Position numbers and translations under genes: made by a program. From Archaeoglobales archaeon (GTDB lineage: Archaea > Halobacteriota > Archaeoglobi > Archaeoglobales > Archaeoglobaceae), in assembly GCA_030055595.1 (NCBI GenBank), contig JASFYH010000010.1, forward strand, positions 1 to 60,866: a DNA stretch of 60,866 nucleotides, written 5' to 3'. Of this stretch, positions 1 to 60,866 are shown one piece after another; the first letter of the stretch is position 1; the number at the start of each line of letters is the position of its first letter. The notes below the pieces were generated by a model. The model saw only the letters and a list, made by a program, of their open reading frames with translations. It was not told where the DNA came from and did no database searches.

Positions 1-380
1 ATTTGAAAAAAGGATTCAAGAGCCTTTAATTCGGTGCCAAAAGATGCTTCAATATTCTTTTTTAGCGCCTTATAATCAAAAACTGAGGGAATTAAGGAGA
101 ACTCAAATTCCACCATTTTCTCGCTGTATCCAGTTAGAGCGGAAGTTTTGCTTATCAAGGGCTTCAAAGAGCCCTGCTCAAGTTTTTCAAGCCAAATTTT
201 TCCCAACTCAGAAATCGTTCTAAGCCTATCCTCTACTGGAGTTCTGGATAGCAAATTTTGGATTTTCCCGCTCCCAGAAATCAAACTTTGCAGAGCTTTT
301 TTGCTTACTTCCAATATCTTTGCTCCATTTACCTCTTTCTCTATAAAATCAGAATTCTCTGGAACGAGTGGCTTCAGCAT
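1..380 (-). CDS. LuxC-like acyl-CoA (fatty acid) reductase, N-terminal part only
   Basis: The gene runs leftward off the window edge, so only about the first 126 codons are present. The ATG at 380-378 lies one base after the stop of the LuxE-like gene, so the two form a translationally tight operon. The visible part contains a TGYS..M motif around residue 95 and the preceding pattern R-T-P-V-E-D-R-L, both typical of the N-terminal region of the LuxC acyl-CoA reductase family. LuxC reduces activated long-chain acyl groups to aldehydes using NADPH. The catalytic Cys lies in the missing part, so activity cannot be judged. No luciferase genes are visible, so a bioluminescence role is not implied. 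The assignment rests on the motif plus the LuxE neighbour. Confidence 0.72.
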   Translation of the reverse strand, partial: MLKPLVPENSDFIEKEVNGAKILEVSKKALQSLISGSGKIQNLLSRTPVEDRLRTISELGKIWLEKLEQGSLKPLISKTSALTGYSEKMVEFEFSLIPSVFDYKALKKNIEASFGTELKALESFFQ

Positions 381-381
381 T

Positions 382-1635
382 TTACTCCCTCTTCATCATC
401 TCTTCCAGTGTTCCGCCACATGCTCTCTGCAAACTCCAGCCTTCCTCAACCGTTAGTCTTCTTACGTAAACGAATTCCTTGCCATAGTAGCAATTCGAAT
501 CGTGCGTCTTCATTATATCTCCCGGATAAAATACCTCAAGCCAAGAAGTTACAAATGGATTGAATATTCCCAAAATGCCCTCTTTTTTATCCTCTTCCAT
601 GTAATCGTAAGTTTTTGGGTCGAGCAAAAATACTTGCGACAGAGGGTGAGGAACTTTGTCCATGTATCCGAATCTGTCTATCAAAGCGGTTAAAGTCTCC
701 GTCATGCCCAATACGTCCATGAATGGAGTCGGCACATCCTTTCCATCTCTATCTTTGGCTTTGAAGAATTTCCTTGAAATTTCAACAATTTCTCCATAAG
801 GCGGTAGTTCATAGCCCTTAGATCCACCGCCCGTGACAATCACTCCGCCCTTTCCAAGATTGGCGGGTGGTGCACCAGATAAAAGCTTATAAACAATTCT
901 GCGGAGAACTCCCATGTTTTGAAATCTCTGAGAGAGAAGGTAAACTCCTGCTGGGGCTGTAAAAAACAATTTTGGTTCTTCTTTACTTTTTAAGAATTTC
1001 AATATATTTTCCCTATCTGGTTCGAGCTTCTGCCATGCACTTCCGCTTCCATCGATCAATTTCATCCCGTAAAAAAGCGGTATTTTCTTGTTTTCGAGAG
1101 TCAAATCGACGAAGGCGACAAAGCTGAGCCTATCTCTAAGCTCTGGAGAAGCAAGAAATAATGCTACACCCTTTCCTTCTTCCAAAACATCTCCATATAC
1201 ATACTCAAAAAGATAAGTATTGGCTTTTATCATTATAGCCAAATCCAGCGGGCTTCTGTAGATCTTAACTGGGTTGCTATTGGTGGTGCCACTCGAGAAG
1301 AAGTATTTGCCCCCGCTCTCGACGTCTTTGATCAGGAATTGCTTTTGTCCCTCCCCACGAAGGATGTCTGAAGGAACCGCAAGTTTAGCTAAATCCTGAA
1401 ATTCAGCATTCTTTGGATTTATATCGAGGCGTTCAAAAAGCTGGGCGTAGTAATCGCTATGTCTACTAAAGAAGTCTAAGCAGTCTCGAAGTAATTTTCT
1501 TCGAAGCTCAAGAAGTGCGTCTGGGGATTTTTTAAACAGAGAAATGTCATCTATTAGCTTCCATATTTTCGAAACGTAAGGATCGTCGAGAAGTTTTGAT
1601 TTACTTGCTAACTCGAGTATATCCGAACATTTCAT
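382..1635 (-). CDS. LuxE-like acyl-protein synthetase
   Basis: 417-residue member of the LuxE/acyl-protein synthetase branch of the adenylate-forming enzymes. The AMP-binding loop S-S-G-T-T is at residues 114-118, and a later D-V-L-G-M-T-E-T segment matches the second adenylation motif. LuxE-type enzymes activate a carboxylic acid with ATP and pass the acyl group to a partner reductase. Here the partner is the LuxC-like gene directly downstream with a one-base gap. The start is ATG at 1635. The gene is divergent from the helicase at 1720. Substrate is unknown; by family it should be a fatty or aryl acid. Confidence 0.8.
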   Translation of the reverse strand: MKCSDILELASKSKLLDDPYVSKIWKLIDDISLFKKSPDALLELRRKLLRDCLDFFSRHSDYYAQLFERLDINPKNAEFQDLAKLAVPSDILRGEGQKQFLIKDVESGGKYFFSSGTTNSNPVKIYRSPLDLAIMIKANTYLFEYVYGDVLEEGKGVALFLASPELRDRLSFVAFVDLTLENKKIPLFYGMKLIDGSGSAWQKLEPDRENILKFLKSKEEPKLFFTAPAGVYLLSQRFQNMGVLRRIVYKLLSGAPPANLGKGGVIVTGGGSKGYELPPYGEIVEISRKFFKAKDRDGKDVPTPFMDVLGMTETLTALIDRFGYMDKVPHPLSQVFLLDPKTYDYMEEDKKEGILGIFNPFVTSWLEVFYPGDIMKTHDSNCYYGKEFVYVRRLTVEEGWSLQRACGGTLEEMMKRE

Positions 1636-1719
1636 GATCTCTCCTCAGAAAAGGGCACGCCACATGACTTAAAAAAGTTACGTGAAAGAGTTTATTACCA
1701 CTCATAACCGAAAAACTTC

Positions 1720-3996
1720 GTGCTCGAAGATCTTTTCTGTCCCAAGTGCAAGAGGCTCAAGAAGAGGTGTATTTGCGGAGGCACGGTGAGGGACAGAAAT
1801 CTGGAATTGCTTAAGAGGAATTATAAGGAATTTTTGAAGCCAATTTTTGATTGCAATGATCCGATCGTTTTTTACGATGTTTTCCAGCCATTCGACGAAG
1901 TCCCAACTGAGCCCATTGGGTTTTTACCCATAGCATTGCAGAAAGCCCTCAAGAGCAGAGGAATAGAAAAGCTATATCCTTTCCAGAAAAAAGCTATAGA
2001 ACTGCTCAGAAATGGCAAAAACGTCGTAATAACCGCTCCAACTGGTTTCGGAAAAACTGAAGCCTTCACGATTCCAATGCTTGAGAGAGTTTCTGAAGGC
2101 AAGGCAATAGTCTTTTATCCTACAAAAGCCCTTGCCAAGGATCAGGAGTTGAAGATAAAACACTACGCAGAAGGCGTTGGACTGAAGGCTGTGCGATTCG
2201 ACGGAGACTCAACTCCAGAAGAGAGAAGAGCGGTTTTCAGCGGTTCAGCTGACATCGTTCTTACAAATCCCGATATGGTCGATTTTCATCTTCGCAACAC
2301 TCCCGCATTTCGCTCCTTTGCAAGGCAAATTGCATTCGTTGCGGTTGACGAGCTTCACGTCTACACAGGCTTTTTTGGCTCAAACATGCATTATTTGATT
2401 AAGAGGCTATCAAGATTTGCAGATTTTCAGCTTGCCTGTGCTTCTGCAACGCTTTCCAATGCAAAAGAATTTGCAGAAGAGCTTTTTGAGAGGGAATTCA
2501 TACACGTGCATGGAGAGCACAGAAAAACTCCATTGAACTTCATAATGCGGGAATGCGGTAGCGTATATTCCGCAATTCTCGATATAGTTCGTTCTTATCT
2601 CCATAAGAAGATTTTGATCTTTGGAAACAGCTACAAGACTGTGGAGACAATAAACTGGGTGATAAGAAAAGCGGGAATCAACTCTGCGGTTCATAAAAGC
2701 GGTTTAACGAAAGATGCCAGAGACAACGTCGAAAAAGAATTTAGGAATGGAAAGCTAAAGGTGGTTGTTGCAACACCAACGCTTGAGCTTGGCATAGACA
2801 TTGGAGATGTCGATATTGTGCTTTCAGAGATCGTCCCTTATGCTCAATTTTTGCAGAGAATTGGTAGAGCGGGAAGAAGGGGGCAGGAAAGCATCGGAGT
2901 GCTTTTGCTACGCTCAGATGATCCGATTTCGAGTTTTTACAAAAGTAATCCTAAGGACTACTTCCTAAATGAGGCAAATGGCTACGTTGAGAAGAGGAAC
3001 GAGGAGGTTATGAAGTTTCAGACTCTCTCGATGATCGTAGAGAAGCCAACTAAAGCTGAAGAGATCGATCGCGAAATGCTTAGCTACCTGATTTCTGAAG
3101 GCTATGTTAAGCTTGGAAATTATCTTTCGGTAACAGAAAAAGGTTATAGCTTCATTCGAAGTTTTTCAATGCGCGGAATTGGCGATAGGGTGAAGATGAT
3201 CTGCGAGGGCAAAGATCTTGGCGAGAGGGTTTTGCCAATAGCGATCAAAGAACTTTATCCAAATGCACTCATAATCCACGACGGAAGGAAGTATAGATCA
3301 AAGTCTCTGAACTTGGCAGAGCTTTACGCTGAGCTTGAGCCCGCTAAAGGCGAAGAAATAACGGATCCACTTTACAACTCAACCCCGAGAATTATTCAGA
3401 TCGAGGAAAGCATAAAAGAGCCCGTAAATGCGAGCTATATGACGCTTGAAGTAACGATCTCTGTTTACGGATACATAAAGCGTGATCTGTTCAAAGAGAA
3501 AAAGAGCGTTCATTACCTTGATGAGCCGGTGGAGTATTCCTACAGGACAAAAGGTTTCGTCTTTTCATGCCCCTTCCCGGAATTCGAAGAGCAAGAAGAT
3601 TTCTTTGCGGGTAGCTTTCATGCTGTTGAGCACGTGCTCATTGAGTCGAGCAACGCATTAACGGGAGGCGGTAGCAGAGAAATGGGTGGTATTTCAACCC
3701 CAGAAGGGGATATTTTTGTCTATGATGCCACCATTGGAGGCAATGGACTGAGCAAACTCCTATTCAGGAAGCTTAAGAGGGGTTTTGAGATCGCACTCCA
3801 GATTCTCGAGAATTGTGACTGCAAACGTGTTGATGGATGCCCAAGATGCACCTACAGCTACCAGTGCGGTAATAACAACAAGCCTTTGAACAAAAATGGT
3901 GCTAAAGAAGTGATCAAGCTTATAATCAGCGGTGAGAGAAGAGAAACAAACTGGGAAAAATATATGGAATCTGCGGATTTTCGCTACTTTCCCTAA
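1720..3996 (+). CDS. DEAD/DEAH-box helicase with C-terminal DUF1998 (MrfA/YprA type)
   Basis: 758-residue superfamily 2 helicase. An N-terminal zinc knuckle has Cys 7, 10, 17 and 19. Walker A (A-P-T-G-F-G-K-T) is around residues 106-113 and the DEAH-type box is D-E-L-H at 210-213. Motif VI Q-R-I-G-R-A-G-R-R-G is present. The C-terminus carries a four-cysteine metal site (C699 or C701, C707, C710, C716) typical of the DUF1998/MZB region of MrfA. Bacterial MrfA is a 3'-5' helicase in repair of mitomycin-type damage, so a DNA-repair role is a family-based inference. The GTG start at 1720 is about 25 nt after a TATA-like T-rich element near 1690. The 3' end overlaps the convergent UPF0058 gene by 4 bp. 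Confidence 0.88.
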   Translation: MLEDLFCPKCKRLKKRCICGGTVRDRNLELLKRNYKEFLKPIFDCNDPIVFYDVFQPFDEVPTEPIGFLPIALQKALKSRGIEKLYPFQKKAIELLRNGKNVVITAPTGFGKTEAFTIPMLERVSEGKAIVFYPTKALAKDQELKIKHYAEGVGLKAVRFDGDSTPEERRAVFSGSADIVLTNPDMVDFHLRNTPAFRSFARQIAFVAVDELHVYTGFFGSNMHYLIKRLSRFADFQLACASATLSNAKEFAEELFEREFIHVHGEHRKTPLNFIMRECGSVYSAILDIVRSYLHKKILIFGNSYKTVETINWVIRKAGINSAVHKSGLTKDARDNVEKEFRNGKLKVVVATPTLELGIDIGDVDIVLSEIVPYAQFLQRIGRAGRRGQESIGVLLLRSDDPISSFYKSNPKDYFLNEANGYVEKRNEEVMKFQTLSMIVEKPTKAEEIDREMLSYLISEGYVKLGNYLSVTEKGYSFIRSFSMRGIGDRVKMICEGKDLGERVLPIAIKELYPNALIIHDGRKYRSKSLNLAELYAELEPAKGEEITDPLYNSTPRIIQIEESIKEPVNASYMTLEVTISVYGYIKRDLFKEKKSVHYLDEPVEYSYRTKGFVFSCPFPEFEEQEDFFAGSFHAVEHVLIESSNALTGGGSREMGGISTPEGDIFVYDATIGGNGLSKLLFRKLKRGFEIALQILENCDCKRVDGCPRCTYSYQCGNNNKPLNKNGAKEVIKLIISGERRETNWEKYMESADFRYFP

Positions 3997-4265
3997 TGCT
4001 CCACAACAGCCATTCCTCTAACCGCTTGGCAAATCCTTTCGAGCTCTTCTTCCCTTCCAATCGCCTTCATGATTCCATAGCAGAGTTTCATGATCGCTTC
4101 TCTGTGTTCGATCTTTTGTCTAAAGATCTGAACAGGTAGAATTTTCAACGAGTCGTATTCATGGAAATACTCGTTTTCGATGCCAACGGACTCAAAAAAC
4201 TTTTTTATCTGAAACAAAAGTAAATGCAGATGCACGACCTCTTCTTTTCCAAACTGTCCTGACAT
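3993..4265 (-). CDS. UPF0058 family protein
   Basis: 90-residue archaeal protein matching UPF0058: the start E-E-V-V-H-L-H-L-L-L-F-Q-I-K-K and the rest are characteristic. Histidines near the N-terminus could bind metal. Function is unknown in the family. The gene is monocistronic by context, convergent with the helicase (4 bp overlap) and downstream of the DUF401 gene. The start is ATG at 4265. A TATA-like element at about 4283-4292 lies roughly 22-25 nt upstream, suggesting a leaderless message, and a perfect inverted repeat overlaps that element. Confidence 0.8.
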   Translation of the reverse strand: MSGQFGKEEVVHLHLLLFQIKKFFESVGIENEYFHEYDSLKILPVQIFRQKIEHREAIMKLCYGIMKAIGREEELERICQAVRGMAVVEH

Positions 4266-4290
4266 AATTGTAAGTCTATTTTTAATATAT

Positions 4291-4312
4291 AAACTTATCG
4301 TCAGATAAGTTT
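4291..4312. promoter_or_regulatory. Perfect 9-bp inverted repeat at UPF0058 promoter
   Basis: AAACTTATC at 4291-4299 and GATAAGTTT at 4304-4312 are exact reverse complements with a 4-nt centre. Read on the minus strand, the distal arm runs straight into the TATA-like element (about 4283-4292) of the UPF0058 gene, so a bound dimer would cover BRE/TATA. It could instead be the 3' hairpin of the DUF401 transcript, which ends at 4362. Confidence 0.45.
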
Positions 4313-4361
4313 TTAAAAAGCTTTTTAAGCGGAACAGAGTAATCTAAACTATTAATCCAAG

Positions 4362-5498
4362 TTATTGGAGCAATAAAAGGATCACAGTCAGCAAAATTAA
4401 CACTATAACTGGTTTTAGTATTATCAAGTAGCACTTATACATGTTTGCTTTAAAAAATTCTACAGTAAGGACAAAGCAGAGATGAAATGGTGAGAGAATA
4501 ACTCCAATAAAACCACCCAAGATCAACAAGAGCAAATTTACAGGGTCTTCAACTGCATTCAGAAAAACTGGCAGAGCGATTGATGAATAGCTGAGTTCTA
4601 TACCAGTCGAGAACCCGATGAAAAAAGCTAAAAAGAAAATCAGCAACTGGATAGGCAGATCGGCAAACTCCTCGGAGAATTCTTTAGCGAGATCACAATC
4701 TTCTACAATGTTCTTATAACCCATCACAGCAAATACAAGAATTATCAGCTTCGGATCTAAAGCTTTAGGGAGCAATTCCTTAAGATCTGACTGTCCTGGT
4801 CTTTTATCAATCAATAAGGCGGTTATTGAAATCAAAACCGCTATAATTAGCCTACCTGTTATTATATAAATAACCACAAGGCTAAAGATCGGATAAAGAG
4901 CCTTAATTCCTTCCTTGAGGTTTTGCGGCTTGAAAGAGGTCTCAAGTCCTGTTAGTAGCATAAATCCCGCTAAAAATGAAAAAAGAGATATTGGAAAAAC
5001 AATTAGGGCATAATGAGCATAATCCTTCCCCAATACCGCCAATGCTATAATCACCGACGGATATAGTGGCCAAACTGTTGTCCAGACGTGTCTGAACCAG
5101 TAGTTGATAACCGTGAGCCTCTCTGGCGAGATCTTGTAACGTTTGAGCATCGGTAAAAGCATAGTAGCGGAAACGAGAGCTCCTGCGGGCATCGGGATGA
5201 GCCCAAGAATAAGGGGGATTAAGGCGATGCTCAGAGAACCAAAAGAAGAATTAAAAGAATCAGAGATCCGCTCAAGAAAGCCGAACTGATCCATCGCCTG
5301 AGCTAATAAATACGTGAAAATCAACAGAGCTATGACTTCAAAGGTTTGTGGATGAAAGTAGCTTCTAAACAGAGTTTCAGACAATCCAAAGGTTGAAACG
5401 CCGAGGAATGTTGAAGCTAAAAGAAGAGATAGCCCTATTCCAAACTTTCGAGAGAACAAGAGTGCAAGAACTATTGAGATAAAGAGGTAGATCAGCAT
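4362..5498 (-). CDS. DUF401 family membrane protein (predicted permease)
   Basis: 378-residue polytopic membrane protein with about ten hydrophobic segments. The sequence contains P-M-P-A-G-A-L-V-S-A at about residues 102-111 and N-Y-W-F-R-H-V-W followed by P-L-Y-P-S, the conserved patterns of the DUF401 family, which resembles ion or organic-acid permeases. The substrate is unknown. ATG start at 5498. It is divergent from the gene at 5584 and followed after 96 bp by UPF0058. Its membrane location is clear; a transport role is inferred. Confidence 0.8.
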   Translation of the reverse strand: MLIYLFISIVLALLFSRKFGIGLSLLLASTFLGVSTFGLSETLFRSYFHPQTFEVIALLIFTYLLAQAMDQFGFLERISDSFNSSFGSLSIALIPLILGLIPMPAGALVSATMLLPMLKRYKISPERLTVINYWFRHVWTTVWPLYPSVIIALAVLGKDYAHYALIVFPISLFSFLAGFMLLTGLETSFKPQNLKEGIKALYPIFSLVVIYIITGRLIIAVLISITALLIDKRPGQSDLKELLPKALDPKLIILVFAVMGYKNIVEDCDLAKEFSEEFADLPIQLLIFFLAFFIGFSTGIELSYSSIALPVFLNAVEDPVNLLLLILGGFIGVILSPFHLCFVLTVEFFKANMYKCYLIILKPVIVLILLTVILLLLQ

Positions 5499-5560
5499 TC
5501 AGAATTCAATTCGCTAAGAACATATAAAATTAGCTAACTTACTCTTAGAAAGGTTTTTTA

Positions 5561-5572
5561 ATTAGATCTAAT
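5561..5572. promoter_or_regulatory. Perfect 12-bp palindrome in the promoter of the 5584 gene
   Basis: ATTAGATCTAAT is its own reverse complement. It lies between a TATA-like tract (about 5553-5563) and the ATG at 5584. The ATG has no ribosome binding site and sits about 25 nt after the TATA centre, so the site covers the initiation region of a leaderless gene. An operator role is inferred. Confidence 0.35.
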
Positions 5573-5583
5573 GACAAAAAGCT

Positions 5584-6060
5584 ATGGAAGACTACATTGA
5601 ATTCTTGTTGAGGCAATATAGAGTGATGGATGGACTTTGGTTCCTTGCTGTGGAAGAGGAGTTTGGATTAGAGCACGCTGTAAGAATTAATGAAAAAGTC
5701 TGGGAAGAGATGGGTAGCAGATCTGCGAGAGAAATAAAAAAAAGATTTAAGATCGAAGAGGGGGGACTTGAGGGTTTTGAAAAAGCGATGAAGCTATTTC
5801 CATGGAGTAGAATTCTGGGCTACGAATTTGAAAGATTTGAAGATCGATTGATAATAAGAGTAAAAAACTGTCTACCCCAAATCGCAAGGATCAAAAGCGG
5901 TAAGGGAATTTTTCCTTGCAAAGGAATGCATTTGCGTGAGTTCAGCTCTTTTGCAAGAGAGATCGACGAAAGAATTGAAGTTAACTGCATTTACGCCCCT
6001 CCAGAAATGAAAGAAAACTTCTGTGAATGGGAGTTCAGGATCAGAGAACATTCACGTTAG
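5584..6060 (+). CDS. DUF6125-like conserved protein
   Basis: 158-residue soluble protein that I recognise only weakly. The N-terminal Y-R-V-M-D-G-L-W-F-L-A-V-E-E-E-F-G, the A-I/A-R-I-N-E-K-V-W-E-E-M-G pattern and a later Cys-rich C-terminal half (C-L-P-Q, F-P-C-K-G-M, V-N-C) resemble the small archaeal and bacterial DUF6125 proteins, which are related in pattern to L-2-amino-thiazoline-4-carboxylate hydrolase-like folds. No catalytic role can be assigned. It is leaderless by promoter geometry, stands alone, and is followed by the convergent trpS 11 bp later. Confidence 0.55.
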   Translation: MEDYIEFLLRQYRVMDGLWFLAVEEEFGLEHAVRINEKVWEEMGSRSAREIKKRFKIEEGGLEGFEKAMKLFPWSRILGYEFERFEDRLIIRVKNCLPQIARIKSGKGIFPCKGMHLREFSSFAREIDERIEVNCIYAPPEMKENFCEWEFRIREHSR

Positions 6061-6071
6061 AGATATAAAAA

Positions 6072-7334
6072 TTAACATATTAGGTTAAAATCTCCAAGCT
6101 TTCCTTCTGCTTCATCTCTCCTCTCTTTATGCTCCTTCAAAAATTCAACTATTAACTCTGATGCTAACTTCTTGCAGGCTCCACAGAGCATTTTTCCCGA
6201 TCTACAGTCTTCTTCAATTCTTTTCAGCTCTTCATCACTTTCAACGAGATGATAGATATACAGCTCGAAGACAACACATTTTTCAGGTTCACCACCAAGT
6301 TTTCTCTGTTCTTCAGCAGTATTTCTCCCACCAGTCAACGCATTCCTTAGCTTCTTGACAGCAACTTCCGGTTCATCGAGCAGAGAAATATAGCTCTCAG
6401 GCTTACTTGAGCTCATTTTTCCTCCAGTCAGTCCGGTTGTGAACTTATGATAGATCGAACTTGGAGATATAAACGCATATCCCCCCAACTCGATCTCAAG
6501 ATCTCTTAACGCCTTCTCGATCTCTTCATGAGATCCAAAAAGATCTATATGCCCCGCAAATCTTCTGAATTCAAATCCAAGCTTTGCAACTCTATCAAGA
6601 TTCTTCTCTATCTTACTGCGAATTCTATACCCCTTGTTGATCTTTTCGAGGGAGAATAAGTTGATCCTTGAAGCTAAGTCTCTCGTTAGCCTTAGATGGG
6701 GATCTTGATCCACACCCACCGGCACAACAACAGGCTTTGGACCGTTGAAATCACTCAACTGAGGCTGAAGAATGTCCGCTGATTGAATTAGAGATACAAA
6801 GGCTTTTGCAATCTGCGTCTCCCCAGTAAATCCATAAATGGCTCTCATCTCGTTCAAATTTACCTCTGCTGAAAGTTCATAAGCCAAATTCTTCACATTG
6901 ACATTTTTCGATTGAAAATAGATCAAAGCATTTTTCTCAAGCCCTAAGGCTATTATGCTCTTAACGTAATTCATTCCGATCTCTTTTGTTTTTTCGTAGC
7001 TTAATCCTCGGACAAGATGGGCTTCCATATCTGCAATCGCAACAAATGCTTTTGCTCCGATTTTCTGATGCCATATGATCTCATCCATCGTCATCTTGTG
7101 CCCAAAATGGATCGCTCCAGAGGGCATGAATCCCGACATCACAGCAAAGTCTTTGCAGTATTTCATCGCTTCGATGATCCTTCCATAGTCTCTGTGTCCA
7201 AAGATTACCCCACGAGTCATTAGTCTGTGAGGGTTTGGAATTGCGCTCAGCAGATCTTGAAATGGGCTTATCCCAAACTCCTCGAGCAGTCTTCTGTAAT
7301 CAACAACGCCTTCGACTTCCCAAGGTGTGATCAC
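6072..7334 (-). CDS. trpS: Tryptophanyl-tRNA synthetase
   Basis: 420-residue class I aminoacyl-tRNA synthetase charging tRNA-Trp. The HIGH-equivalent P-S-G-A-I-H-F-G-H is at about residues 72-80 and K-M-S-S-S at about 305. Length and the N-terminal extension (T-P-W-E-V-E-G) are those of archaeal/eukaryotic TrpS. The GTG start at 7334 has GGTGA five bases upstream and is also about 25-28 nt from an AATATT element shared with the divergent ketopantoate reductase gene. Confidence 0.95.
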   Translation of the reverse strand: MITPWEVEGVVDYRRLLEEFGISPFQDLLSAIPNPHRLMTRGVIFGHRDYGRIIEAMKYCKDFAVMSGFMPSGAIHFGHKMTMDEIIWHQKIGAKAFVAIADMEAHLVRGLSYEKTKEIGMNYVKSIIALGLEKNALIYFQSKNVNVKNLAYELSAEVNLNEMRAIYGFTGETQIAKAFVSLIQSADILQPQLSDFNGPKPVVVPVGVDQDPHLRLTRDLASRINLFSLEKINKGYRIRSKIEKNLDRVAKLGFEFRRFAGHIDLFGSHEEIEKALRDLEIELGGYAFISPSSIYHKFTTGLTGGKMSSSKPESYISLLDEPEVAVKKLRNALTGGRNTAEEQRKLGGEPEKCVVFELYIYHLVESDEELKRIEEDCRSGKMLCGACKKLASELIVEFLKEHKERRDEAEGKLGDFNLIC

Positions 7335-7357
7335 AGTTTCACCGTTTTGGGATTAGG

Positions 7358-7366
7358 TTAATATTC
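7358..7366. promoter_or_regulatory. Central TATA-like element between trpS and the ketopantoate reductase gene
   Basis: TTAATATTC lies midway in the 51-bp divergent intergenic region. Its palindromic core AATATT (7360-7365) is about 24 nt from the ATG at 7386 on the plus strand and about 28 nt from the GTG at 7334 on the minus strand. One element could drive both genes. Confidence 0.45.
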
Positions 7367-7385
7367 TTTGTGCAAACTTCATTCA

Positions 7386-8279
7386 ATGATCCAGATCATG
7401 GGCGCTGGAGCCCTTGGATCTCTGTTTGGAGCATTACTTCAGCTTTCAGGCTACGAAGTCGTGTTTGTTGCAAGAGGAAAACAGCTTGAAGCCCTTAAAA
7501 ATAAACTAACAGTTTCCGGAATTCTTAATGCAGAGCTAACTGTTAATGCTTTGGAAAAACCCGTAGATGCGGATTTAACTCTTTTCACGGTTAAGGCGTA
7601 TGATACAGATGAAGCGGGTAAAGCACTCAGCAAAGTTAACCCGGGAATCGTTTGCACAGTTCAGAATGGAATAGGAGTTGAAAAAATTCTGAGTAAATAT
7701 ACTGAAAAGGTTTTAAGGGGTGTTACGAGCTACGGAGCGAATCTCAGGGATTTTGGTCATGTTGTTTATGCTGGTGAAGGCCAGATCTATTTACCAAACG
7801 ACGAACTTGGAAAAGAAGCGGTGGAGCTATTAAAAAAATCCAGTCTGCGTATAGAACTTGTAAAAGACATAGAATTCCGCGTATGGGCTAAAGCGGTCAT
7901 AAATTCTGTGATAAATCCGCTTACTGCGATTTGTAGGATCAGAAATGGCAGAATCGTTGAAAATGAAGAAATTTGGAAACTGGCTTTGAAAATTGCAAAA
8001 GAAGGAGAGAATTTGTTAAGGAGTTTTGGTTTTGAATTCGATGCGGTTTCGGAGGTTAAAAGAGTTGCATTGGCTACTGCTAAAAACAGATCCTCAATGC
8101 TTCAGGACATTGAGAGAGGAAAGAGAACAGAGATCGACTACATAAATGGGGCAATAATAGAGAATTGCAGTAAACTGGGTTTGGATTGTCCAGCAAATGA
8201 ATTTATATACTTATTAATAAAGGGGATAGAGAATGAATTTCATAACCGTGCTGGTCGTTTCGGCGATGCCGATCCTTGA
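7386..8279 (+). CDS. 2-dehydropantoate 2-reductase (ketopantoate reductase family)
   Basis: ApbA/PanE-type reductase; the N-terminal dinucleotide fold I-M-G-A-G-A-L-G-S-L-F-G binds NADPH. Further family signs are C-T-V-Q-N-G-I-G-V-E, R-G-V-T-S-Y-G-A and W-A-K-A-V-I-N-S-V-I-N-P-L-T, which includes the catalytic Lys. It would reduce ketopantoate to pantoate for coenzyme A synthesis. I chose the ATG at 7386 rather than an upstream TTG at 7368 because the Rossmann motif begins directly after it and a TATA-like element sits about 24 nt upstream. The last 47 bp overlap the next gene, an unusually long overlap. Confidence 0.85.
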   Translation: MIQIMGAGALGSLFGALLQLSGYEVVFVARGKQLEALKNKLTVSGILNAELTVNALEKPVDADLTLFTVKAYDTDEAGKALSKVNPGIVCTVQNGIGVEKILSKYTEKVLRGVTSYGANLRDFGHVVYAGEGQIYLPNDELGKEAVELLKKSSLRIELVKDIEFRVWAKAVINSVINPLTAICRIRNGRIVENEEIWKLALKIAKEGENLLRSFGFEFDAVSEVKRVALATAKNRSSMLQDIERGKRTEIDYINGAIIENCSKLGLDCPANEFIYLLIKGIENEFHNRAGRFGDADP

Positions 8280-8682
8280 ACTTAGAGCGGGAATACCTCT
8301 CGCAATCTACTTGGGCTTTAATCCGGCAGAAGCTTATCTGATCTCAGTTCTTGGAAACTTTTTACCTGTTCCATTTATCCTATTTGCCTTGGAAGGGCTT
8401 CTCGGAATTCTCAAAAGGTTTGAACTTATATGGACCCTTTACCAGAAGATCAGGCAAAGAGTTGAAAAAAATCGAAATTTGGTAGAAAAGTATGGCTATC
8501 TTGGGCTTACTTTTTTCGTTTCAGTTCCTCTTCCAGTTACAGGTGCCTGGACTGCATGTCTTTTAGCATTTCTACTCAATTTGAACAAAATAAAGGCTTC
8601 TATTTCAATATTGGCTGGAATCTGCATTGCGGGTGTGATCGTGATCTCTCCAATAATTGGTCTTATTAATTTTATAAAATAA
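8233..8682 (+). CDS. Small multidrug export protein family (Sm_multidrug_ex)
   Basis: 149-residue membrane protein with four or so hydrophobic segments. The N-terminal M-P-I-L-E-L-R-A-G-I-P-L-A and G-N-F-L-P-V-P-F, and the later P-L-P-V-T-G-A-W-T motif, define the putative small multi-drug export family (PF06695), whose transport substrate has not been established. The ATG start lies inside the reductase gene and is preceded by GGGGAT. The conserved E-L-R-A-G-I-P motif confirms that the overlapping N-terminus is genuine. Confidence 0.82.
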   Translation: MNFITVLVVSAMPILELRAGIPLAIYLGFNPAEAYLISVLGNFLPVPFILFALEGLLGILKRFELIWTLYQKIRQRVEKNRNLVEKYGYLGLTFFVSVPLPVTGAWTACLLAFLLNLNKIKASISILAGICIAGVIVISPIIGLINFIK

Positions 8683-8711
8683 AACGAAACAAAAAATTTA
8701 ATCTTTTCCAT

Positions 8712-8723
8712 AAGCACTTGCTT
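8712..8723. promoter_or_regulatory. Short inverted repeat at the start site of the winged-helix gene
   Basis: AAGCA (8712-8716) and TGCTT (8719-8723) are complementary around a 2-nt centre, placed between a TATA-like element (about 8692-8703) and the GTG at 8726. The downstream gene encodes a DNA-binding protein, so autoregulation is possible. The arms are short. Confidence 0.25.
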
Positions 8724-8725
8724 TT

Positions 8726-9172
8726 GTGCTAGAACTTCTTGCCTCAACGAGACTTCAAATTCTCATGAAATTGAGGGAAAGACCCTATACAATCTCTGAG
8801 CTTTCAAAAGCCCTCGGATTCTCAAAAACCACTGCAAGTTATCACTTAGAGAAGCTCGAAACTAACGGGCTTGTGGAAAGAATCGAAAGAGGAAAATGGG
8901 TCTATTACAAGCTAACAGATCGTGGATTGAAGAACATGCGGGTCAAACTAACCGCCTCGATTGGATTCCTGATAACTTCTATAGCTTCAACGGTCTTAAT
9001 TATAGCCAAATCCATTCAGAAATTCCAAGTTACTCCTACCGCCCCCCAAATTGCGAAAGAGATTAGACCAACAGCGATTCCGGCTCCCGCTGACTATGAT
9101 CTCCTTCAAATAATACCACTGTTGATCTTAGCCCTTATATCTTTCCTTCTATTTCTCCTTTTCAGAAGGTAA
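8726..9172 (+). CDS. Membrane-anchored winged-helix (ArsR/MarR-like) regulator
   Basis: 148 residues. Residues 1-70 form a winged helix-turn-helix (T-I-S-E-L-S-K-A-L-G-F-S-K-T-T-A followed by a wing with W-V-Y-Y-K-L-T). Residues about 76-93 and 127-146 are hydrophobic membrane segments separated by a Pro-rich stretch, and the protein ends in F-R-R. This layout suggests a DNA-binding domain tethered to the membrane that could sense an envelope signal. Target genes are unknown. The GTG start is about 25 nt after a TATA-like element, so it is probably leaderless. The 3' end overlaps the convergent transporter gene by 11 bp. Confidence 0.8.
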   Translation: MLELLASTRLQILMKLRERPYTISELSKALGFSKTTASYHLEKLETNGLVERIERGKWVYYKLTDRGLKNMRVKLTASIGFLITSIASTVLIIAKSIQKFQVTPTAPQIAKEIRPTAIPAPADYDLLQIIPLLILALISFLLFLLFRR

Positions 9173-10346
9173 TAAAAAGCCATGCAATTGCAACCGCATA
9201 GATCGTTCCGATCACATCCGCGATCGTAGTAATTAACGGGATTCCACCATTGTCGGGATCGATCTTCACCATGTGCAAGAGAACCGCTATCCAAAAAGAT
9301 AGCAGAAGTAGTAGGAAGACTACAATGATAAAGCTAAAGAAGAAGATCGCAAAAAGGACCGCGTTTACGTATACAAAGCCAAAGTAAAGATATGCAAGAA
9401 CTAATGGAACAATAGAAATAAAGGGAAAAACGAGAGGAGTGGTCAGAAGAATATACTTGATGTCTTTTATCGCCTTTTTTAGATCGAAACCCTCAATTTC
9501 ACCAAGATGCAGTTTTGTCGAAGTTCTTGCGACTACAATAGATCCATAATTTCCAAACTGATCTATGATCGAGGGATAAGCAAAACCTACGAAAAAGGAC
9601 AAATATACAATTTCAGAGAACTCTTCGAGCAAGTTTCCTGTGATGCTCTGAATTAAAGCAAGAGAACACACAATTGCCAAGGACTCCTTGTAGATGCTCC
9701 AATTTCTTTTTTCTCTAACAGAAAAAATGACCGAGATTACAAGGACAAAAAACATTAATAAAGCTAAGATCCAGCTAACTTGGACCTCAAATAACACTAT
9801 AAGGAAAATGATCGAAGGGATCGTTATCAGATCCGCAATGGAAGTTATAAGAGGTCCAGAAATGCTATCGGGATCTATTGACTTCCTAAATGCAACTATA
9901 ACAACCGCAGTTGTGCATGCTGATAAAACAACCGCAGAGATCACGCTGGAGCTAACCGCAATTTGGGTTGCGGTCAAGATCGAAGAAACGTCAGGATACT
10001 TTGCGAGTGCAATTAGAAGCAGAATTAAAACTGGCATAGTTGCAAGCCATACAGAAAAGAATGAGTTTGTGATTACATATCGATCTCTAAAATCAGCTTC
10101 AGAAGAGCCAAGGTAGAACGCAGTCGAGAGCCTCGACGCCATTGCGCCAAAAACATTTCCCCTAAGCCCCATCAAACCGGGAAGAACTATTAAAAGATAA
10201 GGATAATTTTCAACAAATTTACTAAAATGCGCCCCAAGAAAGAAACCGGCAAAAACGTCAAAGATTAAACAGAGATAAAGAACGGGGACGATTAACCTTA
10301 AAGCCATTCTGAAGCTCAGTTCCCTCTCTGGAATTACCAACGGCAA
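9162..10346 (-). CDS. MgtE/SLC41-like divalent cation transporter (duplicated integral domain)
   Basis: 394 residues, about ten membrane segments in two homologous halves. Each half carries the MgtE-type signature: P-G-L-M-G-L-R-G-N-V-F-G-A-M-A-S-R in the first and Y-P-S-I-I-D-Q-F-G-N-Y-G-S-I-V-V-A-R-T-S-T in the second, with D-P-D-S/D-N-G-G elements after each. It lacks the cytosolic N and CBS domains of bacterial MgtE and so resembles eukaryotic SLC41 and archaeal full-length duplicates. Transport of Mg or a related cation is inferred. The TTG start at 10346 is supported by GGGGAT five bases upstream. Confidence 0.8.
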   Translation of the reverse strand: MPLVIPERELSFRMALRLIVPVLYLCLIFDVFAGFFLGAHFSKFVENYPYLLIVLPGLMGLRGNVFGAMASRLSTAFYLGSSEADFRDRYVITNSFFSVWLATMPVLILLLIALAKYPDVSSILTATQIAVSSSVISAVVLSACTTAVVIVAFRKSIDPDSISGPLITSIADLITIPSIIFLIVLFEVQVSWILALLMFFVLVISVIFSVREKRNWSIYKESLAIVCSLALIQSITGNLLEEFSEIVYLSFFVGFAYPSIIDQFGNYGSIVVARTSTKLHLGEIEGFDLKKAIKDIKYILLTTPLVFPFISIVPLVLAYLYFGFVYVNAVLFAIFFFSFIIVVFLLLLLSFWIAVLLHMVKIDPDNGGIPLITTIADVIGTIYAVAIAWLFITF

Positions 10347-10374
10347 GATTATCCCCTAAACAGAAACCCCGAAA

Positions 10375-10388
10375 GGTATATATATTTT
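10375..10388. promoter_or_regulatory. Central TATA box between transporter and rubredoxin genes
   Basis: The element contains the palindromic core TATATATA (10377-10384), whose midpoint nearly coincides with the midpoint of the 70-bp intergenic region. A start site 25 nt either way would give leaders of about 10 nt on both sides, each containing a ribosome binding site (GGGTG at 10406-10410 for rubredoxin; GGGGAT for the TTG at 10346). Confidence 0.6.
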
Positions 10389-10416
10389 CTCGTGGAAAAA
10401 CAATAGGGTGTTTTTA

Positions 10417-10578
10417 ATGGCGAAATATCAATGTAGCGTGTGCGGATATATTTACAATGAATCAGAAGGTGATCCGGATAGCAACGTTCCTCCCGGAACG
10501 AAGTGGGAGGACTTGCCAGAGGACTGGGTGTGTCCAGTTTGTGGTGCAACAAAGGATCAGTTTGAATTAATTGGCTAA
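10417..10578 (+). CDS. Rubredoxin
   Basis: 53-residue electron carrier with one Fe bound by four cysteines. The two loops are [11 protein letters not shown] and V-C-P-V-C-G-A, with the typical [13 protein letters not shown] between them. Length is normal. ATG at 10417 with GGGTG upstream and a strong TATA box at 10375-10388. In anaerobic archaea, rubredoxins serve oxygen or superoxide detoxification and other redox chains; no partner gene is adjacent. A T-rich terminator follows. Confidence 0.97.
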
Positions 10579-10583
10579 TTTAA

Positions 10584-10598
10584 ATTTTTTTAAAAAAT
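10584..10598 (+). terminator. T-rich terminator after rubredoxin
   Basis: A run of seven T followed by six A begins a few bases past the rubredoxin stop. Archaeal RNA polymerase terminates at T tracts, and the T/A tract can also fold back. No gene on the plus strand follows for 380 bp. Confidence 0.5.
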
Positions 10599-10700
10599 TA
10601 AGCTCCCATGCAGTTATCACGCTATCCTGAAGAAGATCACCTAAATTTTGAGCACGATCTCCATTGCTAACTTCCCATAGTGCGAAAGAAGACCAAGTGA

Positions 10701-10814
10701 TCAACCAAAGCGAGTGTCAGAGATCAGTTTTTGAAGCACAAAGATCCTATTGAATGCCAAAAAGGCGTGAAAGATCGCTAAAATGGTCTTTATCAGCACG
10801 AATCCAAGAGCCAT
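10701..10814 (-). CDS. Possible 37-residue membrane peptide, or a broken longer gene
   Basis: The ATG at 10814 opens a 37-codon frame with a hydrophobic stretch (L-I-K-T-I-L-A-I-F-H-A-F-L-A-F) and ends at TGA 10703-10701. The same frame then continues without interruption for 19 more codons to a TAG at 10643-10641, reading as plausible protein (S-L-G-L-L-S-H-Y-G-K-L). A symmetric AAGATTTAAATCTT at 10833-10846 is centred about 25 nt upstream of the ATG, as expected for a leaderless gene. It may be a real small membrane protein, a gene interrupted by a nonsense codon, or chance. Confidence 0.3.
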   Translation of the reverse strand: MALGFVLIKTILAIFHAFLAFNRIFVLQKLISDTRFG

Positions 10815-10925
10815 GAATTCAATTAAGTTTTGAAGATTTAAATCTTATTCCACTCGAGAAGAAAGCCAAGATTAATACTAAGTAACACAAATATTAAATT
10901 TTTTAATATAGTAAAAACCGAGTGG

Positions 10926-10938
10926 GGTATATAAAATA
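10926..10938 (+). promoter_or_regulatory. cdhA: TATA box of cdhA-cdhB
   Basis: GGTATATAAAATA, preceded by a purine-rich stretch that could act as BRE, gives a predicted start near 10957 and a leader of about 20 nt that carries the ribosome binding site GAGGTGAG (10968-10975). Confidence 0.6.
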
Positions 10939-10978
10939 GCGCATACTAATTTTAAATTGAATAAATTGAGGTGAGAAA

Positions 10979-13360
10979 ATGTTAATGAAAAAAGGGATTT
11001 TTGTAGACGAACTCAGGAATGTAGTTATAAAAATAGGTGAAATAGCGGAAGAAGAGGAGGAATGGGAATCTCCAGGACCAACACCTAAACCGGGGATTAT
11101 AGAGCTTAGAAAATGGGATCACAAGTTGCTTGAACGCTACGAACCGTTCTACGCTCCTATGCAGGATTTCTGCAATCTCTGCACCATGGGTCCATGCGAT
11201 CTTTCATTCAATAAAAAAGGTGCCTGCGGAATTGATTTAAGAACTGCGAAAGCGAGGCTTGTAACGATCGCCTGTTGTATTGGCGCTTCTGCTCACACCG
11301 CACATGCAAGGCATCTTGTTGACCATCTCATCGAAGAGTTTGGCGAAGATCTCCCGATCAACCTTGGTGGAGATGTGAACGTTGAAGCTCCTTTGATAAG
11401 AACCGTCGTAGGAATAAAGCCGAAAACTCTTGGAGATCTGAGAAAAGCACTTGAATGGGCTGAAAAGGAGATTGTCAAGGTTTTGCATTCAGTGCACATT
11501 GGCAATGAGGAGAACTTTGTGGATTACGAAAGCAAGGCGATGCATGTAAGCATGGCAGACCACGTTGGCATGGAAGTTGCGGACATTGCGCAGATTGTTG
11601 CATTTGGTTTCCCAAAGGCGAAGCCGGACACAGATCTGGTGCCAACGGGCTTTGGAATAGTTGACACAAAAAAGCCTGTGATCTGCGTTGTTGGGCACAA
11701 CGTAATGTATTCCCGCCCAATCATCGACTATCTCGAGAGATCTGGAAGAATTGACGAGTTTGAAGTTGCGGGGCTTTGTTGCACCGCACACGACATGACA
11801 AGGTATAGAAGCAAGGCAAAGATCTTTGGTCCAATTAGCTATCAACTCCGCGTCATAAGAGCGGGATTGCCAGACGTTGTTGTTAGCGACGAGCAATGCA
11901 TAAGGGCGGATTTGGTTGATGCTTGTAGCAAAATGGGAATTCCGCTGATCGCAACAAGCGACGCTGCAGTTCGCGGATTAACAGATGTGAGCGATTGGAA
12001 AGCCGAAGACATCGTTGAAGCGCTTGTGAGCGGAAAGCTGAAAGGAGTTTTTCTGCCAGTGCCTGAAAAGGTTGGAGAAGTTGCTCCTAAGGTTGCTGAA
12101 GAGATTTTCAAGAGAAATAAGGACAGAAAATACAAGTTCTTTGCAAGCGACGATGAATTAAAGGCTGAGATCGCGAAGTGCACGCAGTGCATGAGTTGTG
12201 TTTTCACGTGCCCGCACAATCTACGAATCGACATCGGTATGGCTCAGGCGCAGAAAACTGGTGATTTGAGCAAACTTGCAATTCTCGAGGAGCAATGCTT
12301 AGCCTGCGGTAAATGCGAACAAAGCTGTCCGAAACAAATAAAGATCGTTAACGTGATAATGAGGAGCAACTTCGAAAAGCTCTATGCGAAAACTGGAAAG
12401 ACAAGGGTTGGCAGAGGACCGATTCAAGACACTGAGATTCGCAAGGTTGGACAGCCGATCGTTTTTGGGCAAATTCCCGGCGTAATCGCAGCGGTTGGGT
12501 GCATAAACTTCCCCGACGAGATGAAGTCCATTGTTGAAATCCTCGAGGAATTTCTAAAGAGAAAATACATCGTCGTAACTTCTGGTTGCCATGCGATGGA
12601 CATAGGGATGATAAAGGACGAGGAAGGAAAAACGCTCTACGAGAAGTATCCCGGAAACTTTGACGCAGGTTGCATAGTAAACGTAGGCAGTTGCGTGAGC
12701 AACGCACATATTGCGGGAGCGGCGATAAAGATTGCGAACATCTTCGCAATGAGACCTTTGCGTGGTAACTACGCTGAGATTGCGGACTACATTCTCAATC
12801 GCGTCGGTGCGGTTGGCTTCAGCTGGGGGCCATATAGCCATAAGGCTGCGAGCATTGCAACTGGTTTCAACCGCCTTGGAGTGCCTGTGGTAGTTGGACC
12901 ACATGGCACGAAATATCGCAGAGCCTACATAGGGAAGCCTTGGAAAAACGATAAGTGGTGGGTTTACGATATTAAGAGTGGGAAAAAGACATTCATAGAA
13001 CCCGCACCGGATTCTCTGCTTGTAGCAGTTGAAACCAAAGAGGAGGCAATAGTCCAGCTTGCAAGGCTTTGCATCCGCCCCAACGATACTTCGATGGGTA
13101 GGCAGATTAAGTTAACGCATTACATTGAGCTCAGCAAGAAATACATGGGCGATTTGCCTGATGATTGGCACATCTATGTTAGAAGTGAGGCAGATCTGCC
13201 TTTGAAGATGCGAGAAGAACTTCTAAAGGTGCTCGAGGAACAGCACGGCTGGAAGATAGACTGGGACAAAAAGAAAATTGTAGAAGGACCGTTGCGAGGC
13301 TACGATGCAGGCTTCAACCCCACAGTCGTTGAGGAGGTATTTGCAAAATACAGGAGGTGA
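10979..13360 (+). CDS. cdhA: CO dehydrogenase/acetyl-CoA synthase (ACDS) alpha subunit
   Basis: 793-residue Ni-Fe-S carbon monoxide dehydrogenase subunit of the archaeal ACDS complex, which interconverts CO2/CO and feeds or drains acetyl-CoA in the Wood-Ljungdahl pathway. Cys 65, 68, 73 and 83 form the N-terminal cluster site. Two ferredoxin-type 4Fe-4S motifs follow near residues 400-450 (C-T-Q-C-M-S-C-V-F-T-C-P and C-L-A-C-G-K-C-E-Q-S-C-P), which distinguish archaeal CdhA from bacterial CooS. Length is normal. ATG at 10979 has GAGGTGAG four bases upstream, the same geometry as cdhB. The beta, gamma and delta subunit genes are not in this window. Confidence 0.95.
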   Translation: MLMKKGIFVDELRNVVIKIGEIAEEEEEWESPGPTPKPGIIELRKWDHKLLERYEPFYAPMQDFCNLCTMGPCDLSFNKKGACGIDLRTAKARLVTIACCIGASAHTAHARHLVDHLIEEFGEDLPINLGGDVNVEAPLIRTVVGIKPKTLGDLRKALEWAEKEIVKVLHSVHIGNEENFVDYESKAMHVSMADHVGMEVADIAQIVAFGFPKAKPDTDLVPTGFGIVDTKKPVICVVGHNVMYSRPIIDYLERSGRIDEFEVAGLCCTAHDMTRYRSKAKIFGPISYQLRVIRAGLPDVVVSDEQCIRADLVDACSKMGIPLIATSDAAVRGLTDVSDWKAEDIVEALVSGKLKGVFLPVPEKVGEVAPKVAEEIFKRNKDRKYKFFASDDELKAEIAKCTQCMSCVFTCPHNLRIDIGMAQAQKTGDLSKLAILEEQCLACGKCEQSCPKQIKIVNVIMRSNFEKLYAKTGKTRVGRGPIQDTEIRKVGQPIVFGQIPGVIAAVGCINFPDEMKSIVEILEEFLKRKYIVVTSGCHAMDIGMIKDEEGKTLYEKYPGNFDAGCIVNVGSCVSNAHIAGAAIKIANIFAMRPLRGNYAEIADYILNRVGAVGFSWGPYSHKAASIATGFNRLGVPVVVGPHGTKYRRAYIGKPWKNDKWWVYDIKSGKKTFIEPAPDSLLVAVETKEEAIVQLARLCIRPNDTSMGRQIKLTHYIELSKKYMGDLPDDWHIYVRSEADLPLKMREELLKVLEEQHGWKIDWDKKKIVEGPLRGYDAGFNPTVVEEVFAKYRR

Positions 13361-13364
13361 GAGA

Positions 13365-13901
13365 ATGATAAGCAAGGAAGAGAAGTTCCCGATTGCAAAG
13401 CGCTACAACGTCGCTGATGTGCAGGTTTCAAGAGATGCAACCGCAGTTAAGCCAGTAGTCGTTGTAAATCTTATAAAGAAGGCGAAGAATCCAGTGCTAA
13501 TAACTGGCGGGTCTTTGCTCAGAGAAGAGAAGTTAGTAGAGATCGCGGTGAAATTTTACGAAAAGGGAATTCCCGTGATTGCAACCGGCGGTTCAAGCAA
13601 ACCGTTGATCGAAAAAGGTGTGAAACCGTTGTTCAAAACATACACCCTGCACCAAATAACTCAGTTCTTGCTCGACGAAGATTTCAAGCCAAACGGAAAG
13701 AGCTTTGACGTCGTTTTGTTCTTGGGCTTCCTGCCTTATTATCTCTCGAGGATGCTCTCAGCACTGAAGCATTTTTCAAGCATAACAACGATTGCAATCG
13801 ACGAATTCTATCATCCGCATGCAAAGTTCAGCTTCACAAATCTGACGAAAGACAAGGAAATGCACTATGCGATGCTCGAAGAGATCTTGAGCAGAATATA
13901 A
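13365..13901 (+). CDS. cdhB: CO dehydrogenase/acetyl-CoA synthase (ACDS) epsilon subunit
   Basis: 178-residue CdhB, the small subunit that forms the alpha2-epsilon2 CODH subcomplex with CdhA and has a Rossmann-like fold (N-P-V-L-I-T-G-G-S-L-L near residue 45). I placed the start at ATG 13365 because AGGAGGTGA overlaps the cdhA stop just upstream; a longer frame back to 13305 would lie inside cdhA. The gap to cdhA is four bases, so the pair is co-translated. A T-rich terminator follows. Confidence 0.94.
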   Translation: MISKEEKFPIAKRYNVADVQVSRDATAVKPVVVVNLIKKAKNPVLITGGSLLREEKLVEIAVKFYEKGIPVIATGGSSKPLIEKGVKPLFKTYTLHQITQFLLDEDFKPNGKSFDVVLFLGFLPYYLSRMLSALKHFSSITTIAIDEFYHPHAKFSFTNLTKDKEMHYAMLEEILSRI

Positions 13902-13904
13902 TTC

Positions 13905-13925
13905 TAAAATTTTTTATAAAATTTA
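13905..13925 (+). terminator. T/A-rich terminator of cdhAB
   Basis: Immediately after the cdhB stop, a T6 run flanked by AAAA on both sides is followed by more T-rich sequence. It also abuts the convergent PUA-protein gene end at 13923, so it may serve both directions. Confidence 0.45.
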
Positions 13926-14393
13926 CTTTTTGTTTTCCAGCATATAATTCCAAAGTCTGTCCTTTAAGTGGTGCAGATTTTTAACAGCCTTCCCTTTGCC
14001 TTTCATTTCCTCAGCGTTGCAAAGTGCTATGCCTACCGCAATTGGACTTTCTTTTCCTTCAACGGTAATGTAAACAAAATCCCCCTCTTTTATTCTGCTG
14101 TCCGCAAACACTATGCCCGGTTTCATGACATCCGCGCCGTTCATTATAAACTCCAAAGCTCCCGAGTCTACAGTTACCCTGTATTTCTCGGGTTTGAGCT
14201 TTATTGCTCCGTAAACTGACACATAGTGTTTTCCGTGGTATTCGATTAGCAAAGGCTCGTTGTTAACGAGAATCAGATTGACTTCGCCAAATTCAATTAA
14301 ATCCATATCTCCTTCAACGCTTACACCCGACCTTTCAAAAACCTCTCTGGCTATTTCCTTTGCTTCCTTTTTTCTCAGCCTTCTTCTGTGCAC
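13923..14393 (-). CDS. PUA-domain RNA-binding protein (archaeal MCT-1-like)
   Basis: 156 residues. The N-terminal part (R-R-L-R-K-K-E-A-K-E-I) is basic and resembles the pre-PUA region; residues about 70-150 are a PUA domain with V-D-S-G-A-L-E-F-I-M-N-G-A-D-V-M-K-P-G-I and later I-A-V-G-I-A-L-C-N-A-E-E-M-K. PUA proteins bind structured RNA; eukaryotic MCTS1 acts on ribosomes and initiator tRNA, so a translation role is plausible. GTG at 14393 sits about 26 nt after a GCTTTAAAAG element, consistent with a leaderless transcript. Confidence 0.82.
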   Translation of the reverse strand: MHRRRLRKKEAKEIAREVFERSGVSVEGDMDLIEFGEVNLILVNNEPLLIEYHGKHYVSVYGAIKLKPEKYRVTVDSGALEFIMNGADVMKPGIVFADSRIKEGDFVYITVEGKESPIAVGIALCNAEEMKGKGKAVKNLHHLKDRLWNYMLENKK

Positions 14394-14471
14394 ATATTCC
14401 CTATTCCGGGAACTTTTAAAGCTTACGAAAACTTTCGATAAAAAATAAATAACGCAAACAAACTTAACCCG

Positions 14472-15893
14472 ATGAGCTTGCCAAGCAAGGAAAATTTCTC
14501 AGAGTGGTTCCACGAGATCATCCAGACCGCAGAGATCATGGATATAAGATATCCAGTTAAAGGACTCTACGTCTGGTTCCCGTTTGGTTTCAAGCTAAGG
14601 CAACTTGTTTACGGAAAGCTCAGGGAGATCATGGACAGAGAGCATAGCGAGGTCTACTTTCCCGCTCTAATCCCTGAAACGGAGCTTGGAAAAGAGAGCG
14701 AGCACATAAGAGGTTTTGAAGATGAGGTTTACTGGATCACTCACGGTGGACTTTCACCGCTTGATGTGAAGCTCGCTCTTCGCCCAACGAGTGAGACCGC
14801 AATGTATCCGATGTTCAAGCTTTGGATCAGAAATCACGCAGATCTGCCATTGAGGGTTTATCAGATCGTTAATACCTTCAGATATGAAACGAAGCATACA
14901 AGACCACTTATAAGACTTCGAGAGATCACATCGTTTAAGGAAGCTCATACTGCACATAGAAACTACGAAGAAGCAGAAGAACAGGTTAAAAAGGCTATAG
15001 GCTACTACAAAGAATTCTACGATTTCCTTGCGATTCCATACATGGTGATCCGCAGACCAGACTGGGACAAGTTTCCCGGGGCGGTTTATACGATCGCCTT
15101 CGACACTGTGATGCCAGACGGAAGGAGTCTGCAGATCGGCACCGTTCATCATCTGGGCGACAATTTTGCAAAGACTTTCGAAATAACCTATGAAGCGGTT
15201 GACGGCAATCACTACTTTGTTCACCAGACTTGCTACGGGATCTCGGAGAGGTGCATAGCTTCGCTTATAAGTATGCACGGCGATGATCTTGGCTTGGTTT
15301 TACCATTTGAAGTTGCTCCAGTCCAGATTGCGGTAATTCCGATCTTATACAAGGGTAAAGAAGAAAAAGTGCTTGATTTCTCAAATGAACTTTTAGAAAA
15401 GCTCAAGGGATTCAGAGTGGTTTTTGACAAGGGAGAAGAAAGACCGGGAGCAAAATACTATAAGTGGGAGCTTAAGGGTGTGCCTTTGCGATTCGAGATC
15501 GGTCCAAAAGAGGCTGAGAGAAGAGAAGTGGTTGTGTCGTTCAGAGATGAAAAGAAGAAATTCAGCGTTCCAATTGAGGAAATAAATGAGCAAAAGATCA
15601 GTCAATGGGCGGAAGAGATGAGAGCGAGGTTAAGAAAGAAAGCGGTTGAATCGATTAAGCTGAAGTTGAAGTTCGTTGGCGAGCTTTCTGAACTCTCAGA
15701 AATAGTTAGAGAGTATGTTTCGATTATGCATCTCTGCAAGAACAGAGACTGTGGTGAGGAGATTGAAAAGCACGGAGGCAAGCTTCTTGGATGGCTTGAA
15801 GAAATTCCTGACTTCTTAGAGGTAAGTAAAGAAGGAGAATGTATTGTCTGTGGCGGTAAAGGATCCTTAGCGGTTTCTGCAAGGAGCTATTGA
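14472..15893 (+). CDS. proS: Prolyl-tRNA synthetase, archaeal/eukaryotic type
   Basis: 473-residue class II enzyme charging tRNA-Pro. The sequence has the class II core (motif 2 F-R-Y-E-T-K-H-T-R-P-L-I-R) and the C-terminal zinc-binding extension with cysteines C-K-N-R-D-C and C-I-V-C characteristic of archaeal ProS, ending in the hallmark Tyr (A-R-S-Y). ATG at 14472 is about 25 nt after an A/T-rich TATA-like tract, with no ribosome binding site, so it is probably leaderless. Confidence 0.96.
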   Translation: MSLPSKENFSEWFHEIIQTAEIMDIRYPVKGLYVWFPFGFKLRQLVYGKLREIMDREHSEVYFPALIPETELGKESEHIRGFEDEVYWITHGGLSPLDVKLALRPTSETAMYPMFKLWIRNHADLPLRVYQIVNTFRYETKHTRPLIRLREITSFKEAHTAHRNYEEAEEQVKKAIGYYKEFYDFLAIPYMVIRRPDWDKFPGAVYTIAFDTVMPDGRSLQIGTVHHLGDNFAKTFEITYEAVDGNHYFVHQTCYGISERCIASLISMHGDDLGLVLPFEVAPVQIAVIPILYKGKEEKVLDFSNELLEKLKGFRVVFDKGEERPGAKYYKWELKGVPLRFEIGPKEAERREVVVSFRDEKKKFSVPIEEINEQKISQWAEEMRARLRKKAVESIKLKLKFVGELSELSEIVREYVSIMHLCKNRDCGEEIEKHGGKLLGWLEEIPDFLEVSKEGECIVCGGKGSLAVSARSY

Positions 15894-16216
15894 AATTATC
15901 TGCATAAAAAATACTAATTTTTTCGCTTCTAAGCAGAGAAAGAGGCTAAATTTGTGGATTTTGCTCAAAGTTATAAAAATGCACCAGATATATCTAAGTT
16001 CAGCTTTTACTGAAGTCTATTGCTCAAGTTTAGAGATTATAACTCACTTTGAATTTAGCGAAAAATTTAAAAATCAAGCGGACTCAAGTTTTTCTTAGCG
16101 GGGATTGAGTAAATTCGACTAATCTTGCTAAAAATGTCTGAAATTGAAAAATAAGCTTTAAAATACGTTAGAAACTGGATTCGAGATGGGGGTGAGCTCG
16201 ATGGAGGGTGATGACT
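15894..16216. other. Intergenic region between proS and speD
   Basis: About 320 bp of AT-rich DNA. A TATA-like AGCTTTAAAATACG at about 16154-16167 probably serves speD, giving a leader of roughly 30 nt that contains GGAGGG. A 40-codon frame at 15979-16098 has no promoter at the right distance and is not convincing. I see no RNA gene here. Confidence 0.4.
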
Positions 16217-16555
16217 ATGATAGTAGGCAGGCATATCATAGCAGAATTCTACGGGGTGAGCCCAGAGCTTATCTCAAAAGAGGAAGAAGTTCGACGCATT
16301 GTAGAGGAGGTGGTGGATGAGGTAGGCTTGAACAAAGTCGGTAGCGTTTACAAGCAGTTTAATCCCCACGGTGTTACTGGGATTGTTTTGATCTCTGAAA
16401 GCCACGTTTCTATTCACACTTGGCCTGAATACGAGCTTGTTAACCTTGACATTTTCACATGCGGTGATCCAAAAAAAGCTGAGAAAGCTTTTAAACTCTT
16501 CATAGAGAGGTTTAAACCAAAATCGTATAGGCATTACATATTGGATCGGGGTTAG
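16217..16555 (+). CDS. speD: S-adenosylmethionine decarboxylase proenzyme
   Basis: 112-residue pyruvoyl enzyme that makes decarboxylated SAM, the aminopropyl donor for polyamines. The self-cleavage site is E61-S62 in E-S-H-V-S-I-H-T-W-P-E, where the Ser becomes the pyruvoyl group; a catalytic Cys follows in F-T-C-G-D. Short archaeal/bacterial SpeH-type length is normal. The ATG at 16217 has GGAGGG at 16203-16208 at good spacing; in-frame starts at 16208 or 16211 are too close to it. Three bases separate it from bpsA, the consumer of its product. Confidence 0.95.
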   Translation: MIVGRHIIAEFYGVSPELISKEEEVRRIVEEVVDEVGLNKVGSVYKQFNPHGVTGIVLISESHVSIHTWPEYELVNLDIFTCGDPKKAEKAFKLFIERFKPKSYRHYILDRG

Positions 16556-16558
16556 AGA

Positions 16559-17572
16559 ATGAACAGAATCGAGATTCAAATACTTCAAAGCCTTTTGAAG
16601 GGCAAAATAAGCATATACCAGCTTATAGACGAGCAAGATGCTTCCTTGCCCGAGTTTTTTGAGAGCTTTGAGAAACTTCAAGCTCAGGAGCTTTTGAAGG
16701 TTGCAAGCGGTAAAGTATACCTTACTGAAAAGGGAAATGAAATAGCAAAGGCTTTTCTGAAATCTGATGCGATATGCAAGGCTTGTGAGGGCACTGGCTA
16801 TAAAATCGATCCCTTTTTTCGAAAGGTCCTTAAAGATTTCTTAGAAATCACCAAAAATCGCCCACCAGCAGTGGAAAAATTTGATCAGGGGTATATAAGC
16901 GAAGAAGGAGTTATAAGAAGACTTGAATTCATTCATGAAAGGGGCGAGCTCTACGGCAAGATCTTTGTTGTCGGAGATGACGACCTTTTCAGCATAGCGG
17001 TTTCTCTTACGGGTTTGCCAAAAAAAGTCGTTGTTGTTGACATTGACGAAAGGCTCGTGAACTTCATAAACTCAGTCGCAAAGGAACGTGGACTAAGAGT
17101 AGAAGCTTATGTTTATGACGTTCAGAGAGCTTTTCCAGATGATTTCAAGAAGAAATTTGACGTATTTGTGACTGATCCCGTTGAAACTATTCCGGGGATC
17201 AAGCTTTTCCTTTCAAGAGGTGCTTCAACCCTCAATGGCGTTGGCAGTTCCGCCTACTTTGGTCTGACTACTCTTGAAGCCTCAAGAAAGAAATGGTTTG
17301 AGATCGAGAAGATGATCCTTGAAATGGGCTTTGTGATTACCGACATAAAAAGAAGGTTTAACGTTTATCCCGCAACCGAGAAAAGTTACTCCCAGTTTGA
17401 GGAGAAACTTCCAATTTTCAAAAAGCTCGGTGTTAAAACGGACTACGACTGGTATACGTCGAGTCTTTTCAGAATTGAAGCCATAAGCGAACCAAAACCG
17501 CTCGTGGAGGGTGAAATGATCATAGACGAACACGTTTACAAAGACGACGAAAGCCTCGCAACTCCTTATTAG
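16559..17572 (+). CDS. bpsA: N4-bis(aminopropyl)spermidine synthase (branched-chain polyamine synthase)
   Basis: 337-residue BpsA/DUF43 protein. An N-terminal winged-helix-like region (1-70) and a C-x-A-C motif (C-K-A-C) precede a Rossmann-like aminopropyltransferase core with G-D-D-D-L around residue 140 and D-P-V-E-T around 205, where the diaspartate and related acids bind polyamine. BpsA adds two aminopropyl groups to one internal nitrogen of spermidine, giving a branched polyamine known from hyperthermophiles. Its immediate position after speD fits this pathway exactly. Confidence 0.9.
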   Translation: MNRIEIQILQSLLKGKISIYQLIDEQDASLPEFFESFEKLQAQELLKVASGKVYLTEKGNEIAKAFLKSDAICKACEGTGYKIDPFFRKVLKDFLEITKNRPPAVEKFDQGYISEEGVIRRLEFIHERGELYGKIFVVGDDDLFSIAVSLTGLPKKVVVVDIDERLVNFINSVAKERGLRVEAYVYDVQRAFPDDFKKKFDVFVTDPVETIPGIKLFLSRGASTLNGVGSSAYFGLTTLEASRKKWFEIEKMILEMGFVITDIKRRFNVYPATEKSYSQFEEKLPIFKKLGVKTDYDWYTSSLFRIEAISEPKPLVEGEMIIDEHVYKDDESLATPY

Positions 17573-17614
17573 GAATCCACTGCAAAATATATATTTAGAA
17601 TGAATACTCAAGAT

Positions 17615-18496
17615 ATGGAAATTCCAAACTTCATATTTCAGGCGACAGAAAATCTTGTAGAAAAACCATGGGGCGGTGAATGGATCTCATTGCTTAAGGG
17701 CTTCAGAAAGAAGGGGATTGGCGAATCCTGGGAGTTTTCTGCTCATCCCTCAAATCCCTCTCAAGTAATTCTAAAAGGAGGGACGGCGAAGCTTACAGAA
17801 TTGTTCATCGAAGCAAAGAAGGAGATCCTTGGTGAGCTTTCTGAAAAGTATACGGGTTTTCCAATACTCTTAAAGATCCTCGACGTTTCTGGAAGACTCG
17901 ATTTGCATGTCCACCCTTCAGCGAAGGTTGCAGAGAGCTTTGGAGAGAGTGAAAAAGAGAAGCAAAAAGCTTGGATCATGCTGAGCGGAACCGCTTTTAT
18001 TGGCTTTTCAGAAGACCTCGATCAGGAGAAATCCGAAGAGATCTTGAGCGATGAGAAGCTGATCCTTGAAAAACTGAACAAATTCAACGCTGGAGCATAC
18101 GACACATTTTTGATCCCCCCGGGAGTGCTACATTCTGCGGAGAATGCGAGAATCATCGAGATCTCGACAAATTCAGAACTAAGCTACAAATTCAATGAAG
18201 AAAAGGCTAAGAAAGCTATTAGGTTAAACAAAACTGAAGATTTCGAAATTAAGGGTAAAAAGGGCAAAATTGAAACAGAATTTTTCTCTGCAGAAGTTAT
18301 TGAGGTTGCGGGAAGAGCGGATTTTACAATAAACACCTTTAACCTCTTGTTATGCCTTGAGGGCTACACAACGCTGAGAAGCGAAAAAGGGGTTGCGGAT
18401 CTGCAAAAAGGATATTCATGCCTAATTCCCGCCTCTACTGGGAGTTATTCAATTCATAGCGAGAGGGCAAAAGTTTTAAGAGTTATACCGAAATGA
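17615..18496 (+). CDS. Mannose-6-phosphate isomerase, class I
   Basis: 293-residue type I phosphomannose isomerase (cupin metalloenzyme). Metal-binding elements are visible as L-D-L-H-V-H-P-S (near residue 95) and the later P-P-G-V-L-H-S; E-K-P-W-G-G near the N-terminus is typical. It interconverts fructose 6-phosphate and mannose 6-phosphate. I chose ATG 17615 over ATG 17600 because the strong TATA element AATATATATTTA (about 17585-17596) is centred about 25 nt upstream of 17615. It is convergent with the gene at 18524. Confidence 0.85.
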   Translation: MEIPNFIFQATENLVEKPWGGEWISLLKGFRKKGIGESWEFSAHPSNPSQVILKGGTAKLTELFIEAKKEILGELSEKYTGFPILLKILDVSGRLDLHVHPSAKVAESFGESEKEKQKAWIMLSGTAFIGFSEDLDQEKSEEILSDEKLILEKLNKFNAGAYDTFLIPPGVLHSAENARIIEISTNSELSYKFNEEKAKKAIRLNKTEDFEIKGKKGKIETEFFSAEVIEVAGRADFTINTFNLLLCLEGYTTLRSEKGVADLQKGYSCLIPASTGSYSIHSERAKVLRVIPK

Positions 18497-18523
18497 TAGC
18501 TTTAACCACCTAATAAAAATCGC

Positions 18524-18802
18524 TTAAAGCCCAAACTCCTCTATAAGCTCACGAATTTTTTGATATTTTTCAAGGAATTTGAATCCCTTGTCAGTAAGGG
18601 TATAGTATCTTCTGCCCTCTTCGTCATAGATTTCCCTAACAAAACCTTTTTCAATGAGCTCATTCATGTAGCGGTTGAAATTCTGCGTAGAGAGATTTGA
18701 AAATCTTAGCAGTGGTGTTGGGAGAATGGAATTGCCGTGTGAGACAATTATTCTTAGGATGTCATAGATTATCTCGAGTCTTTCCCGCTTCTCTTTCGTC
18801 AT
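18524..18802 (-). CDS. Winged-helix transcriptional regulator
   Basis: 92-residue archaeal winged-helix protein: R-L-E-I-I-Y-D-I-L-R-I-I, then a recognition helix region (S-T-Q-N-F-N-R-Y-M-N-E-L-I-E-K-G-F) and a wing (E-E-G-R-R-Y-Y-T-L-T-D-K-G). The ATG at 18802 is preceded by AGGTGG at good spacing; an in-frame GTG at 18811 is less likely. It follows the membrane protein gene closely, its ribosome binding site lying at that gene's stop. The target is unknown. Confidence 0.78.
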   Translation of the reverse strand: MTKEKRERLEIIYDILRIIVSHGNSILPTPLLRFSNLSTQNFNRYMNELIEKGFVREIYDEEGRRYYTLTDKGFKFLEKYQKIRELIEEFGL

Positions 18803-18811
18803 TTGCCCCAC

Positions 18812-19489
18812 CTAAATCCTTCTCAGGATTCTGTAAGCAATGATCAGAAGAACAATGATAGAGAGAGCATATATAACGAATCTAAACTCGGGAAGAATCA
18901 TTCTGAAAGACACGAGCAGATTTAAAACCCAGAAGACGAAGATCAAAGCGTAGAGGGGGTAAATTGTGATGTTCGTAGTCTTCTTTTCTACTTCCAGCTT
19001 TTTGTAGCTAAATGCGATGGCTATGAGAAGCAATACAAGCAGTGCGGGCTGAATCAGTAGAAACGAGGCGATTCTAAACACTGAAATAACTGCGAATACC
19101 AATGCAAGACTATGGAGTAAGGCTTCGTTCCTTAGCAATTTGCTCAATCTCCAAGTTATACTGTAGATGAGATATAGAATTGATGCGGAACTCGAATAGC
19201 TCATGAAGGCAATGCTAAAAACCATCACTCCTCGAAAGTCCTCGAATCTCACTCTTTCAAATCCTATCTCTGGCTGGCTGTAAATGAATATGAAGACGAG
19301 AAAACGCAAAAAATATGCAAGACCAAGGAATAAAAATGTGTTCGAGAAGTAATGAAGCCCAGGATAGTCTGTGAGCTTGTAAAGTTCGTGAACTCGGTAA
19401 TAGATAACGAAGCTTGTAATGAAAATCACTCCAGAGAAGATCGCCTCTATGGCGAAGATTTCCAAGGGAGGTAGAATGAAGTTCGGCAT
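18812..19489 (-). CDS. Polytopic membrane protein of unknown function
   Basis: 225 residues with six to seven hydrophobic helices, beginning with an outside-in helix after M-P-N-F-I-L-P-P-L-E. I do not recognise a named family; similar seven-helix proteins paired with a small winged-helix regulator occur in Archaeoglobales. Co-transcribed with the regulator at 18524-18802, so a sensor role for the pair is possible but unproven. Confidence 0.65.
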   Translation of the reverse strand: MPNFILPPLEIFAIEAIFSGVIFITSFVIYYRVHELYKLTDYPGLHYFSNTFLFLGLAYFLRFLVFIFIYSQPEIGFERVRFEDFRGVMVFSIAFMSYSSSASILYLIYSITWRLSKLLRNEALLHSLALVFAVISVFRIASFLLIQPALLVLLLIAIAFSYKKLEVEKKTTNITIYPLYALIFVFWVLNLLVSFRMILPEFRFVIYALSIIVLLIIAYRILRRI

Positions 19490-19635
19490 ATTTTTACTTC
19501 TTCTATGGTTTAAAAAGAGATATGGATCTTAGATACATAATTTTTTACTTAAAAAATATAATTTATAAAAAATTATGCTGTTTGAGAAATTTTGTCCAAC
19601 TGCTCTCTAATTTGGATTGAGCATATTTGGAGCAG

Positions 19636-21297
19636 TCATCTCCTTCCAAACTTCTTTATCAGCAAGTAGATCACAAACAGCGAAGCGGTGATTATCGCAA
19701 TACCGACTAGCGTTCCATAGCCCTTTTCCTGAACAACAAAGGTTATTCTCTCTGCGGTCTCAGTTTGATCTGCTTTAACGTCAATCGTAACCTTATACTC
19801 ACTCGGAGAAGCATCTGAGGGGACATTGATCTTTATGCTCACCGGATAACTTTCTCCGGGCTTGAGCGAAGAAATCAGCTCTGGTGTTATGTCTTCAAGT
19901 TCCCAGTAGCTGTTTGGTAAAGTTACCGAAATGCGTATATTGGTTAGCGTTGTTCCAACTCCGGAATTTTTTACACTGCCTTTAAGCACAACCGCTTCGC
20001 CTTGAGAAGTTGTGATCGTGTATTTGCCGTTTTCAGGTTCGAAATAGAGCTTAAACGTCCCTATGAGCTTAAGATTTAAATTCTCAACCGCAGTATAAGC
20101 ACCTTCCACAACAACCTTAAGCGCTATCTCCCCCGGCTCAGCTGTTGAAGGAACGTAGATCTCAAGAGTTAATTCTTCAACATCTCCGCTTTCAATGAAG
20201 ATCTCTGAGATCGCGAGGTTGTTTTGCTTAAAAGTAGCGGTGTATCCAGAAGGTAATCCCTCCACTCTCAAAGCATAGCTGTCGTCTGCATAGCCGGAAT
20301 TCTTTATTTTAACTGGAATTTTCGTTATCTCGCCAATCGTCGCAGAAACTCTTGAACTTACAACTATCTCTGCATAATAAGCTTTCTTTTCGAGTAAAAT
20401 TGTGCCAAGATCTGTTGTCCTTCCACCTTTAACTTTTACATCCCTGATCGTCTTCTCTTCATAACCTCCTTTCGTGATCCTTAGCTCGTAGGTGCCCGGC
20501 AGAACTTCGATGATCGCTTCGCCATCTCCAGATGTGTAGAAAACCTCTTCACCAACTGTGATTTTAGCTGAAGCGACACCTTTTCCATCTTTATCGATTA
20601 GCCTTAGCCTTATCTCTCCTTTTTCCCCAACATGAGTTTTATTGATCCAGATCTCAAGCTCTTCGATTTTATTGTCGAATTTCAGCTTAACAAAATAAGT
20701 GCCGACCTCTGCGGAGCTTTCAGTTTCGATTGAAACCTTAATAGTCCTTGTTTCTCCCGCTGAAAGTGTCAGCTTCTGTATTTCATAGCCTCCATCGTAA
20801 AACCGACATTCCCAGCTTTCAGGGACTTCACAGCTTAAGTTCAAGTTATAACGAGCGTTTAGCTTGTTTTTAAGCGTAAGATCGATGCTTACTGTGTCCC
20901 CAGCTTCCAGAATTACGCTTTTTATCTTTGGAATCACTTCGAGAGAGTTTTCGGGATAGCTTACGTTAAGAGTTATGCCTACACTCTCTTCAGCTTGCAG
21001 AGATATGTAATAGAGCCCAAGTTTTTCCGGAACTTTGAAGACGAAGCTAAGCGTCGCGGATTCGTTTGCATTCAGCTTTATCGAACTAATCCGCTTACTT
21101 TCGTAGTAAAAGTAGCCTTCGATTTCGCCGTAGTATGAGAGGTAGTATGTTTCTTCTCGATTCTCAGTATTTATAATTTTGAGCGGAATCGCGACTTCTT
21201 CACCCGGCACAGCGTTTATCTCTGTAATCTTGCACTCCAATGCACTTGCAGATGTAAGAGCAAAAATTATTAGTATACAAAATAAAAATATTTTCAT
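19636..21297 (-). CDS. Secreted, membrane-anchored COG1470-type protein with NEW3 domains
   Basis: 553 residues. A signal peptide covers about 1-19. The ectodomain is built of beta-sandwich modules: repeated NPCBM-associated/NEW3-like segments (around residues 20-130, 130-225, 310-400, 420-520) and one carboxypeptidase-regulatory-like/PEGA module at about 229-300 (D-K-D-G-K-G-V-A-S-A-K-I). A C-terminal membrane helix (about 528-546) ends in F-G-R-R. It overlaps the ABC permease stop/start by 4 bp, so it should work with that transporter at the outer face of the membrane, perhaps as a substrate-binding or adhesion partner. Confidence 0.78.
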   Translation of the reverse strand: MKIFLFCILIIFALTSASALECKITEINAVPGEEVAIPLKIINTENREETYYLSYYGEIEGYFYYESKRISSIKLNANESATLSFVFKVPEKLGLYYISLQAEESVGITLNVSYPENSLEVIPKIKSVILEAGDTVSIDLTLKNKLNARYNLNLSCEVPESWECRFYDGGYEIQKLTLSAGETRTIKVSIETESSAEVGTYFVKLKFDNKIEELEIWINKTHVGEKGEIRLRLIDKDGKGVASAKITVGEEVFYTSGDGEAIIEVLPGTYELRITKGGYEEKTIRDVKVKGGRTTDLGTILLEKKAYYAEIVVSSRVSATIGEITKIPVKIKNSGYADDSYALRVEGLPSGYTATFKQNNLAISEIFIESGDVEELTLEIYVPSTAEPGEIALKVVVEGAYTAVENLNLKLIGTFKLYFEPENGKYTITTSQGEAVVLKGSVKNSGVGTTLTNIRISVTLPNSYWELEDITPELISSLKPGESYPVSIKINVPSDASPSEYKVTIDVKADQTETAERITFVVQEKGYGTLVGIAIITASLFVIYLLIKKFGRR

Positions 21298-22184
21298 AGT
21301 TCTTCCCTCGTAAATCTAACGTAAGCAATGGCAAAAAGAACTATGGGGATTATTATGAAGCTCAGCAAATTCTTTGTCACATCCACGGTTCTGAAGTATC
21401 CTCCCGCGGTTAGACTGCTCAGGATCGTTGTATAGCTGGAAACTGGAGAGAAGATCGAGAGCGAGGAAGTTATGCTCTGCACTTTTTCCCTGTAACTCCG
21501 CATTTCCTCCATGTAGCTCCTCAACCTTGGATCGTCGGTGCTAAGATTACCAATGCCTCGAAAGTCTCCGAATGGATTTTCTGGCTGAGGACCAGCGATC
21601 GATTGAGCGATGTAGTTGCTGAAAAGTGGGAGGAAGAGTGCAAGGACTATGAAAACCCCTATCGCTATTGTTAACGCAGTTGAAGAACTTTTGACAGTTG
21701 CAGAGATCAGGAAGGCGATGGAGAAGAATGTGTAAAGATAAGCTATGGTCACGAGCATCATCTTCCCAAGGTTAACGATCTCGTCGAAACTGGGTGTGTA
21801 GCGCATTGCAAGTGCACCGAGCATGAATAGCGAGGTGATCGCTACCGCGATGCAGATTGCGAAGAAGGCTGCGATTGCTTTGCCAATTATTATTTCATCC
21901 CTGAAAACAGGATGTGTGAGCAAAGTCCTTAGAGTTCCGCTTTCCTTTTCCCTCGTGATCAGGTCAAAGCCAAGGGCGATGCCGAAGATTCCACCAACAA
22001 AAGCTACCGAGCCTCCAAAGAAGCCGATTGCTGGAGCCATCGAAATTCTCCCACCCGCAGTCGAGCTTAGAGTTTGCAGAACGCTCATGAGGTAGAAGAT
22101 CACCAACGCGGAGAGCAGTGCAATGAACCTTCTGCTCGTAATTATGTCCGCAAGCTCTTTTTTTGCAACGATCAGAGCCCTCAT
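21294..22184 (-). CDS. ABC-2 type transporter permease
   Basis: 296 residues with about six membrane helices. The N-terminal K-K-E-L-A-D-I-I-T-S-R-R-F and the T-R-E-K-E-S-G-T-L-R-T-L-L-T-H-P-V-F-R-D motif are characteristic of NosY-like ABC-2 permeases. It forms an exporter with the ATPase 84 bp upstream and overlaps the COG1470-type gene. Substrate is unknown. Confidence 0.85.
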   Translation of the reverse strand: MRALIVAKKELADIITSRRFIALLSALVIFYLMSVLQTLSSTAGGRISMAPAIGFFGGSVAFVGGIFGIALGFDLITREKESGTLRTLLTHPVFRDEIIIGKAIAAFFAICIAVAITSLFMLGALAMRYTPSFDEIVNLGKMMLVTIAYLYTFFSIAFLISATVKSSSTALTIAIGVFIVLALFLPLFSNYIAQSIAGPQPENPFGDFRGIGNLSTDDPRLRSYMEEMRSYREKVQSITSSLSIFSPVSSYTTILSSLTAGGYFRTVDVTKNLLSFIIIPIVLFAIAYVRFTREEL

Positions 22185-22268
22185 TCCGATTCCTCCAAGT
22201 GCATTACTATTGGCTCTGTTTCTATAATAATCGACCTCTTAACACTCCAATTCGAAAGCCTTGCGGGT

Positions 22269-23180
22269 TTACCTTGGTAATAGATCCTCATTTGGACCCC
22301 CCACGAGACTGAAATAAACCTCTTCAAGGCTTGGCTCTTTCAAGTGCAATTCCTTCACAAGAAAGCGGTTCTCGACCAAGAACTTCGATAGTTCGAGTCT
22401 GCAATCCTTTTCTACTTCGAGCAAAAAGCTCTTTGTTGTTTCTTCGTAGCTGACCTTCCCAAATTTCTCGAGCGTTTCTTTGCTTATCTCTGGTTCCGTT
22501 TGAAGCACGATCTTAGTTTTATTCACTAATTCCGAGATCTTTCCGCTCTTAACAAGCCTGCCCCTATGAATGATCCCAATCGTTTTGCAAACCTCTTTTA
22601 CCTCTGTAAGGATATGCGAAGAGAAAAAGATCGTCTTGCCTTTTTTCTGCAGTTCTTTTATAATTCTGCGGAAATCTGCAATACCTTGCGGATCTAAGCC
22701 ATTCGTAGGCTCATCAAGAAATAAAACCTGCGGATCATTGATTAAAGCCTGAGCTAAAGCTAAGCGTTGCTTCATTCCTCTGCTGAACTCTGCAACTTTT
22801 TTGTCCGCTACCGCGCTTAATCCCACGAGCTCAAGCAATTCATAAAGCCAGTCCTTGGAAATTCCGCCGTAGAATTCAGCAAAGTATTTCAGATTTTGCA
22901 TTGCGGTCAGATTTTCATAGAGTCCATATCTCTCAGGCATGTAACCGCAGATCTTCTTGACTTCAAGTGGTTTCCTTTCCACATCTATACCGCAGACTTC
23001 AATTCTTCCAGCGTTTGGTCTTATGAGCCCGAGGATGCAGTTAATTGTGGTCGACTTTCCTGAGCCGTTCGGGCCGAGGAAGCCAAAGATCTCCTTCTCT
23101 TCGACCACGAGATTTAATGAGTTGAGAGCCTTGAAGTCCCCATAGAGTTTTGTCAGGTTTTCAATCACAACCGCGCTCAT
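22269..23180 (-). CDS. ABC transporter ATP-binding protein
   Basis: 303 residues. Walker A G-P-N-G-S-G-K-S-T at about 36-44, signature F-S-R-G-M-K-Q-R, Walker B V-L-F-L-D-E-P-T-N-G and a switch His in S-S-H-I-L-T are all intact. The C-terminal 80 residues are the extra domain seen in NatA/CcmA-type exporters. First gene of the leftward ABC operon (23180 to 19636). Confidence 0.92.
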   Translation of the reverse strand: MSAVVIENLTKLYGDFKALNSLNLVVEEKEIFGFLGPNGSGKSTTINCILGLIRPNAGRIEVCGIDVERKPLEVKKICGYMPERYGLYENLTAMQNLKYFAEFYGGISKDWLYELLELVGLSAVADKKVAEFSRGMKQRLALAQALINDPQVLFLDEPTNGLDPQGIADFRRIIKELQKKGKTIFFSSHILTEVKEVCKTIGIIHRGRLVKSGKISELVNKTKIVLQTEPEISKETLEKFGKVSYEETTKSFLLEVEKDCRLELSKFLVENRFLVKELHLKEPSLEEVYFSLVGGPNEDLLPR

Positions 23181-23283
23181 GCTTCATTTTCTAAATTTGG
23201 CTATTTAACCAAGAAGAAGCTCAGATGTGCATTTGAGATCCACAAAGAAAATTAAAAGTTCACTGAATAGAGAAAATCTAAGC

Positions 23284-24309
23284 TCAAGAGTTTTCAATTA
23301 GCTTTTTAAACAACTCCTTTCTGCCCTCAACTTTCTCAAAAACCTCTTCATAGCCACCGCTTGCCATTATAGAGACCAAAGGATCCCCTTTGCTGTAGGA
23401 GCCCATGGGGATGTCTGAAAAGAATGGGTTGCCACAAAGGTCTTTTTTGATCTTCAGCTCCCGATCTGCAAAATAAATTGCCCGAATTGCAAATCGCTTG
23501 GGCTTTAATCTTTCAATTTTTCTGCCCTCAAAAGCCTTTACGTGTAAAGAGAACAGATTGACATCTAAACTCCATTCAACACTGTCCAATGAGCCCTGAA
23601 ACCTCGGATTGAGCTCCAGAACGTATGGCTTGTCCGCAAGAATAAAATCGATGCCGATTGAGCCTCTCAGCTCAAAAAGCTCCGCTGTCTCTATGGCTAC
23701 CTTTTCAAGCATTTTTCTCTGCTCCTCTCGCACATTCAAAGGGGTTAGATTTCCGCTATACCTGAAACCTTCCGCATTCATCTCTTTCCAACCAGAAAAG
23801 ACATAGTTACAAGCTAAAGGAACGATTTCACGTGAAGCAAGCAAAGAAACACTGCAAGGAATTCCTTCAATGAATTCCTGCAAAATGTAGCCTTCTTCGC
23901 TTTTTTCTGCAAATTTTATCCCCTCTCCACCACCACCAAACCTTGGCTTTGCAATTGTTCTGCCCTCAGGCTTTTTCAAAACCTTTGGATGCGGAATTCC
24001 CGCTTTTTCGAGAGTTCTATAGAATTCAAGTTTGTCAACAATTCCCTTAACTTTTTTCGGCTCATTGCAGAGCAATTCCGCTTTTATTTCGAAACTTTCG
24101 AAGTTTGAACAGAGCACCACCTTGGCATTCTTTTCCTGAGCAATTGCTTCAGCCTCTTTAACCTTGTCAATTGGATATACTTCTTTGCAATAGAGATAAA
24201 GGTCCAGATCCGGATACTTCGTTATCGCATAGACCTCATAACCCGCTCTTCTTGCGGAGCTTGCGACATTTCTAACGTTAGTCCCAATCAGAAGCACTTT
24301 TTCAGGCAT
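23284..24309 (-). CDS. ATP-grasp carboligase (COG2232-like)
   Basis: 341 residues. An N-terminal pre-ATP-grasp fold (L-L-I-G-T-N-V-R-N-V-A) is followed by the ATP-grasp core: K-P-R-F-G-G-G-G-E-G for the phosphate loop and L-E-L-N-P-R-F-Q-G-S for metal-binding residues. Such enzymes join a carboxylate to an amine or thiol through an acyl phosphate; substrate not evident. It overlaps cofE by 22 bp, so a role connected to F420 or another cofactor is possible. Confidence 0.78.
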   Translation of the reverse strand: MPEKVLLIGTNVRNVASSARRAGYEVYAITKYPDLDLYLYCKEVYPIDKVKEAEAIAQEKNAKVVLCSNFESFEIKAELLCNEPKKVKGIVDKLEFYRTLEKAGIPHPKVLKKPEGRTIAKPRFGGGGEGIKFAEKSEEGYILQEFIEGIPCSVSLLASREIVPLACNYVFSGWKEMNAEGFRYSGNLTPLNVREEQRKMLEKVAIETAELFELRGSIGIDFILADKPYVLELNPRFQGSLDSVEWSLDVNLFSLHVKAFEGRKIERLKPKRFAIRAIYFADRELKIKKDLCGNPFFSDIPMGSYSKGDPLVSIMASGGYEEVFEKVEGRKELFKKLIENS

Positions 24310-25067
24310 CTTCTTATTACGTCTTCTTCTTCACTTCTATAAATGTCTCTCACTTTCCCATTGCCCAAGACTTTTAAACCCCTGACAAGCACAGCGGGAG
24401 TTGCATCGTTTGCTTCGCCCATCAGCAGATTTGCAAAACCCGCAATCTCGTCCGCTATGCATTCCACCGTTACTTCAAGAACGTTTCCGTAGAGGTCGCT
24501 GATTCCGCGCCAGTCCCTCATTGCCCAAAGTCCAGAGATGCCAACTGCAACTCCAACCACGCCTTTTCTGAAGCATCTTCCGTTTGTGTCAGTAATTATA
24601 ATCCCGACTTTTTTGCCAGTAAGCTCCTCAATTCTTTTTCTGAGCCTTTCAGCACTCTGATCTGGATCCACGAGGGGCAGAATTATGCTTCCTTTTTCAA
24701 TGTTCGAAGCGTCGATACCAGCGTTTACACAAATATTTCCATATTTTGCCTTTACAAGCAAAAATGGACCTTTTATAAGAATCTCCTCGCTTTCCTCGAT
24801 GACCGCCTGAACGAATTCTGGAGGTTTTCCGACCTTAGCACTTAATTCAAAAGCTAAAGGACTTGGCTTGTAATCGCTAAGCTTTCTAACTCTTCCTTCC
24901 GCCTTTGCAACAATTGTGGAGCACATTACAATTATGTCCCCTTCCTCAAGCGTGGCTCTTTCGACAATTAGCTTGGCTATGTCATCCCCTTTTTTTATTA
25001 TTGGTAATCCTTTTATTGGAATGAATTCAACCTTTTCTCGACAGATAGCCGAAGATGATGCTCGCAA
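24288..25067 (-). CDS. cofE: Coenzyme F420-0:L-glutamate ligase
   Basis: GTP-dependent ligase that adds the gamma-glutamyl tail to F420-0. The body matches CofE throughout (C-V-N-A-G-I-D-A-S-N, I-I-T-D-T-N-G-R-C-F-R, L-L-M-G-E-A-N-D and the C-terminal Y-R-S-E-E-E-D-V-I-R-R-C-L). The start is unclear: homology begins at V-E-F-I-P-I-K-G with no ATG, GTG or TTG just before it. I used the nearest in-frame candidate, TTG at 25067, adding about 12 residues; an ATG at 25142 is further inside alaS. Either choice overlaps the 3' end of alaS. Confidence 0.9.
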   Translation of the reverse strand: MRASSSAICREKVEFIPIKGLPIIKKGDDIAKLIVERATLEEGDIIVMCSTIVAKAEGRVRKLSDYKPSPLAFELSAKVGKPPEFVQAVIEESEEILIKGPFLLVKAKYGNICVNAGIDASNIEKGSIILPLVDPDQSAERLRKRIEELTGKKVGIIITDTNGRCFRKGVVGVAVGISGLWAMRDWRGISDLYGNVLEVTVECIADEIAGFANLLMGEANDATPAVLVRGLKVLGNGKVRDIYRSEEEDVIRRCLKKCF

Positions 25068-27720
25068 GCTCGTCTCTGCTGAGCAATTTCTCAACTGCTC
25101 CCTGAGCGAGCTCTTTTCTTCCCCCACCACTTCCCTTTGCATGTCTCCCTACCTCCCTTATAATTTCCCTTGCGTCATAATTACCAGAGGCGAAGGCTAC
25201 AACAAACGCCTTTCCTTCGCCAAGAGACATAAGACATCCAACCACGCCTTTACGAGCTAAATAATCGCCAAGCTTAAGCAGTTCAGCCATATCTCCCGTG
25301 ACGATTTCAGCGACAACCTTCAGACCGTTAAATTCCTCTGCATTTTTCAGCAAATTCTCTCCGATTGCCTCTGCAATTCTTTCCTTTAGCCTCTCTATCT
25401 CTTTCTTTTGTTCTTTCCACTCCTCAAAGAATCTCTCAACAGTTTTTGGAAGCATCTGTGGTTCAACTCGCAATATTCTGCTTGAATCTCTAAGCAGAGA
25501 CTCCATTTTTGCAATTGCTTCAATTGCTGATTCTGCAACCGCAAATTCAAACCTGATAACACCGTCCTGAATTGAATCAACGCTTAGAATTTTGATTACT
25601 CCAATCTCTCCCGTGCTACTGCAATGCGTCCCTCCGCAAGCCTGAACGTCGTCTCCAACCATTACAATTCTAATCTCCTTTCCTGGTGGAACTCCGCCTT
25701 GGTAGAGCCTGAAGCCGAATTTCTTCTCCGCTTCGATTCTGTCCATCCAGAACCACTTTATCTCCTTATTCGCAAAGACTTCCTTATTTGCAAGTCTCTC
25801 GATTTCTCTGACCTCTTCTTCGCCAATCTTTTTATAATGGCTAACGTCAAGCCTCGCCTTTTCAAATTCCTTTTTAGCTCCAGCTTGCCATATGTGCTTT
25901 CCATAGAGTTTTTGCAGTGTGTAAAGAAGCACGTGCGTTGCGGAGTGATGTCTCATGTGCCTAATTCTTCTTTCTGAATCGATAATACCTTTAATCTCAC
26001 CGCTGATAGCTATGGGCTTTTCGAGTTTGTGCAAGACTACGCCATCGACTTCAGTAACATAAACTACCCTTAATTTCTCACCATTCCAAACTATGTAACC
26101 CGCATCGCTGTCCTGTCCTCCGCTCTCTGGATAGAATGCGGTTCTGTCAAGAATCAGGAACCCATTTTCGTAGCCAATCGCTTTAGCATTGAACTCAAAG
26201 AGCTTTGGATTGTCATAGTAAAGCTTCTCAGTTTTTGGATAACTTCTTGAAAGCTTTATCTCCTCTTTTTCTTCTTTTACAGCTTTAGAATGCCTCTTAG
26301 CAAGCTCAGAGTAAAAGTCTGCGGGCAAGTCAACTTTCAATCCCTTATCTTCTGCGATCTTGAGCACAAGCTCCGCAGGAATGCCATGTGAGTCGTAGAA
26401 TTCAATCAGGTCTTCTTTTCCTATGCTCTTCTTTTTCTCAACTGTTCTCTCTACAAGCTTTAACCCCTTAGAAATCGTTGCCGTGTATCTCTCCTTTTCG
26501 AGCTTCAGAACTTCTTCAATTGTCTCCAAAGGAACCTCAAACTTGAATTTAAGCGTTTTGTTGTGCAGATCGACAAGATCGTAAAGATCGAGGCTAACTT
26601 GTAGCTCGTCTGCAAGTCTAAGGCTTCTTCTAATCATCAGCCTTGCAAGATAGCCCGCTCCCGCATTGGAAGGCACTAAGCCATCGCCAAGCATGAAAAG
26701 AAGGCATCTTGTATGATCCGCCAAAGCATAAATCTTCGATATTGGCTCCGTTAGGCTTTTTGCTTCTTCAACGCTCATATCGAACTTTTTAGAGAGCTCT
26801 GAAAGTATTTTATCCCTTGAATAGCCCATTCCCGCAAGTCTTGAGGTTTCAGCAACTATTGCCCTCGTGTCTTTGCCTTTAAGATCCCTAAGACCACTTG
26901 AATCAAAGATCTTGTCAAGAACTTTGCCAAAAATTGCATCGTAAACCGTCGGAGAGCCCTTGCTCATCCATACAAATCTCTCAAGCCCGTAGCCCGTGTC
27001 GACGATGTAGTTGTCCATTCTGCGATATCTCTCCCCCTTGATCTCAATGTCCCCATTTTCGTCAGCCTTTAAATTCATGAAGACGAGCGTTGCAAGTTCA
27101 AGTCCGCTGATGATTGCTTCCAAACAGGGTCCAGCGTTTCCTCCACCCGCCCATGGTTCCTCTTTGTAAACTATGTTCTCTTTTTTAATTCCGAGCTTTT
27201 CAAGGAGCTCCGTGCAGTAAGCAACGGTTTCGTTTTTCCAGTAGATCTCCTTGCCCGGAAAGTTGAACGCATGGTGTGCCATCATTTCAAAAAGCGTCAA
27301 GTGTCTTCCAGTTCTACCAACGCTGTCCAAATCGTCAAGCCTTATGCACGGCTGAGAAATTGTGAGTGGATTAGCTGGAGGCGGAGCAATTCCTGCGGTG
27401 ACGAATGGCTGAAAGTCCGCTATGCTTGCAATTGTTAAGTAAATATCATCTCTCCATCTCGCAACCACCGGATACCTCTCAATCCTCGCATGTCCTCGCT
27501 CTTCAAAGAATTTGAGGTAGAATTCCCGCATTTCATCGAGCTCAAAGCTTCTCTTAAAAGGAGAATTGCCTATAAAGGTATAACCACCGCAAGGTGGGTC
27601 TCCGCAGATCTCACGCTCGTCCGCAGTCCAGAAGAACTTGCCACACTTGACGCATTTCTTCCTGACAAAGCCATTCTCCTTCAGAAACGTGATGTCAAGG
27701 TATTCCTTTTCGAGAGTCAT
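25027..27720 (-). CDS. alaS: Alanyl-tRNA synthetase
   Basis: 897-residue archaeal AlaS. Order of domains: N-terminal zinc element (C-V-K-C near 20), class II catalytic core (F-E-E-R-G-H, R-L-D-D-L-D-S-V-G-R-T-G-R-H), editing domain with H-H-S-A-T-H around residue 600 and C-G-G-T-H about 100 residues later, and the C-Ala region ending G-S-G-G-G-R-K-E-L-A-Q-G. ATG at 27720 is about 25 nt after a TATATATC-type element (near 27745), so probably leaderless. cofE overlaps its 3' end. Confidence 0.97.
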   Translation of the reverse strand: MTLEKEYLDITFLKENGFVRKKCVKCGKFFWTADEREICGDPPCGGYTFIGNSPFKRSFELDEMREFYLKFFEERGHARIERYPVVARWRDDIYLTIASIADFQPFVTAGIAPPPANPLTISQPCIRLDDLDSVGRTGRHLTLFEMMAHHAFNFPGKEIYWKNETVAYCTELLEKLGIKKENIVYKEEPWAGGGNAGPCLEAIISGLELATLVFMNLKADENGDIEIKGERYRRMDNYIVDTGYGLERFVWMSKGSPTVYDAIFGKVLDKIFDSSGLRDLKGKDTRAIVAETSRLAGMGYSRDKILSELSKKFDMSVEEAKSLTEPISKIYALADHTRCLLFMLGDGLVPSNAGAGYLARLMIRRSLRLADELQVSLDLYDLVDLHNKTLKFKFEVPLETIEEVLKLEKERYTATISKGLKLVERTVEKKKSIGKEDLIEFYDSHGIPAELVLKIAEDKGLKVDLPADFYSELAKRHSKAVKEEKEEIKLSRSYPKTEKLYYDNPKLFEFNAKAIGYENGFLILDRTAFYPESGGQDSDAGYIVWNGEKLRVVYVTEVDGVVLHKLEKPIAISGEIKGIIDSERRIRHMRHHSATHVLLYTLQKLYGKHIWQAGAKKEFEKARLDVSHYKKIGEEEVREIERLANKEVFANKEIKWFWMDRIEAEKKFGFRLYQGGVPPGKEIRIVMVGDDVQACGGTHCSSTGEIGVIKILSVDSIQDGVIRFEFAVAESAIEAIAKMESLLRDSSRILRVEPQMLPKTVERFFEEWKEQKKEIERLKERIAEAIGENLLKNAEEFNGLKVVAEIVTGDMAELLKLGDYLARKGVVGCLMSLGEGKAFVVAFASGNYDAREIIREVGRHAKGSGGGRKELAQGAVEKLLSRDELASIIFGYLSRKG

Positions 27721-27809
27721 CGAGTTCTGTTCTAATCACGGTATATATCTTTACTCTTCATTTGCAGAAATAACCTAAAAGCTTAAAGATTGCATGAGCA
27801 AGAGAGACT

Positions 27810-28898
27810 ATGGACGCCTCTCTCAGAATCGCAAGGGTGAAAGGAATTGAAATTATGATCCACTGGAGTCTTTTCATAATTCTATTCATACTTTCAAGCT
27901 ATTTCTACGTCTCAAGTGAGCCATTTGGCTTTGCAAATCTTAAAGAACCTGAAAGAATTGCTTTTTCAATCTTGGCTTCGATCTTTGTATTCATTGCGGT
28001 GCTTTTGCATGAGCTTGCCCACTCACTTGTAGCAATGAAGTTCGGCGTTAAGGTGAAGGGAATAATGCTCTTCATCTTCGGCGGAGTCGCAATGATGGAA
28101 AAAATCCCAAAGAATCCAAAAGAAGAGCTTGCCATAGCGTTAGCTGGGCCTTTAGCGAGTTTAACGATTGCCATTCTGAGCTTTATTATAGCTCTAAACA
28201 CAGCGGGCGGAATTTCTATGTTTTTCCTGATCAGCGCCTATTTCAACTCAATACTTACGATCTTCAACCTTATTCCCGCTTTTCCAATGGATGGCGGAAG
28301 AGTTTTGCGTAGCCTCATAGCAAGGAGGACAAGCTATAGCAAGGCAACAAAGACCGCTGCGGGAATTGGTAAAGCGATAGCGATTGCCATGGGAATAATC
28401 GGATTTTTTGGTGTGAATATCTGGCTCATGCTCATCGCCCTCTTTATATACCTCGGAGCGAGTGAGGAAGAGAAGATCGTGACCGCTGAGGATCTGTTTT
28501 CGAGGTTTTCAATAGGAGACATAATGACAAAAGAAGTGATCTCAGTCTCTCCAGAGACAAAAGTTGGGGAGGTGATCGATCTAATGTTCAGACACAAACA
28601 TCTTGGCTACCCGGTTGTTAAAGTTAAAGATCGTGAACTTGTGGGAATAGTGACCTTAAAGGACATTATGAATGTAGATCCGAATGCAAAAGTGGAAGAA
28701 GTTATGAGCAGAGAGGTTCTGACTATTTCGCCCAAAGATCGGGCTTTTGAGGCTTTCAAAATCATGAGCGAGAAAGGAATAGGTAGAATACCAGTTGTTG
28801 AGGACGGAAAGCTTGTTGGGATCGTTTCGAGGAGCGATCTAATGAAGATCAAAGAACTGCTTGAATTTCTGGAGGTGTTGGAGTGGAAAAGAAGCTGA
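27810..28898 (+). CDS. Site-2 protease (M50) with two CBS domains
   Basis: 362-residue intramembrane zinc metalloprotease. The zinc site is H67-E-L-A-H71 and the third ligand lies in N-L-I-P-A-F-P-M-D161-G-G, both inside membrane helices. Residues about 228-280 and 290-350 are CBS domains, which usually bind adenine nucleotides and may gate activity by energy state. Members cleave membrane-bound regulators. It overlaps the TraB gene by 16 bp. ATG at 27810 lies about 25 nt after AGCTTAAAGA. Confidence 0.9.
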   Translation: MDASLRIARVKGIEIMIHWSLFIILFILSSYFYVSSEPFGFANLKEPERIAFSILASIFVFIAVLLHELAHSLVAMKFGVKVKGIMLFIFGGVAMMEKIPKNPKEELAIALAGPLASLTIAILSFIIALNTAGGISMFFLISAYFNSILTIFNLIPAFPMDGGRVLRSLIARRTSYSKATKTAAGIGKAIAIAMGIIGFFGVNIWLMLIALFIYLGASEEEKIVTAEDLFSRFSIGDIMTKEVISVSPETKVGEVIDLMFRHKHLGYPVVKVKDRELVGIVTLKDIMNVDPNAKVEEVMSREVLTISPKDRAFEAFKIMSEKGIGRIPVVEDGKLVGIVSRSDLMKIKELLEFLEVLEWKRS

Positions 28899-30034
28899 TC
28901 ATTGTTGGCACCGCTCATGTTTTGCAGAAGAGCGTTGAAGAAGTAAAGGCGGTCATAGAGAACGAAAAGCCCAACGCAGTGGCTGTGGAACTTTGTCCAG
29001 CAAGATATAAGGCTCTGATTGGAGAAAGAGAAGAAGTAAAGGTATCAGAGATACTTAAGAGGGGTGATTTCTTCTTAATATTGCTACAGCTAATTCTCGG
29101 CTATTTCCAGAGAAAAATGGGAGAAGAGTTGAAGACAAAGCCCGGAGAAGAGATGCTTACAGCAATAAATAAGGCAAAGGAGATCAATGCGGATCTTCTG
29201 CTTATAGATCGGGATATTACGATTACCTTTAAGCGTCTCTGGGGACAGATGAGCTTCTTTGAAAAACTAAAGTTTCTTTATTACACGTTTAGAGGTTCTT
29301 TTGGCAAAGATATAGAAGTTGAGGAAATGCTCAGGGAGGACATAATAGATCTTCTCGTTAGGGAATTCAGAAAGATCTCGCCAAAGGCTGCAAAGGTTTT
29401 GATCGACGAAAGAGACGAGTTCATGGCTTATAATTTGCTTAGGGCAATGGAGAGATACAACAAAGTTGTTGCGGTAGTGGGAGCGGGGCACAAGAAGGGG
29501 ATCGTTGAGGCGATGCAAAGAGGTGTGCAGAATCCCGAGAAACTGCTTGAGATAAAGCAAAGCAATAAGCTCAAGTGGATCGGAGTCGCATTCGTTGGCA
29601 TAATACTCACATTTTTCGCTCTGACTGCGATTTTTGCATTCGAGTTGTTATACAAGGTCTTTATCTATTGGTTCCTGATCAATGGAATTCTTGCAAGCCT
29701 TGGAGCACTTATTGCAAGAGGACATCCGTTGTCTGTGCTGTCAGCATTTTTATGTGCATGGCTCACGTCTTTAAACCCGTTTTTAGCAGCTGGATGGATC
29801 TCTGGAGCGGTTGAAGCTTGGATCAGAAAGCCAACAATGAAGGATGTAGAAGATGTTTTCAAGACAGATAGCTTGAGAGAAATGCTCAACAACAAATTCT
29901 TCAGAGTGATCCTTGTCGCAGCGTTAACGAATCTCGGTAGCATGATCGGCACGATCTATGGGGGTTATTACATTCTGACAAACTTTGGTGTAGACGTTGC
30001 AAAAGTGATCTCCGAAAACCTGCGATTTTTATGA
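28883..30034 (+). CDS. TraB/PrgY family membrane protein
   Basis: 383 residues. The N-terminal TraB domain begins I-I-V-G-T-A-H-V and contains V-A-V-E-L-C-P-A-R-Y and V-V-A-V-V-G-A-G-H-K-K-G-I, the conserved GxxH and ExxR elements of the Tiki/TraB/EreA superfamily, some members of which are metalloproteases. The C-terminal 150 residues carry about four membrane helices. In enterococci, PrgY limits peptide pheromone; the archaeal role is unknown. GTG at 28883 has GGAGGTG upstream. Confidence 0.86.
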   Translation: MEKKLIIVGTAHVLQKSVEEVKAVIENEKPNAVAVELCPARYKALIGEREEVKVSEILKRGDFFLILLQLILGYFQRKMGEELKTKPGEEMLTAINKAKEINADLLLIDRDITITFKRLWGQMSFFEKLKFLYYTFRGSFGKDIEVEEMLREDIIDLLVREFRKISPKAAKVLIDERDEFMAYNLLRAMERYNKVVAVVGAGHKKGIVEAMQRGVQNPEKLLEIKQSNKLKWIGVAFVGIILTFFALTAIFAFELLYKVFIYWFLINGILASLGALIARGHPLSVLSAFLCAWLTSLNPFLAAGWISGAVEAWIRKPTMKDVEDVFKTDSLREMLNNKFFRVILVAALTNLGSMIGTIYGGYYILTNFGVDVAKVISENLRFL

Positions 30035-30522
30035 TCCAGCTTCAGCCCCTCGGAGAATTGGATCAGGAACTTATAGAGTGGCTGGCGGGAGTATTAAAAA
30101 GGGTATTCAACACTGAGGTCTCGATTCTTCCCAGCATTCCGATGCCTTCGAATTGCTACAGCAAGCGGGGACAATACAACTCAACATGCATTCTTGCCAC
30201 GCTGAAAGCTTCGAGGATCACGCTTGCCATAACGTCAGAGGATCTATATGCAAGAGCTCTGAACTTTGTCTTCGGCGAAGCTGAAGTGGGGGGCAAAAAG
30301 GCTATTGTTTCTTACTACAGGCTAAAATTTGGTGTTAACAGGGAAGAGCTCAAGATTAGGCTTCTAAAAGAAGCAGTGCATGAATTAGGGCATGTTTTTG
30401 GTTTGGAGCATTGCAGAACTGTAGGCTGTGTTATGAACTTCTCGAACAACGTTCTGGAAGTCGATAAAAAGACTTCGAATTTTTGCAAGGATTGCATTTC
30501 AAAATTAAAAAATAAAATTTAA
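30031..30522 (+). CDS. amzA: Archaemetzincin zinc peptidase
   Basis: 163-residue peptidase M54. The catalytic motif H117-E-L-G-H121-x5-H127 is followed by the family's four-Cys zinc site starting C128-R-T-V-G-C133-V-M, with C-K-D-C near the C-terminus. Archaemetzincins are metzincins with a second structural zinc; physiological substrates are poorly known. The ATG overlaps the TraB stop by 4 bp, completing a three-gene unit, and the 3' end overlaps the convergent gene by 4 bp. Confidence 0.93.
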   Translation: MIQLQPLGELDQELIEWLAGVLKRVFNTEVSILPSIPMPSNCYSKRGQYNSTCILATLKASRITLAITSEDLYARALNFVFGEAEVGGKKAIVSYYRLKFGVNREELKIRLLKEAVHELGHVFGLEHCRTVGCVMNFSNNVLEVDKKTSNFCKDCISKLKNKI

Positions 30523-33092
30523 TTCTTCCTCCTAATCAGATAAGCCACCGCTAAAAGCCCTGCGATTGCAAAGAGAGCTTCAAAACCCGGAATGAATCCC
30601 GGAGCGGGTGTTGTTGTGGGTGGTGGAGTTGTAACGACTGTTGTTGGTGGTGGAGTTGCCACTGGTGTTGTCGGCTTTGGAGTTTCCAAAGGCTTTAGCT
30701 GTGCGACGAAGTAGCTAAAGCTTGTAGTTTCAGCCTCGTAGTAGTTGTATTTTCCATCACTGCCAACGAACTTCGTAGGCAATTCGATCCATTCCTTGCC
30801 GTTCCACTTCAGCAGAATTACTGCGACAGCGTTTGGATCGAAGCCCTTGGCTTTTATGTCTTCTATTGGGATTCCAAATTTGATCTTTCCTTTAATGCTT
30901 GCTTCTTTGCTCAAAGTTGGTTCTATGCTCAGTATTAGCACTACTAAGTCTCCCTTCGGCTCTGGAATTCCAGGTGGCAGTTCTTTAAGCTTTTCAATCC
31001 TGAAGCGGATGTTGTTGTCCTCTGAGCTCAGTATCAAGAGTGCAACAACATTTGTCTCCCAGAAGGCACTCTGCGGTAGATCTATTGTGCTCTCTTCATT
31101 TGCTTTTACTGTAATATAAGCGGTTATGTAGACTGGCACTCCCGGCATTGCTCCCCCACCGCCACCTCCCCCGCCGAGTATTGGGCGTGGTGGTGTGGAG
31201 ACAATTACTGTCACACTCGCTGTGTTGTTAGCCTCAGAAGCCGGGTAGCCATAGAGCTCAACAACAGAGCCAAGAGGCAGAAGTGTTGCCAAAGCTGGGA
31301 CAAGCAAACCATCCAAAGTAACGTTGAGCCTTTCCGTTCCAGCAGTTGTTGGGATCCAAGTGAAGTTGAACGTAGTGTTTGAATTAGCTGGAAGCGTCAT
31401 TACTTTGTAGCCAAGCGTTGCGGTTGCATTAGATAGGATCACGAAGAAGGGATCTGGAGTTGCGTTGCTACCAACGTTGCTAACCTTCACGGTTATATTG
31501 TATGCATTGCCAACGATTGCACTGCTTGGAGCACTTAAAATTTCGACTTGCAAGTCTCTTAAACCGAGATCTCTCTTGTCTACGCAATTTCCGCTGAGCA
31601 CGGAATTGATCCACTGGACAAGCGTGTAGCCGTCGATGTGCAGATTGTAGAATCGATCTCCTGCGGGATAATTGTAGCCACCAGCGAAAGCGGTGTGATA
31701 TGTTGAAAGTGGCAAGTAAGAGCAGAATCTCGTGCTGAAGTTAGCCTTTATGCTAGCAATCGCATTCAACAGCCTTGTCTGGAAATCGGTGAAGCTGTAG
31801 CCCTGGAAGTATGGACCGATTACAAAGTCCCACTGATCCTCAAAGAGAGCGTATATGCAGTTTCCACAGCCACCCGCAGAGCCATTTAATGCCCAGTTGA
31901 GGAACCTGATCGTGTCGGTGTCTGCAAAGTATGGCAGTGATTGCGGTGGATAACTCTGCATTGAACCCCAACGCTCCGCAGTCGCCGTTGGTGGTAAAGC
32001 GCTTGTGACATTCGGCGCTGTTCCTGGGCCAGCATCGTTTATTGCAATGATTCCCTTACCAAATATTTCCGAAGCTCTGTAGAAGTGCAGAATTGTGCCA
32101 AAGCCTCCCGCGGAAGTGCCAGTAACTACGATTTGATCAAAGTTCCCGCTTGCATTGATCCAGCGCATTGCTACGATTGCGTTAACATAGCCAATGTGGT
32201 AAATTGTTTTGTTCTGCAGTGGATTGCTTGTGTTGTAGTATTTCACAACCCTGTTGCCCATGTGAATGTCCCCAGTGCTATAAGGCACAAAGACCATCGT
32301 CCAGTTGCGGAACGGATTCAACGGGCTCTTGACATCGAAGATCCCTTTAACATAAGTGCTTTTCAGCGGTCTTGTTCCCGTATCGAATTCTGGTTCAAGA
32401 GTTGTAACTGTGCTTGCTGGTCCACCACAACTTGCATAGCTTGAACATGCTCCACCGCCTTCAAGGTAGATCAGAACCTTGTTCTCGCTACCTTTTCTAA
32501 CCATTATGAAAGTGTTGTTCCCAACACCATTCTTGCAGTCCGCAGGCAGATCAACCTTTGTCCAGTTTATTCCATCGCTTGGATCATCTACGGGCAGAGA
32601 AGCAAAGCTTGTCATTCCCGCAATGCTGATTGTAAATGGATTTCTCCAAGTTGAGTTTATGACCTCGTAGTCAAGAATGGTGATCGTTACTTTTTCAGGC
32701 AAAACTGTAACTGGAGCGCCATTCACCGCGGAGCTGACTGGAGTGACATTTGTAGTAGTAGCAACTCCTGTAGCCTTGAAGCCAAGCGTAGCTACTTTTG
32801 TCTTCCCGGAAATGCTCCCACCCGCTCCAATGAATGCAACGTAATTTGCACCAGTCTTGAACTGCTCCTCTCCAAACACTCCATACCTCACCCTGTCGAT
32901 CAAACTAAGTTTTGTTGGCTCGTAAGTCAGGTTTAATAGCACGGAACCAATATTGGTGCCATTAACATAGACGTCAACCTGCACAACATCTCCCTTTGGC
33001 ATTGCGGTTTTATTAGCCTCGAGTGTGATCTCAGCTGCTGAGACTACTGCAATGCTCAGAATTAAGAGGGTAAAAATTTTAAGAGCTTTCAT
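30519..33092 (-). CDS. Secreted cohesin + pectinacetylesterase-like + PGF-CTERM surface protein
   Basis: 857 residues. Signal peptide about 1-20; cohesin domain 21-140 (A-N-K-T-A-M-P-K-G-D-V-V-Q-V-D, with the L-x-Y/D-P-x-x-L element); pectinacetylesterase/notum-like hydrolase 165-500 with L-E-G-G-G-A-C and G-T-S-A-G (Ser327), candidate acid Asp353 and His466; CARDB-like domain 510-630; poly-Gly linker 640-648; PGF-pre-PGF domain 652-800; Pro/Thr linker; PGF-CTERM anchor 832-857. The C-terminal signal predicts archaeosortase processing and attachment to a lipid at the cell surface. It lies 10 bp after the tri-hydrolase gene with GAGGTGG before the ATG. Substrate unknown; an acyl ester is likely. 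Confidence 0.82.
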   Translation of the reverse strand: MKALKIFTLLILSIAVVSAAEITLEANKTAMPKGDVVQVDVYVNGTNIGSVLLNLTYEPTKLSLIDRVRYGVFGEEQFKTGANYVAFIGAGGSISGKTKVATLGFKATGVATTTNVTPVSSAVNGAPVTVLPEKVTITILDYEVINSTWRNPFTISIAGMTSFASLPVDDPSDGINWTKVDLPADCKNGVGNNTFIMVRKGSENKVLIYLEGGGACSSYASCGGPASTVTTLEPEFDTGTRPLKSTYVKGIFDVKSPLNPFRNWTMVFVPYSTGDIHMGNRVVKYYNTSNPLQNKTIYHIGYVNAIVAMRWINASGNFDQIVVTGTSAGGFGTILHFYRASEIFGKGIIAINDAGPGTAPNVTSALPPTATAERWGSMQSYPPQSLPYFADTDTIRFLNWALNGSAGGCGNCIYALFEDQWDFVIGPYFQGYSFTDFQTRLLNAIASIKANFSTRFCSYLPLSTYHTAFAGGYNYPAGDRFYNLHIDGYTLVQWINSVLSGNCVDKRDLGLRDLQVEILSAPSSAIVGNAYNITVKVSNVGSNATPDPFFVILSNATATLGYKVMTLPANSNTTFNFTWIPTTAGTERLNVTLDGLLVPALATLLPLGSVVELYGYPASEANNTASVTVIVSTPPRPILGGGGGGGGAMPGVPVYITAYITVKANEESTIDLPQSAFWETNVVALLILSSEDNNIRFRIEKLKELPPGIPEPKGDLVVLILSIEPTLSKEASIKGKIKFGIPIEDIKAKGFDPNAVAVILLKWNGKEWIELPTKFVGSDGKYNYYEAETTSFSYFVAQLKPLETPKPTTPVATPPPTTVVTTPPPTTTPAPGFIPGFEALFAIAGLLAVAYLIRRKN

Positions 33093-33102
33093 TTAAACCA
33101 CC

Positions 33103-36100
33103 TCAGCTACCGATCCATTTTACCATAACCTTCGTCATGTTGGCCATGCTCAGGCTTCCTCCATCGTAAGCGTTTAGAGCTTGAATTAGCTCACTGTCGC
33201 TTATTTTCTTATCTCCGTTGCTGTCATAATTTCTCCAGACATCCCAGCTTCCGTTTTCAATTCCGAGCATCCAGTTAAGCAGTGGCTCATTTACGTCTTT
33301 TCTTATGAATGGTCCGTTGTAAACATCGAGATGCCCATAGCCCTGCAATAGAACGCAAGTGAAGTCATCGCTTCCGGTCGGGTTTACGCATGGTCCTCCG
33401 AAGCCCGGAACAAGTAGTCCGAGATTGTAGCCCCACTGGCTTACAAATGAGATCACAGGCACAGTAATCTCGCTGTAATGATCGTCGAAGTCAAATGGCA
33501 AATACGGGCAATTCTGCCAGTCCGCATACGCTGATCTGTCTAAATTGAGCCTGTTAGACCAGAATGGGTCAAACGCCGCCATGACTGCGAAGTATACGTG
33601 CGGGATCAATATCGCCCATGGATAGCTGAATGGATTTGCTGCTCCTGGGAAAACATACCACGTGGAAAGCCCAGAAAGCAGTGTTATGTTCTTTATCGGC
33701 GAAGGATTAACTATGGCGTCAACCCATATGTGCCAGTTGTTCGGTCCACCATTTGAAGGCACTTGGTAAGGAATCGCTCCCGCTTTCATTGCAGTGAGAT
33801 TTGCAGTCAGATTGTAGCTGTTCGTTCTTGTTCCAACCCTCGACATGCCGTCGAGCAGGATTAGACCCTTCAGATCTTCCTGGAATAGAGTTGCGTAGTT
33901 CTGTGCTGCGATTCCACCAAAGCTCTCTCCAGCGAGGTAGATCTTTTCTTTGCCCGAAATTTGCTTTATCTTCTCAACCGCAGTCTTAATGTCCCAGATC
34001 CAGTTCACCCAGCCCCACTCAAACATGAAAGAGAAGTCTGTCGTGTCATTTGGCACGAAGTGTGTTCTGTAGTCAATTGTGTAAACATCAAAGCCACGAT
34101 TAGCAAGGAATGGCACAAGAGCGTATTCTTCGTTTACATCGATCCAGCCATTGTCGTTCCATGAGAGATTGGCAAGCTGTTCTCCGCTCGACCATGTTCC
34201 TGGCAGTATTAGGATCACTGGTTTATCGCCTACAATGCTTTCGTTCACGACTCTCTCAATTGCGATCTTGTCGTAGCTTCCATACGGCGGTCGATCAACA
34301 GTCCAGACGTATCTCTTAAGCTCAGTCCCTCTTACAGTTTTCTCCACCGGACCAATCCAGTTCTCTTCTACAATGTCTTTGCCACTGCCAGCGAGCAAAG
34401 CATTGACCCACTGGTAGAAGTAGTAACCGCTTATATTCAAATTGTAGAATCTGTCATCCTCATAGCACTGCGGGAAGCCATAACAGCTTGGAAGGACCAT
34501 GTGCATCAAATCGAGCACGAAGAACCTAAAGAACTTGTCCTTGTGTGCCATTTTTATTTCATTGCTCAGACTCACCAGCTGTGCTCTGAAGTCTGTAGGA
34601 TCTGCTCTAAGCGTTCCAATTACGAAGTCATATTGATCCTCGTAGAGCCCGTAAATACAGCCTTCACACCTTGGCAACGAATAGTCGAGGAAGTGCAGTA
34701 AGTCCTTGTCGTTGAAGTAGCTGATCGAGTCTGCGGGGAAGTTCTGCAAGGAACCCCATCTTGCGGTTGTTACCGCCCAGTTGAATGGATTTGTTTCACT
34801 TACTCTTATTCCCGGTCCAGCGTCGTTTATGACTGTAATTGGCTTCTTGAAGATCTCATAGGCTTTGTAGTGGTGCAGAATTGAACCAAAACCTCCAGCA
34901 GAAGAGCCGGCGAGAACAACTCTGTCAAAGGTTGTCTGGTTGATCCAGCGCATTGCTACGATTGCATTAACATAGCCAACATGGTAGATCGTTTTGTTCT
35001 CAGTAGGATTGCTTGGATTTGTTATGTTGTAGTATTTAACGACTCTGTTGCCATGATGGAAGTCTCCAGTTGAGAATGGGACGAAAACCACAGTCCAATC
35101 GCGGAATGGGTTCAATGGGTTGCTGAAGTTGAATATGCCCATAGTATAGGCTGCAACAAGCTCTGTGAAGTTCAGATCGAGCTTAACCACAGTGCCACCT
35201 TCGAGCAAGGGTCTGCAAGTCAAGAAATCAACACAGGCTCCACCACCTTCAAGGTAGAAGAGGAGTTTGCTTGCATTCGCACCACTGCCCTTCTTGACCA
35301 TTATGAAACTCTGGTTTCCGTTTCCAGTCTTGCAAGGCTCCGGCAAGTCGACTTTGATCCAACCACTTCCGCTTAGATCTTCGAATTTCGGCATTGAGCT
35401 TATATTGACTGCAAACGGATCCGCATAGTATGGCACAAGGATCTCAGCATCCACTGCGGGAATTCCGTAGGGCGACAAAAGCGGGAATGTCTGCACGTAG
35501 TCGTTAAACTGCAAAATTACGCGGTGCTCAGAGGACTTCCAGTTAGGAACCTTCAGCGTTTGCACTCCTCCGCCACGGGCAAATATTGTAACGTTTATGC
35601 TCTGATCCGGAGCACCAGCGGGAATGTAGTAATCAATTCCAGTCTGGAAGGCTTGGGCATGATAGGTGGCGTTCGGAGGATACAGAACGCTCTGCTGGTC
35701 AGAATTGTTGTCGAAGATCCATATTCCTGTTGGGCCGTTCAATGACTTGTTTACATTGCAAATTCTTGGATCGCAGACTGAGACACCGTTGATCTTCAGA
35801 TCATCAGCAGTGTTAACGTAAAGCGTATCAACTTCAGTTAAGATCTCCTTGTATCTCATTATGAGCAAATTGGTGTGCTGGTCACTTCTGCTTGCATACT
35901 CCGCAATACCGCCAGGCGGTGAAACAAGGAAGCGGATCCATTGGTCGCTCCTCAGGAATGGTTCTCTGTAGAAGTGCATCGTGAGGTTGTTAGCCCTTAC
36001 GAATTCGAACTCATATCTAACTCCCGGCTTTGCGTTAAAAGGTCCCCAAGTGCCGTCGGTGATCGTGTAAGTTGCAACAGGCGTGTTGCTAAGTCTGAAG

Positions 36101-36804
36101 CCGTCCTCTCTTAGCTCGTATATGTTTAGAGTTCCAGTTTCAAGCCCGATGTTGGAGGGGAAGTAAACAAGTTTTCCCTTAAGCTCTATTTCTTTCTCAG
36201 GCAGTATGTATTTCGTGACTGGCTCCTTGCCAGTAATGAATTTGAACATCTCGACAAAGCTCTCTGCAGACGTCATGACTTCAACGTGTGTCTGATTTTG
36301 AATGTAAACGTTCGTAGCTCCTGTAACATTCGCTCCGGGCGGTCTTAAAGCGGTTGGTCTGCCAAAGATTGCGAGCGTAGTAACATTCGGAGCGGGAACA
36401 TTTGCGATGCCATCAACGAGTATGATCTTTGCAACCTTGTCTTCGTAATCTGAGTAGAATAGAGTGTAGTTGTAAACAACTCTCGTGCCCAGGGAATGAC
36501 CAATGAGCACGGGCTTACCGAGAGTTTCAGAGGTCGTATTTACTTTCTGAGAAAGCAAAGCAAGTGTTTGCGCCTGATAAGTTGGACTTACAGAATATGC
36601 GGAGCTGTCATATTCGAAAACCATTAAGCAGTCCGCTGGATAGCCATTGCTTGTGAAACGCATTGCTTGGCTTTCAAACTGCGCTCCTGAGCCAGCGCCA
36701 CCGTGGACGAAGATTACCGGTGGTGTTTTCTCTGAACATTGAGCTGAGACTACTTGAGCACTTACTAACACCAGTAATAGAAACCCTAACCACTTCGTTT
36801 TCAT
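33103..36804 (-). CDS. Secreted three-hydrolase protein with C-terminal dockerin-like EF hand
   Basis: 1233 residues. Signal peptide 1-22 (the ATG at 36804 has GGTGAG upstream; a 50-residue extension to 36954 is rejected). Module 1 (about 27-450) resembles the A. fulgidus lipase AFL: H-G-G-A-G 35-39, G102-H-S104-L-G, Asp131, His173, then a beta-barrel region. Module 2 (about 478-815) is pectinacetylesterase-like: L-E-G-G-G-A-C, G633-S-S635-A-G, Asp661, His768. Module 3 (861-1180) is another alpha/beta hydrolase: G959-E-S961-F-G, Asp985, His1158. Residues 1191-1230 contain a complete EF-hand loop (D1194 to E1205) followed by a helix, as in archaeal dockerin-like modules. First gene of the pair with the cohesin protein. 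Confidence 0.82.
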   Translation of the reverse strand: MKTKWLGFLLLVLVSAQVVSAQCSEKTPPVIFVHGGAGSGAQFESQAMRFTSNGYPADCLMVFEYDSSAYSVSPTYQAQTLALLSQKVNTTSETLGKPVLIGHSLGTRVVYNYTLFYSDYEDKVAKIILVDGIANVPAPNVTTLAIFGRPTALRPPGANVTGATNVYIQNQTHVEVMTSAESFVEMFKFITGKEPVTKYILPEKEIELKGKLVYFPSNIGLETGTLNIYELREDGFRLSNTPVATYTITDGTWGPFNAKPGVRYEFEFVRANNLTMHFYREPFLRSDQWIRFLVSPPGGIAEYASRSDQHTNLLIMRYKEILTEVDTLYVNTADDLKINGVSVCDPRICNVNKSLNGPTGIWIFDNNSDQQSVLYPPNATYHAQAFQTGIDYYIPAGAPDQSINVTIFARGGGVQTLKVPNWKSSEHRVILQFNDYVQTFPLLSPYGIPAVDAEILVPYYADPFAVNISSMPKFEDLSGSGWIKVDLPEPCKTGNGNQSFIMVKKGSGANASKLLFYLEGGGACVDFLTCRPLLEGGTVVKLDLNFTELVAAYTMGIFNFSNPLNPFRDWTVVFVPFSTGDFHHGNRVVKYYNITNPSNPTENKTIYHVGYVNAIVAMRWINQTTFDRVVLAGSSAGGFGSILHHYKAYEIFKKPITVINDAGPGIRVSETNPFNWAVTTARWGSLQNFPADSISYFNDKDLLHFLDYSLPRCEGCIYGLYEDQYDFVIGTLRADPTDFRAQLVSLSNEIKMAHKDKFFRFFVLDLMHMVLPSCYGFPQCYEDDRFYNLNISGYYFYQWVNALLAGSGKDIVEENWIGPVEKTVRGTELKRYVWTVDRPPYGSYDKIAIERVVNESIVGDKPVILILPGTWSSGEQLANLSWNDNGWIDVNEEYALVPFLANRGFDVYTIDYRTHFVPNDTTDFSFMFEWGWVNWIWDIKTAVEKIKQISGKEKIYLAGESFGGIAAQNYATLFQEDLKGLILLDGMSRVGTRTNSYNLTANLTAMKAGAIPYQVPSNGGPNNWHIWVDAIVNPSPIKNITLLSGLSTWYVFPGAANPFSYPWAILIPHVYFAVMAAFDPFWSNRLNLDRSAYADWQNCPYLPFDFDDHYSEITVPVISFVSQWGYNLGLLVPGFGGPCVNPTGSDDFTCVLLQGYGHLDVYNGPFIRKDVNEPLLNWMLGIENGSWDVWRNYDSNGDKKISDSELIQALNAYDGGSLSMANMTKVMVKWIGS

Positions 36805-36820
36805 ACTCTCACCAATTTTC

Positions 36821-36846
36821 AATTTCGAAATTTCCGATCGTCGATC
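36821..36846. promoter_or_regulatory. Two adjacent palindromes at the esterase operon promoter
   Basis: AATTTCGAAATT (36821-36832) is a perfect 12-bp palindrome and GATCG-T-CGATC (36836-36846) is a perfect 5-bp inverted repeat with a single central base. On the minus strand they lie just downstream of a TATA-like TTTAAAAG (about 36848-36858) and cover the predicted start near 36828. Together they look like an operator. Confidence 0.45.
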
Positions 36847-36958
36847 ACTTTTAAAGTATTTAAGATTTTTCATGTTAAATAACAAAATAATTTTTAGATC
36901 TGAAAAATCAGTTTTGATATAAAAATTTCGCGTAATCCGAAAAGTGCATTGCAAATTT

Positions 36959-37501
36959 TTACTTTACACCAACCCGCATTATATCGTGCTTCGTGATGAT
37001 CCCCACGATCTTCTTCCCCTCTAAAACCAAAACCGCTGGATGCTCAAGCAGTAGTTTTGAAATCTCGAAAATGCTCTCATTCGGTTTTACAGTGGGAAGA
37101 GGTTGTTCAATAACATCGCGAACCAATAAATCACTTTTTCCATCAAAAAATGCCTTAAATATTCCCCTTTCAGTCACACTACCAATGATCTTTTCTCCCT
37201 CCACCACTGGAAGCTGAGAAATACCTTTCTCGATCATGATCTTTGCGATCTTCTTAACGCTCTCGAATGGCTCCGCAATGATCACAGGGGAGTTCATAAT
37301 GTTTCTTGCCCAGTAGTTCTTACTTTCAAGCTCGTTAAGAGTATTGATTATTCTCCTTATCAAAGAAAGCTTAGGATCCAGAACTCCAGATTCGAGTTTT
37401 GCAATAAGCGACTGGCTAACACCAACAATTTCTGCAAGCTCTTTTTGAGTAATACCAAGCCTTTTTCTTCTCGCTTTAATTTCGCCAATCTCGATCATCA
37501 A
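36959..37501 (-). CDS. XRE-type helix-turn-helix regulator with paired CBS domains
   Basis: 180 residues. Residues about 6-60 are an XRE helix-turn-helix (L-G-I-T-Q-K-E-L-A-E-I-V-G-V-S-Q-S). Residues about 65-180 are two CBS domains, each with P-V-V-E-G/G-I-I-T-K-H-D patterns, likely binding an adenine-containing ligand. Last gene of the leftward operon from purA; 21 bp after TFS. It lies immediately upstream of the esterase operon, so it is a candidate regulator of it, but there is no direct evidence. Confidence 0.85.
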   Translation of the reverse strand: MMIEIGEIKARRKRLGITQKELAEIVGVSQSLIAKLESGVLDPKLSLIRRIINTLNELESKNYWARNIMNSPVIIAEPFESVKKIAKIMIEKGISQLPVVEGEKIIGSVTERGIFKAFFDGKSDLLVRDVIEQPLPTVKPNESIFEISKLLLEHPAVLVLEGKKIVGIITKHDIMRVGVK

Positions 37502-37522
37502 TAAAAGTTATATTCTTGGTAT

Positions 37523-37831
37523 TTAATTGTATTCTCTCCAAGTTTTACCGCACTTCGTGCATCTGAAAAATCTCACTTCGCTTTCGTCAGCAGCTCTCAG
37601 CTGTCTCATCCACCAAAAAGCCTCTGTGTTTCCGCAAGCTGGACAGATCGCTTTTGTTGTCGGCAAAGTCTTCACATTTTCTCCTTCGATCACCGGAATG
37701 TCTTCCTTGTTCTTTTCAGATTTAATAATGACTTTCTGATCTCCGACCTCCTTCTCGTAGCCACATTTCCTGCAGACCGCCTTGTTGCCAACGTAGATCA
37801 TCAGTTTCTTACACTTCGGACAGAATTCCAT
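37523..37831 (-). CDS. tfs: Transcription elongation factor TFS
   Basis: 102-residue archaeal TFIIS-like RNA cleavage factor. The N-terminal zinc ribbon is C-P-K-C...C-R-K-C and the C-terminal ribbon is C-P-A-C...C-T-K-C. The acidic dipeptide D-E in R-A-A-D-E-S-E is the catalytic finger that rescues arrested RNA polymerase. The start is ATG 37831 (M-E-F-C-P-K-C); six extra residues to 37849 are unlikely. It overlaps the NUDIX gene by 23 bp. Confidence 0.93.
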   Translation of the reverse strand: MEFCPKCKKLMIYVGNKAVCRKCGYEKEVGDQKVIIKSEKNKEDIPVIEGENVKTLPTTKAICPACGNTEAFWWMRQLRAADESEVRFFRCTKCGKTWREYN

Positions 37832-38222
37832 GTAGCTTCGCCTCCGCATCTTTTATCATCTTCTCATGGTCAAAAGCGAGCTTTGGAAGCTTCTTGAGGC
37901 TGAAAAGGGCTACTTCCTTAGCATCGCTCCCGCTCCTTAATTCTCCTCCTCTTGGAAGGACTATAAAGCATACTGAGACAAAATGCCCTCTCGGATCCCT
38001 CTTTGGGTCAGAATAAACCCCTAAAAGACTATGAATCCCGCCTTCAAGCCCTGTCTCTTCTTTAACTTCCCTAAGCACCGCATTTTCTACGGTTTCGCCA
38101 TACTCAACGATCCCGCCCGGGAGTGCGTAGTAATTTTTATATGGTTCATTCTTTCTTTTTATAAGCACGATCTTTCCAGCATAGGGAATTACAGCATCAA
38201 CTGTGAGCGTTATGCGGTTCAT
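37809..38222 (-). CDS. NUDIX hydrolase (ADP-ribose pyrophosphatase-like)
   Basis: 137 residues. A complete Nudix box G-G-I-V-E-Y-G-E-T...R-E-V-K-E-E-T-G-L lies at about residues 36-58. The short form with S-D-P-K-R-D-P-R-G-H is typical of archaeal ADP-ribose pyrophosphatases such as MJ1149; substrate should be confirmed. The ATG overlaps the PHP gene stop (ATGA) and the 3' end overlaps tfs. Confidence 0.9.
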   Translation of the reverse strand: MNRITLTVDAVIPYAGKIVLIKRKNEPYKNYYALPGGIVEYGETVENAVLREVKEETGLEGGIHSLLGVYSDPKRDPRGHFVSVCFIVLPRGGELRSGSDAKEVALFSLKKLPKLAFDHEKMIKDAEAKLHGILSEV

Positions 38223-38845
38223 GGGCTAAATAGCTTCGCAGTGCTCAAATACTTTTTTCTCTTTTGCTCGCTCCACTCAACTTTGCCGACGCTCTCAAGC
38301 CTGTGGGCATCGCTCCCAATTGAAACTTTAATTTTTCTTTCAGAGCATTTTATAAGAAAGTCGTCAGGAGGGCATTTGTGCGTCGAGTTAATCTCTAAGG
38401 CAACGCCATAAGCTTCAAGGGCTTCGATTAATTTTTCTTCAAGCTTCGGGTCTCTTGAAAATTCGAACATGTCGGAGAACAAATGCCCTAAAACGTCAAC
38501 ACTGTTGTTTTCTATGCATTTTATGATCCTCTCGCAGTAATTCATTGCATTCTCGTGCACAGAAGCGACTATGAAATCGAAATCGTGCATTGGCAAAAAA
38601 ACGTCTCCGCTGTGATTTATCCCGCACTCTATACCGCTATAGATCTTAATTCCATAAATAGCCTTGGCATCTTCAATTTCCATTTCCCTTCGCTTGGCTT
38701 TTATTTCATCAAGCCCAAAACCGAGCTCTATAGAGTGGTCTACTATTGCTATCGCTTTAAGCCCAAGCTCTTTTGCCTTCTTTGCGATCTCAGCAACGCT
38801 TGCTTTGCCGTCTGAGAAATTCGAGTGGATGTGCAGGTCGATCAT
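38219..38845 (-). CDS. PHP-domain phosphoesterase
   Basis: 208-residue metal-dependent PHP protein. The metal ligands appear as D-L-H-I-H-S-N-F-S-D-G, V-D-H-S, E-C-G-I-N, V-A-S-V-H, L-G-H-L and G-S-D-A-H. Such proteins hydrolyse phosphate esters, for example histidinol phosphate or 3',5'-bisphosphonucleotides. ATG at 38845 shares one base with the purA stop. No histidine genes are nearby, so the substrate is open. Confidence 0.88.
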   Translation of the reverse strand: MIDLHIHSNFSDGKASVAEIAKKAKELGLKAIAIVDHSIELGFGLDEIKAKRREMEIEDAKAIYGIKIYSGIECGINHSGDVFLPMHDFDFIVASVHENAMNYCERIIKCIENNSVDVLGHLFSDMFEFSRDPKLEEKLIEALEAYGVALEINSTHKCPPDDFLIKCSERKIKVSIGSDAHRLESVGKVEWSEQKRKKYLSTAKLFSP

Positions 38846-39855
38846 CAAAGCTTTTCTTTCCGCAAGTCGATGATCTGACTAAGCTCCGGACCAGTAGAGA
38901 TCAACGTTACGGGAACCTTTACTTCACTCTCTACCCTTTCGACAAATTCCTTTGCCTTTGCAGTAAGCTTTCCCCACTCATTCACACCATAGCACTCCTT
39001 GTCAAGTTTGTCAATGCCAGTGAGCGCGATCTGAGTTGCCCCATTGATCATTGCAGAATACCTTGCAAGCTCCCCATCCCAGTAGCCAACCCTTCTTCGT
39101 CTTCCAGTTACCGTCCCATATTCAACGATCCCAAGCCTCTCCGCTTCTTCAACTGGCATCTCGGTCGGAAATGGACCCGCTCCAACCCTCGTGGGGAAGC
39201 ACTTGAAAACTACGATGACGTCATCAACCTTCGTTGGTCCCAAGCCAACGTCGCTTGCGATTGCTGAGGCGGTTGTATCCTTGGAAGTCACATAAGGATA
39301 AGTGCCGTAGTAAAGGCTTAAAGCAAAGCCCTGGCTACCTTCAACCAGAACAAAATCACCTTTTTCGAGGGCTTTGTTGATCTCGAAAGGAACGTCTGTT
39401 AAGAAATTCTTGAGTTCAGGAATGTCTTTAGCCTGCTTGACAATTCTGTTAACTCTGTCCACATTCGCAGGTCCACAGCCACTGCCAGTCGTTCCGATCT
39501 TTCGCAGGTGATCTGCACTTCTGTCGAACTCACAGTGCTTTGGCTCGATGATAGCACATCTGTAATCAACCTTTGCACGATCCGCAACCTTCAAGATCTC
39601 AACTTCTTTCAGAAAAACCTCGGGATTAACGAGAACTCCCGCCCCTATGAGTAAGCGGGCGGGTTTGTAAACAAAACCAGACGGGATCATGCGAACTCCA
39701 AATTTTTGCCCCTGAATTTCAACAGTGTGCCCAGCATTAGGGCCAACTCCACCGCGAGCAATTATGCTCGGCTTGTCTGTATTTGCGACATGAGCCACTA
39801 TTTTCCCCTTTCCCTCGTCTCCCCAAAAGCCTCCAACGATGATCGTGGCGGGCAT
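38845..39855 (-). CDS. purA: Adenylosuccinate synthetase
   Basis: 336-residue archaeal short form (compare about 430 in bacteria). [10 protein letters not shown] at the N-terminus is the GTP-binding loop with the catalytic Asp; N-A-G-H-T-V and [10 protein letters not shown] are further signatures. It makes adenylosuccinate from IMP and Asp, committing to AMP. First gene of the overlapping operon purA-PHP-NUDIX-tfs-XRE/CBS. Confidence 0.95.
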
Positions 39856-39910
39856 GTGATTAAGGAATTCGGAATTGTTTATTGATTTTTCCTTTCGCTG
39901 ACTTAAAAAA

Positions 39911-41563
39911 TTAAAGAGTTAAAAGGTAGGGGAATCCACCTTCGAGCACTCTAACTTTTTCAAAGCCCTCTCCAAGCAGAATTCTGCTTGCTTCGTAAGC
40001 CCTTAGCCCGAGAGGACATGCAACAACGATCAGCTTGTCTTTTGGCAACTCTCCAAGCCTTTTTCTCAGCTCAGGAAGTGGTATATTGACGAGCTTCGGC
40101 AGACTTATTTTGAAATTCTTTGCCTCAGCTTCATTCCTGACATCAAGGATCAGCAGATCTTCGCCTCTTTCAAGCATTTGCTTGACTTCTTCAGCTCTGA
40201 TCGCTTTAAATAGGCTGTCAAGCTTGTTCTTAGCAACATGTGCAGAGGTGATCACTGGATCCAATGCGGGGGAGTATGGTGGAGCGTAGGCAAGATCAAG
40301 GTTTTCCAAGTCATTTAAAGTCATTTTGCCAAGTATTGCAGTTGCTAATACATCTATTCGCTTATCCACATCTCCATTGCCTACAATTTGAGCACCAATA
40401 AGCCTTTGACTACGCTCGACAAAAACAAGCTTTATCCTCAAGACACCCGCTCCGGGATAGTAGTGAGTTCTGTCAAGCCCAGAGACAAGAACACTCGAAA
40501 CTCTAAAGAATTTCTTCGCATTCTCCTCGTTAAGCCCTGTTACACCGACTGTAAAGTCGAAAACCTTTAAAATTGCTGTGCCAAGGACTCCGGGGAAAGT
40601 TGAGTTTCCGCCAGTTATGTTGTCCGCAATTACTCTGCCGTGTTTGTTTGCAACGTCTCCAAAAGGTGCATAAACTCTCTCACCCGTTAGCAGATTTACG
40701 GTCTCAACGCAGTCTCCGCCAGCATAAATGCAACTATCGCCTGTCTGAAGCTTTTTGTTGACAACAATTCCACCGAATTTTCCGATGCTTAGCCCAGCGT
40801 TGCCAGCAAGCTCTGAATTTGGTCTAACTCCAGTTGCAACGACCGCAAAGTCCGCCTCAAGCTCCTTGCCCGCGTAGATCTTGAGTCCTCCGTTTTCAAC
40901 AATTTTTTCCACCTTCGTTGAAGTCAGAACCTTTACACCTTTTTCCTTCAAATGAGCTGTTAAGAGTCTGCTGATCTCAGGATCGAGCATCGTCGGAGCC
41001 AATCTGTCCAAGGCTTCGATCAGCGTGACTTCAAGTCCGAGTGTTCTTAAAGCTTCACAGGCTTCAAGCCCTATAAATCCAGCACCAATGACAACCGCCT
41101 TTTTGGCACCCTCTTTAACGAATTTAAGTATTCTCTGAGCATCTTCTGGAGTATTTAAACCCAATACTTTCTCGGAATCAATTCCGGGGATTTTTGGCTT
41201 AACGGACTTTGCTCCAGTGGCTAATACAAGGTATTCGTAGTTCAATTCGTCCTCGCTACCATTTCTTGATATTTTCAGCACTTTTCTTTGCCTGTCTATG
41301 CCTAAAGCCTTCGTTTCAGTGAGCACTTCTATATTCTTCAATCCTCTGAAAAATTCTGGATCCCTGATTGCTCCGTAGGGCGTTTTTCGAAGATCGTTTA
41401 TACCGCCAACTTTTCCCTCGACGAAGTAAGGCAAACCGCATCTGCTCATCGAAACCCATTTGCCCGCTTCCACAACGGTAATTTTCGCCTCAGGATCCTT
41501 CCTTCTTATTCTGGAAGCGGTTTTCATTCCTACCGCTCCCGCACCAATGATTACGACTTCCAT
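39911..41563 (-). CDS. CoA-disulfide reductase/NADH oxidase-type flavoprotein with C-terminal rhodanese domain
   Basis: 550 residues. FAD motif V-I-I-G-A-G-A-V-G at the N-terminus; catalytic Cys42 in [11 protein letters not shown](P) motif [11 protein letters not shown] around 157; second FAD motif Y-A-G-G-D-C around 280. Residues about 455-550 are a rhodanese domain with active Cys in V-V-A-C-P-L-G-L-R. This fusion (CoADR-Rhd/Npsr type) reduces CoA disulfides, polysulfide or CoA persulfide and fits a sulfur-metabolising anaerobe. Single gene, divergent from threonine synthase. Confidence 0.88.
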
Positions 41564-41666
41564 GCTCCTTAGTTGCTTATGAAACCTTAAAACTTTCCCA
41601 GATTTTATTTTTTAGAAACTACCGACTTTGCCAACAATTTATAAATTGGGAGAGAATAGCTTTGCC

Positions 41667-42848
41667 ATGTATTCTGTGAAGTGTATAGAGTGCGGGAAAG
41701 AGAACAGCGAAGAGAGCTACAATTGCGAATGCGGTGGGCTATTAGAAGTCAGGATCAACTTGGATCAGGTTGAAATTGACTTCAAGCTTAACGGAAAAGA
41801 TCTTTCGGTATGGAAATACAGAAGCCTTTTGCCAGTTAAAATCGAGCCTATAAGCCTAAAGGAGGGAGGGACACCACTTTACAGACTTGAAAGACTCGAA
41901 AAGGAGCTTGGAATAAGAAGAATTTACGTTAAACATGAAGGTTTGAACCCTTCTGGCTCATTTAAGGATCGTGGGATGACCGTGGGAGTGACAAAGGCAA
42001 TTGAGTTTAACAGAAAAGCTGTAGCCTGTGCTTCCACGGGCAACACTTCAGCATCGATGGCAATGTATGCGGCGAGAGCGGGGCTAAAGGCTTACGTTCT
42101 TCTGCCAGCAGGCAAAGTAGCCCTTGGGAAGGTTGCTCAGGCTTTGATGCACGGGGCGGAGGTCATAGGAATAAAGGGGAACTTTGACGACGCTCTGAGG
42201 ATCATAAGGGAAGTCTGCGACAGACTAAGGATCTATCTGCTAAACTCAGTCAATCCATTCAGACTTGAAGGGCAAAAGACGATCGCTTACGAGATCGTAG
42301 ACGAAATTGGAGTTCCTGATAGAGTTGTTCTTCCAGTAGGCAACGCTGGAAACATCTCTGCAATCTACAAGGGATTCAAGGAATTTCTTGAGCTTCAGCT
42401 GATCGAGTGGCTACCGAAAATGACGGGAATTCAGGCTGAGAGATCCGCTCCTGTCTACAAAGCTTTCATTGAAAAAAAGGATAACATAGAGCCTGTCAGC
42501 AACCCAGAAACGATTGCAACTGCCATAAGAATTGGAAATCCCGTGAATGCCAAGAAGGCTTTGAAGGCAATTTACGAGTCCAAAGGACTTGCAGAGATCG
42601 TTAGCGATGACGAAATAATCTCAGCTCAGAAGCTTCTTGCGAAGAATGGAATAGGGGTTGAGCCAGCCTCAGCTGCAAGTGTTGCTGGCCTGATAAAGCT
42701 CGCAAAAGCTGGAATGATTGAAAGTGACGAGAAAGTTGTTTGCATCACTACTGGAAACCTTTTGAAAGATCCCGAGACCGCAATAAAGGTTTCCGGAGAG
42801 CCAAAGATCGTCGAAGCGAGTGTTGAGAAGGTAATGAGTTTGATGTGA
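41667..42848 (+). CDS. thrC: Threonine synthase
   Basis: 393-residue PLP enzyme converting O-phosphohomoserine to threonine. N-terminal zinc-ribbon-like C-I-E-C...C-E-C, PLP Lys in S-G-S-F-K-D-R-G-M, phosphate loop G-N-A-G-N-I, and T-T-G-N near the end. I start at ATG 41667 because AATTTATAAATT (41636-41647) is a TATA-like element centred about 25 nt upstream; an in-frame TTG at 41628 lies before that element. Confidence 0.92.
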   Translation: MYSVKCIECGKENSEESYNCECGGLLEVRINLDQVEIDFKLNGKDLSVWKYRSLLPVKIEPISLKEGGTPLYRLERLEKELGIRRIYVKHEGLNPSGSFKDRGMTVGVTKAIEFNRKAVACASTGNTSASMAMYAARAGLKAYVLLPAGKVALGKVAQALMHGAEVIGIKGNFDDALRIIREVCDRLRIYLLNSVNPFRLEGQKTIAYEIVDEIGVPDRVVLPVGNAGNISAIYKGFKEFLELQLIEWLPKMTGIQAERSAPVYKAFIEKKDNIEPVSNPETIATAIRIGNPVNAKKALKAIYESKGLAEIVSDDEIISAQKLLAKNGIGVEPASAASVAGLIKLAKAGMIESDEKVVCITTGNLLKDPETAIKVSGEPKIVEASVEKVMSLM

Positions 42849-42982
42849 TCATTGATCTTCAAAATACTTTTTATGGTCTCCTTTACATTCTAACGCAATG
42901 TGTCCAGAGCGTGTTCATCCAACCATTTAAAACTAACCTAAAACTCGCAACACTTAAAAATTTCAAGCAAAATGCCTCTACT

Positions 42983-43183
42983 ATGATCGTAAAGCTTTCC
43001 CTCAGCGGACTGAAATGCAAAGGCTGTGTGGCAAAGGTAAGAAAGAAGCTTGAAGAAGCGGGGGCTATTGTAAGGGGAATAAGCCTCAAAGAACTCGAAA
43101 TGGAAATTCCCGAAGGAGAAAAGATTGAGAAGTTTATCGAGATCATAAGAAAGGAGGGTTACGACGCAAAGCTTGAGAGTTAA
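42983..43183 (+). CDS. Small heavy-metal-associated (HMA) domain protein
   Basis: 66 residues: one ferredoxin-like HMA fold with L-K-C-K-G-C-V-A-K-V as the two-Cys metal-binding loop. It could be a copper or other soft-metal chaperone, or act in sulfur/selenium chemistry. ATG 42983 lies about 28 nt after a CTTAAAAATT element; an upstream frame to 42845 reads as non-protein. No metal ATPase is adjacent, so the partner is unknown. Confidence 0.8.
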   Translation: MIVKLSLSGLKCKGCVAKVRKKLEEAGAIVRGISLKELEMEIPEGEKIEKFIEIIRKEGYDAKLES

Positions 43184-43242
43184 TAACTTGCAAATGAGAA
43201 GTCGAAAAATGTTTATGCAATAGCCTGAAAATCTTTTGAGAT

Positions 43243-43668
43243 ATGCGAAGAGTAGTGGCAACTGGAACCTTCGACCTCATACATCCGGGACACGTGAGGT
43301 TCCTTGAGGAAGCGAAGAAGCTTGGAGATGAGTTGGTGGTAATCGTAGCAAGAGAAAAGAACGTAAAGCACAAGCCAAAGCCTGTAATTCCTGAAGAACA
43401 AAGAAGGAAAGTCGTTGAGGCTATAAAGTTCGTCGATAAAGCGATTCTTGGAGACGAAAACGACATTTTCAAGCCGATCGTTGAGCTTAAGCCCGATGTG
43501 ATTGCATTGGGATTTAACCAGCATTTCAGCGAAGAATGGCTGAGAGAAGAGCTAAAAAAGAGGGGTTTGAATTGTGAAGTTGTTAGAATAAAAGTTGAGG
43601 AGAATTGCGGACTTTGCAGTTCCCGAAAAATAATTGAAAGAATTTTAGAAAAATATGGGGGTGAATGA
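43243..43668 (+). CDS. ribL: Archaeal FAD synthase
   Basis: 141-residue nucleotidyltransferase. G-T-F-D-L-I-H-P-G-H (residues 8-17) is the HxGH motif; N-C-G-L-C-S-S-R-K-I near the C-terminus carries the two cysteines characteristic of archaeal RibL and the ISSRxI-like motif. It adenylates FMN to FAD. It ends next to the aminotransferase gene start, and riboflavin synthase follows, forming a flavin-related operon. Confidence 0.92.
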   Translation: MRRVVATGTFDLIHPGHVRFLEEAKKLGDELVVIVAREKNVKHKPKPVIPEEQRRKVVEAIKFVDKAILGDENDIFKPIVELKPDVIALGFNQHFSEEWLREELKKRGLNCEVVRIKVEENCGLCSSRKIIERILEKYGGE

Positions 43669-43669
43669 T

Positions 43670-44782
43670 ATGTTGATAATGCTACCTGGCCCGATTCAAC
43701 TGCATGAGAGAGTAATAAGGGCTATGTGCAGACAGATGATAGGACATCGCTCCGCTGACTTTGCGGAGATTTTGAAGTTCTGCGGAGAGATGATGAAAGA
43801 GGTTTTTGGGACAAATAATGAGGTTTATTTCATCTCGGGCTCAGGAACCGCGGGAGTTGAAGCGGGGATTGCTTCTTTCAGCAAGGTTGGAAAGTTCGTA
43901 ACTCTTGAAAACGGAAAATTTGGAGAAAGAATGGGAGAGATTGCGGAACGCTATACAGAAGTTGAAAGACTCCGATTCGAATGGGGACAGCCAATCGATC
44001 TTGAGAAGCTGAAGGAGGCGCTTGAAAAGGGGGCAAAAGCTGTCGCTTTCGTGCACAACGAGACTTCGACAGGAATGCTCAATCCAGCAGAGGAGATTGC
44101 AAAGATTGCGAAGAAGTTCGATGCTCTCACGATAATGGATGCGATAACGTCTGCTGGTGGAGATTACGTTAAGATGGACGAATGGGGAATCGATGTCGCA
44201 GTAGTTGGAACGCAAAAGTGCCTCGGAGCCCCTCCGGGGCTTGCTGCAGTTGCGGTTAGCGAAAGAGCTTGGCAGTTCTACAATCCGAAGTGCCCGCTCT
44301 ATCTCGACTTAAAGGCTTACAAGAAGAAGCTTCCAGAACTTCAGACGCCTTACACGCCAGCGGTGCCATTGTTCTTTGCTCTCGAAGAGGCGCTGAAGAT
44401 GATCAAAGAGGAGGGAATGGAAAACAGAGTAAAGAGACACAGAAAGCTCGCCAAAGCTGTGCGAGAATGGGCGGTAAACGCTGGACTCAAGCTCTTCCCA
44501 CAGCCCGATAAGTTCTCGGACTACTCCAACACGGTCACAGCAATCAATATTCCAGCTGGAACCACGGAAAAGGAGCTCAGAGATGCCCTCAGGAAGGAAT
44601 ACGGAATCGTTATCAGCGGTGGACAGGACAAGGTAAAGGGAAAGATCTTCAGGATTGCGACAATGGGAAGCATCGGAAAATTCGAAGTTATGGCGGTGCT
44701 AACAGCAATTGAGGACATTCTGCTACGCAAGAATCTGATTAAGCCAGCTCTTGAGTTTGCAAGAAAGGAACTGCAACCATGA
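43670..44782 (+). CDS. Class V aminotransferase (serine/alanine-glyoxylate type)
   Basis: 370-residue PLP enzyme. L-P-G-P-I-Q-L at the N-terminus, S-G-S-G-T-A-G-V-E-A, H-N-E-T-S-T-G, D-A-I-T-S-A-G-G and G-T-Q-K-C-L-G-A-P-P-G with the PLP Lys are the family pattern. Possible substrates are Ser, Ala, Asp or glyoxylate. The ATG at 43670 has GGGGGTGA just upstream, overlapping the ribL stop. Placement between ribL and ribC is notable, but no flavin-specific aminotransferase step is established for it. Confidence 0.85.
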   Translation: MLIMLPGPIQLHERVIRAMCRQMIGHRSADFAEILKFCGEMMKEVFGTNNEVYFISGSGTAGVEAGIASFSKVGKFVTLENGKFGERMGEIAERYTEVERLRFEWGQPIDLEKLKEALEKGAKAVAFVHNETSTGMLNPAEEIAKIAKKFDALTIMDAITSAGGDYVKMDEWGIDVAVVGTQKCLGAPPGLAAVAVSERAWQFYNPKCPLYLDLKAYKKKLPELQTPYTPAVPLFFALEEALKMIKEEGMENRVKRHRKLAKAVREWAVNAGLKLFPQPDKFSDYSNTVTAINIPAGTTEKELRDALRKEYGIVISGGQDKVKGKIFRIATMGSIGKFEVMAVLTAIEDILLRKNLIKPALEFARKELQP

Positions 44783-45237
44783 AGGTCGGAATTGCTGACA
44801 CCACGTTCTCGAGAATAGACATGGGTAAAATTGCAATAGACGAGCTGAGAAAAATCTCAGGGCTGAAGTATGAGCGCTATACTGTGCCGGGAATCAAGGA
44901 TTTGCCCGTAGCTGTTAAGAAACTCCTTGATGAAGGTTGCGATATCGTTGTCTCGCTTGGATGGGTTGGAAAAACTCAAAAGGATCTTGTGAGCTATTTG
45001 GCGATGAGCGTCGGGCTAATCACCGTGCAAATCCTCACGGGAAAACATGTGATCGATGTAACGGTGCATGAGGATGAGGCAGAGACTGAGAAGGAGCTTT
45101 TGGCGGTTGCGGAGAACCGCATCAGAGAGCACGTTAGAAATGCGGTGGATCTGCTTTTGAATCCCAAGAAATTGCAGAAGCTTGCGGGCACTGGACAGAG
45201 ACAGGGCTATCCCGATGTGGGACCGATTTTAAAGTAG
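44779..45237 (+). CDS. ribC: Archaeal riboflavin synthase
   Basis: 152 residues. It matches the archaeal riboflavin synthase (related to lumazine synthase rather than bacterial RibE): G-I-A-D-T-T-F-S-R, Y-T-V-P-G-I-K-D-L-P-V-A and V-H-E-D-E-A, ending G-Q-R-Q-G-Y-P-D-V-G. It dismutates two 6,7-dimethyl-8-ribityllumazine molecules. The ATG overlaps the aminotransferase stop (ATGA). Confidence 0.94.
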   Translation: MKVGIADTTFSRIDMGKIAIDELRKISGLKYERYTVPGIKDLPVAVKKLLDEGCDIVVSLGWVGKTQKDLVSYLAMSVGLITVQILTGKHVIDVTVHEDEAETEKELLAVAENRIREHVRNAVDLLLNPKKLQKLAGTGQRQGYPDVGPILK

Positions 45238-45255
45238 AGCCAGAATACTATTTTG

Positions 45256-45287
45256 AACTTATTTTTGATCTAACTTATTTTTGATCT
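45256..45287. repeat. Perfect tandem duplication of a 16-bp unit
   Basis: AACTTATTTTTGATCT occurs twice head to tail (45256-45271 and 45272-45287), just after ribC. The T-rich units may act as terminators; a simple local duplication is the plainest reading. Confidence 0.8.
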
Positions 45288-45379
45288 CAAAATTAGTCTT
45301 TACACTTCTGAGCGAACTCGTAAGGTTAATAGAAGATAAGAACATATATCCCACTTCCCGACTTGGATTGGTGGGTAAA

Positions 45380-46801
45380 ATGAAGATCCTTGTAGTTACA
45401 GGAAGACTTGCTGAAAGCCTCGTTCACAATTCTTCGCCAAATGCTGACGTTTACGTTTGCAATGTTGATGTTGCAGCATTTATAACTCCAGAACTACTCG
45501 AAAAAGCACCGCTTGAGGGCTATGATCTTGTTTTAGTTCCCGGGCTAACCGCAGACTGTAGCTGGGCAGAATTTGAGCGTAAAAAAGGCGTTAAAGTTCG
45601 CCTTGGACCCTTGCATGCCTATGATCTGCGTGAAGTTTTGAAACATGCAGATAAAATCGAATTCTCGCATAAAATTCCCGCCTGCAGGCTAATTGAGGGC
45701 AAGAGGGCTGAAGAGGCGATCAAAGCGGTTGATGAGCTCGAAAAAGAACATGCTTTTGAAATAGGTAATGTGAGGATCGGTGGAAAAAGCAGAATGAAGA
45801 TCGTTGCTGAGATCCAAAAGCTAAAAATTGAAGATCTCAGGGAGAGAATTGACTATTACGTTGAAAGTGGTGCGGACATCGTGGATCTCGGCATCCCCAT
45901 AGAATTCGAAAACGAATTCGTGAGCAAGGCGATCAAGATCGCAGTGGATCATTCAAAAGTGCCGATAAGCGTTGACACATTTAGCCCTAAAGCTATTGAG
46001 ATTGCGGTAAAGCATGGAGTCAACATGATCATGAGTCTTTCGAGCTCCAATACTGAAATACTTGAGTTAATTGAAGATCAGGCTTTAGTCGTTGCTGAAA
46101 GGGATCTTGGGAAACTCTTTAGACTAATTGAGCTTGCAAGAGCAAAGACTGAGAAAGTGATCGCCGATCCAATACTCGATCCCCCACTTAAGGTTGCAGA
46201 GTCCATAGAAAGGTATTTGGAGTTTAGAAAACTCGATAAAGTAACTCCACTGCTCTTTGGTGTTGGCAATGTTACAGAGCTCAGTGATGCGGACAGCGTT
46301 GGCATTAACGCTTTACTTACCTTCATCGCAGAAGAGATCGGTTGCAATCTGCTTTTCACAACCGAAGCAAGCCCAAAGACAGCTGGAAGCGTTAAAGAGC
46401 TTAAGAGAGCGAGCTATTTGGCAAAGATTGCAAAAATAAGAAGTTCTCCACCAAAAGACACTGGAATTTCGATGCTTGTTTTGAAAGAGAAGCTCAAATA
46501 CGAAACCGCTGAGAAGCCAGAAAGCTTTATTGAAGCGAAAAGGAATGCAGAGTTCATTCGAGATCCATGTGGGGACTTTATAATCTTCATCGCAGACGGA
46601 AAGATCTTTTGCAAGCACGAAAAGGCGATAATTGCTGGAAAAACTGCCAAAGAAATACTTGACACAGTTTTAAAGCTTGGTCTGGTTTCAAGGCTTGACC
46701 ACGCTGGCTATCTGGGCAGAGAGCTCATGAAGGCTGAAATCGCTTTGAGACTTGGAAAGAACTACATTCAAGATCGTGAGCTGAACTTTGGATTTCTATA
46801 A
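45380..46801 (+). CDS. Dihydropteroate synthase-like protein (TIGR00284 family)
   Basis: 473 residues. An N-terminal domain (about 1-130, L-V-V-T-G-R-L-A-E) precedes a TIM-barrel pterin-binding domain with I-V-D-L-G-I-P, S-V-D-T-F-S-P-K and D-P-I-L-D-P-P, as in archaeal DHPS-related proteins such as MJ0107. A role in methanopterin or folate-type pterin synthesis is likely but the exact reaction is not certain. ATG 45380 is preceded by GGTGG and a TATA-like ACATATATC near 45340; an upstream frame to 45281 is not protein-like. Convergent with the M20 gene (6 bp overlap). Confidence 0.82.
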   Translation: MKILVVTGRLAESLVHNSSPNADVYVCNVDVAAFITPELLEKAPLEGYDLVLVPGLTADCSWAEFERKKGVKVRLGPLHAYDLREVLKHADKIEFSHKIPACRLIEGKRAEEAIKAVDELEKEHAFEIGNVRIGGKSRMKIVAEIQKLKIEDLRERIDYYVESGADIVDLGIPIEFENEFVSKAIKIAVDHSKVPISVDTFSPKAIEIAVKHGVNMIMSLSSSNTEILELIEDQALVVAERDLGKLFRLIELARAKTEKVIADPILDPPLKVAESIERYLEFRKLDKVTPLLFGVGNVTELSDADSVGINALLTFIAEEIGCNLLFTTEASPKTAGSVKELKRASYLAKIAKIRSSPPKDTGISMLVLKEKLKYETAEKPESFIEAKRNAEFIRDPCGDFIIFIADGKIFCKHEKAIIAGKTAKEILDTVLKLGLVSRLDHAGYLGRELMKAEIALRLGKNYIQDRELNFGFL

Positions 46802-47743
46802 ACTTTTGTAAATCTCATTAAGCTTTAGCAGAACATTTTTAGCCAGCTCGATTTCAATCAAATCGACGAACTCTCTGTTTGTGTGACAATCCTTTAGTTC
46901 TCCAGGTCCCCAGACAACAGCATCGAACTTCTTGGCAAGATTTATGGCATCAGTCCATGAGGGCATAACGCTGAATTCTGGCTTTAAACCAGAAAGCTCC
47001 ATCGCTTTAGCCAAAAGTTCTGCGACTTTTCCACTGTAAAAACCCTCTGCAAACTCGAGAATTTTTAATTCTCCATTAACTTTTTTCAGTTCCTCAAGAG
47101 CTTCATTTAGTTCTCCGGGTTCAAGCAAAAAGTCAAGCCTCATGAAGCAATGCTCTGGAATGACATATTCCCAGCTACCACCGTCTATTTTCAAAATGCT
47201 AACCCTGAACTTTTCAGAAAGCTTTTTATAAGCATTGAGAGCCCTATGAATTGCATTAACACCACTTTCTGGCATTGAAGCGTGGCAGGGATAGCCCTTG
47301 AAAGTCAGGTCCGCTTCTATGCATCCAAGGTGTTTTTTCGCTATCTTGAGGTTGGTGGGTTCCATAACTACTGCAAACTTTCCACGATTCCAGAGCTCGA
47401 TAAAAGCCTTTGAGCCACTTCCGTTGACTTCTTCATCGCAGAAAAATGCAAGCGTAAAGTCTACACCTTTCGAAGCTGCTTGAAGCATTGCAGAAATGCT
47501 CGCTTTCGCATCAGCGACGCCAGTCCCATAGGCTTTTATTCCGTCAGTTCTAAATTCAGATTTAATGCTTACAGTGTCCAAGTGGGTCGCCACAATCAGA
47601 TCGCTTTTTGGGTTTGCCACAATGAAAAGCTCGTGCTCGAAAATCTCATAACCATGTTCTTCAAGAAAATCCCTCAAGAAGTTCTTGAGCTCTTTTTCAT
47701 TCCCGCTTACTGATTTAATCTCTACAAGCTTTTTTAGCAACAC
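46796..47743 (-). CDS. M20 family deacylase (ArgE/DapE/LysK-like)
   Basis: 315-residue zinc-dependent deacylase. Metal and catalytic residues are visible in V-A-T-H-L-D-T-V, G-T-G-V-A-D-A-K-A-S, C-D-E-E-V-N-G-S-G and V-M-E-P-T-N, with a final H in D-C-H-T-N-R-E. Short form, like archaeal LysK/ArgE that releases lysine or ornithine from a carrier or N-acetyl form. GTG at 47743 (or TTG 47740) is about 25 nt from GCTTTAATTTC, so leaderless. Divergent from GNAT by only 40 bp. Confidence 0.85.
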   Translation of the reverse strand: MLLKKLVEIKSVSGNEKELKNFLRDFLEEHGYEIFEHELFIVANPKSDLIVATHLDTVSIKSEFRTDGIKAYGTGVADAKASISAMLQAASKGVDFTLAFFCDEEVNGSGSKAFIELWNRGKFAVVMEPTNLKIAKKHLGCIEADLTFKGYPCHASMPESGVNAIHRALNAYKKLSEKFRVSILKIDGGSWEYVIPEHCFMRLDFLLEPGELNEALEELKKVNGELKILEFAEGFYSGKVAELLAKAMELSGLKPEFSVMPSWTDAINLAKKFDAVVWGPGELKDCHTNREFVDLIEIELAKNVLLKLNEIYKSL

Positions 47744-47783
47744 TCAAAAGAGTTTAAAAACAGAAATTAAAGCTTTACTGTTG

Positions 47784-48242
47784 GTGGAAATAAGACGGGT
47801 TACCAAAGAAGATCTTGAGAGTTTTGTGAAGGTATATACCGAAAGCTACCGTGGACTGGAAAGATACGCTTACAAAAGCAGGAAAATCATTAAGGGCTAC
47901 TTCAAATGGCTCTTTGCAAGAGACCATGGTGGATTCATGGTTGCTGAAATAGACGGAAAAGCGGTTGGCTTCGTCGCATGCGATACAAACTGGATAAGCA
48001 TCTTTGAGCTTAAGAGAGTGGGCGAGATTCATGAAATCTTTGTTCTGCCTGAATACAGACGTTTGGGAATAGGCTCAAAGCTTCTCAGTTCTGCTTTAAG
48101 CTACGCAATTGAGCGTGGAAGAAGCTTAGCAGAGTTATGGGTTGGCGAAACGAATTACGAAGCAAAAAAGTTCTACATTGGCAAGGATTTTAAAGAAGCA
48201 GGAAAACTCGGAAAATGGGTTAGGATGGTCAAAGAACTTTAA
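47784..48242 (+). CDS. GNAT family N-acetyltransferase
   Basis: 152 residues. R-R-V-T-K-E-D-L is the N-terminal strand-helix and E-I-F-V-L-P-E-Y-R-R-L-G-I-G-S-K-L-L is the acetyl-CoA binding motif A, which is intact. Acceptor unknown. I start at GTG 47784 because GTTTAAAAAC is centred about 25 nt upstream; TTG 47781 is an alternative. Longer frames run into the divergent M20 gene. Confidence 0.82.
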   Translation: MEIRRVTKEDLESFVKVYTESYRGLERYAYKSRKIIKGYFKWLFARDHGGFMVAEIDGKAVGFVACDTNWISIFELKRVGEIHEIFVLPEYRRLGIGSKLLSSALSYAIERGRSLAELWVGETNYEAKKFYIGKDFKEAGKLGKWVRMVKEL

Positions 48243-48245
48243 AAA

Positions 48246-49355
48246 TTAAAGCAAAGCTGAAAAGTCTTTTCCCCTGTCTTCCAATAGTTGCTGAATGTAG
48301 GTTCTGTGATCCGGAATTTCTGGCTTTTCTTCTCTTAAAACGAGCTCTATAGCCTCAACTGGGCAAGTTGGAACGCAAACCCCGCAACCAAGGCATTTCT
48401 CAGCATCGATGGTCGCAGGTTCTCGATTTATCTTAACCCTGACCGCCTTCATCGGACAGCGGAGCATGCAAATACCGCAGGCGAGACACTTGCCAAGATC
48501 GACGCTTGCAATGTAGCTTGAATGTGCTATCGTTTTTGGATGCTTCGCTTCATGCACTGCTCTAAAGAAGGCACAGCAATCGCTACAGCAGTTGCAGATC
48601 GTGCTTATTGGTCCCTGGCTTCTCTCAGTGGTGTGCACAAGTCCCTCGCGGTTCGCATGCTTTAAAATTGCAATTGCCTCATCTGCGGTTATTTTCCTTG
48701 CATAGCCATGTTCGACCATGTATTTTGCAAGTGAGCCAAAATGAAGGCAGTTCTCCAAGGAATGCCTGCAACCCTCGCCATGGAACTTTGAGATGATTCT
48801 GCACGCACAATAACCAACCGCATGGTAGTCGCGATCTTTTACAAGCCTTACCGCATCTTCATAAGGCAAAATCTCAGTTTTCTCGGAAATCGTGTCTCTC
48901 TCAGGCAAAGCTCTCATTACCGCATGATTTCTGTCACCAAGCTCATGTAAAAATCCTTCTCTGTGGTATTTCCAGAAAAGCGGAGCAAGTTTTCTTTGCA
49001 TCTCTTCATTTCTTGGTCCTGGCAAAAATTGCATCTCAAAAAGTCCTACAACAGTCGGAAAGAGCCTATACTCCACTCTGCCTTTCCTTTCGCCTTTCCA
49101 TACCGTGCCTTTTTTCGCCATATCGTTCAGAATTCTTTCGATGTAATCCAAACTTTTCCCTGTTTTTTCAGCAAGCTGTTCAGCAGTAAATGGAATGAAT
49201 GGCATGTTCAAAGCAATCTTTGCTTCTTCTTCGCTAAATAGAACACTCAGAATTTCTTTCTCTACTCCACTTACAGTTTTGGGCATCCCCACCGGAGCTT
49301 TGTCAAGCTTTTCCCTAAGCTTTTCGTAAATCTCCAAATGATGCGAGTGATGCAT
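48246..49355 (-). CDS. Winged-helix/ferredoxin fusion with multiple Cys clusters
   Basis: 369 residues. Residues about 50-115 resemble a winged helix (F-T-A-E-Q-L-A-E-K-T-G-K-S-L-D-Y and a wing). A central Cys-rich region (Y-C-A-C-R-I, G-C-R-H-S-L-E-N-C, I-C-N-C-C-S-D-C-C) is followed by two 4Fe-4S motifs C-L-A-C-G-I-C-M-L-R-C-P and C-L-G-C-G-V-C-V-P-T-C-P. Similar proteins occur in anaerobes, especially sulfate reducers; function is unknown, redox-linked regulation or electron transfer being possible. ATG 49355 has AGGTGAG upstream, and the N-terminus has M-H-H-S-H-H. Confidence 0.78.
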   Translation of the reverse strand: MHHSHHLEIYEKLREKLDKAPVGMPKTVSGVEKEILSVLFSEEEAKIALNMPFIPFTAEQLAEKTGKSLDYIERILNDMAKKGTVWKGERKGRVEYRLFPTVVGLFEMQFLPGPRNEEMQRKLAPLFWKYHREGFLHELGDRNHAVMRALPERDTISEKTEILPYEDAVRLVKDRDYHAVGYCACRIISKFHGEGCRHSLENCLHFGSLAKYMVEHGYARKITADEAIAILKHANREGLVHTTERSQGPISTICNCCSDCCAFFRAVHEAKHPKTIAHSSYIASVDLGKCLACGICMLRCPMKAVRVKINREPATIDAEKCLGCGVCVPTCPVEAIELVLREEKPEIPDHRTYIQQLLEDRGKDFSALL

Positions 49356-49420
49356 TTTCTCACCTAAAAGCATTTGATTTAAGAGTATATAGATTTGTCG
49401 CATTTGCTATAGTTTTATAT

Positions 49421-49434
49421 AGTCGTAAACGACT
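49421..49434. promoter_or_regulatory. Inverted repeat between TATA and start of the coiled-coil regulator gene
   Basis: AGTCGT (49421-49426) and ACGACT (49429-49434) are exact complements around AA. A TATA-like TTTTATATAG (49413-49422) lies immediately upstream and the ATG is at 49441, so a bound protein would block initiation. The downstream protein is itself a predicted DNA-binding dimer, so autoregulation is likely. Confidence 0.45.
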
Positions 49435-49440
49435 GGAGTT

Positions 49441-50187
49441 ATGAAGAGCATCCTTGAGTATAAGATCGAAGAAATTGCTAAAAGGCTTGATGAAATACTT
49501 AAAGCCGTAAACTTACTTCAGGACGCAATTCTGCAGTTGAACGCAGTTATTGAGGCAACGAATACGAAGATGAATGAAAGAGAGCTTATATACAGTGTTA
49601 CAGCTGAAATAAACGAAAAACTCGACAAATTCAAAGCTGAAAGCTCGAAGGGTTGCAATTTAAAGGAGATCTGCACTAAAAGGATGGAAAAAGTCTCCTT
49701 CAGAATTCTGCAATTAATAGCGAAGAATGGAGTTGAAGACGGGCTCAATGAGATTAGAAAACAGCTTCAAGCTGTTGAAAAATACAAGGAGGTCTGCAAG
49801 GACGAGAGCTGTATGGAAAATGCGATAGAAGTTTTCAAAGCTCTTGAAAGAATTCTTGAAAGATCCATGAAAGAGAGAGAAGCGTTGAATTTGAGAAAGG
49901 AAATAATTCAGAAATTAGACCCTTCGTTGCTTAGTGAAGAGCTTGCAGAAAAGTTATCTTCGGTTTCAAATCCTCTTAGAATTCGAATCCTTAAGGCTTT
50001 GGCGAAGGGTAAAAAGAGCTATGCTGAATTGGAACGCATAACATCCATTAAGGGCGGACATCTGCAATTTCATCTTAGGACTCTGATTAAAGCGGGCTAC
50101 GTTGCTAAGGAAGAGCCAGAGGGAAAATACATGCTTACAAATGATGGTCTGAAGACTCTTAAAGTTTTGTGCCAGTTGGAAGAGTAA
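49441..50187 (+). CDS. Coiled-coil protein with C-terminal winged-helix (ArsR-like) domain
   Basis: 248 residues. About 1-60 and 85-165 are rich in heptad-like Leu/Glu/Lys and likely coiled coil. C72, C77 and later Cys (C-K-D-E-S-C) may bind metal. Residues about 170-248 form a winged helix (N-P-L-R-I-R-I-L-K-A-L-A, G-G-H-L-Q-F-H-L-R-T-L-I-K-A-G, then a wing with G-K-Y-M-L-T). It has no ribosome binding site and a TATA element 25 nt upstream, so it is leaderless. Possible regulator of itself and of the secreted-protein genes downstream. Confidence 0.78.
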   Translation: MKSILEYKIEEIAKRLDEILKAVNLLQDAILQLNAVIEATNTKMNERELIYSVTAEINEKLDKFKAESSKGCNLKEICTKRMEKVSFRILQLIAKNGVEDGLNEIRKQLQAVEKYKEVCKDESCMENAIEVFKALERILERSMKEREALNLRKEIIQKLDPSLLSEELAEKLSSVSNPLRIRILKALAKGKKSYAELERITSIKGGHLQFHLRTLIKAGYVAKEEPEGKYMLTNDGLKTLKVLCQLEE

Positions 50188-50322
50188 TCAGAGTCTTCTA
50201 AAAAGCGAAATGAAGTTTTTTAAAGTTTTGTAAAACTTCGGAAGATTTTAAATAGAACTCAATCCACTTGATTGAAAAGTTTCCTTATATTTAAAGAAGT
50301 CGACTCTATGTTGGTGATAAAG

Positions 50323-51306
50323 ATGAGGGCGAGATGGCTCATAATGAGTTTGGTGTTGCTCGCCATGTTGATCTCGGCGGTGGGATTGGCGGTAGCGACG
50401 CCTCCAAATAAGGGAATGGAGAGTAAAACAGCGACTGACAAAGCTCCAGATTGGAGAGAGAGAATATTCAATGAGAACAAGGAAAGAATGATGAACTGGG
50501 TTCAGAACTGCGAGAAATGGATGGAGAGAATGCGAGAAAAAGTGAACACCTCAAATCTCGGTGAAGAATCGAAGCTCAGAATTCAAGATCGAATAAGAAA
50601 TTTAGATCAGAAAATGGAACAGATCAGAATTCAGATCTCGAATGCAAAGGATTACGAACAGCTCAGGGGTGCGATGAAGGAAACCGGGAAGCTATGGATC
50701 AACATGTCCAAGGAAATGAGACTTATTGCTTATGAGCATGCGATATCACAGATGGAAAGTGTGATCGCAAAGCTTGAAGAGCTTGCGGATCGATTTGAAA
50801 GCTATGGACTCGATACGACTCAGTTAAGAAATGCCATAAATGATGCAAATTCAACGCTTGCAATGATCGAGGAAAAGCTTGCCAACGGCGAGGACGTCTT
50901 CAAAGACTTGAAAGAACTGAAGAAGAAGATCGATCTTGCATTTAACGAAGCTAAGAAGCTTGCAAAAGAATACAAGCCAAAGCCAACCAATGGGTTGGTG
51001 AATGCGAACGTTAACGGGACATTTACTCTTAGTGGGAACCTGAATGCACTGATCAAGGGAAGCGGAAATGTTAGCGTAAATCCTGAAAGTGCGGTTAGTC
51101 AGGCAAATGGCACAACCGTTGCAATTGTAGTCAGAGGAAATGCAGAAGTTCAAGGCGAGGGAAGCTTCAAGATCATAGCACACGGCAACGGAACTCTCAT
51201 TATGGATGGAAACGGAAGCTACGCATACAAGAAGTGCGTTAACGACAAATTCACGACTGGGAGCTTTAACGATAGCGTAACGATAGAATTCGGGTGCACG
51301 ACATGA
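50323..51306 (+). CDS. Secreted coiled-coil protein of unknown function
   Basis: 327 residues. Signal peptide or N-terminal membrane anchor about 1-26 (M-R-A-R-W-L-I-M-S-L-V-L-L-A-M-L); long charged helical region about 40-215 with coiled-coil character; C-terminal beta-rich, Asn/Gly-rich section about 225-320 (G-T-F-T-L-S-G-N-L-N, G-N-A-E-V-Q-G-E-G-S). No family recognised. ATG 50323 has GGTGAT seven bases upstream; the longer frame to 50272 lacks this. The stop overlaps the start of a lipoprotein gene. Confidence 0.72.
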   Translation: MRARWLIMSLVLLAMLISAVGLAVATPPNKGMESKTATDKAPDWRERIFNENKERMMNWVQNCEKWMERMREKVNTSNLGEESKLRIQDRIRNLDQKMEQIRIQISNAKDYEQLRGAMKETGKLWINMSKEMRLIAYEHAISQMESVIAKLEELADRFESYGLDTTQLRNAINDANSTLAMIEEKLANGEDVFKDLKELKKKIDLAFNEAKKLAKEYKPKPTNGLVNANVNGTFTLSGNLNALIKGSGNVSVNPESAVSQANGTTVAIVVRGNAEVQGEGSFKIIAHGNGTLIMDGNGSYAYKKCVNDKFTTGSFNDSVTIEFGCTT

Positions 51307-51572
51307 AATTGCTCCCAATTTTTTTGCTCTTTTGCTTTCTTTTAATTGGCTGTTCCGCTCCTGAGCAGAGCACTGAGACACCCAAAACAACCCCACTTCA
51401 GACTCCAATCCCCGAAACCCAGACTCAAACTCCTGCTATCCCAAGCCAGACCACACCAATTTCTGGTAGCACGGAAGATCTCGGGATCAATGACATTGAA
51501 GAAGACCTGAAAGAGATGGAAGAAATCCTCTCAGAGCTTGAAAGCCTTGAAAACATGAGTTTTGAGATCTAA
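51303..51572 (+). CDS. Small lipoprotein
   Basis: 89 residues. A lipoprotein-type signal ends in L-L-I-G-C, so Cys17 or nearby is the likely lipid site. A Thr/Pro/Gln-rich linker (about 20-60) leads to an acidic helix (D-L-K-E-M-E-E-I-L-S-E-L-E). The ATG overlaps the previous stop (ATGA), so it is translationally coupled to the secreted coiled-coil protein and may bind it at the cell surface. Function unknown. Confidence 0.72.
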   Translation: MKLLPIFLLFCFLLIGCSAPEQSTETPKTTPLQTPIPETQTQTPAIPSQTTPISGSTEDLGINDIEEDLKEMEEILSELESLENMSFEI

Positions 51573-51621
51573 TTTTTTGTTTTTTAGAAACAAATTTAAA
51601 AATCGGTGATCGATTTGCATT

Positions 51622-52092
51622 ATGGACTTCATTGAGATCTGTTCAAAATGCGGGGGGAAATGCTGTTTCGAAGCAAAACCGCCGATCTCGAATAAAAGGC
51701 TTAAAATTCTGCTTGAAAATGGAATAAGCTCTGATTTTGTAGAATTTGGTAAATACAAACATTTGAAGCTGAAAAATGACGGTTATTGTGTTTTCTTCGA
51801 TAACGGGAAGTGCAAAATTCACGGAATTAAGCCTGAAACATGCGTCGCTGGGCCGATAACCTTCGACATTAGGGAGGGAAAGCTTGAACTCTACATAAAG
51901 AAGGAAAGCATTTGCCCACTCGTAAAATTCCTGAAAGAGAATGAGGACGTTTTAAGGGAGCACATGAACATAGCCCTTGAGAAAATACTCGATTTGATAA
52001 GGGAACTTGAAAAGGGAGAGCTTGAAGAGATCCTGAAAATTGAAGAGCCGGAGACAGAAAAAATATTTGAGGTTAATTTGAAAGAGCTTTGA
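51622..52092 (+). CDS. YkgJ-type cysteine cluster protein
   Basis: 156 residues. I-C-S-K-C-G-G-K-C-C at the N-terminus, then C-V-F-F...C-K-I-H and K-P-E-T-C, is the YkgJ/Fe-S or zinc cluster pattern. The C-terminal 55 residues are acidic and helical. Function unknown in the family. It has its own AT-rich promoter and overlaps the convergent ATP-grasp gene by 20 bp. Confidence 0.8.
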   Translation: MDFIEICSKCGGKCCFEAKPPISNKRLKILLENGISSDFVEFGKYKHLKLKNDGYCVFFDNGKCKIHGIKPETCVAGPITFDIREGKLELYIKKESICPLVKFLKENEDVLREHMNIALEKILDLIRELEKGELEEILKIEEPETEKIFEVNLKEL

Positions 52093-52930
52093 TGATCTTT
52101 TCGTAAAGCTCAGGATTCTTGGTATCTTCACAACCGTGCATGATCGTTGGATTGTCGTTCACTTCGATCACGTAGTATTTGCCATTGAACTCCTTAATGT
52201 CTATGCCATAAAGACCGTCGCCAATGCATTTGGCGGAGTCTTCAGCGAGCTTCCTTAGTTTTCTTGGGATATTATCGAGCTTTATCGCAATCACGTCTCC
52301 CCAGACTTTCTTGTTCCCAACGTAATCCCTGATTCTCCAGCCACCCTTTGGAATGAGGTATTTGCAAGAGTAAATCGCCTCGCCCTCAAGAACTCCAATA
52401 CGCCAGTCAAAGGGAGTTGGCATGAACTCCTGAAGCAGAACCGCTTTGCTTCTGCGCATGAAACGTCTTACAATGGTAGATAATTCTGAAAAGTTGTTTG
52501 CCTTCTCGACGTATAGCGAAAACCTCGAATTCGGGCTCTTCACAACAAGCGGATATCCGAGTTCTTCCGCAGTGTATTCGAGCTCGTCGAGACTGTAAAC
52601 TATTCTCGTTTCTGGCATCGGGATATTTGCCTTTTTGAGCTTGTAATAAACTGCAATTTTGTTAGAGCAGATTCTGATGCTTCCCGAGTCGTCTATCACT
52701 CTTTTTTCCATCTCTTCTGCAAGTCTTGAGACTGTGTAAGCTGTAAAGAGCGGATCAGTTGTAGCTCTGATGAAGACTGAGTCAAATCTGTTCATATCTT
52801 CAAGTATTTCCTTTCCTCTCAGTTCAAAGCTATGACCCATTTTTTTTGCGGTCTCGGAAAAAATCTGGAGTGCTTGGACTTCTTGCTTTTGCGTAAAGTT
52901 ATAACTTTCTACAAAGCATGCAATTTTCAT
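52073..52930 (-). CDS. RimK-like ATP-grasp ligase
   Basis: 285 residues. ATP-grasp core with G-Y-P-L-V-V-K-S-P, L-L-Q-E-F-M-P-T, D-W-R-I-G-V-L and I-E-V-N-D-N-P-T (metal ligands). RimK-type enzymes add amino acids, often glutamate, to proteins or small molecules. The RLAN-domain gene just upstream overlaps it by 32 bp in another frame; in bacteria the two are usually one polypeptide, so they probably form a complex. Substrate unknown. Confidence 0.85.
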   Translation of the reverse strand: MKIACFVESYNFTQKQEVQALQIFSETAKKMGHSFELRGKEILEDMNRFDSVFIRATTDPLFTAYTVSRLAEEMEKRVIDDSGSIRICSNKIAVYYKLKKANIPMPETRIVYSLDELEYTAEELGYPLVVKSPNSRFSLYVEKANNFSELSTIVRRFMRRSKAVLLQEFMPTPFDWRIGVLEGEAIYSCKYLIPKGGWRIRDYVGNKKVWGDVIAIKLDNIPRKLRKLAEDSAKCIGDGLYGIDIKEFNGKYYVIEVNDNPTIMHGCEDTKNPELYEKIIKALSN

Positions 52931-53537
52931 TTAACACCTCATTCAGGAAATCAAAGTCGATCTCATTTTTCATCATTGGCATGAAGTAAAACGGTCTAAT
53001 CCGATTTCCAATTCTCTCAGCCAAAATTTTTCCTAAGGGGACTCCAAACAGATCGTAGATCTTTTTGAAAACACCATTACCCAATTTCCTCGTTCTGCCC
53101 ATGTAGAACTCGAACTCTTCCACTTCACCCTCAACACGAACCTGCACGACAGGATAATGGTAATCCATGCTCAAACTCTTAAAGTATCTGTTATACTGGC
53201 TTTCAGTAGTGATCAGCTTTGCGGAGTTCCTTGAGAACGGGTTTAAGGGCACAAGGACGCAGTTCTGGGGATTTGGACTTCTCAACACACAAAGTTCTGG
53301 ACTATCTATTCCCGCTTTTTTGAGCCTTTCAACAAAAACGGGCGCTCTGTAAACGTCTAAAGCGTTTTTGACGCTTGGATAAACAACACAACCGTTCTCT
53401 TCGGCATGCAGAGAGACATAATACCCCTTTGAAAGATATCGGTAATCTCCAAGCAGATTTAAAACTGTATCTCTGACACTCTTTCTAAGAAAATCGTCTG
53501 GCGGTTCTTGATCTTCACCTTCCCCAACTACTATCAT
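52899..53537 (-). CDS. RLAN-domain protein (RimK-like ATP-grasp N-terminal domain)
   Basis: 212 residues resembling the RLAN domain that precedes RimK-type ATP-grasp in many bacterial proteins: R-Y-L-S-K-G-Y-Y-V-S-L-H-A-E-E-N-G near 45, R-R/R-K-L-G-N-G-V-F-K-K-I-Y-D-L-F-G-V-P-L, and a terminal R-P-F-Y-F. Start at ATG 53537, about 25 nt after AGCTTATATCC; seven more codons to 53558 are less likely. First gene of a two-gene operon. Confidence 0.72.
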   Translation of the reverse strand: MIVVGEGEDQEPPDDFLRKSVRDTVLNLLGDYRYLSKGYYVSLHAEENGCVVYPSVKNALDVYRAPVFVERLKKAGIDSPELCVLRSPNPQNCVLVPLNPFSRNSAKLITTESQYNRYFKSLSMDYHYPVVQVRVEGEVEEFEFYMGRTRKLGNGVFKKIYDLFGVPLGKILAERIGNRIRPFYFMPMMKNEIDFDFLNEVLNENCMLCRKL

Positions 53538-53639
53538 CTGAGAAGAAGTAAATGCCAAAGGATATAAGCTTTTCTGCCCGTTTAGAGATAACTTTGACTT
53601 AAAATATAGAAAAATAATATCAATATAAGAAATTATCTT

Positions 53640-54011
53640 TTAATGCTTTTTGACCTTCTCAAGAATGCCCACGAGTCTATCGAGAGACTCTGAAAGGGCC
53701 TTTACTTCTTCTGCAGATTTTGCACTCAAGATCAGATCACAAACTTTGCTAATCGCTGATTCCAGCTTGTTGTCAAGCGAGCTAACCTTTTCAGAGATTT
53801 TAAGTTCTTCTTTTACTTCTTTCTCAACTATTTTTTCCTCTTTCTTCTCAATTTTAACCTCTCTTTCGCAATTTGGACAAAAAACCTTATTTTCTGCTTC
53901 AAAAAGCGGAAACTTACATTCAGGGCAATAGTAAGATAACATCTTCGCTCCTTTGCGTAAGAGTTGTGCTGCGTCAATTATACTCTCTTCCGAAATTTTT
54001 TTATTACTCAC
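53640..54011 (-). CDS. Autoantigen p27-like (Sjogrens_AgI) zinc-finger protein
   Basis: 123 residues. Q-L-L-R-K-G-A-K-M-L precedes a zinc ribbon (Y-Y-C-P-E-C...F-C-P-N-C-E), matching the archaeal homologs of human Sjogren syndrome/scleroderma autoantigen 1. An acidic/basic middle and a C-terminal helix follow. Function unknown. GTG 54011 is chosen because homology begins just after it and a TATA-like element is centred about 25 nt upstream. Confidence 0.75.
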   Translation of the reverse strand: MSNKKISEESIIDAAQLLRKGAKMLSYYCPECKFPLFEAENKVFCPNCEREVKIEKKEEKIVEKEVKEELKISEKVSSLDNKLESAISKVCDLILSAKSAEEVKALSESLDRLVGILEKVKKH

Positions 54012-54030
54012 ACACTTTAGTGATGCGGAG

Positions 54031-54040
54031 AATATTAAAA
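54031..54040. promoter_or_regulatory. Central TATA-like element between the autoantigen-like and UPF0147 genes
   Basis: AATATTAAAA lies near the middle of the 53-bp divergent region: about 25 nt from GTG 54011 on the minus strand and about 29 nt from ATG 54065 on the plus strand. One element may serve both. Confidence 0.4.
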
Positions 54041-54064
54041 AGTTGCCATTCTGGGGTGGTGGAG

Positions 54065-54319
54065 ATGGCGAAAAAGGTGCCCGAAAGTGTTTTAGACACA
54101 CTGGACAGGCTTATACAGGACGATACTGTCCCGAGAAGTGTCAGGAGAGTTGCAAGTGAAATTAAGGAAAAACTACTCTCAAGCAAGAAAGTCTCGGTTG
54201 AGGCTGCCTCTGCAATAACGGTCTTGGAAGACATATCCGCGGATCCAAACCTCCCAATGCATGTCCGAACAATGATCTGGAACCTTGCGAGCCAGTTAGA
54301 GAGGATTTCTGTTGAGTGA
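54065..54319 (+). CDS. UPF0147 family protein
   Basis: 84 residues, all-helical. D-D-T-V-P-R-S-V-R-R-V-A and L-E-D-I-S-A-D-P-N-L-P-M-H-V-R-T are the UPF0147 hallmarks. Function unknown. ATG 54065 is preceded by GGTGGTGG; frames extending upstream to 53873 cross the divergent gene and are not real. First gene of an operon ending with NAD kinase. Confidence 0.85.
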   Translation: MAKKVPESVLDTLDRLIQDDTVPRSVRRVASEIKEKLLSSKKVSVEAASAITVLEDISADPNLPMHVRTMIWNLASQLERISVE

Positions 54320-54875
54320 GCTTAGAAAAGAGCTCCTCAGAAAATCAATTCATTTTTCCGGGCTTATATACATACCCGCATATCTTTTTCTTGGCAAAGA
54401 GCTTTTAATCTTGTCCTTGATTTTCGTAATAGCGCTTCTTTTACCGATTGAATTCCTCAGGCTTAAGAGGGGCTACTTTCGCTTTTTAGCCCGTGAGTAT
54501 GAAGAAAAGAAGCTCGGTGCTTACATGTATTTTCTTATTGCAATTTTGACTGTTACAGCTCTCTTTCCGAAAGATTCCTGTTTTGTGGCTCTTATAACCG
54601 CAATAGTGGGAGATGGGACTGCGGGGATAACAAGAAAAATTTCTGGAAAAGATAATTTTGCAAGCTTTTCAATGTTTCTGTCTTCAACAATCGCTTTAGC
54701 TCTTCTGGAATTGCTTCAAATTTCTGCATTAATTGCGGTTCTTTGCGGGACTGTGGTTGAGAGAATTCGAAAAATTAACGGAATTTACCTTCAGGACAAT
54801 TTTTCCGTCCCGCTTTTGACTGCCATCGCTGATCATTCAGTAAAGTATATCTTGTCCTCGCAGTTGAAATTTTAG
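54312..54875 (+). CDS. Dolichol/phytol kinase-like CTP-dependent membrane enzyme
   Basis: 187 residues with about six membrane helices. R-K-S-I-H-F-S-G-L near the N-terminus and V-G-D-G-T-A-G near residue 100 match the CTP-transferase/dolichol kinase (COG0170) family, which phosphorylates polyprenol-type alcohols. It could supply isoprenoid phosphates for lipids or glycosylation. The TTG start overlaps the UPF0147 gene by 8 bp, so it is coupled. Confidence 0.8.
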   Translation: MSELRKELLRKSIHFSGLIYIPAYLFLGKELLILSLIFVIALLLPIEFLRLKRGYFRFLAREYEEKKLGAYMYFLIAILTVTALFPKDSCFVALITAIVGDGTAGITRKISGKDNFASFSMFLSSTIALALLELLQISALIAVLCGTVVERIRKINGIYLQDNFSVPLLTAIADHSVKYILSSQLKF

Positions 54876-54876
54876 C

Positions 54877-55626
54877 ATGGACGAAAAGCTCGCACTTAGT
54901 CTTTCAAGAGAGGTTGCAAAGAATGTTCTTAAGGCTATTAACAGCATTCCCGCAGGAAGAAGAGGAGAATTTTATGAGATTGGTAAAAGCGGGGTAACAA
55001 AGCTTGTTGATAAGGTTGCCGAAAATGCAGCTTTGGAAGTTCTAAAAAAAGAAAAGCTTAGAATTTTAAGCGAAGAATGCGGATATGTTGGCGAAGGGGA
55101 CGTTTTCGTAGCTCTTGATCCTCTTGACGGAACTTTTAATGCAGTTCGCGGGATTCCAATTTATTCGGTAAGTTTATGCTTCTCTGATTCGGAAAAATTT
55201 GGTGATGCTTTCTTTGGCTATGTTTTCAATCTATGCAATTGTGATGAATATTATGCTGACTCGAAGGCTTATAAAAACGAAAAGGAGATAAAGGTAGGAG
55301 AGAAGGAGAAATTAGAAGAGCTGAATGCAATCGTCTATTACCCAGATCGCATGTTGCCATTTAAGAGAATAAGAGCCCTTGGCAGTGCAGCACTCGAAAC
55401 CTGCTTTGTTGCTGAGGGGCTTTTCGACTGCTTCATAGATCTGAGGGGAATGTTGAGGATCTTTGACATCGCTGGTGGGGTATATATTCTTGAAAAGGCT
55501 GGAGGAATTGCTGTAGATGAGAAGGGCAATTCATTGGAGAAAAAGAAGTTTGAAATCGCGGAGAGAGTAAATGTTATTGCCACGAACAAAAAGCTGTATA
55601 GGCAATTGCTGGAGCTGGTTGTATGA
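54877..55626 (+). CDS. Inositol monophosphatase / fructose-1,6-bisphosphatase family enzyme
   Basis: 249 residues. Metal site L-D-P-L-D-G-T-F-N at about 85-93, the earlier S-E-E, and the later I-F-D-I-A-G-G show the IMPase superfamily. The archaeal form is usually bifunctional for inositol-1-phosphate and fructose-1,6-bisphosphate. The start is one base after the previous stop and the gene overlaps NAD kinase by 4 bp. In A. fulgidus IMPase contributes to di-inositol phosphate, a heat-stress solute. Confidence 0.9.
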   Translation: MDEKLALSLSREVAKNVLKAINSIPAGRRGEFYEIGKSGVTKLVDKVAENAALEVLKKEKLRILSEECGYVGEGDVFVALDPLDGTFNAVRGIPIYSVSLCFSDSEKFGDAFFGYVFNLCNCDEYYADSKAYKNEKEIKVGEKEKLEELNAIVYYPDRMLPFKRIRALGSAALETCFVAEGLFDCFIDLRGMLRIFDIAGGVYILEKAGGIAVDEKGNSLEKKKFEIAERVNVIATNKKLYRQLLELVV

Positions 55627-56375
55627 AGTCCGCAATAGTTTACAAGTCACCCGAAATCCTTGAAAAGGTTGAAAAGGTCATTTTGGAGCTTGGTCACGAA
55701 GTTAAAAGCTTTTCAAAGCCCTCAAAATCGCTTGAGAACTTTGACTTCATAGTCAGCATAGGTGGTGATGGCACAATTCTCTCAATTCTTCAAGAAGTCA
55801 GGAAATGCCCTCCAATCTTTGGCATAAATTCTGGGAGAATTGGGTTCTTGACACACTCAAATTCGGCGGACTTTGAAGAAAAGCTTAGAAATGCACTTGT
55901 AAAATTCGAGACTGAGAAGTTTGACAGAATAAAATGCTCCTGCGATAATGGGGAATGCTTAGCTTTAAATGAAATTGCCTTTCTTGGCAAAGAAAGGGCA
56001 AAGCTTACAGAATTCTCGATTAAGATTGATTCCGTTGAGGTTGACAGGCTCAGATGTGATGGAATAATAGTGGCAACGCAAATAGGCTCAACCGCTTACT
56101 CATTCTCCGCTGGCGGTCCTGTTGTGGAACCTTATCACAGCTCAATGCTCATAGTGCCCATTGCTCCCTTCAGATTTGGCTGGAAGCCAGTGGTGATTAA
56201 AATTGATAGGGTTGTTGAGCTTGAAGCCAAAGCGGGTGGAATTGCGGTTGTTGATGGAAAAAGAACTTTTGAGACGAGCAGAATTGTTGTGACGAAATCA
56301 GAATTTCCTGCGGTTTTCTTTAAACGTGGAGACAGAATTAAGCATCTTTTCTATATTATGAAGAAAATAGAATAA
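55623..56375 (+). CDS. nadK: NAD kinase
   Basis: 250 residues. G-G-D-G-T at 47-51 holds the catalytic Asp, followed by N-S-G-R-I-G-F-L, A-L-N-E-I and D-G-I-I-V-A-T-Q-I-G-S-T-A-Y-S-F-S-A-G-G-P. It phosphorylates NAD to NADP. The ATG overlaps the IMPase stop (ATGA). Some archaea fuse NAD kinase to IMPase-type phosphatase, which agrees with the adjacency here. Confidence 0.93.
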   Translation: MKSAIVYKSPEILEKVEKVILELGHEVKSFSKPSKSLENFDFIVSIGGDGTILSILQEVRKCPPIFGINSGRIGFLTHSNSADFEEKLRNALVKFETEKFDRIKCSCDNGECLALNEIAFLGKERAKLTEFSIKIDSVEVDRLRCDGIIVATQIGSTAYSFSAGGPVVEPYHSSMLIVPIAPFRFGWKPVVIKIDRVVELEAKAGGIAVVDGKRTFETSRIVVTKSEFPAVFFKRGDRIKHLFYIMKKIE

Positions 56376-56377
56376 GA

Positions 56378-56385
56378 TTTAATAT
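56378..56385 (+). promoter_or_regulatory. TATA-like element of the H/ACA RNA gene
   Basis: TTTAATAT just after the nadK stop is centred about 24 nt before 56404-56406, where the GC-rich structured RNA begins. This spacing fits an independent promoter with initiation at the RNA 5' end. Confidence 0.5.
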
Positions 56386-56403
56386 CTCTTGCAGACTATT
56401 TTT

Positions 56404-56620
56404 AGCCCCCGAACGGGGAAGAGGCGGAGGAAGCGGAGCTTGCGATGAAGCCTTTCTGCGAGCTCGGGGGAACATGCCATGTTGATAGGTCCCCTGAAGA
56501 GCGAGCAAAAATGCTTGCAATGATTCTGGGGCAACCCGAACATGGGACAGCCCTCGGGGGGTCAAACGTCATGAGCGAGCGTTTGCTTGCGGTGAATGAC
56601 GGTGTTACTCCCGAGGCACA
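56404..56620 (+). ncRNA. Triple-hairpin H/ACA guide RNA for rRNA pseudouridylation
   Basis: A GC-rich island in AT-rich DNA that folds into three consecutive hairpins, each followed by ACA. Hairpin 1: CCCCCGA 56406-56412 with TCGGGGG 56464-56470, ACA 56472-56474. Hairpin 2: CCATGTT 56477-56483 with AACATGG 56539-56545, ACA 56547-56549. Hairpin 3: CCTCGGG 56552-56558 with CCCGAGG 56610-56616, ACA 56618-56620. Each has an internal unpaired pocket of 7-8 nt per side and an upper stem with a kink-turn-like GA element and an apical GC(G/A)AGC/GCTTGC-type stem, expected to bind L7Ae. This is the architecture of A. fulgidus three-hairpin H/ACA sRNAs such as Afu-46. The 3' end overlaps the queC stop on the other strand. 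Confidence 0.85.
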
Positions 56621-57330
56621 TTTTCTTTAAAGCTTCTGTAAATCTCAACAGCCTTCTTCCATTCCTCTTCGCTTAGCAAGGGGTCTCTGGCTCCATTTAG
56701 CAAAAAGGCTTCAGTTCTCTCAACGCAGGTTCCACAGCTCAAGCATGGTCGGGCTTCGCCACGATAACAGCTCCAGGTGAGCTCATACGGCACTCCAAGC
56801 TTTAAACCCAGTGCTACGATTTCAGCTTTACTCATGTCAATAAAAGGTGCTCTGAGCTCAACTTCGTTCCATAGATTGCCCAGATAGATTGCGGTGTCCA
56901 TCGCCTTTACAAATTCTTTTCTGCAGTCAGGATAAACGCTGTAATCGCTCTTGTGTGCAGCATAGTGAACTTCTTTTGCTCCAATTTTAACAGCGTAGCC
57001 AACCGCTATGGAAAGCAGAATCATATTTCTGTTTGGCACAATTGTTGCTCTCTGCCTTTCTTCAGTGTAAAAACCTTCAGGAACTCTGCTATCGCCAGTT
57101 ATGGCTCCTTTGGATATTAATTCGTGTATCGAAGTTATGTCAACTATTCGATGCTCAAAATTCTTCACCAATCTTGCCCTCTCAGTAAGCTTTTTAGCGA
57201 ATTCAACTTCTTTTGAATGCCTCTGACCGTAGATAAATGTAAGGGCGGAAAGCTCATAGCCTTTGCTGAGTAGGTAATAAAGAAGCGTTGAGGAATCCAC
57301 GCCACCGCTGAAAATTAGCACCGCCTTCAT
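56605..57330 (-). CDS. queC: 7-cyano-7-deazaguanine synthase
   Basis: 241-residue ATP pyrophosphatase-fold enzyme making preQ0, which in archaea becomes archaeosine in tRNA. S-G-G-V-D-S-S is the P-loop; V-P-N-R-N-M is conserved; the zinc site is C-Y-R-G...C-L-S-C-G-T-C near residues 200-220. Its 3' end, including the stop codon, is antisense to hairpin 3 of the H/ACA RNA. No other preQ0 pathway gene is in the window. Confidence 0.94.
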   Translation of the reverse strand: MKAVLIFSGGVDSSTLLYYLLSKGYELSALTFIYGQRHSKEVEFAKKLTERARLVKNFEHRIVDITSIHELISKGAITGDSRVPEGFYTEERQRATIVPNRNMILLSIAVGYAVKIGAKEVHYAAHKSDYSVYPDCRKEFVKAMDTAIYLGNLWNEVELRAPFIDMSKAEIVALGLKLGVPYELTWSCYRGEARPCLSCGTCVERTEAFLLNGARDPLLSEEEWKKAVEIYRSFKENVPRE

Positions 57331-57348
57331 AAGAACAGACTGGCAACT

Positions 57349-58035
57349 TTAGAATATATCTCTATCTACGATTTCGTAATCCTTAACGATTGCCACTCCG
57401 CTACTTCCTTGCCAGAACTTCTCAAGTCTCTTTAAAACAAGTCTCTTCTTAAACAAAGGAGCATTTAACACAAGAGATTCGTATTCTCCGCCTTCTCCCG
57501 CCAAATTCACACCATATCTTTTGCTCACCTTTTTCAAGTCTCCAATTAGCCTCTCATCAATTCTTCTGCCCAAAAAACTCTCGTCAAGACCCATTGCAGA
57601 TACGCTGACGATTATGGCTTCAAAATTCGTAGCGATTTCATTCAAAATCTTTTCAGGCTCTTCCCCCCAGAGTGGAGCAAAAAGTCTTAGCCCGAGATTT
57701 TTGCATATTTTTTCAACCCGCATGTATTGATATTTCGAGGCGATTGCTCCAACGCAAATCCCGTCGATTTTCAAATCCGATAGTCCCTTTTCAAGCTCAG
57801 AGACTTCTTTTTCTTCCTCTCCTGAAACGAATATTTTTTCCAGCGGTAAATCGAGGCATTTTGCTATCGCTTCAAGCATGTGCAGGTTTACTGTGTGGAA
57901 CATGTAAGACTCTGGATTCTTTGGATATGCTCCTACGAGAACAACGTCTTTAAGGCTCACAACTCCGCTTTTCACAATTCTATGCAAAGCAAGAATCGAA
58001 TCCTTGCCTCCAGAAGTGAGAACTGCGATTTTCAT
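57349..58035 (-). CDS. dph6: Diphthine--ammonia ligase
   Basis: 228 residues. S-G-G-K-D-S at the N-terminus is the ATP pyrophosphatase loop; A-I-A-S-K-Y-Q, P-L-W-G and G-E-G-G-E-Y-E-S-L-V are Dph6 (MJ0570/COG2102) hallmarks. It amidates diphthine on elongation factor 2 as the last step of diphthamide synthesis. The gene overlaps the alanine dehydrogenase gene by 4 bp (ATGA). Confidence 0.9.
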   Translation of the reverse strand: MKIAVLTSGGKDSILALHRIVKSGVVSLKDVVLVGAYPKNPESYMFHTVNLHMLEAIAKCLDLPLEKIFVSGEEEKEVSELEKGLSDLKIDGICVGAIASKYQYMRVEKICKNLGLRLFAPLWGEEPEKILNEIATNFEAIIVSVSAMGLDESFLGRRIDERLIGDLKKVSKRYGVNLAGEGGEYESLVLNAPLFKKRLVLKRLEKFWQGSSGVAIVKDYEIVDRDIF

Positions 58036-59000
58036 TCTAAATCAATAAGTCTTATTCTCTTTCCAGCATTTCTCTCAACAGCTTTCTCGTAAACAAGCTT
58101 TGCTACAGCGATATCTTGAATTGCAAGCCCGGTTGAGTCGAAAATCGTTATCTCTTTGCCTTCTCTACCCTTCTTTAATCCCGCAACGACTTCGCCGAGA
58201 GTTGCATGAATGTCCTTCTCGGAGATTATGCCCTTAGAAACCGCAACGTTCACTTCCCCACCATGTAAAGCCTGATGCATATCATCAACAACTATTTTAG
58301 CCCTTAACAAGAGCTCTATTTCAAGTTCCTGCTTTCCTGGAGCATCTGCACCAATTGCATTTATATGCGTTCCCTCCTTTATCCACTCATCTCTCACCAC
58401 GGGCTTTATTGCGGGGGTTGTTGTTATGAGAACGTCACAATCGCAGACCTCTTTTGCTTCTTTCAGCTCGCAGTTCACTCCTTTCGACTCACAGAACTTT
58501 TTAAAATTCTCCTCAGCTCTCTTGCTCACATCAAAAGCCTTTACGAGCTCAATCTTGCATAGTTCTTTGATTGCAAGCAGTTGATAGCGAGCCTGTTTTC
58601 CACAGCCTATAAATCCGAAAACTCTACTGTCTTTTCTTGCGAGATGCTTCACCGCCACTCCTCCAGCTGCGCCAGTTCGCAATGAAGTCAAAAAGGTCGC
58701 ATCCATAACAGCTAAAGGAAATCCGTTTGAGGGATTGTTCAAAATCAGCACAGCCATAACGGAAGGCAAACCCTTTTCGGGATTCTTTGGATGCGAGTTA
58801 ACCCATTTAACGCCAGCGTAACCCATAAGATAGGCAGGCATAGCCCTCAAGTCGCCATGCTCAAATGTGAGGTAAACCTTTGGGGGCATGAGAGCTTTTG
58901 ATAATGCATATTCTGTGAATGCATTTTCAACCGCATTAATCGCTTCTTTCATCGTTATAAGCTTCTTTACTTCCTCAGCGGATAGAATTAAAGTCTCCAT
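58032..59000 (-). CDS. ala: Archaeal alanine dehydrogenase (ornithine cyclodeaminase/mu-crystallin family)
   Basis: 322 residues, closely resembling the characterised A. fulgidus enzyme AF1665 (same start M-E-T-L-I-L and same segments A-V-M-D-A-T, L-R-T-G-A-A-G-G, F-G-F-I-G-C-G, N-A-I-G-A-D, H-G-G-E-I/V-N-V-A-V-S-K-G). It interconverts pyruvate plus ammonia and L-alanine with NADH. Start at ATG 59000; four extra codons to 59012 lie between it and the TATA element. The ATG is about 25 nt from the symmetric TATA at 59021-59030, so leaderless. Confidence 0.92.
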   Translation of the reverse strand: METLILSAEEVKKLITMKEAINAVENAFTEYALSKALMPPKVYLTFEHGDLRAMPAYLMGYAGVKWVNSHPKNPEKGLPSVMAVLILNNPSNGFPLAVMDATFLTSLRTGAAGGVAVKHLARKDSRVFGFIGCGKQARYQLLAIKELCKIELVKAFDVSKRAEENFKKFCESKGVNCELKEAKEVCDCDVLITTTPAIKPVVRDEWIKEGTHINAIGADAPGKQELEIELLLRAKIVVDDMHQALHGGEVNVAVSKGIISEKDIHATLGEVVAGLKKGREGKEITIFDSTGLAIQDIAVAKLVYEKAVERNAGKRIRLIDLE

Positions 59001-59020
59001 AACTAAACACAAGGATGGAG

Positions 59021-59030
59021 ATATTTAAAT
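59021..59030. promoter_or_regulatory. Symmetric TATA element serving two divergent leaderless genes
   Basis: ATATTTAAAT contains the palindrome ATTTAAAT. Its midpoint is 25-26 nt from the ATG at 59000 on the minus strand and 24-25 nt from the ATG at 59050 on the plus strand. No second TATA-like sequence is seen in the 49-bp gap and neither ATG has a ribosome binding site. Confidence 0.6.
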
Positions 59031-59049
59031 CTTCAGAATTATTATCCTC

Positions 59050-59481
59050 ATGCAACTCAGGGAACTCGACTTCAAGACGATAAGAGAAGAATGGATGCAC
59101 ATACATCTCGAAGATGGGACTCTTATCAGATTCAAGTCAGTCTTAACGAGAGTTTTCGACACAGGGCAAAGAGATCCTGTTGGAGAACCAATTTACAGAA
59201 TTGACAGCCAGAATGTAGTTGTCGCAAAGGCTCCAGACGAGCTTAAGGGCACTCCATCAGAATTTGTCCCTCCAATTCAGGAAATTGCAAAGAAGAGAAG
59301 GCCGACCGCAGTTAAGATCAGAGCAATCGTTGGAGATGACTGGAACGAATATGAGCTTGAGGACGGTAGCAGAATAAAGATAAAGACGATTGTTACCAAA
59401 GTTCTCAGGCTTGATGGGTTCTATGATGCTTACGGAAATCCGGTCTACATAATTCAATCGCAGATGGTCGTTGCTACCTAA
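59050..59481 (+). CDS. Conserved archaeal protein with two internal repeats
   Basis: 143 residues. Residues about 13-60 and 92-143 are clearly homologous to each other: each runs E/D-D-G-T/S-x-I-R/K-F/I-K, then V/I-x-T/x-R/K-V, then G-E/N-P-I/V-Y-x-I-x-S-Q-x-V-V-V-A. The repeats are linked by a Pro/Lys-rich segment. No named family or function is recognised. Leaderless by promoter position; 4 bp overlap with the convergent trmI. Confidence 0.75.
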   Translation: MQLRELDFKTIREEWMHIHLEDGTLIRFKSVLTRVFDTGQRDPVGEPIYRIDSQNVVVAKAPDELKGTPSEFVPPIQEIAKKRRPTAVKIRAIVGDDWNEYELEDGSRIKIKTIVTKVLRLDGFYDAYGNPVYIIQSQMVVAT

Positions 59482-60218
59482 TATTTTCTTCCGATCACAA
59501 TGTAGCCAGTATGCCAGACTCCAGTGGAGGTTCTTGTGCCAACTCTCTTTATATCTAAGTCTACGCGAAGAATTTCGAATGCCTCAAGTTCTTTGAATTC
59601 GTTTTTGCTCATCACTTCGTAAACCTCTCGAGCGGGCTCAATGTAGGGATTGTAAACCGCGAGATAACCACCAACCTTCAGAATTTGCCTTGCCTTCGGA
59701 ATAAATGCGACATCGTCTTTCATGTCCAAAACAACGAGATCAAACTCCTTTTTGAAGCCATCTGCAACCACTATGGCGTCGCCAATTATCTGGTGCACGT
59801 TCTTAAGCCCAGCAAGCTTGAAGTTCTTTCTCGCAATCCTTGCAAAGTCCTCTCTCTTCTCAACGGTAACGACTTCTCCGAATTTGTTAAAGTAAGCAAG
59901 ATAAGCTGCGAGCATTCCGCTTCCTGTTCCAGCGTCGAAGATGAGCGAATCTGGAGAGAGCCCAGTGTAGGCAATTATGGCTCCAATGTCCTTTGGCATC
60001 AAGGGCGTTGCTCCCCGCTTGAAGTGTCTGAAAAAGTCTGAAAGATTGAATGGCACGATTCTGTATTCAACACCGAGGTGGGTCTTTATTGTATCCCCAA
60101 AAGATTTATCCTTCAATTCGCTGAGCTCTATGACCCCGTGGTGGGTGTGTAGCTTTCCTTCGAACTTCTCAACGAGAAAGCTATTCTTTCCCCTTGAAAG
60201 AACGACTGGTGGCTTCAT
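59478..60218 (-). CDS. trmI: tRNA (adenine-N1) methyltransferase TrmI
   Basis: 246 residues. An N-terminal beta domain precedes a SAM-dependent methyltransferase core: F-D-A-G-T-G-S-G-M-L-A, V-V-T-V-E-K-R and L-V-V-L-D-M-K-D. The motif H-F-K-R-G-A-T-P-L-M-P-K-D is typical of TrmI. Archaeal TrmI methylates A57/A58 of tRNA. The gene directly abuts the NAC gene with no gap, so they are co-transcribed. Confidence 0.93.
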   Translation of the reverse strand: MKPPVVLSRGKNSFLVEKFEGKLHTHHGVIELSELKDKSFGDTIKTHLGVEYRIVPFNLSDFFRHFKRGATPLMPKDIGAIIAYTGLSPDSLIFDAGTGSGMLAAYLAYFNKFGEVVTVEKREDFARIARKNFKLAGLKNVHQIIGDAIVVADGFKKEFDLVVLDMKDDVAFIPKARQILKVGGYLAVYNPYIEPAREVYEVMSKNEFKELEAFEILRVDLDIKRVGTRTSTGVWHTGYIVIGRKY

Positions 60219-60551
60219 TTACTTTGCCTGCAGTTTTAGCAAAGCCTCAGCAATGTCTCCGTTCGCTTCGATTAAAGCTTTCCTTGCGGTCTCGGCATCA
60301 ACATTTGCCTGTTCCATCACGAGCTTAACGTCTTCCTCGCTGATCTCTGGAGTAATCTTAACAACCTCGTATTGCCCAGCGACCTGAAAAGTCTCCATTC
60401 CCTTTGCTGAGATCTTTGTCACACTTGGATTTCTAAAGATTAGCTCCTCTGTGCTTGTTTTAATTATCACTTCCTTTGCGTCGAGTTCTTCCATTTCTAT
60501 GCCCATTTGCTTCATCATCTTCTTCATCTGCTTTGCGTTTATCGGAAGCAT
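60219..60551 (-). CDS. nac: Nascent polypeptide-associated complex protein
   Basis: 110 residues. The NAC beta-barrel domain starts about residue 20 (L-D-A-K-E-V-I-I-K-T, L-I-F-R-N-P-S-V) and a UBA domain follows (I-S-E-E-D-V-K-L-V-M-E-Q-A-N-V-D...A-I/L-I-E-A-N-G-D-I-A-E-A-L-L). It forms a homodimer on ribosomes near the peptide exit tunnel. ATG at 60551. Confidence 0.95.
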   Translation of the reverse strand: MLPINAKQMKKMMKQMGIEMEELDAKEVIIKTSTEELIFRNPSVTKISAKGMETFQVAGQYEVVKITPEISEEDVKLVMEQANVDAETARKALIEANGDIAEALLKLQAK

Positions 60552-60608
60552 GAAGTTAGCTTTGCGGAGAAGTTAAAATACTTTGCATGGTTGAGCGGTG
60601 ATCTATGG

Positions 60609-60719
60609 TTAAGCCCCCTTACCTTTAATCTTCTCTCTGACCGCTTCGAACCTCCTTATAAGATCTTCATCGAGCGTTTCGCCAAAAATTTTGAGTCGTT
60701 TTATTATAAGCTTCGTCAA
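60609..60719 (-). CDS. Possible small protein of 36 residues
   Basis: TTG at 60719 opens a frame reading K-L-I-I-K-R-L-K-I-F-G-E-T-L-D-E-D-L and R-F-E-A-V-R-E-K-I-K, an amphipathic, charged, protein-like sequence ending at TAA. It lies between the partial gene at the right edge (12 bp away) and nac, on the same strand. TTTAAAATATT just upstream may be a TATA element, which would place the start site inside the frame. Too short to identify; it could be the C-terminal remnant of something larger. Confidence 0.35.
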   Translation of the reverse strand: MTKLIIKRLKIFGETLDEDLIRRFEAVREKIKGKGA

Positions 60720-60730
60720 TATTTTAAACC

Positions 60731-60866
60731 CTATTGAATCTCCTCAAACGCTTCCCTTTCGTAGGGTGTCCATGAATACACTAAATTCGCTCTTAAACCC
60801 AATTCTGGGTCTATTGCTGGAAAAAATAGTTCTTTTAACGAATTACCCAACTTCTTCAGAGATCAG
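60731..60866 (-). CDS. Partial gene, C-terminal 44 residues only
   Basis: An open frame enters from the right edge and ends at TAG 60733-60731. The visible tail (E-L-F-F-P-A-I-D-P-E-L-G-L-R-A and Y-S-W-T-P-Y-E-R-E-A-F) reads like real protein, but I cannot assign it. Most of the gene lies outside the window. Confidence 0.5.

Follow-up and report, generated by a model that had tools for sequence, protein, structure and literature searches.

Site-2 proteases (S2Ps) act as regulators of signalling in every domain of life. A described arrangement in which an S2P with CBS domains acts together with membrane partners is SpoIVFA-SpoIVFB-BofA of Bacillus, whose protease SpoIVFB ranks near the top of the solved sequences matched by the S2P reported here. 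That system has no archaemetzincin, whereas the partner encoded at our locus, TraB, bears a TraB/TIKI domain and is, to our knowledge, unrelated to SpoIVFA and BofA. The closest solved sequence is archaeal MJ0392 (mjS2P, 3b4r; E 5.8e-41, residues 2-226), which belongs to the same M50 subfamily; SpoIVFB is the next solved relative. In the accessible parts of two reviews, the targets of archaeal S2Ps (2015, PMC4343526) and the roles of Haloferax S2Ps (2022, PMC9263693) are given as unknown, and the word TraB is absent from both texts.

TraB proteins extend to human mitochondria and their enzymatic function is unsettled. Two GxxH motifs together with conserved acidic residues, as described for Tiki, are the signature of the TIKI/TraB/PrgY superfamily (Tiki, TRABD, PrgY). 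The TraB protein analyzed here shares with this superfamily the TIGR00261 and PF01963 profiles, and its predicted structure matches Tetrahymena TraB and, more weakly, ChaN. It differs in possessing a helical membrane domain without a clear match among solved folds and in its genetic tie to an S2P. According to the available portion of PMC12329661, the protease function of TRABD "remains to be investigated", and eukaryotic TraB proteins are assigned there and in the available portion of PMC9513094 to complexes and contact sites. A traB deletion mutant of Methanococcus maripaludis was viable and transformed normally, as stated in the accessible part of PMC10133366.

The archaemetzincin (AMZ) AfAmzA of Archaeoglobus fulgidus (3zvs, 4a3w, 4axq) is the closest solved relative of the third protein; it was crystallised and was inactive in vitro on many substrates (PMC3427221). 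AMZ-tk of Thermococcus kodakarensis, also an M54 archaemetzincin and studied by itself, degrades casein with zinc (accessible part of PMC4681839). The words "operon" and "neighbor" do not occur in the AfAmzA paper, nor does "operon" in the available text of the AMZ-tk paper. Judged by title and abstract, the literature matches listed, in which a paper could be missed, contained no link between S2P and TraB or between TraB and archaemetzincin. No published description of the operon was found among the matches listed.

Layout of the locus and its protein families

The window, i.e. the whole stretch of 60,866 nucleotides under study, contains three consecutive genes encoding S2P, TraB and AMZ (Table 1). 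The three overlapping genes had been predicted exactly with regard to coordinates, strand and overlaps, and their identities (S2P with CBS domains, TraB, archaemetzincin) were matched by Pfam and NCBIfam profiles. As read from the sequence, S2P and TraB overlap by 16 bp (28883-28898), TraB and AMZ by 4 bp (30031-30034). Comparison of 15 such trios, with every gene taken to begin at the earliest start codon in its frame, revealed S2P/TraB overlaps of 16-25 bp in all 15 and TraB/AMZ overlaps in 13, while the genes of the remaining two were spaced by +2 and +49 bp. These overlaps suggest that translation of the three genes may be coupled. A promoter and terminator scan designed for bacteria returned 3 and 1 hits, respectively, below the shuffled means of 4.2 and 3.0.

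Table 1. Features of the S2P-TraB-AMZ locus (positions in the window)
Feature	Position	Strand	Evidence
S2P, M50 with two C-terminal CBS domains, 362 aa	27810..28898	+	PF02163 E 8.5e-24; PF00571 E 1.8e-33
S2P zinc motif HELAH (H67, E68, H71)	28008..28022	+	all three invariant in 23/23 aligned S2Ps
S2P second motif NLIPAFPMDGG (N153-G163, D161)	28266..28298	+	N153, P156, D161, G162, G163 invariant in 23/23
S2P CBS pair, approximate span	28503..28850	+	PF00571, two stretches in tandem, best residues 295-347; start read from sequence
Shine-Dalgarno-like GGAGGTG in S2P gene 3' end, 5 nt ahead of TraB GTG	28871..28877	+	sequence reading; putative role
TraB family protein, GTG start, 383 aa	28883..30034	+	TIGR00261 463.8 bits (cut-off 178.35); PF01963
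TraB first GxxH motif, GTAH (H12)	28907..28918	+	H12 invariant in 24/24
TraB second GxxH motif, GAGH (H203)	29480..29491	+	G200, G202, H203 invariant in 24/24
TraB membrane domain, conserved polar residues H281, N298, E311, R315, N350	29567..29986	+	model pLDDT 86.3
AMZ (M54), 163 aa	30031..30522	+	NF033823 158.6 bits (cut-off 145); PF07998; 3zvs E 1.9e-45
AMZ zinc site and Cys4 motif (HELGHVFGLEHC to CKDC)	30379..30495	+	H117, E118, H121, H127, C128, C133, M135, C152, C155 invariant in 14/14

The S2P carries both sequence elements that define M50 proteases, HExxH and NxxPxxxxDG, which are invariant throughout the alignment of 23 proteins including that of the window. AMZ possesses the HExxHxxGxxHC, CxM and CxxC motifs, likewise invariant (14/14); its Met-to-Cys spacing is 16, as in AfAmzA, compared to 17 in the published consensus. 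Judged by these residues, the zinc sites of S2P and AMZ are intact.

Gene order in the Archaeoglobaceae and across the phylum

A neighbourhood confined to one genome had been named as the observation that would refute the original prediction; this is clearly not what the genomes show. Within the family Archaeoglobaceae, S2P immediately precedes TraB in 37 of the 47 genomes harboring both genes, a tally in which S2P matches covering the CBS part alone were left out (G183 and G209 had no other match). The surroundings of the pair are far more variable. Among 66 pairs of family loci, any of the three upstream flanking genes was shared in only two, and a downstream gene in 12, of which AMZ itself accounted for 10. 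Locus L103, where ORF picking had missed TraB and its position was taken from the listed matches, was excluded from this comparison. Since S2P-TraB is retained while the flanks turn over, the linkage goes beyond chance.

The phylum survey comprised 196 genomes, in 83 of which one or both matches were outside those listed or not found. In the other 113, which have both genes among the matches listed, S2P and TraB are adjacent in 79, representing 13 of 22 families. Family f6, with adjacency in 0 of 13, consists of fragmented genomes whose matches lie on separate contigs. Among 80 named TraB loci, the best of 537 confirmed, S2P was found upstream in only 25, none of them a locus of Methanomicrobiales or of bacteria. 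Much of one archaeal phylum has retained CBS-S2P and TraB as a two-gene core, and a functional link between the two proteins is well supported and very probable.

The association with AMZ is narrower. The complete trio is present in 15 of 55 family genomes belonging to three genera, and genus g4 retains S2P-TraB in 7/7 genomes, while AMZ was found in none of the seven, which argues against AMZ as a required step. S2P-TraB is the core and AMZ an add-on of three genera; the phylum tally for AMZ covered 126 genomes with an AMZ among the matches listed. The joint function originally proposed for all three proteins is thus supported for S2P and TraB, whose order is kept at family and phylum level; for AMZ the link is real but restricted to some lineages. 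AfAmzA is itself the third gene product of such a trio: it is identical in 160/160 residues to the AMZ of genome G112, by which G112 was identified as A. fulgidus.

In an AMZ tree of 66 rows, every trio row fell into one group of 34 rows (support 97/97). This group also contained 17 solo AMZ rows, including two from other families (f20 and f4). The solo row G014 nested with a trio row (99/93), the inner order of the group being resolved in part. Fragments shorter than 130 residues, the cut copy of G217, L001 (the window) and second hits per locus had been dropped from this tree, and genomes G081 and G136 are each present twice.

Other lineages fill the slot after TraB differently. A small second M50 protein with HExxH and DG motifs occupies it in seven other families; of the 14 S2P-TraB loci examined, 7 show this arrangement. 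In both patterns seen, M54 or small M50, the gene following TraB encodes a metalloprotease.

Proposed roles of the proteins and alternative explanations

It appears about as likely as not that the operon constitutes a membrane metalloprotease module of archaea in which the proteins have the following roles. S2P and TraB would form a membrane complex, and S2P would cleave membrane-embedded substrates near the cytosolic face, while its CBS pair may sense the nucleotide or energy state. The membrane domain of TraB might contact S2P or the substrate of S2P, and its N-terminal domain, predicted to be cytosolic, could be a second metal-dependent hydrolase or a gatekeeper. AMZ would trim fragments freed into the cytosol, a position that the small second M50 may take in other lineages. 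The originally proposed membrane-to-cytosol cascade, the gating of the CBS domains by adenylates and the role of AMZ are what we infer. Weighing against these roles are the inactivity of AfAmzA in vitro, the viability of the M. maripaludis traB mutant, the occurrence of Tetrahymena TraB in complex IV structures, and the lineages in which S2P and TraB stand apart (g2, g6, g8 and f6). Positions 8726-9172 of the window encode an HTH protein of the ArsR type whose C-terminal part contains hydrophobic stretches, which fits its earlier nomination as a candidate substrate; a link to the operon was not found.

TraB had been labelled a membrane protein. The membrane domain is present, at about residues 229-368 of the AlphaFold model (pLDDT 81.9), but the label was incomplete since the N-terminal TraB/TIKI domain (about 1-216) adds a putative metalloprotease. 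By profile and by model, this domain is a predicted member of the TraB/TIKI family of possible metalloproteases. H12, E36 and H203, which correspond to the superfamily signature, are invariant in 24/24 aligned TraB proteins, as are E90, D109, R110 and E176-R177-D178; G9 is kept in at least 90%. In structure comparisons, the predicted domain matched Tetrahymena TraB, a protein that occurs within mitochondrial complex IV structures, with Z 14.1 over 192 residues, and these were the only Foldseek matches with E below 0.001. ChaN gave Z 8.7 over 146 residues, barely above the noise level of 8, and EreC, at Z 6.9, ranked no higher than unrelated entries (FtsY 7.1). Structure entry titles describe ChaN as heme-binding and EreC as an esterase, so proteins of similar fold include non-proteases. 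The fold match to mitochondrial TraB and ChaN together with the invariant histidine motifs would make all three proteins of the operon actual or putative metallohydrolases. The domain is probably cytosolic: the N-terminus has no hydrophobic segment and basic residues occur only in loops expected inside, which is a weak fit to this topology.

It is conceivable, though less likely than the module outlined above, that TraB is a non-proteolytic membrane partner which regulates S2P or presents substrate to it, like SpoIVFA and BofA for SpoIVFB, with an N-terminal domain binding a metal or small ligand and AMZ as a bystander. SpoIVFB is indeed inhibited by its membrane partners BofA and SpoIVFA (accessible part of PMC9042235), and the complexes and contact sites of eukaryotic TraB proteins (PMC12329661 and PMC9513094, as far as available) point in the same direction. 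Moreover, conservation of the membrane domain of TraB is on a par with that of the soluble domain (mean majority fractions 0.62 vs 0.64), which is more than a mere anchor would require. Its polar residues are retained almost throughout 22 aligned sequences (H281 in 21, N298 in 20, E311, R315 and N350 in 22), and no clear match to its fold was detected among solved structures (Foldseek best E 2.0; VIA best Z 4.8). On the other hand, the invariant residues of the N-terminal domain resemble an active site, and in families f2 and f11 (loci L092 and L099) a TraB without any membrane domain adjoins S2P.

A bolder version of the metalloprotease module appears unlikely: S2P-TraB and a third metalloprotease might constitute a multi-protease machine of the membrane that is widespread among archaea and so far undescribed. 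In it, metallohydrolases of unrelated fold would process common membrane substrates one after another, gated by cell energy through the CBS domains; the third slot would be filled by M54 or a small M50 depending on the lineage, and in some lineages a divergently encoded PRC-barrel protein may tie the machine to cell division. Still less probable is a mere housekeeping linkage, i.e. co-transcription of low-level membrane quality-control proteins that have neither a common substrate nor a complex. In its favor, AMZ lies away from TraB in 22 of the 37 AMZ-bearing family genomes, including two that gave no TraB match, and three genera have S2P and TraB at separate places (g2, g6 and g8; adjacent in 0 of 10 genomes with both). 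In families f3, f7, f13 and f17, the conserved block exceeds the module and takes in unrelated metabolic genes that move with it; general synteny may therefore account for some of the linkage in these families. Without a joint constraint, however, it is hard to explain that the S2P-TraB order was kept in 13 families while other flanks were lost, both within the Archaeoglobaceae and between this family and others.

Very improbable is a service of the module to cell division or the envelope via a divergently encoded PRC-barrel protein. A gene of this kind is located on the strand opposite to S2P, no more than about 210 bp away, in 4/6 g5 and 3/3 g7 genomes, likewise near TraB in 3/6 g6 genomes with S2P elsewhere, and next to the pair in f2, f3, f7, f10, f13 and f17 loci. 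In Haloferax, the PRC-barrel proteins CdpB1 and CdpB2 have a role in division (accessible part of PMC12186497). However, PRC-barrel matches are nearly universal (53/55 family genomes, with positions from at least 101 matches in the 53, and 13/14 control genomes) and none adjoins the trio in the window's own genome.

The conserved gene pair gives S2P, TraB and AMZ each an obvious partner to examine. For a link between Lon and TraB, no paper was found, and visual inspection of the surroundings of a single haloarchaeal TraB revealed no recognisable Lon gene. In mobile elements, TraB-family genes were encountered as distant relatives in two unannotated Enterococcus phage records.

The overlapping genes and their surroundings

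As originally predicted, three plus-strand genes of the window overlap by 16 bp and 4 bp, and profiles assign the first to the M50 site-2 proteases (S2P; here bearing two CBS domains), the second to the TraB family and the third to the archaemetzincins (AMZ). The closest solved sequences are the archaeal S2P MJ0392 (3b4r), two TraB proteins from Tetrahymena mitochondrial complexes and the A. fulgidus archaemetzincin, respectively. A Shine-Dalgarno-like GGAGGTG lies within the 3' end of the S2P gene, 5 nt upstream of the TraB start; no Shine-Dalgarno sequence is visible for AMZ, whose start codon lies in an ATGA overlap. Because of these two arrangements, both read from the sequence, translational coupling within the operon is suggested.

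AMZ overlaps the neighbouring minus-strand gene tail to tail by 4 bp. Further upstream, cofE-like and alaS share 116 bp of their reading frames; since the CofE profile begins at residue 39, the true cofE start is probably further in.

Positions of the genes discussed, in the window and at surveyed loci (L numbers)
Feature	Coordinates	Strand
S2P	window 27810-28898	+
TraB	window 28883-30034	+
AMZ	window 30031-30522	+
Large gene, pectinacetylesterase-like domain, C-terminal PGF-CTERM sorting motif	window 30519-33092	-
Adjoining large gene, pectinacetylesterase-like, Lipase_C, AF_1763-like and alpha/beta hydrolase domains	window 33103-36954	-
cofE-like	window 24288-25142	-
alaS	window 25027-27720	-
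Short protein, ArsR-type HTH domain, hydrophobic stretches at C-terminal end	window 8726-9172	
Adjoining gene, MgtE-type transporter as judged by eye	window 9162-10346	
Small PRC-barrel gene, divergent beside S2P-TraB, several families, and similar	L080:7242-7589; L092:7055-7309; L093:4285-4587; L097:6725-7015; L222:4594-4986	
Thg1 (tRNA-His guanylyltransferase), just past the PRC-barrel gene, several families	L097:6999-7733; L093:3545-4288; L123:2809-3558	
Small M50 protease lacking CBS domains, gene immediately 3' of TraB	L097:3739-4359; L102:3462-4088; L107:4089-4751; L099:6530-7147	
TraB of about 220-237 aa without membrane domain, still adjoining S2P	L092:5213-5875; L099:5805-6518	

Conservation of the S2P-TraB pair

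The neighbourhood on which the original prediction was built is not limited to a single genome. In the window's family, S2P (matches to CBS domains only being excluded), TraB and AMZ are present in 49, 48 and 37 of 55 genomes, respectively. Where S2P and TraB both occur (47 genomes), S2P lies directly 5' of TraB in 37. This pair occurs in every both-gene genome of the genera g1, g3, g4, g5, g7, g9, g10 and g85 and in 0/10 of those of g2, g6 and g8, which counts against an S2P-TraB module. TraB-AMZ adjacency, and hence the trio, was found in 15/55 genomes (6/10 in g1, 8/8 in g9, 1/1 in g10; in genome G217 the AMZ gene is cut at the contig end). Genome G014, of the same genus as the window, retains the pair with AMZ located elsewhere. 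Also counted against the module are the seven g4 genomes (G034, G043, G127, G154, G193, G207, G208), all of which keep the pair and in none of which AMZ was found.

The core pair is more widespread than the trio. The phylum survey covered 196 genomes; in 113, the matches listed include TraB as well as S2P, and S2P adjoins TraB on its upstream side in 79 of these, from 13 of 22 families. The 34 genomes non-adjacent among the matches listed, mostly of families f6 (13) and f1 (8), count against the module. AMZ was among the matches listed at E < 1e-12 in 126 genomes, 91 of them also with TraB listed; the two genes adjoin in 10/91, all from the window's family. Among the named TraB loci (best 80 of 537), S2P lies upstream in at least 25, one being only a 42-bit partial match; this is a lower bound because flanks are short in some loci. 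They include Methanolobus, Methanococcoides, Methanothrix, Methanoperedens and Methanonatronarchaeales, and the Archaeoglobi genome at L112 has a complete trio. S2P was found upstream of TraB in none of the 15 bacterial loci of this set, some with short flanks.

As a synteny control, the three genes upstream of S2P and those downstream of TraB were compared at 12 pair-bearing loci of the window's family and at 13 from other families. The family loci (66 comparisons) had an upstream gene in common in two cases and a downstream gene in 12, ten of these being AMZ itself. In the window's family the pair has therefore been kept while its surroundings changed. Between family and other-family loci (156 comparisons), a common gene was found upstream in eight cases (six PRC-barrel) and downstream in none. 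Within the other-family loci (78 comparisons), there were 16 upstream (15 PRC-barrel) and 18 downstream (15 small M50). Since loci of f3, f7, f13 and f17 share a longer block, also with Thg1 and metabolic genes downstream, the S2P-TraB linkage is less specific there. The PRC-barrel gene adjoins TraB alone in 3/6 g6 genomes; PRC-barrel proteins of Haloferax reportedly have a role in cell division (PMC12186497).

The position downstream of TraB

S2P-TraB occurs in 14 of a set of 20 loci, and in 7/14 (f3, f7, f11, f13, f17, f18, f28) a small M50 protease gene comes next. These proteases have about 205-220 aa (286 aa with uncertain start at L103, where the TraB frame was placed separately); all seven contain HExxH and DG motifs, and PF02163 was detected in all five scanned. 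Archaemetzincin fills the same position in g1, g9 and g10. That the M54 and small M50 fillers are both metalloproteases is the best hint, from a small sample, that this position has a job.

The AMZ of the G112 trio is identical at 160/160 residues to the A. fulgidus protein (AfAmzA) of 3zvs, 4a3w and 4axq. In the paper on AfAmzA (PMC3427221), the active sites are described as occluded and the protein as inactive on a large variety of substrates; the word operon is absent from that paper's text. Another archaemetzincin, AMZ-tk, degraded casein (PMC4681839). We hypothesise that AfAmzA requires a partner or special substrate from its own operon. An AMZ tree displayed no single origin of the trio AMZ, which counts against the module.

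TraB and the proposed mechanism

In 24 aligned TraB sequences, T10, H12, E36, R41, E90, D109, R110, E176-R177-D178, G200, G202 and H203 are invariant; the GxxH motifs are named as in the Tiki literature. The predicted model (pLDDT 81.9) matched Tetrahymena TraB with Z 14.1 over 192 residues, ChaN with Z 8.7 and EreC with Z 6.9, the last at the level of unrelated rows; in Foldseek, the Tetrahymena proteins were the only matches below E 0.001. TraB is thus a putative metallohydrolase by sequence and model, and the fold does not tell its activity. The membrane and soluble domains are conserved to about the same degree (0.62 and 0.64, respectively). Modelled alone, the membrane domain gave a confident structure (pLDDT 86.3), with short helices near H281 and N298-P299 and no clear relative among solved folds.

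TraB has no hydrophobic segment at its N-terminal end; together with the charges of its loops, this is weak evidence for an N-terminal domain on the cytosolic side. If all catalytic parts face that side, a role for TraB as a classical 'site-1' cutter acting outside is improbable, and the membrane-to-cytosol cascade of the original prediction is altered. We favour a membrane complex of CBS-S2P and TraB whose targets would be membrane proteins; in three genera, AMZ would be an optional peptidase of the cytosol. The CBS-domain S2P SpoIVFB, which works similarly to the proposed CBS-S2P/TraB complex, has an operon organisation. It is controlled by membrane partners (PMC9042235). Every operon component belongs to a known family, and an S2P with an operon partner is of a known kind. 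No description of the conserved pair or of the swapped third slot was found among the openly licensed PMC matches listed, and gene-neighbour databases may show it. Counted against the module is the deletion of traB in Methanococcus, which left growth and transformation normal, as did deletion of the adjacent CBS-domain gene (PMC10133366). Distant TraB relatives also occur in two unannotated Enterococcus phage records (OR846634.1 and OR846621.1) of the phages collection.
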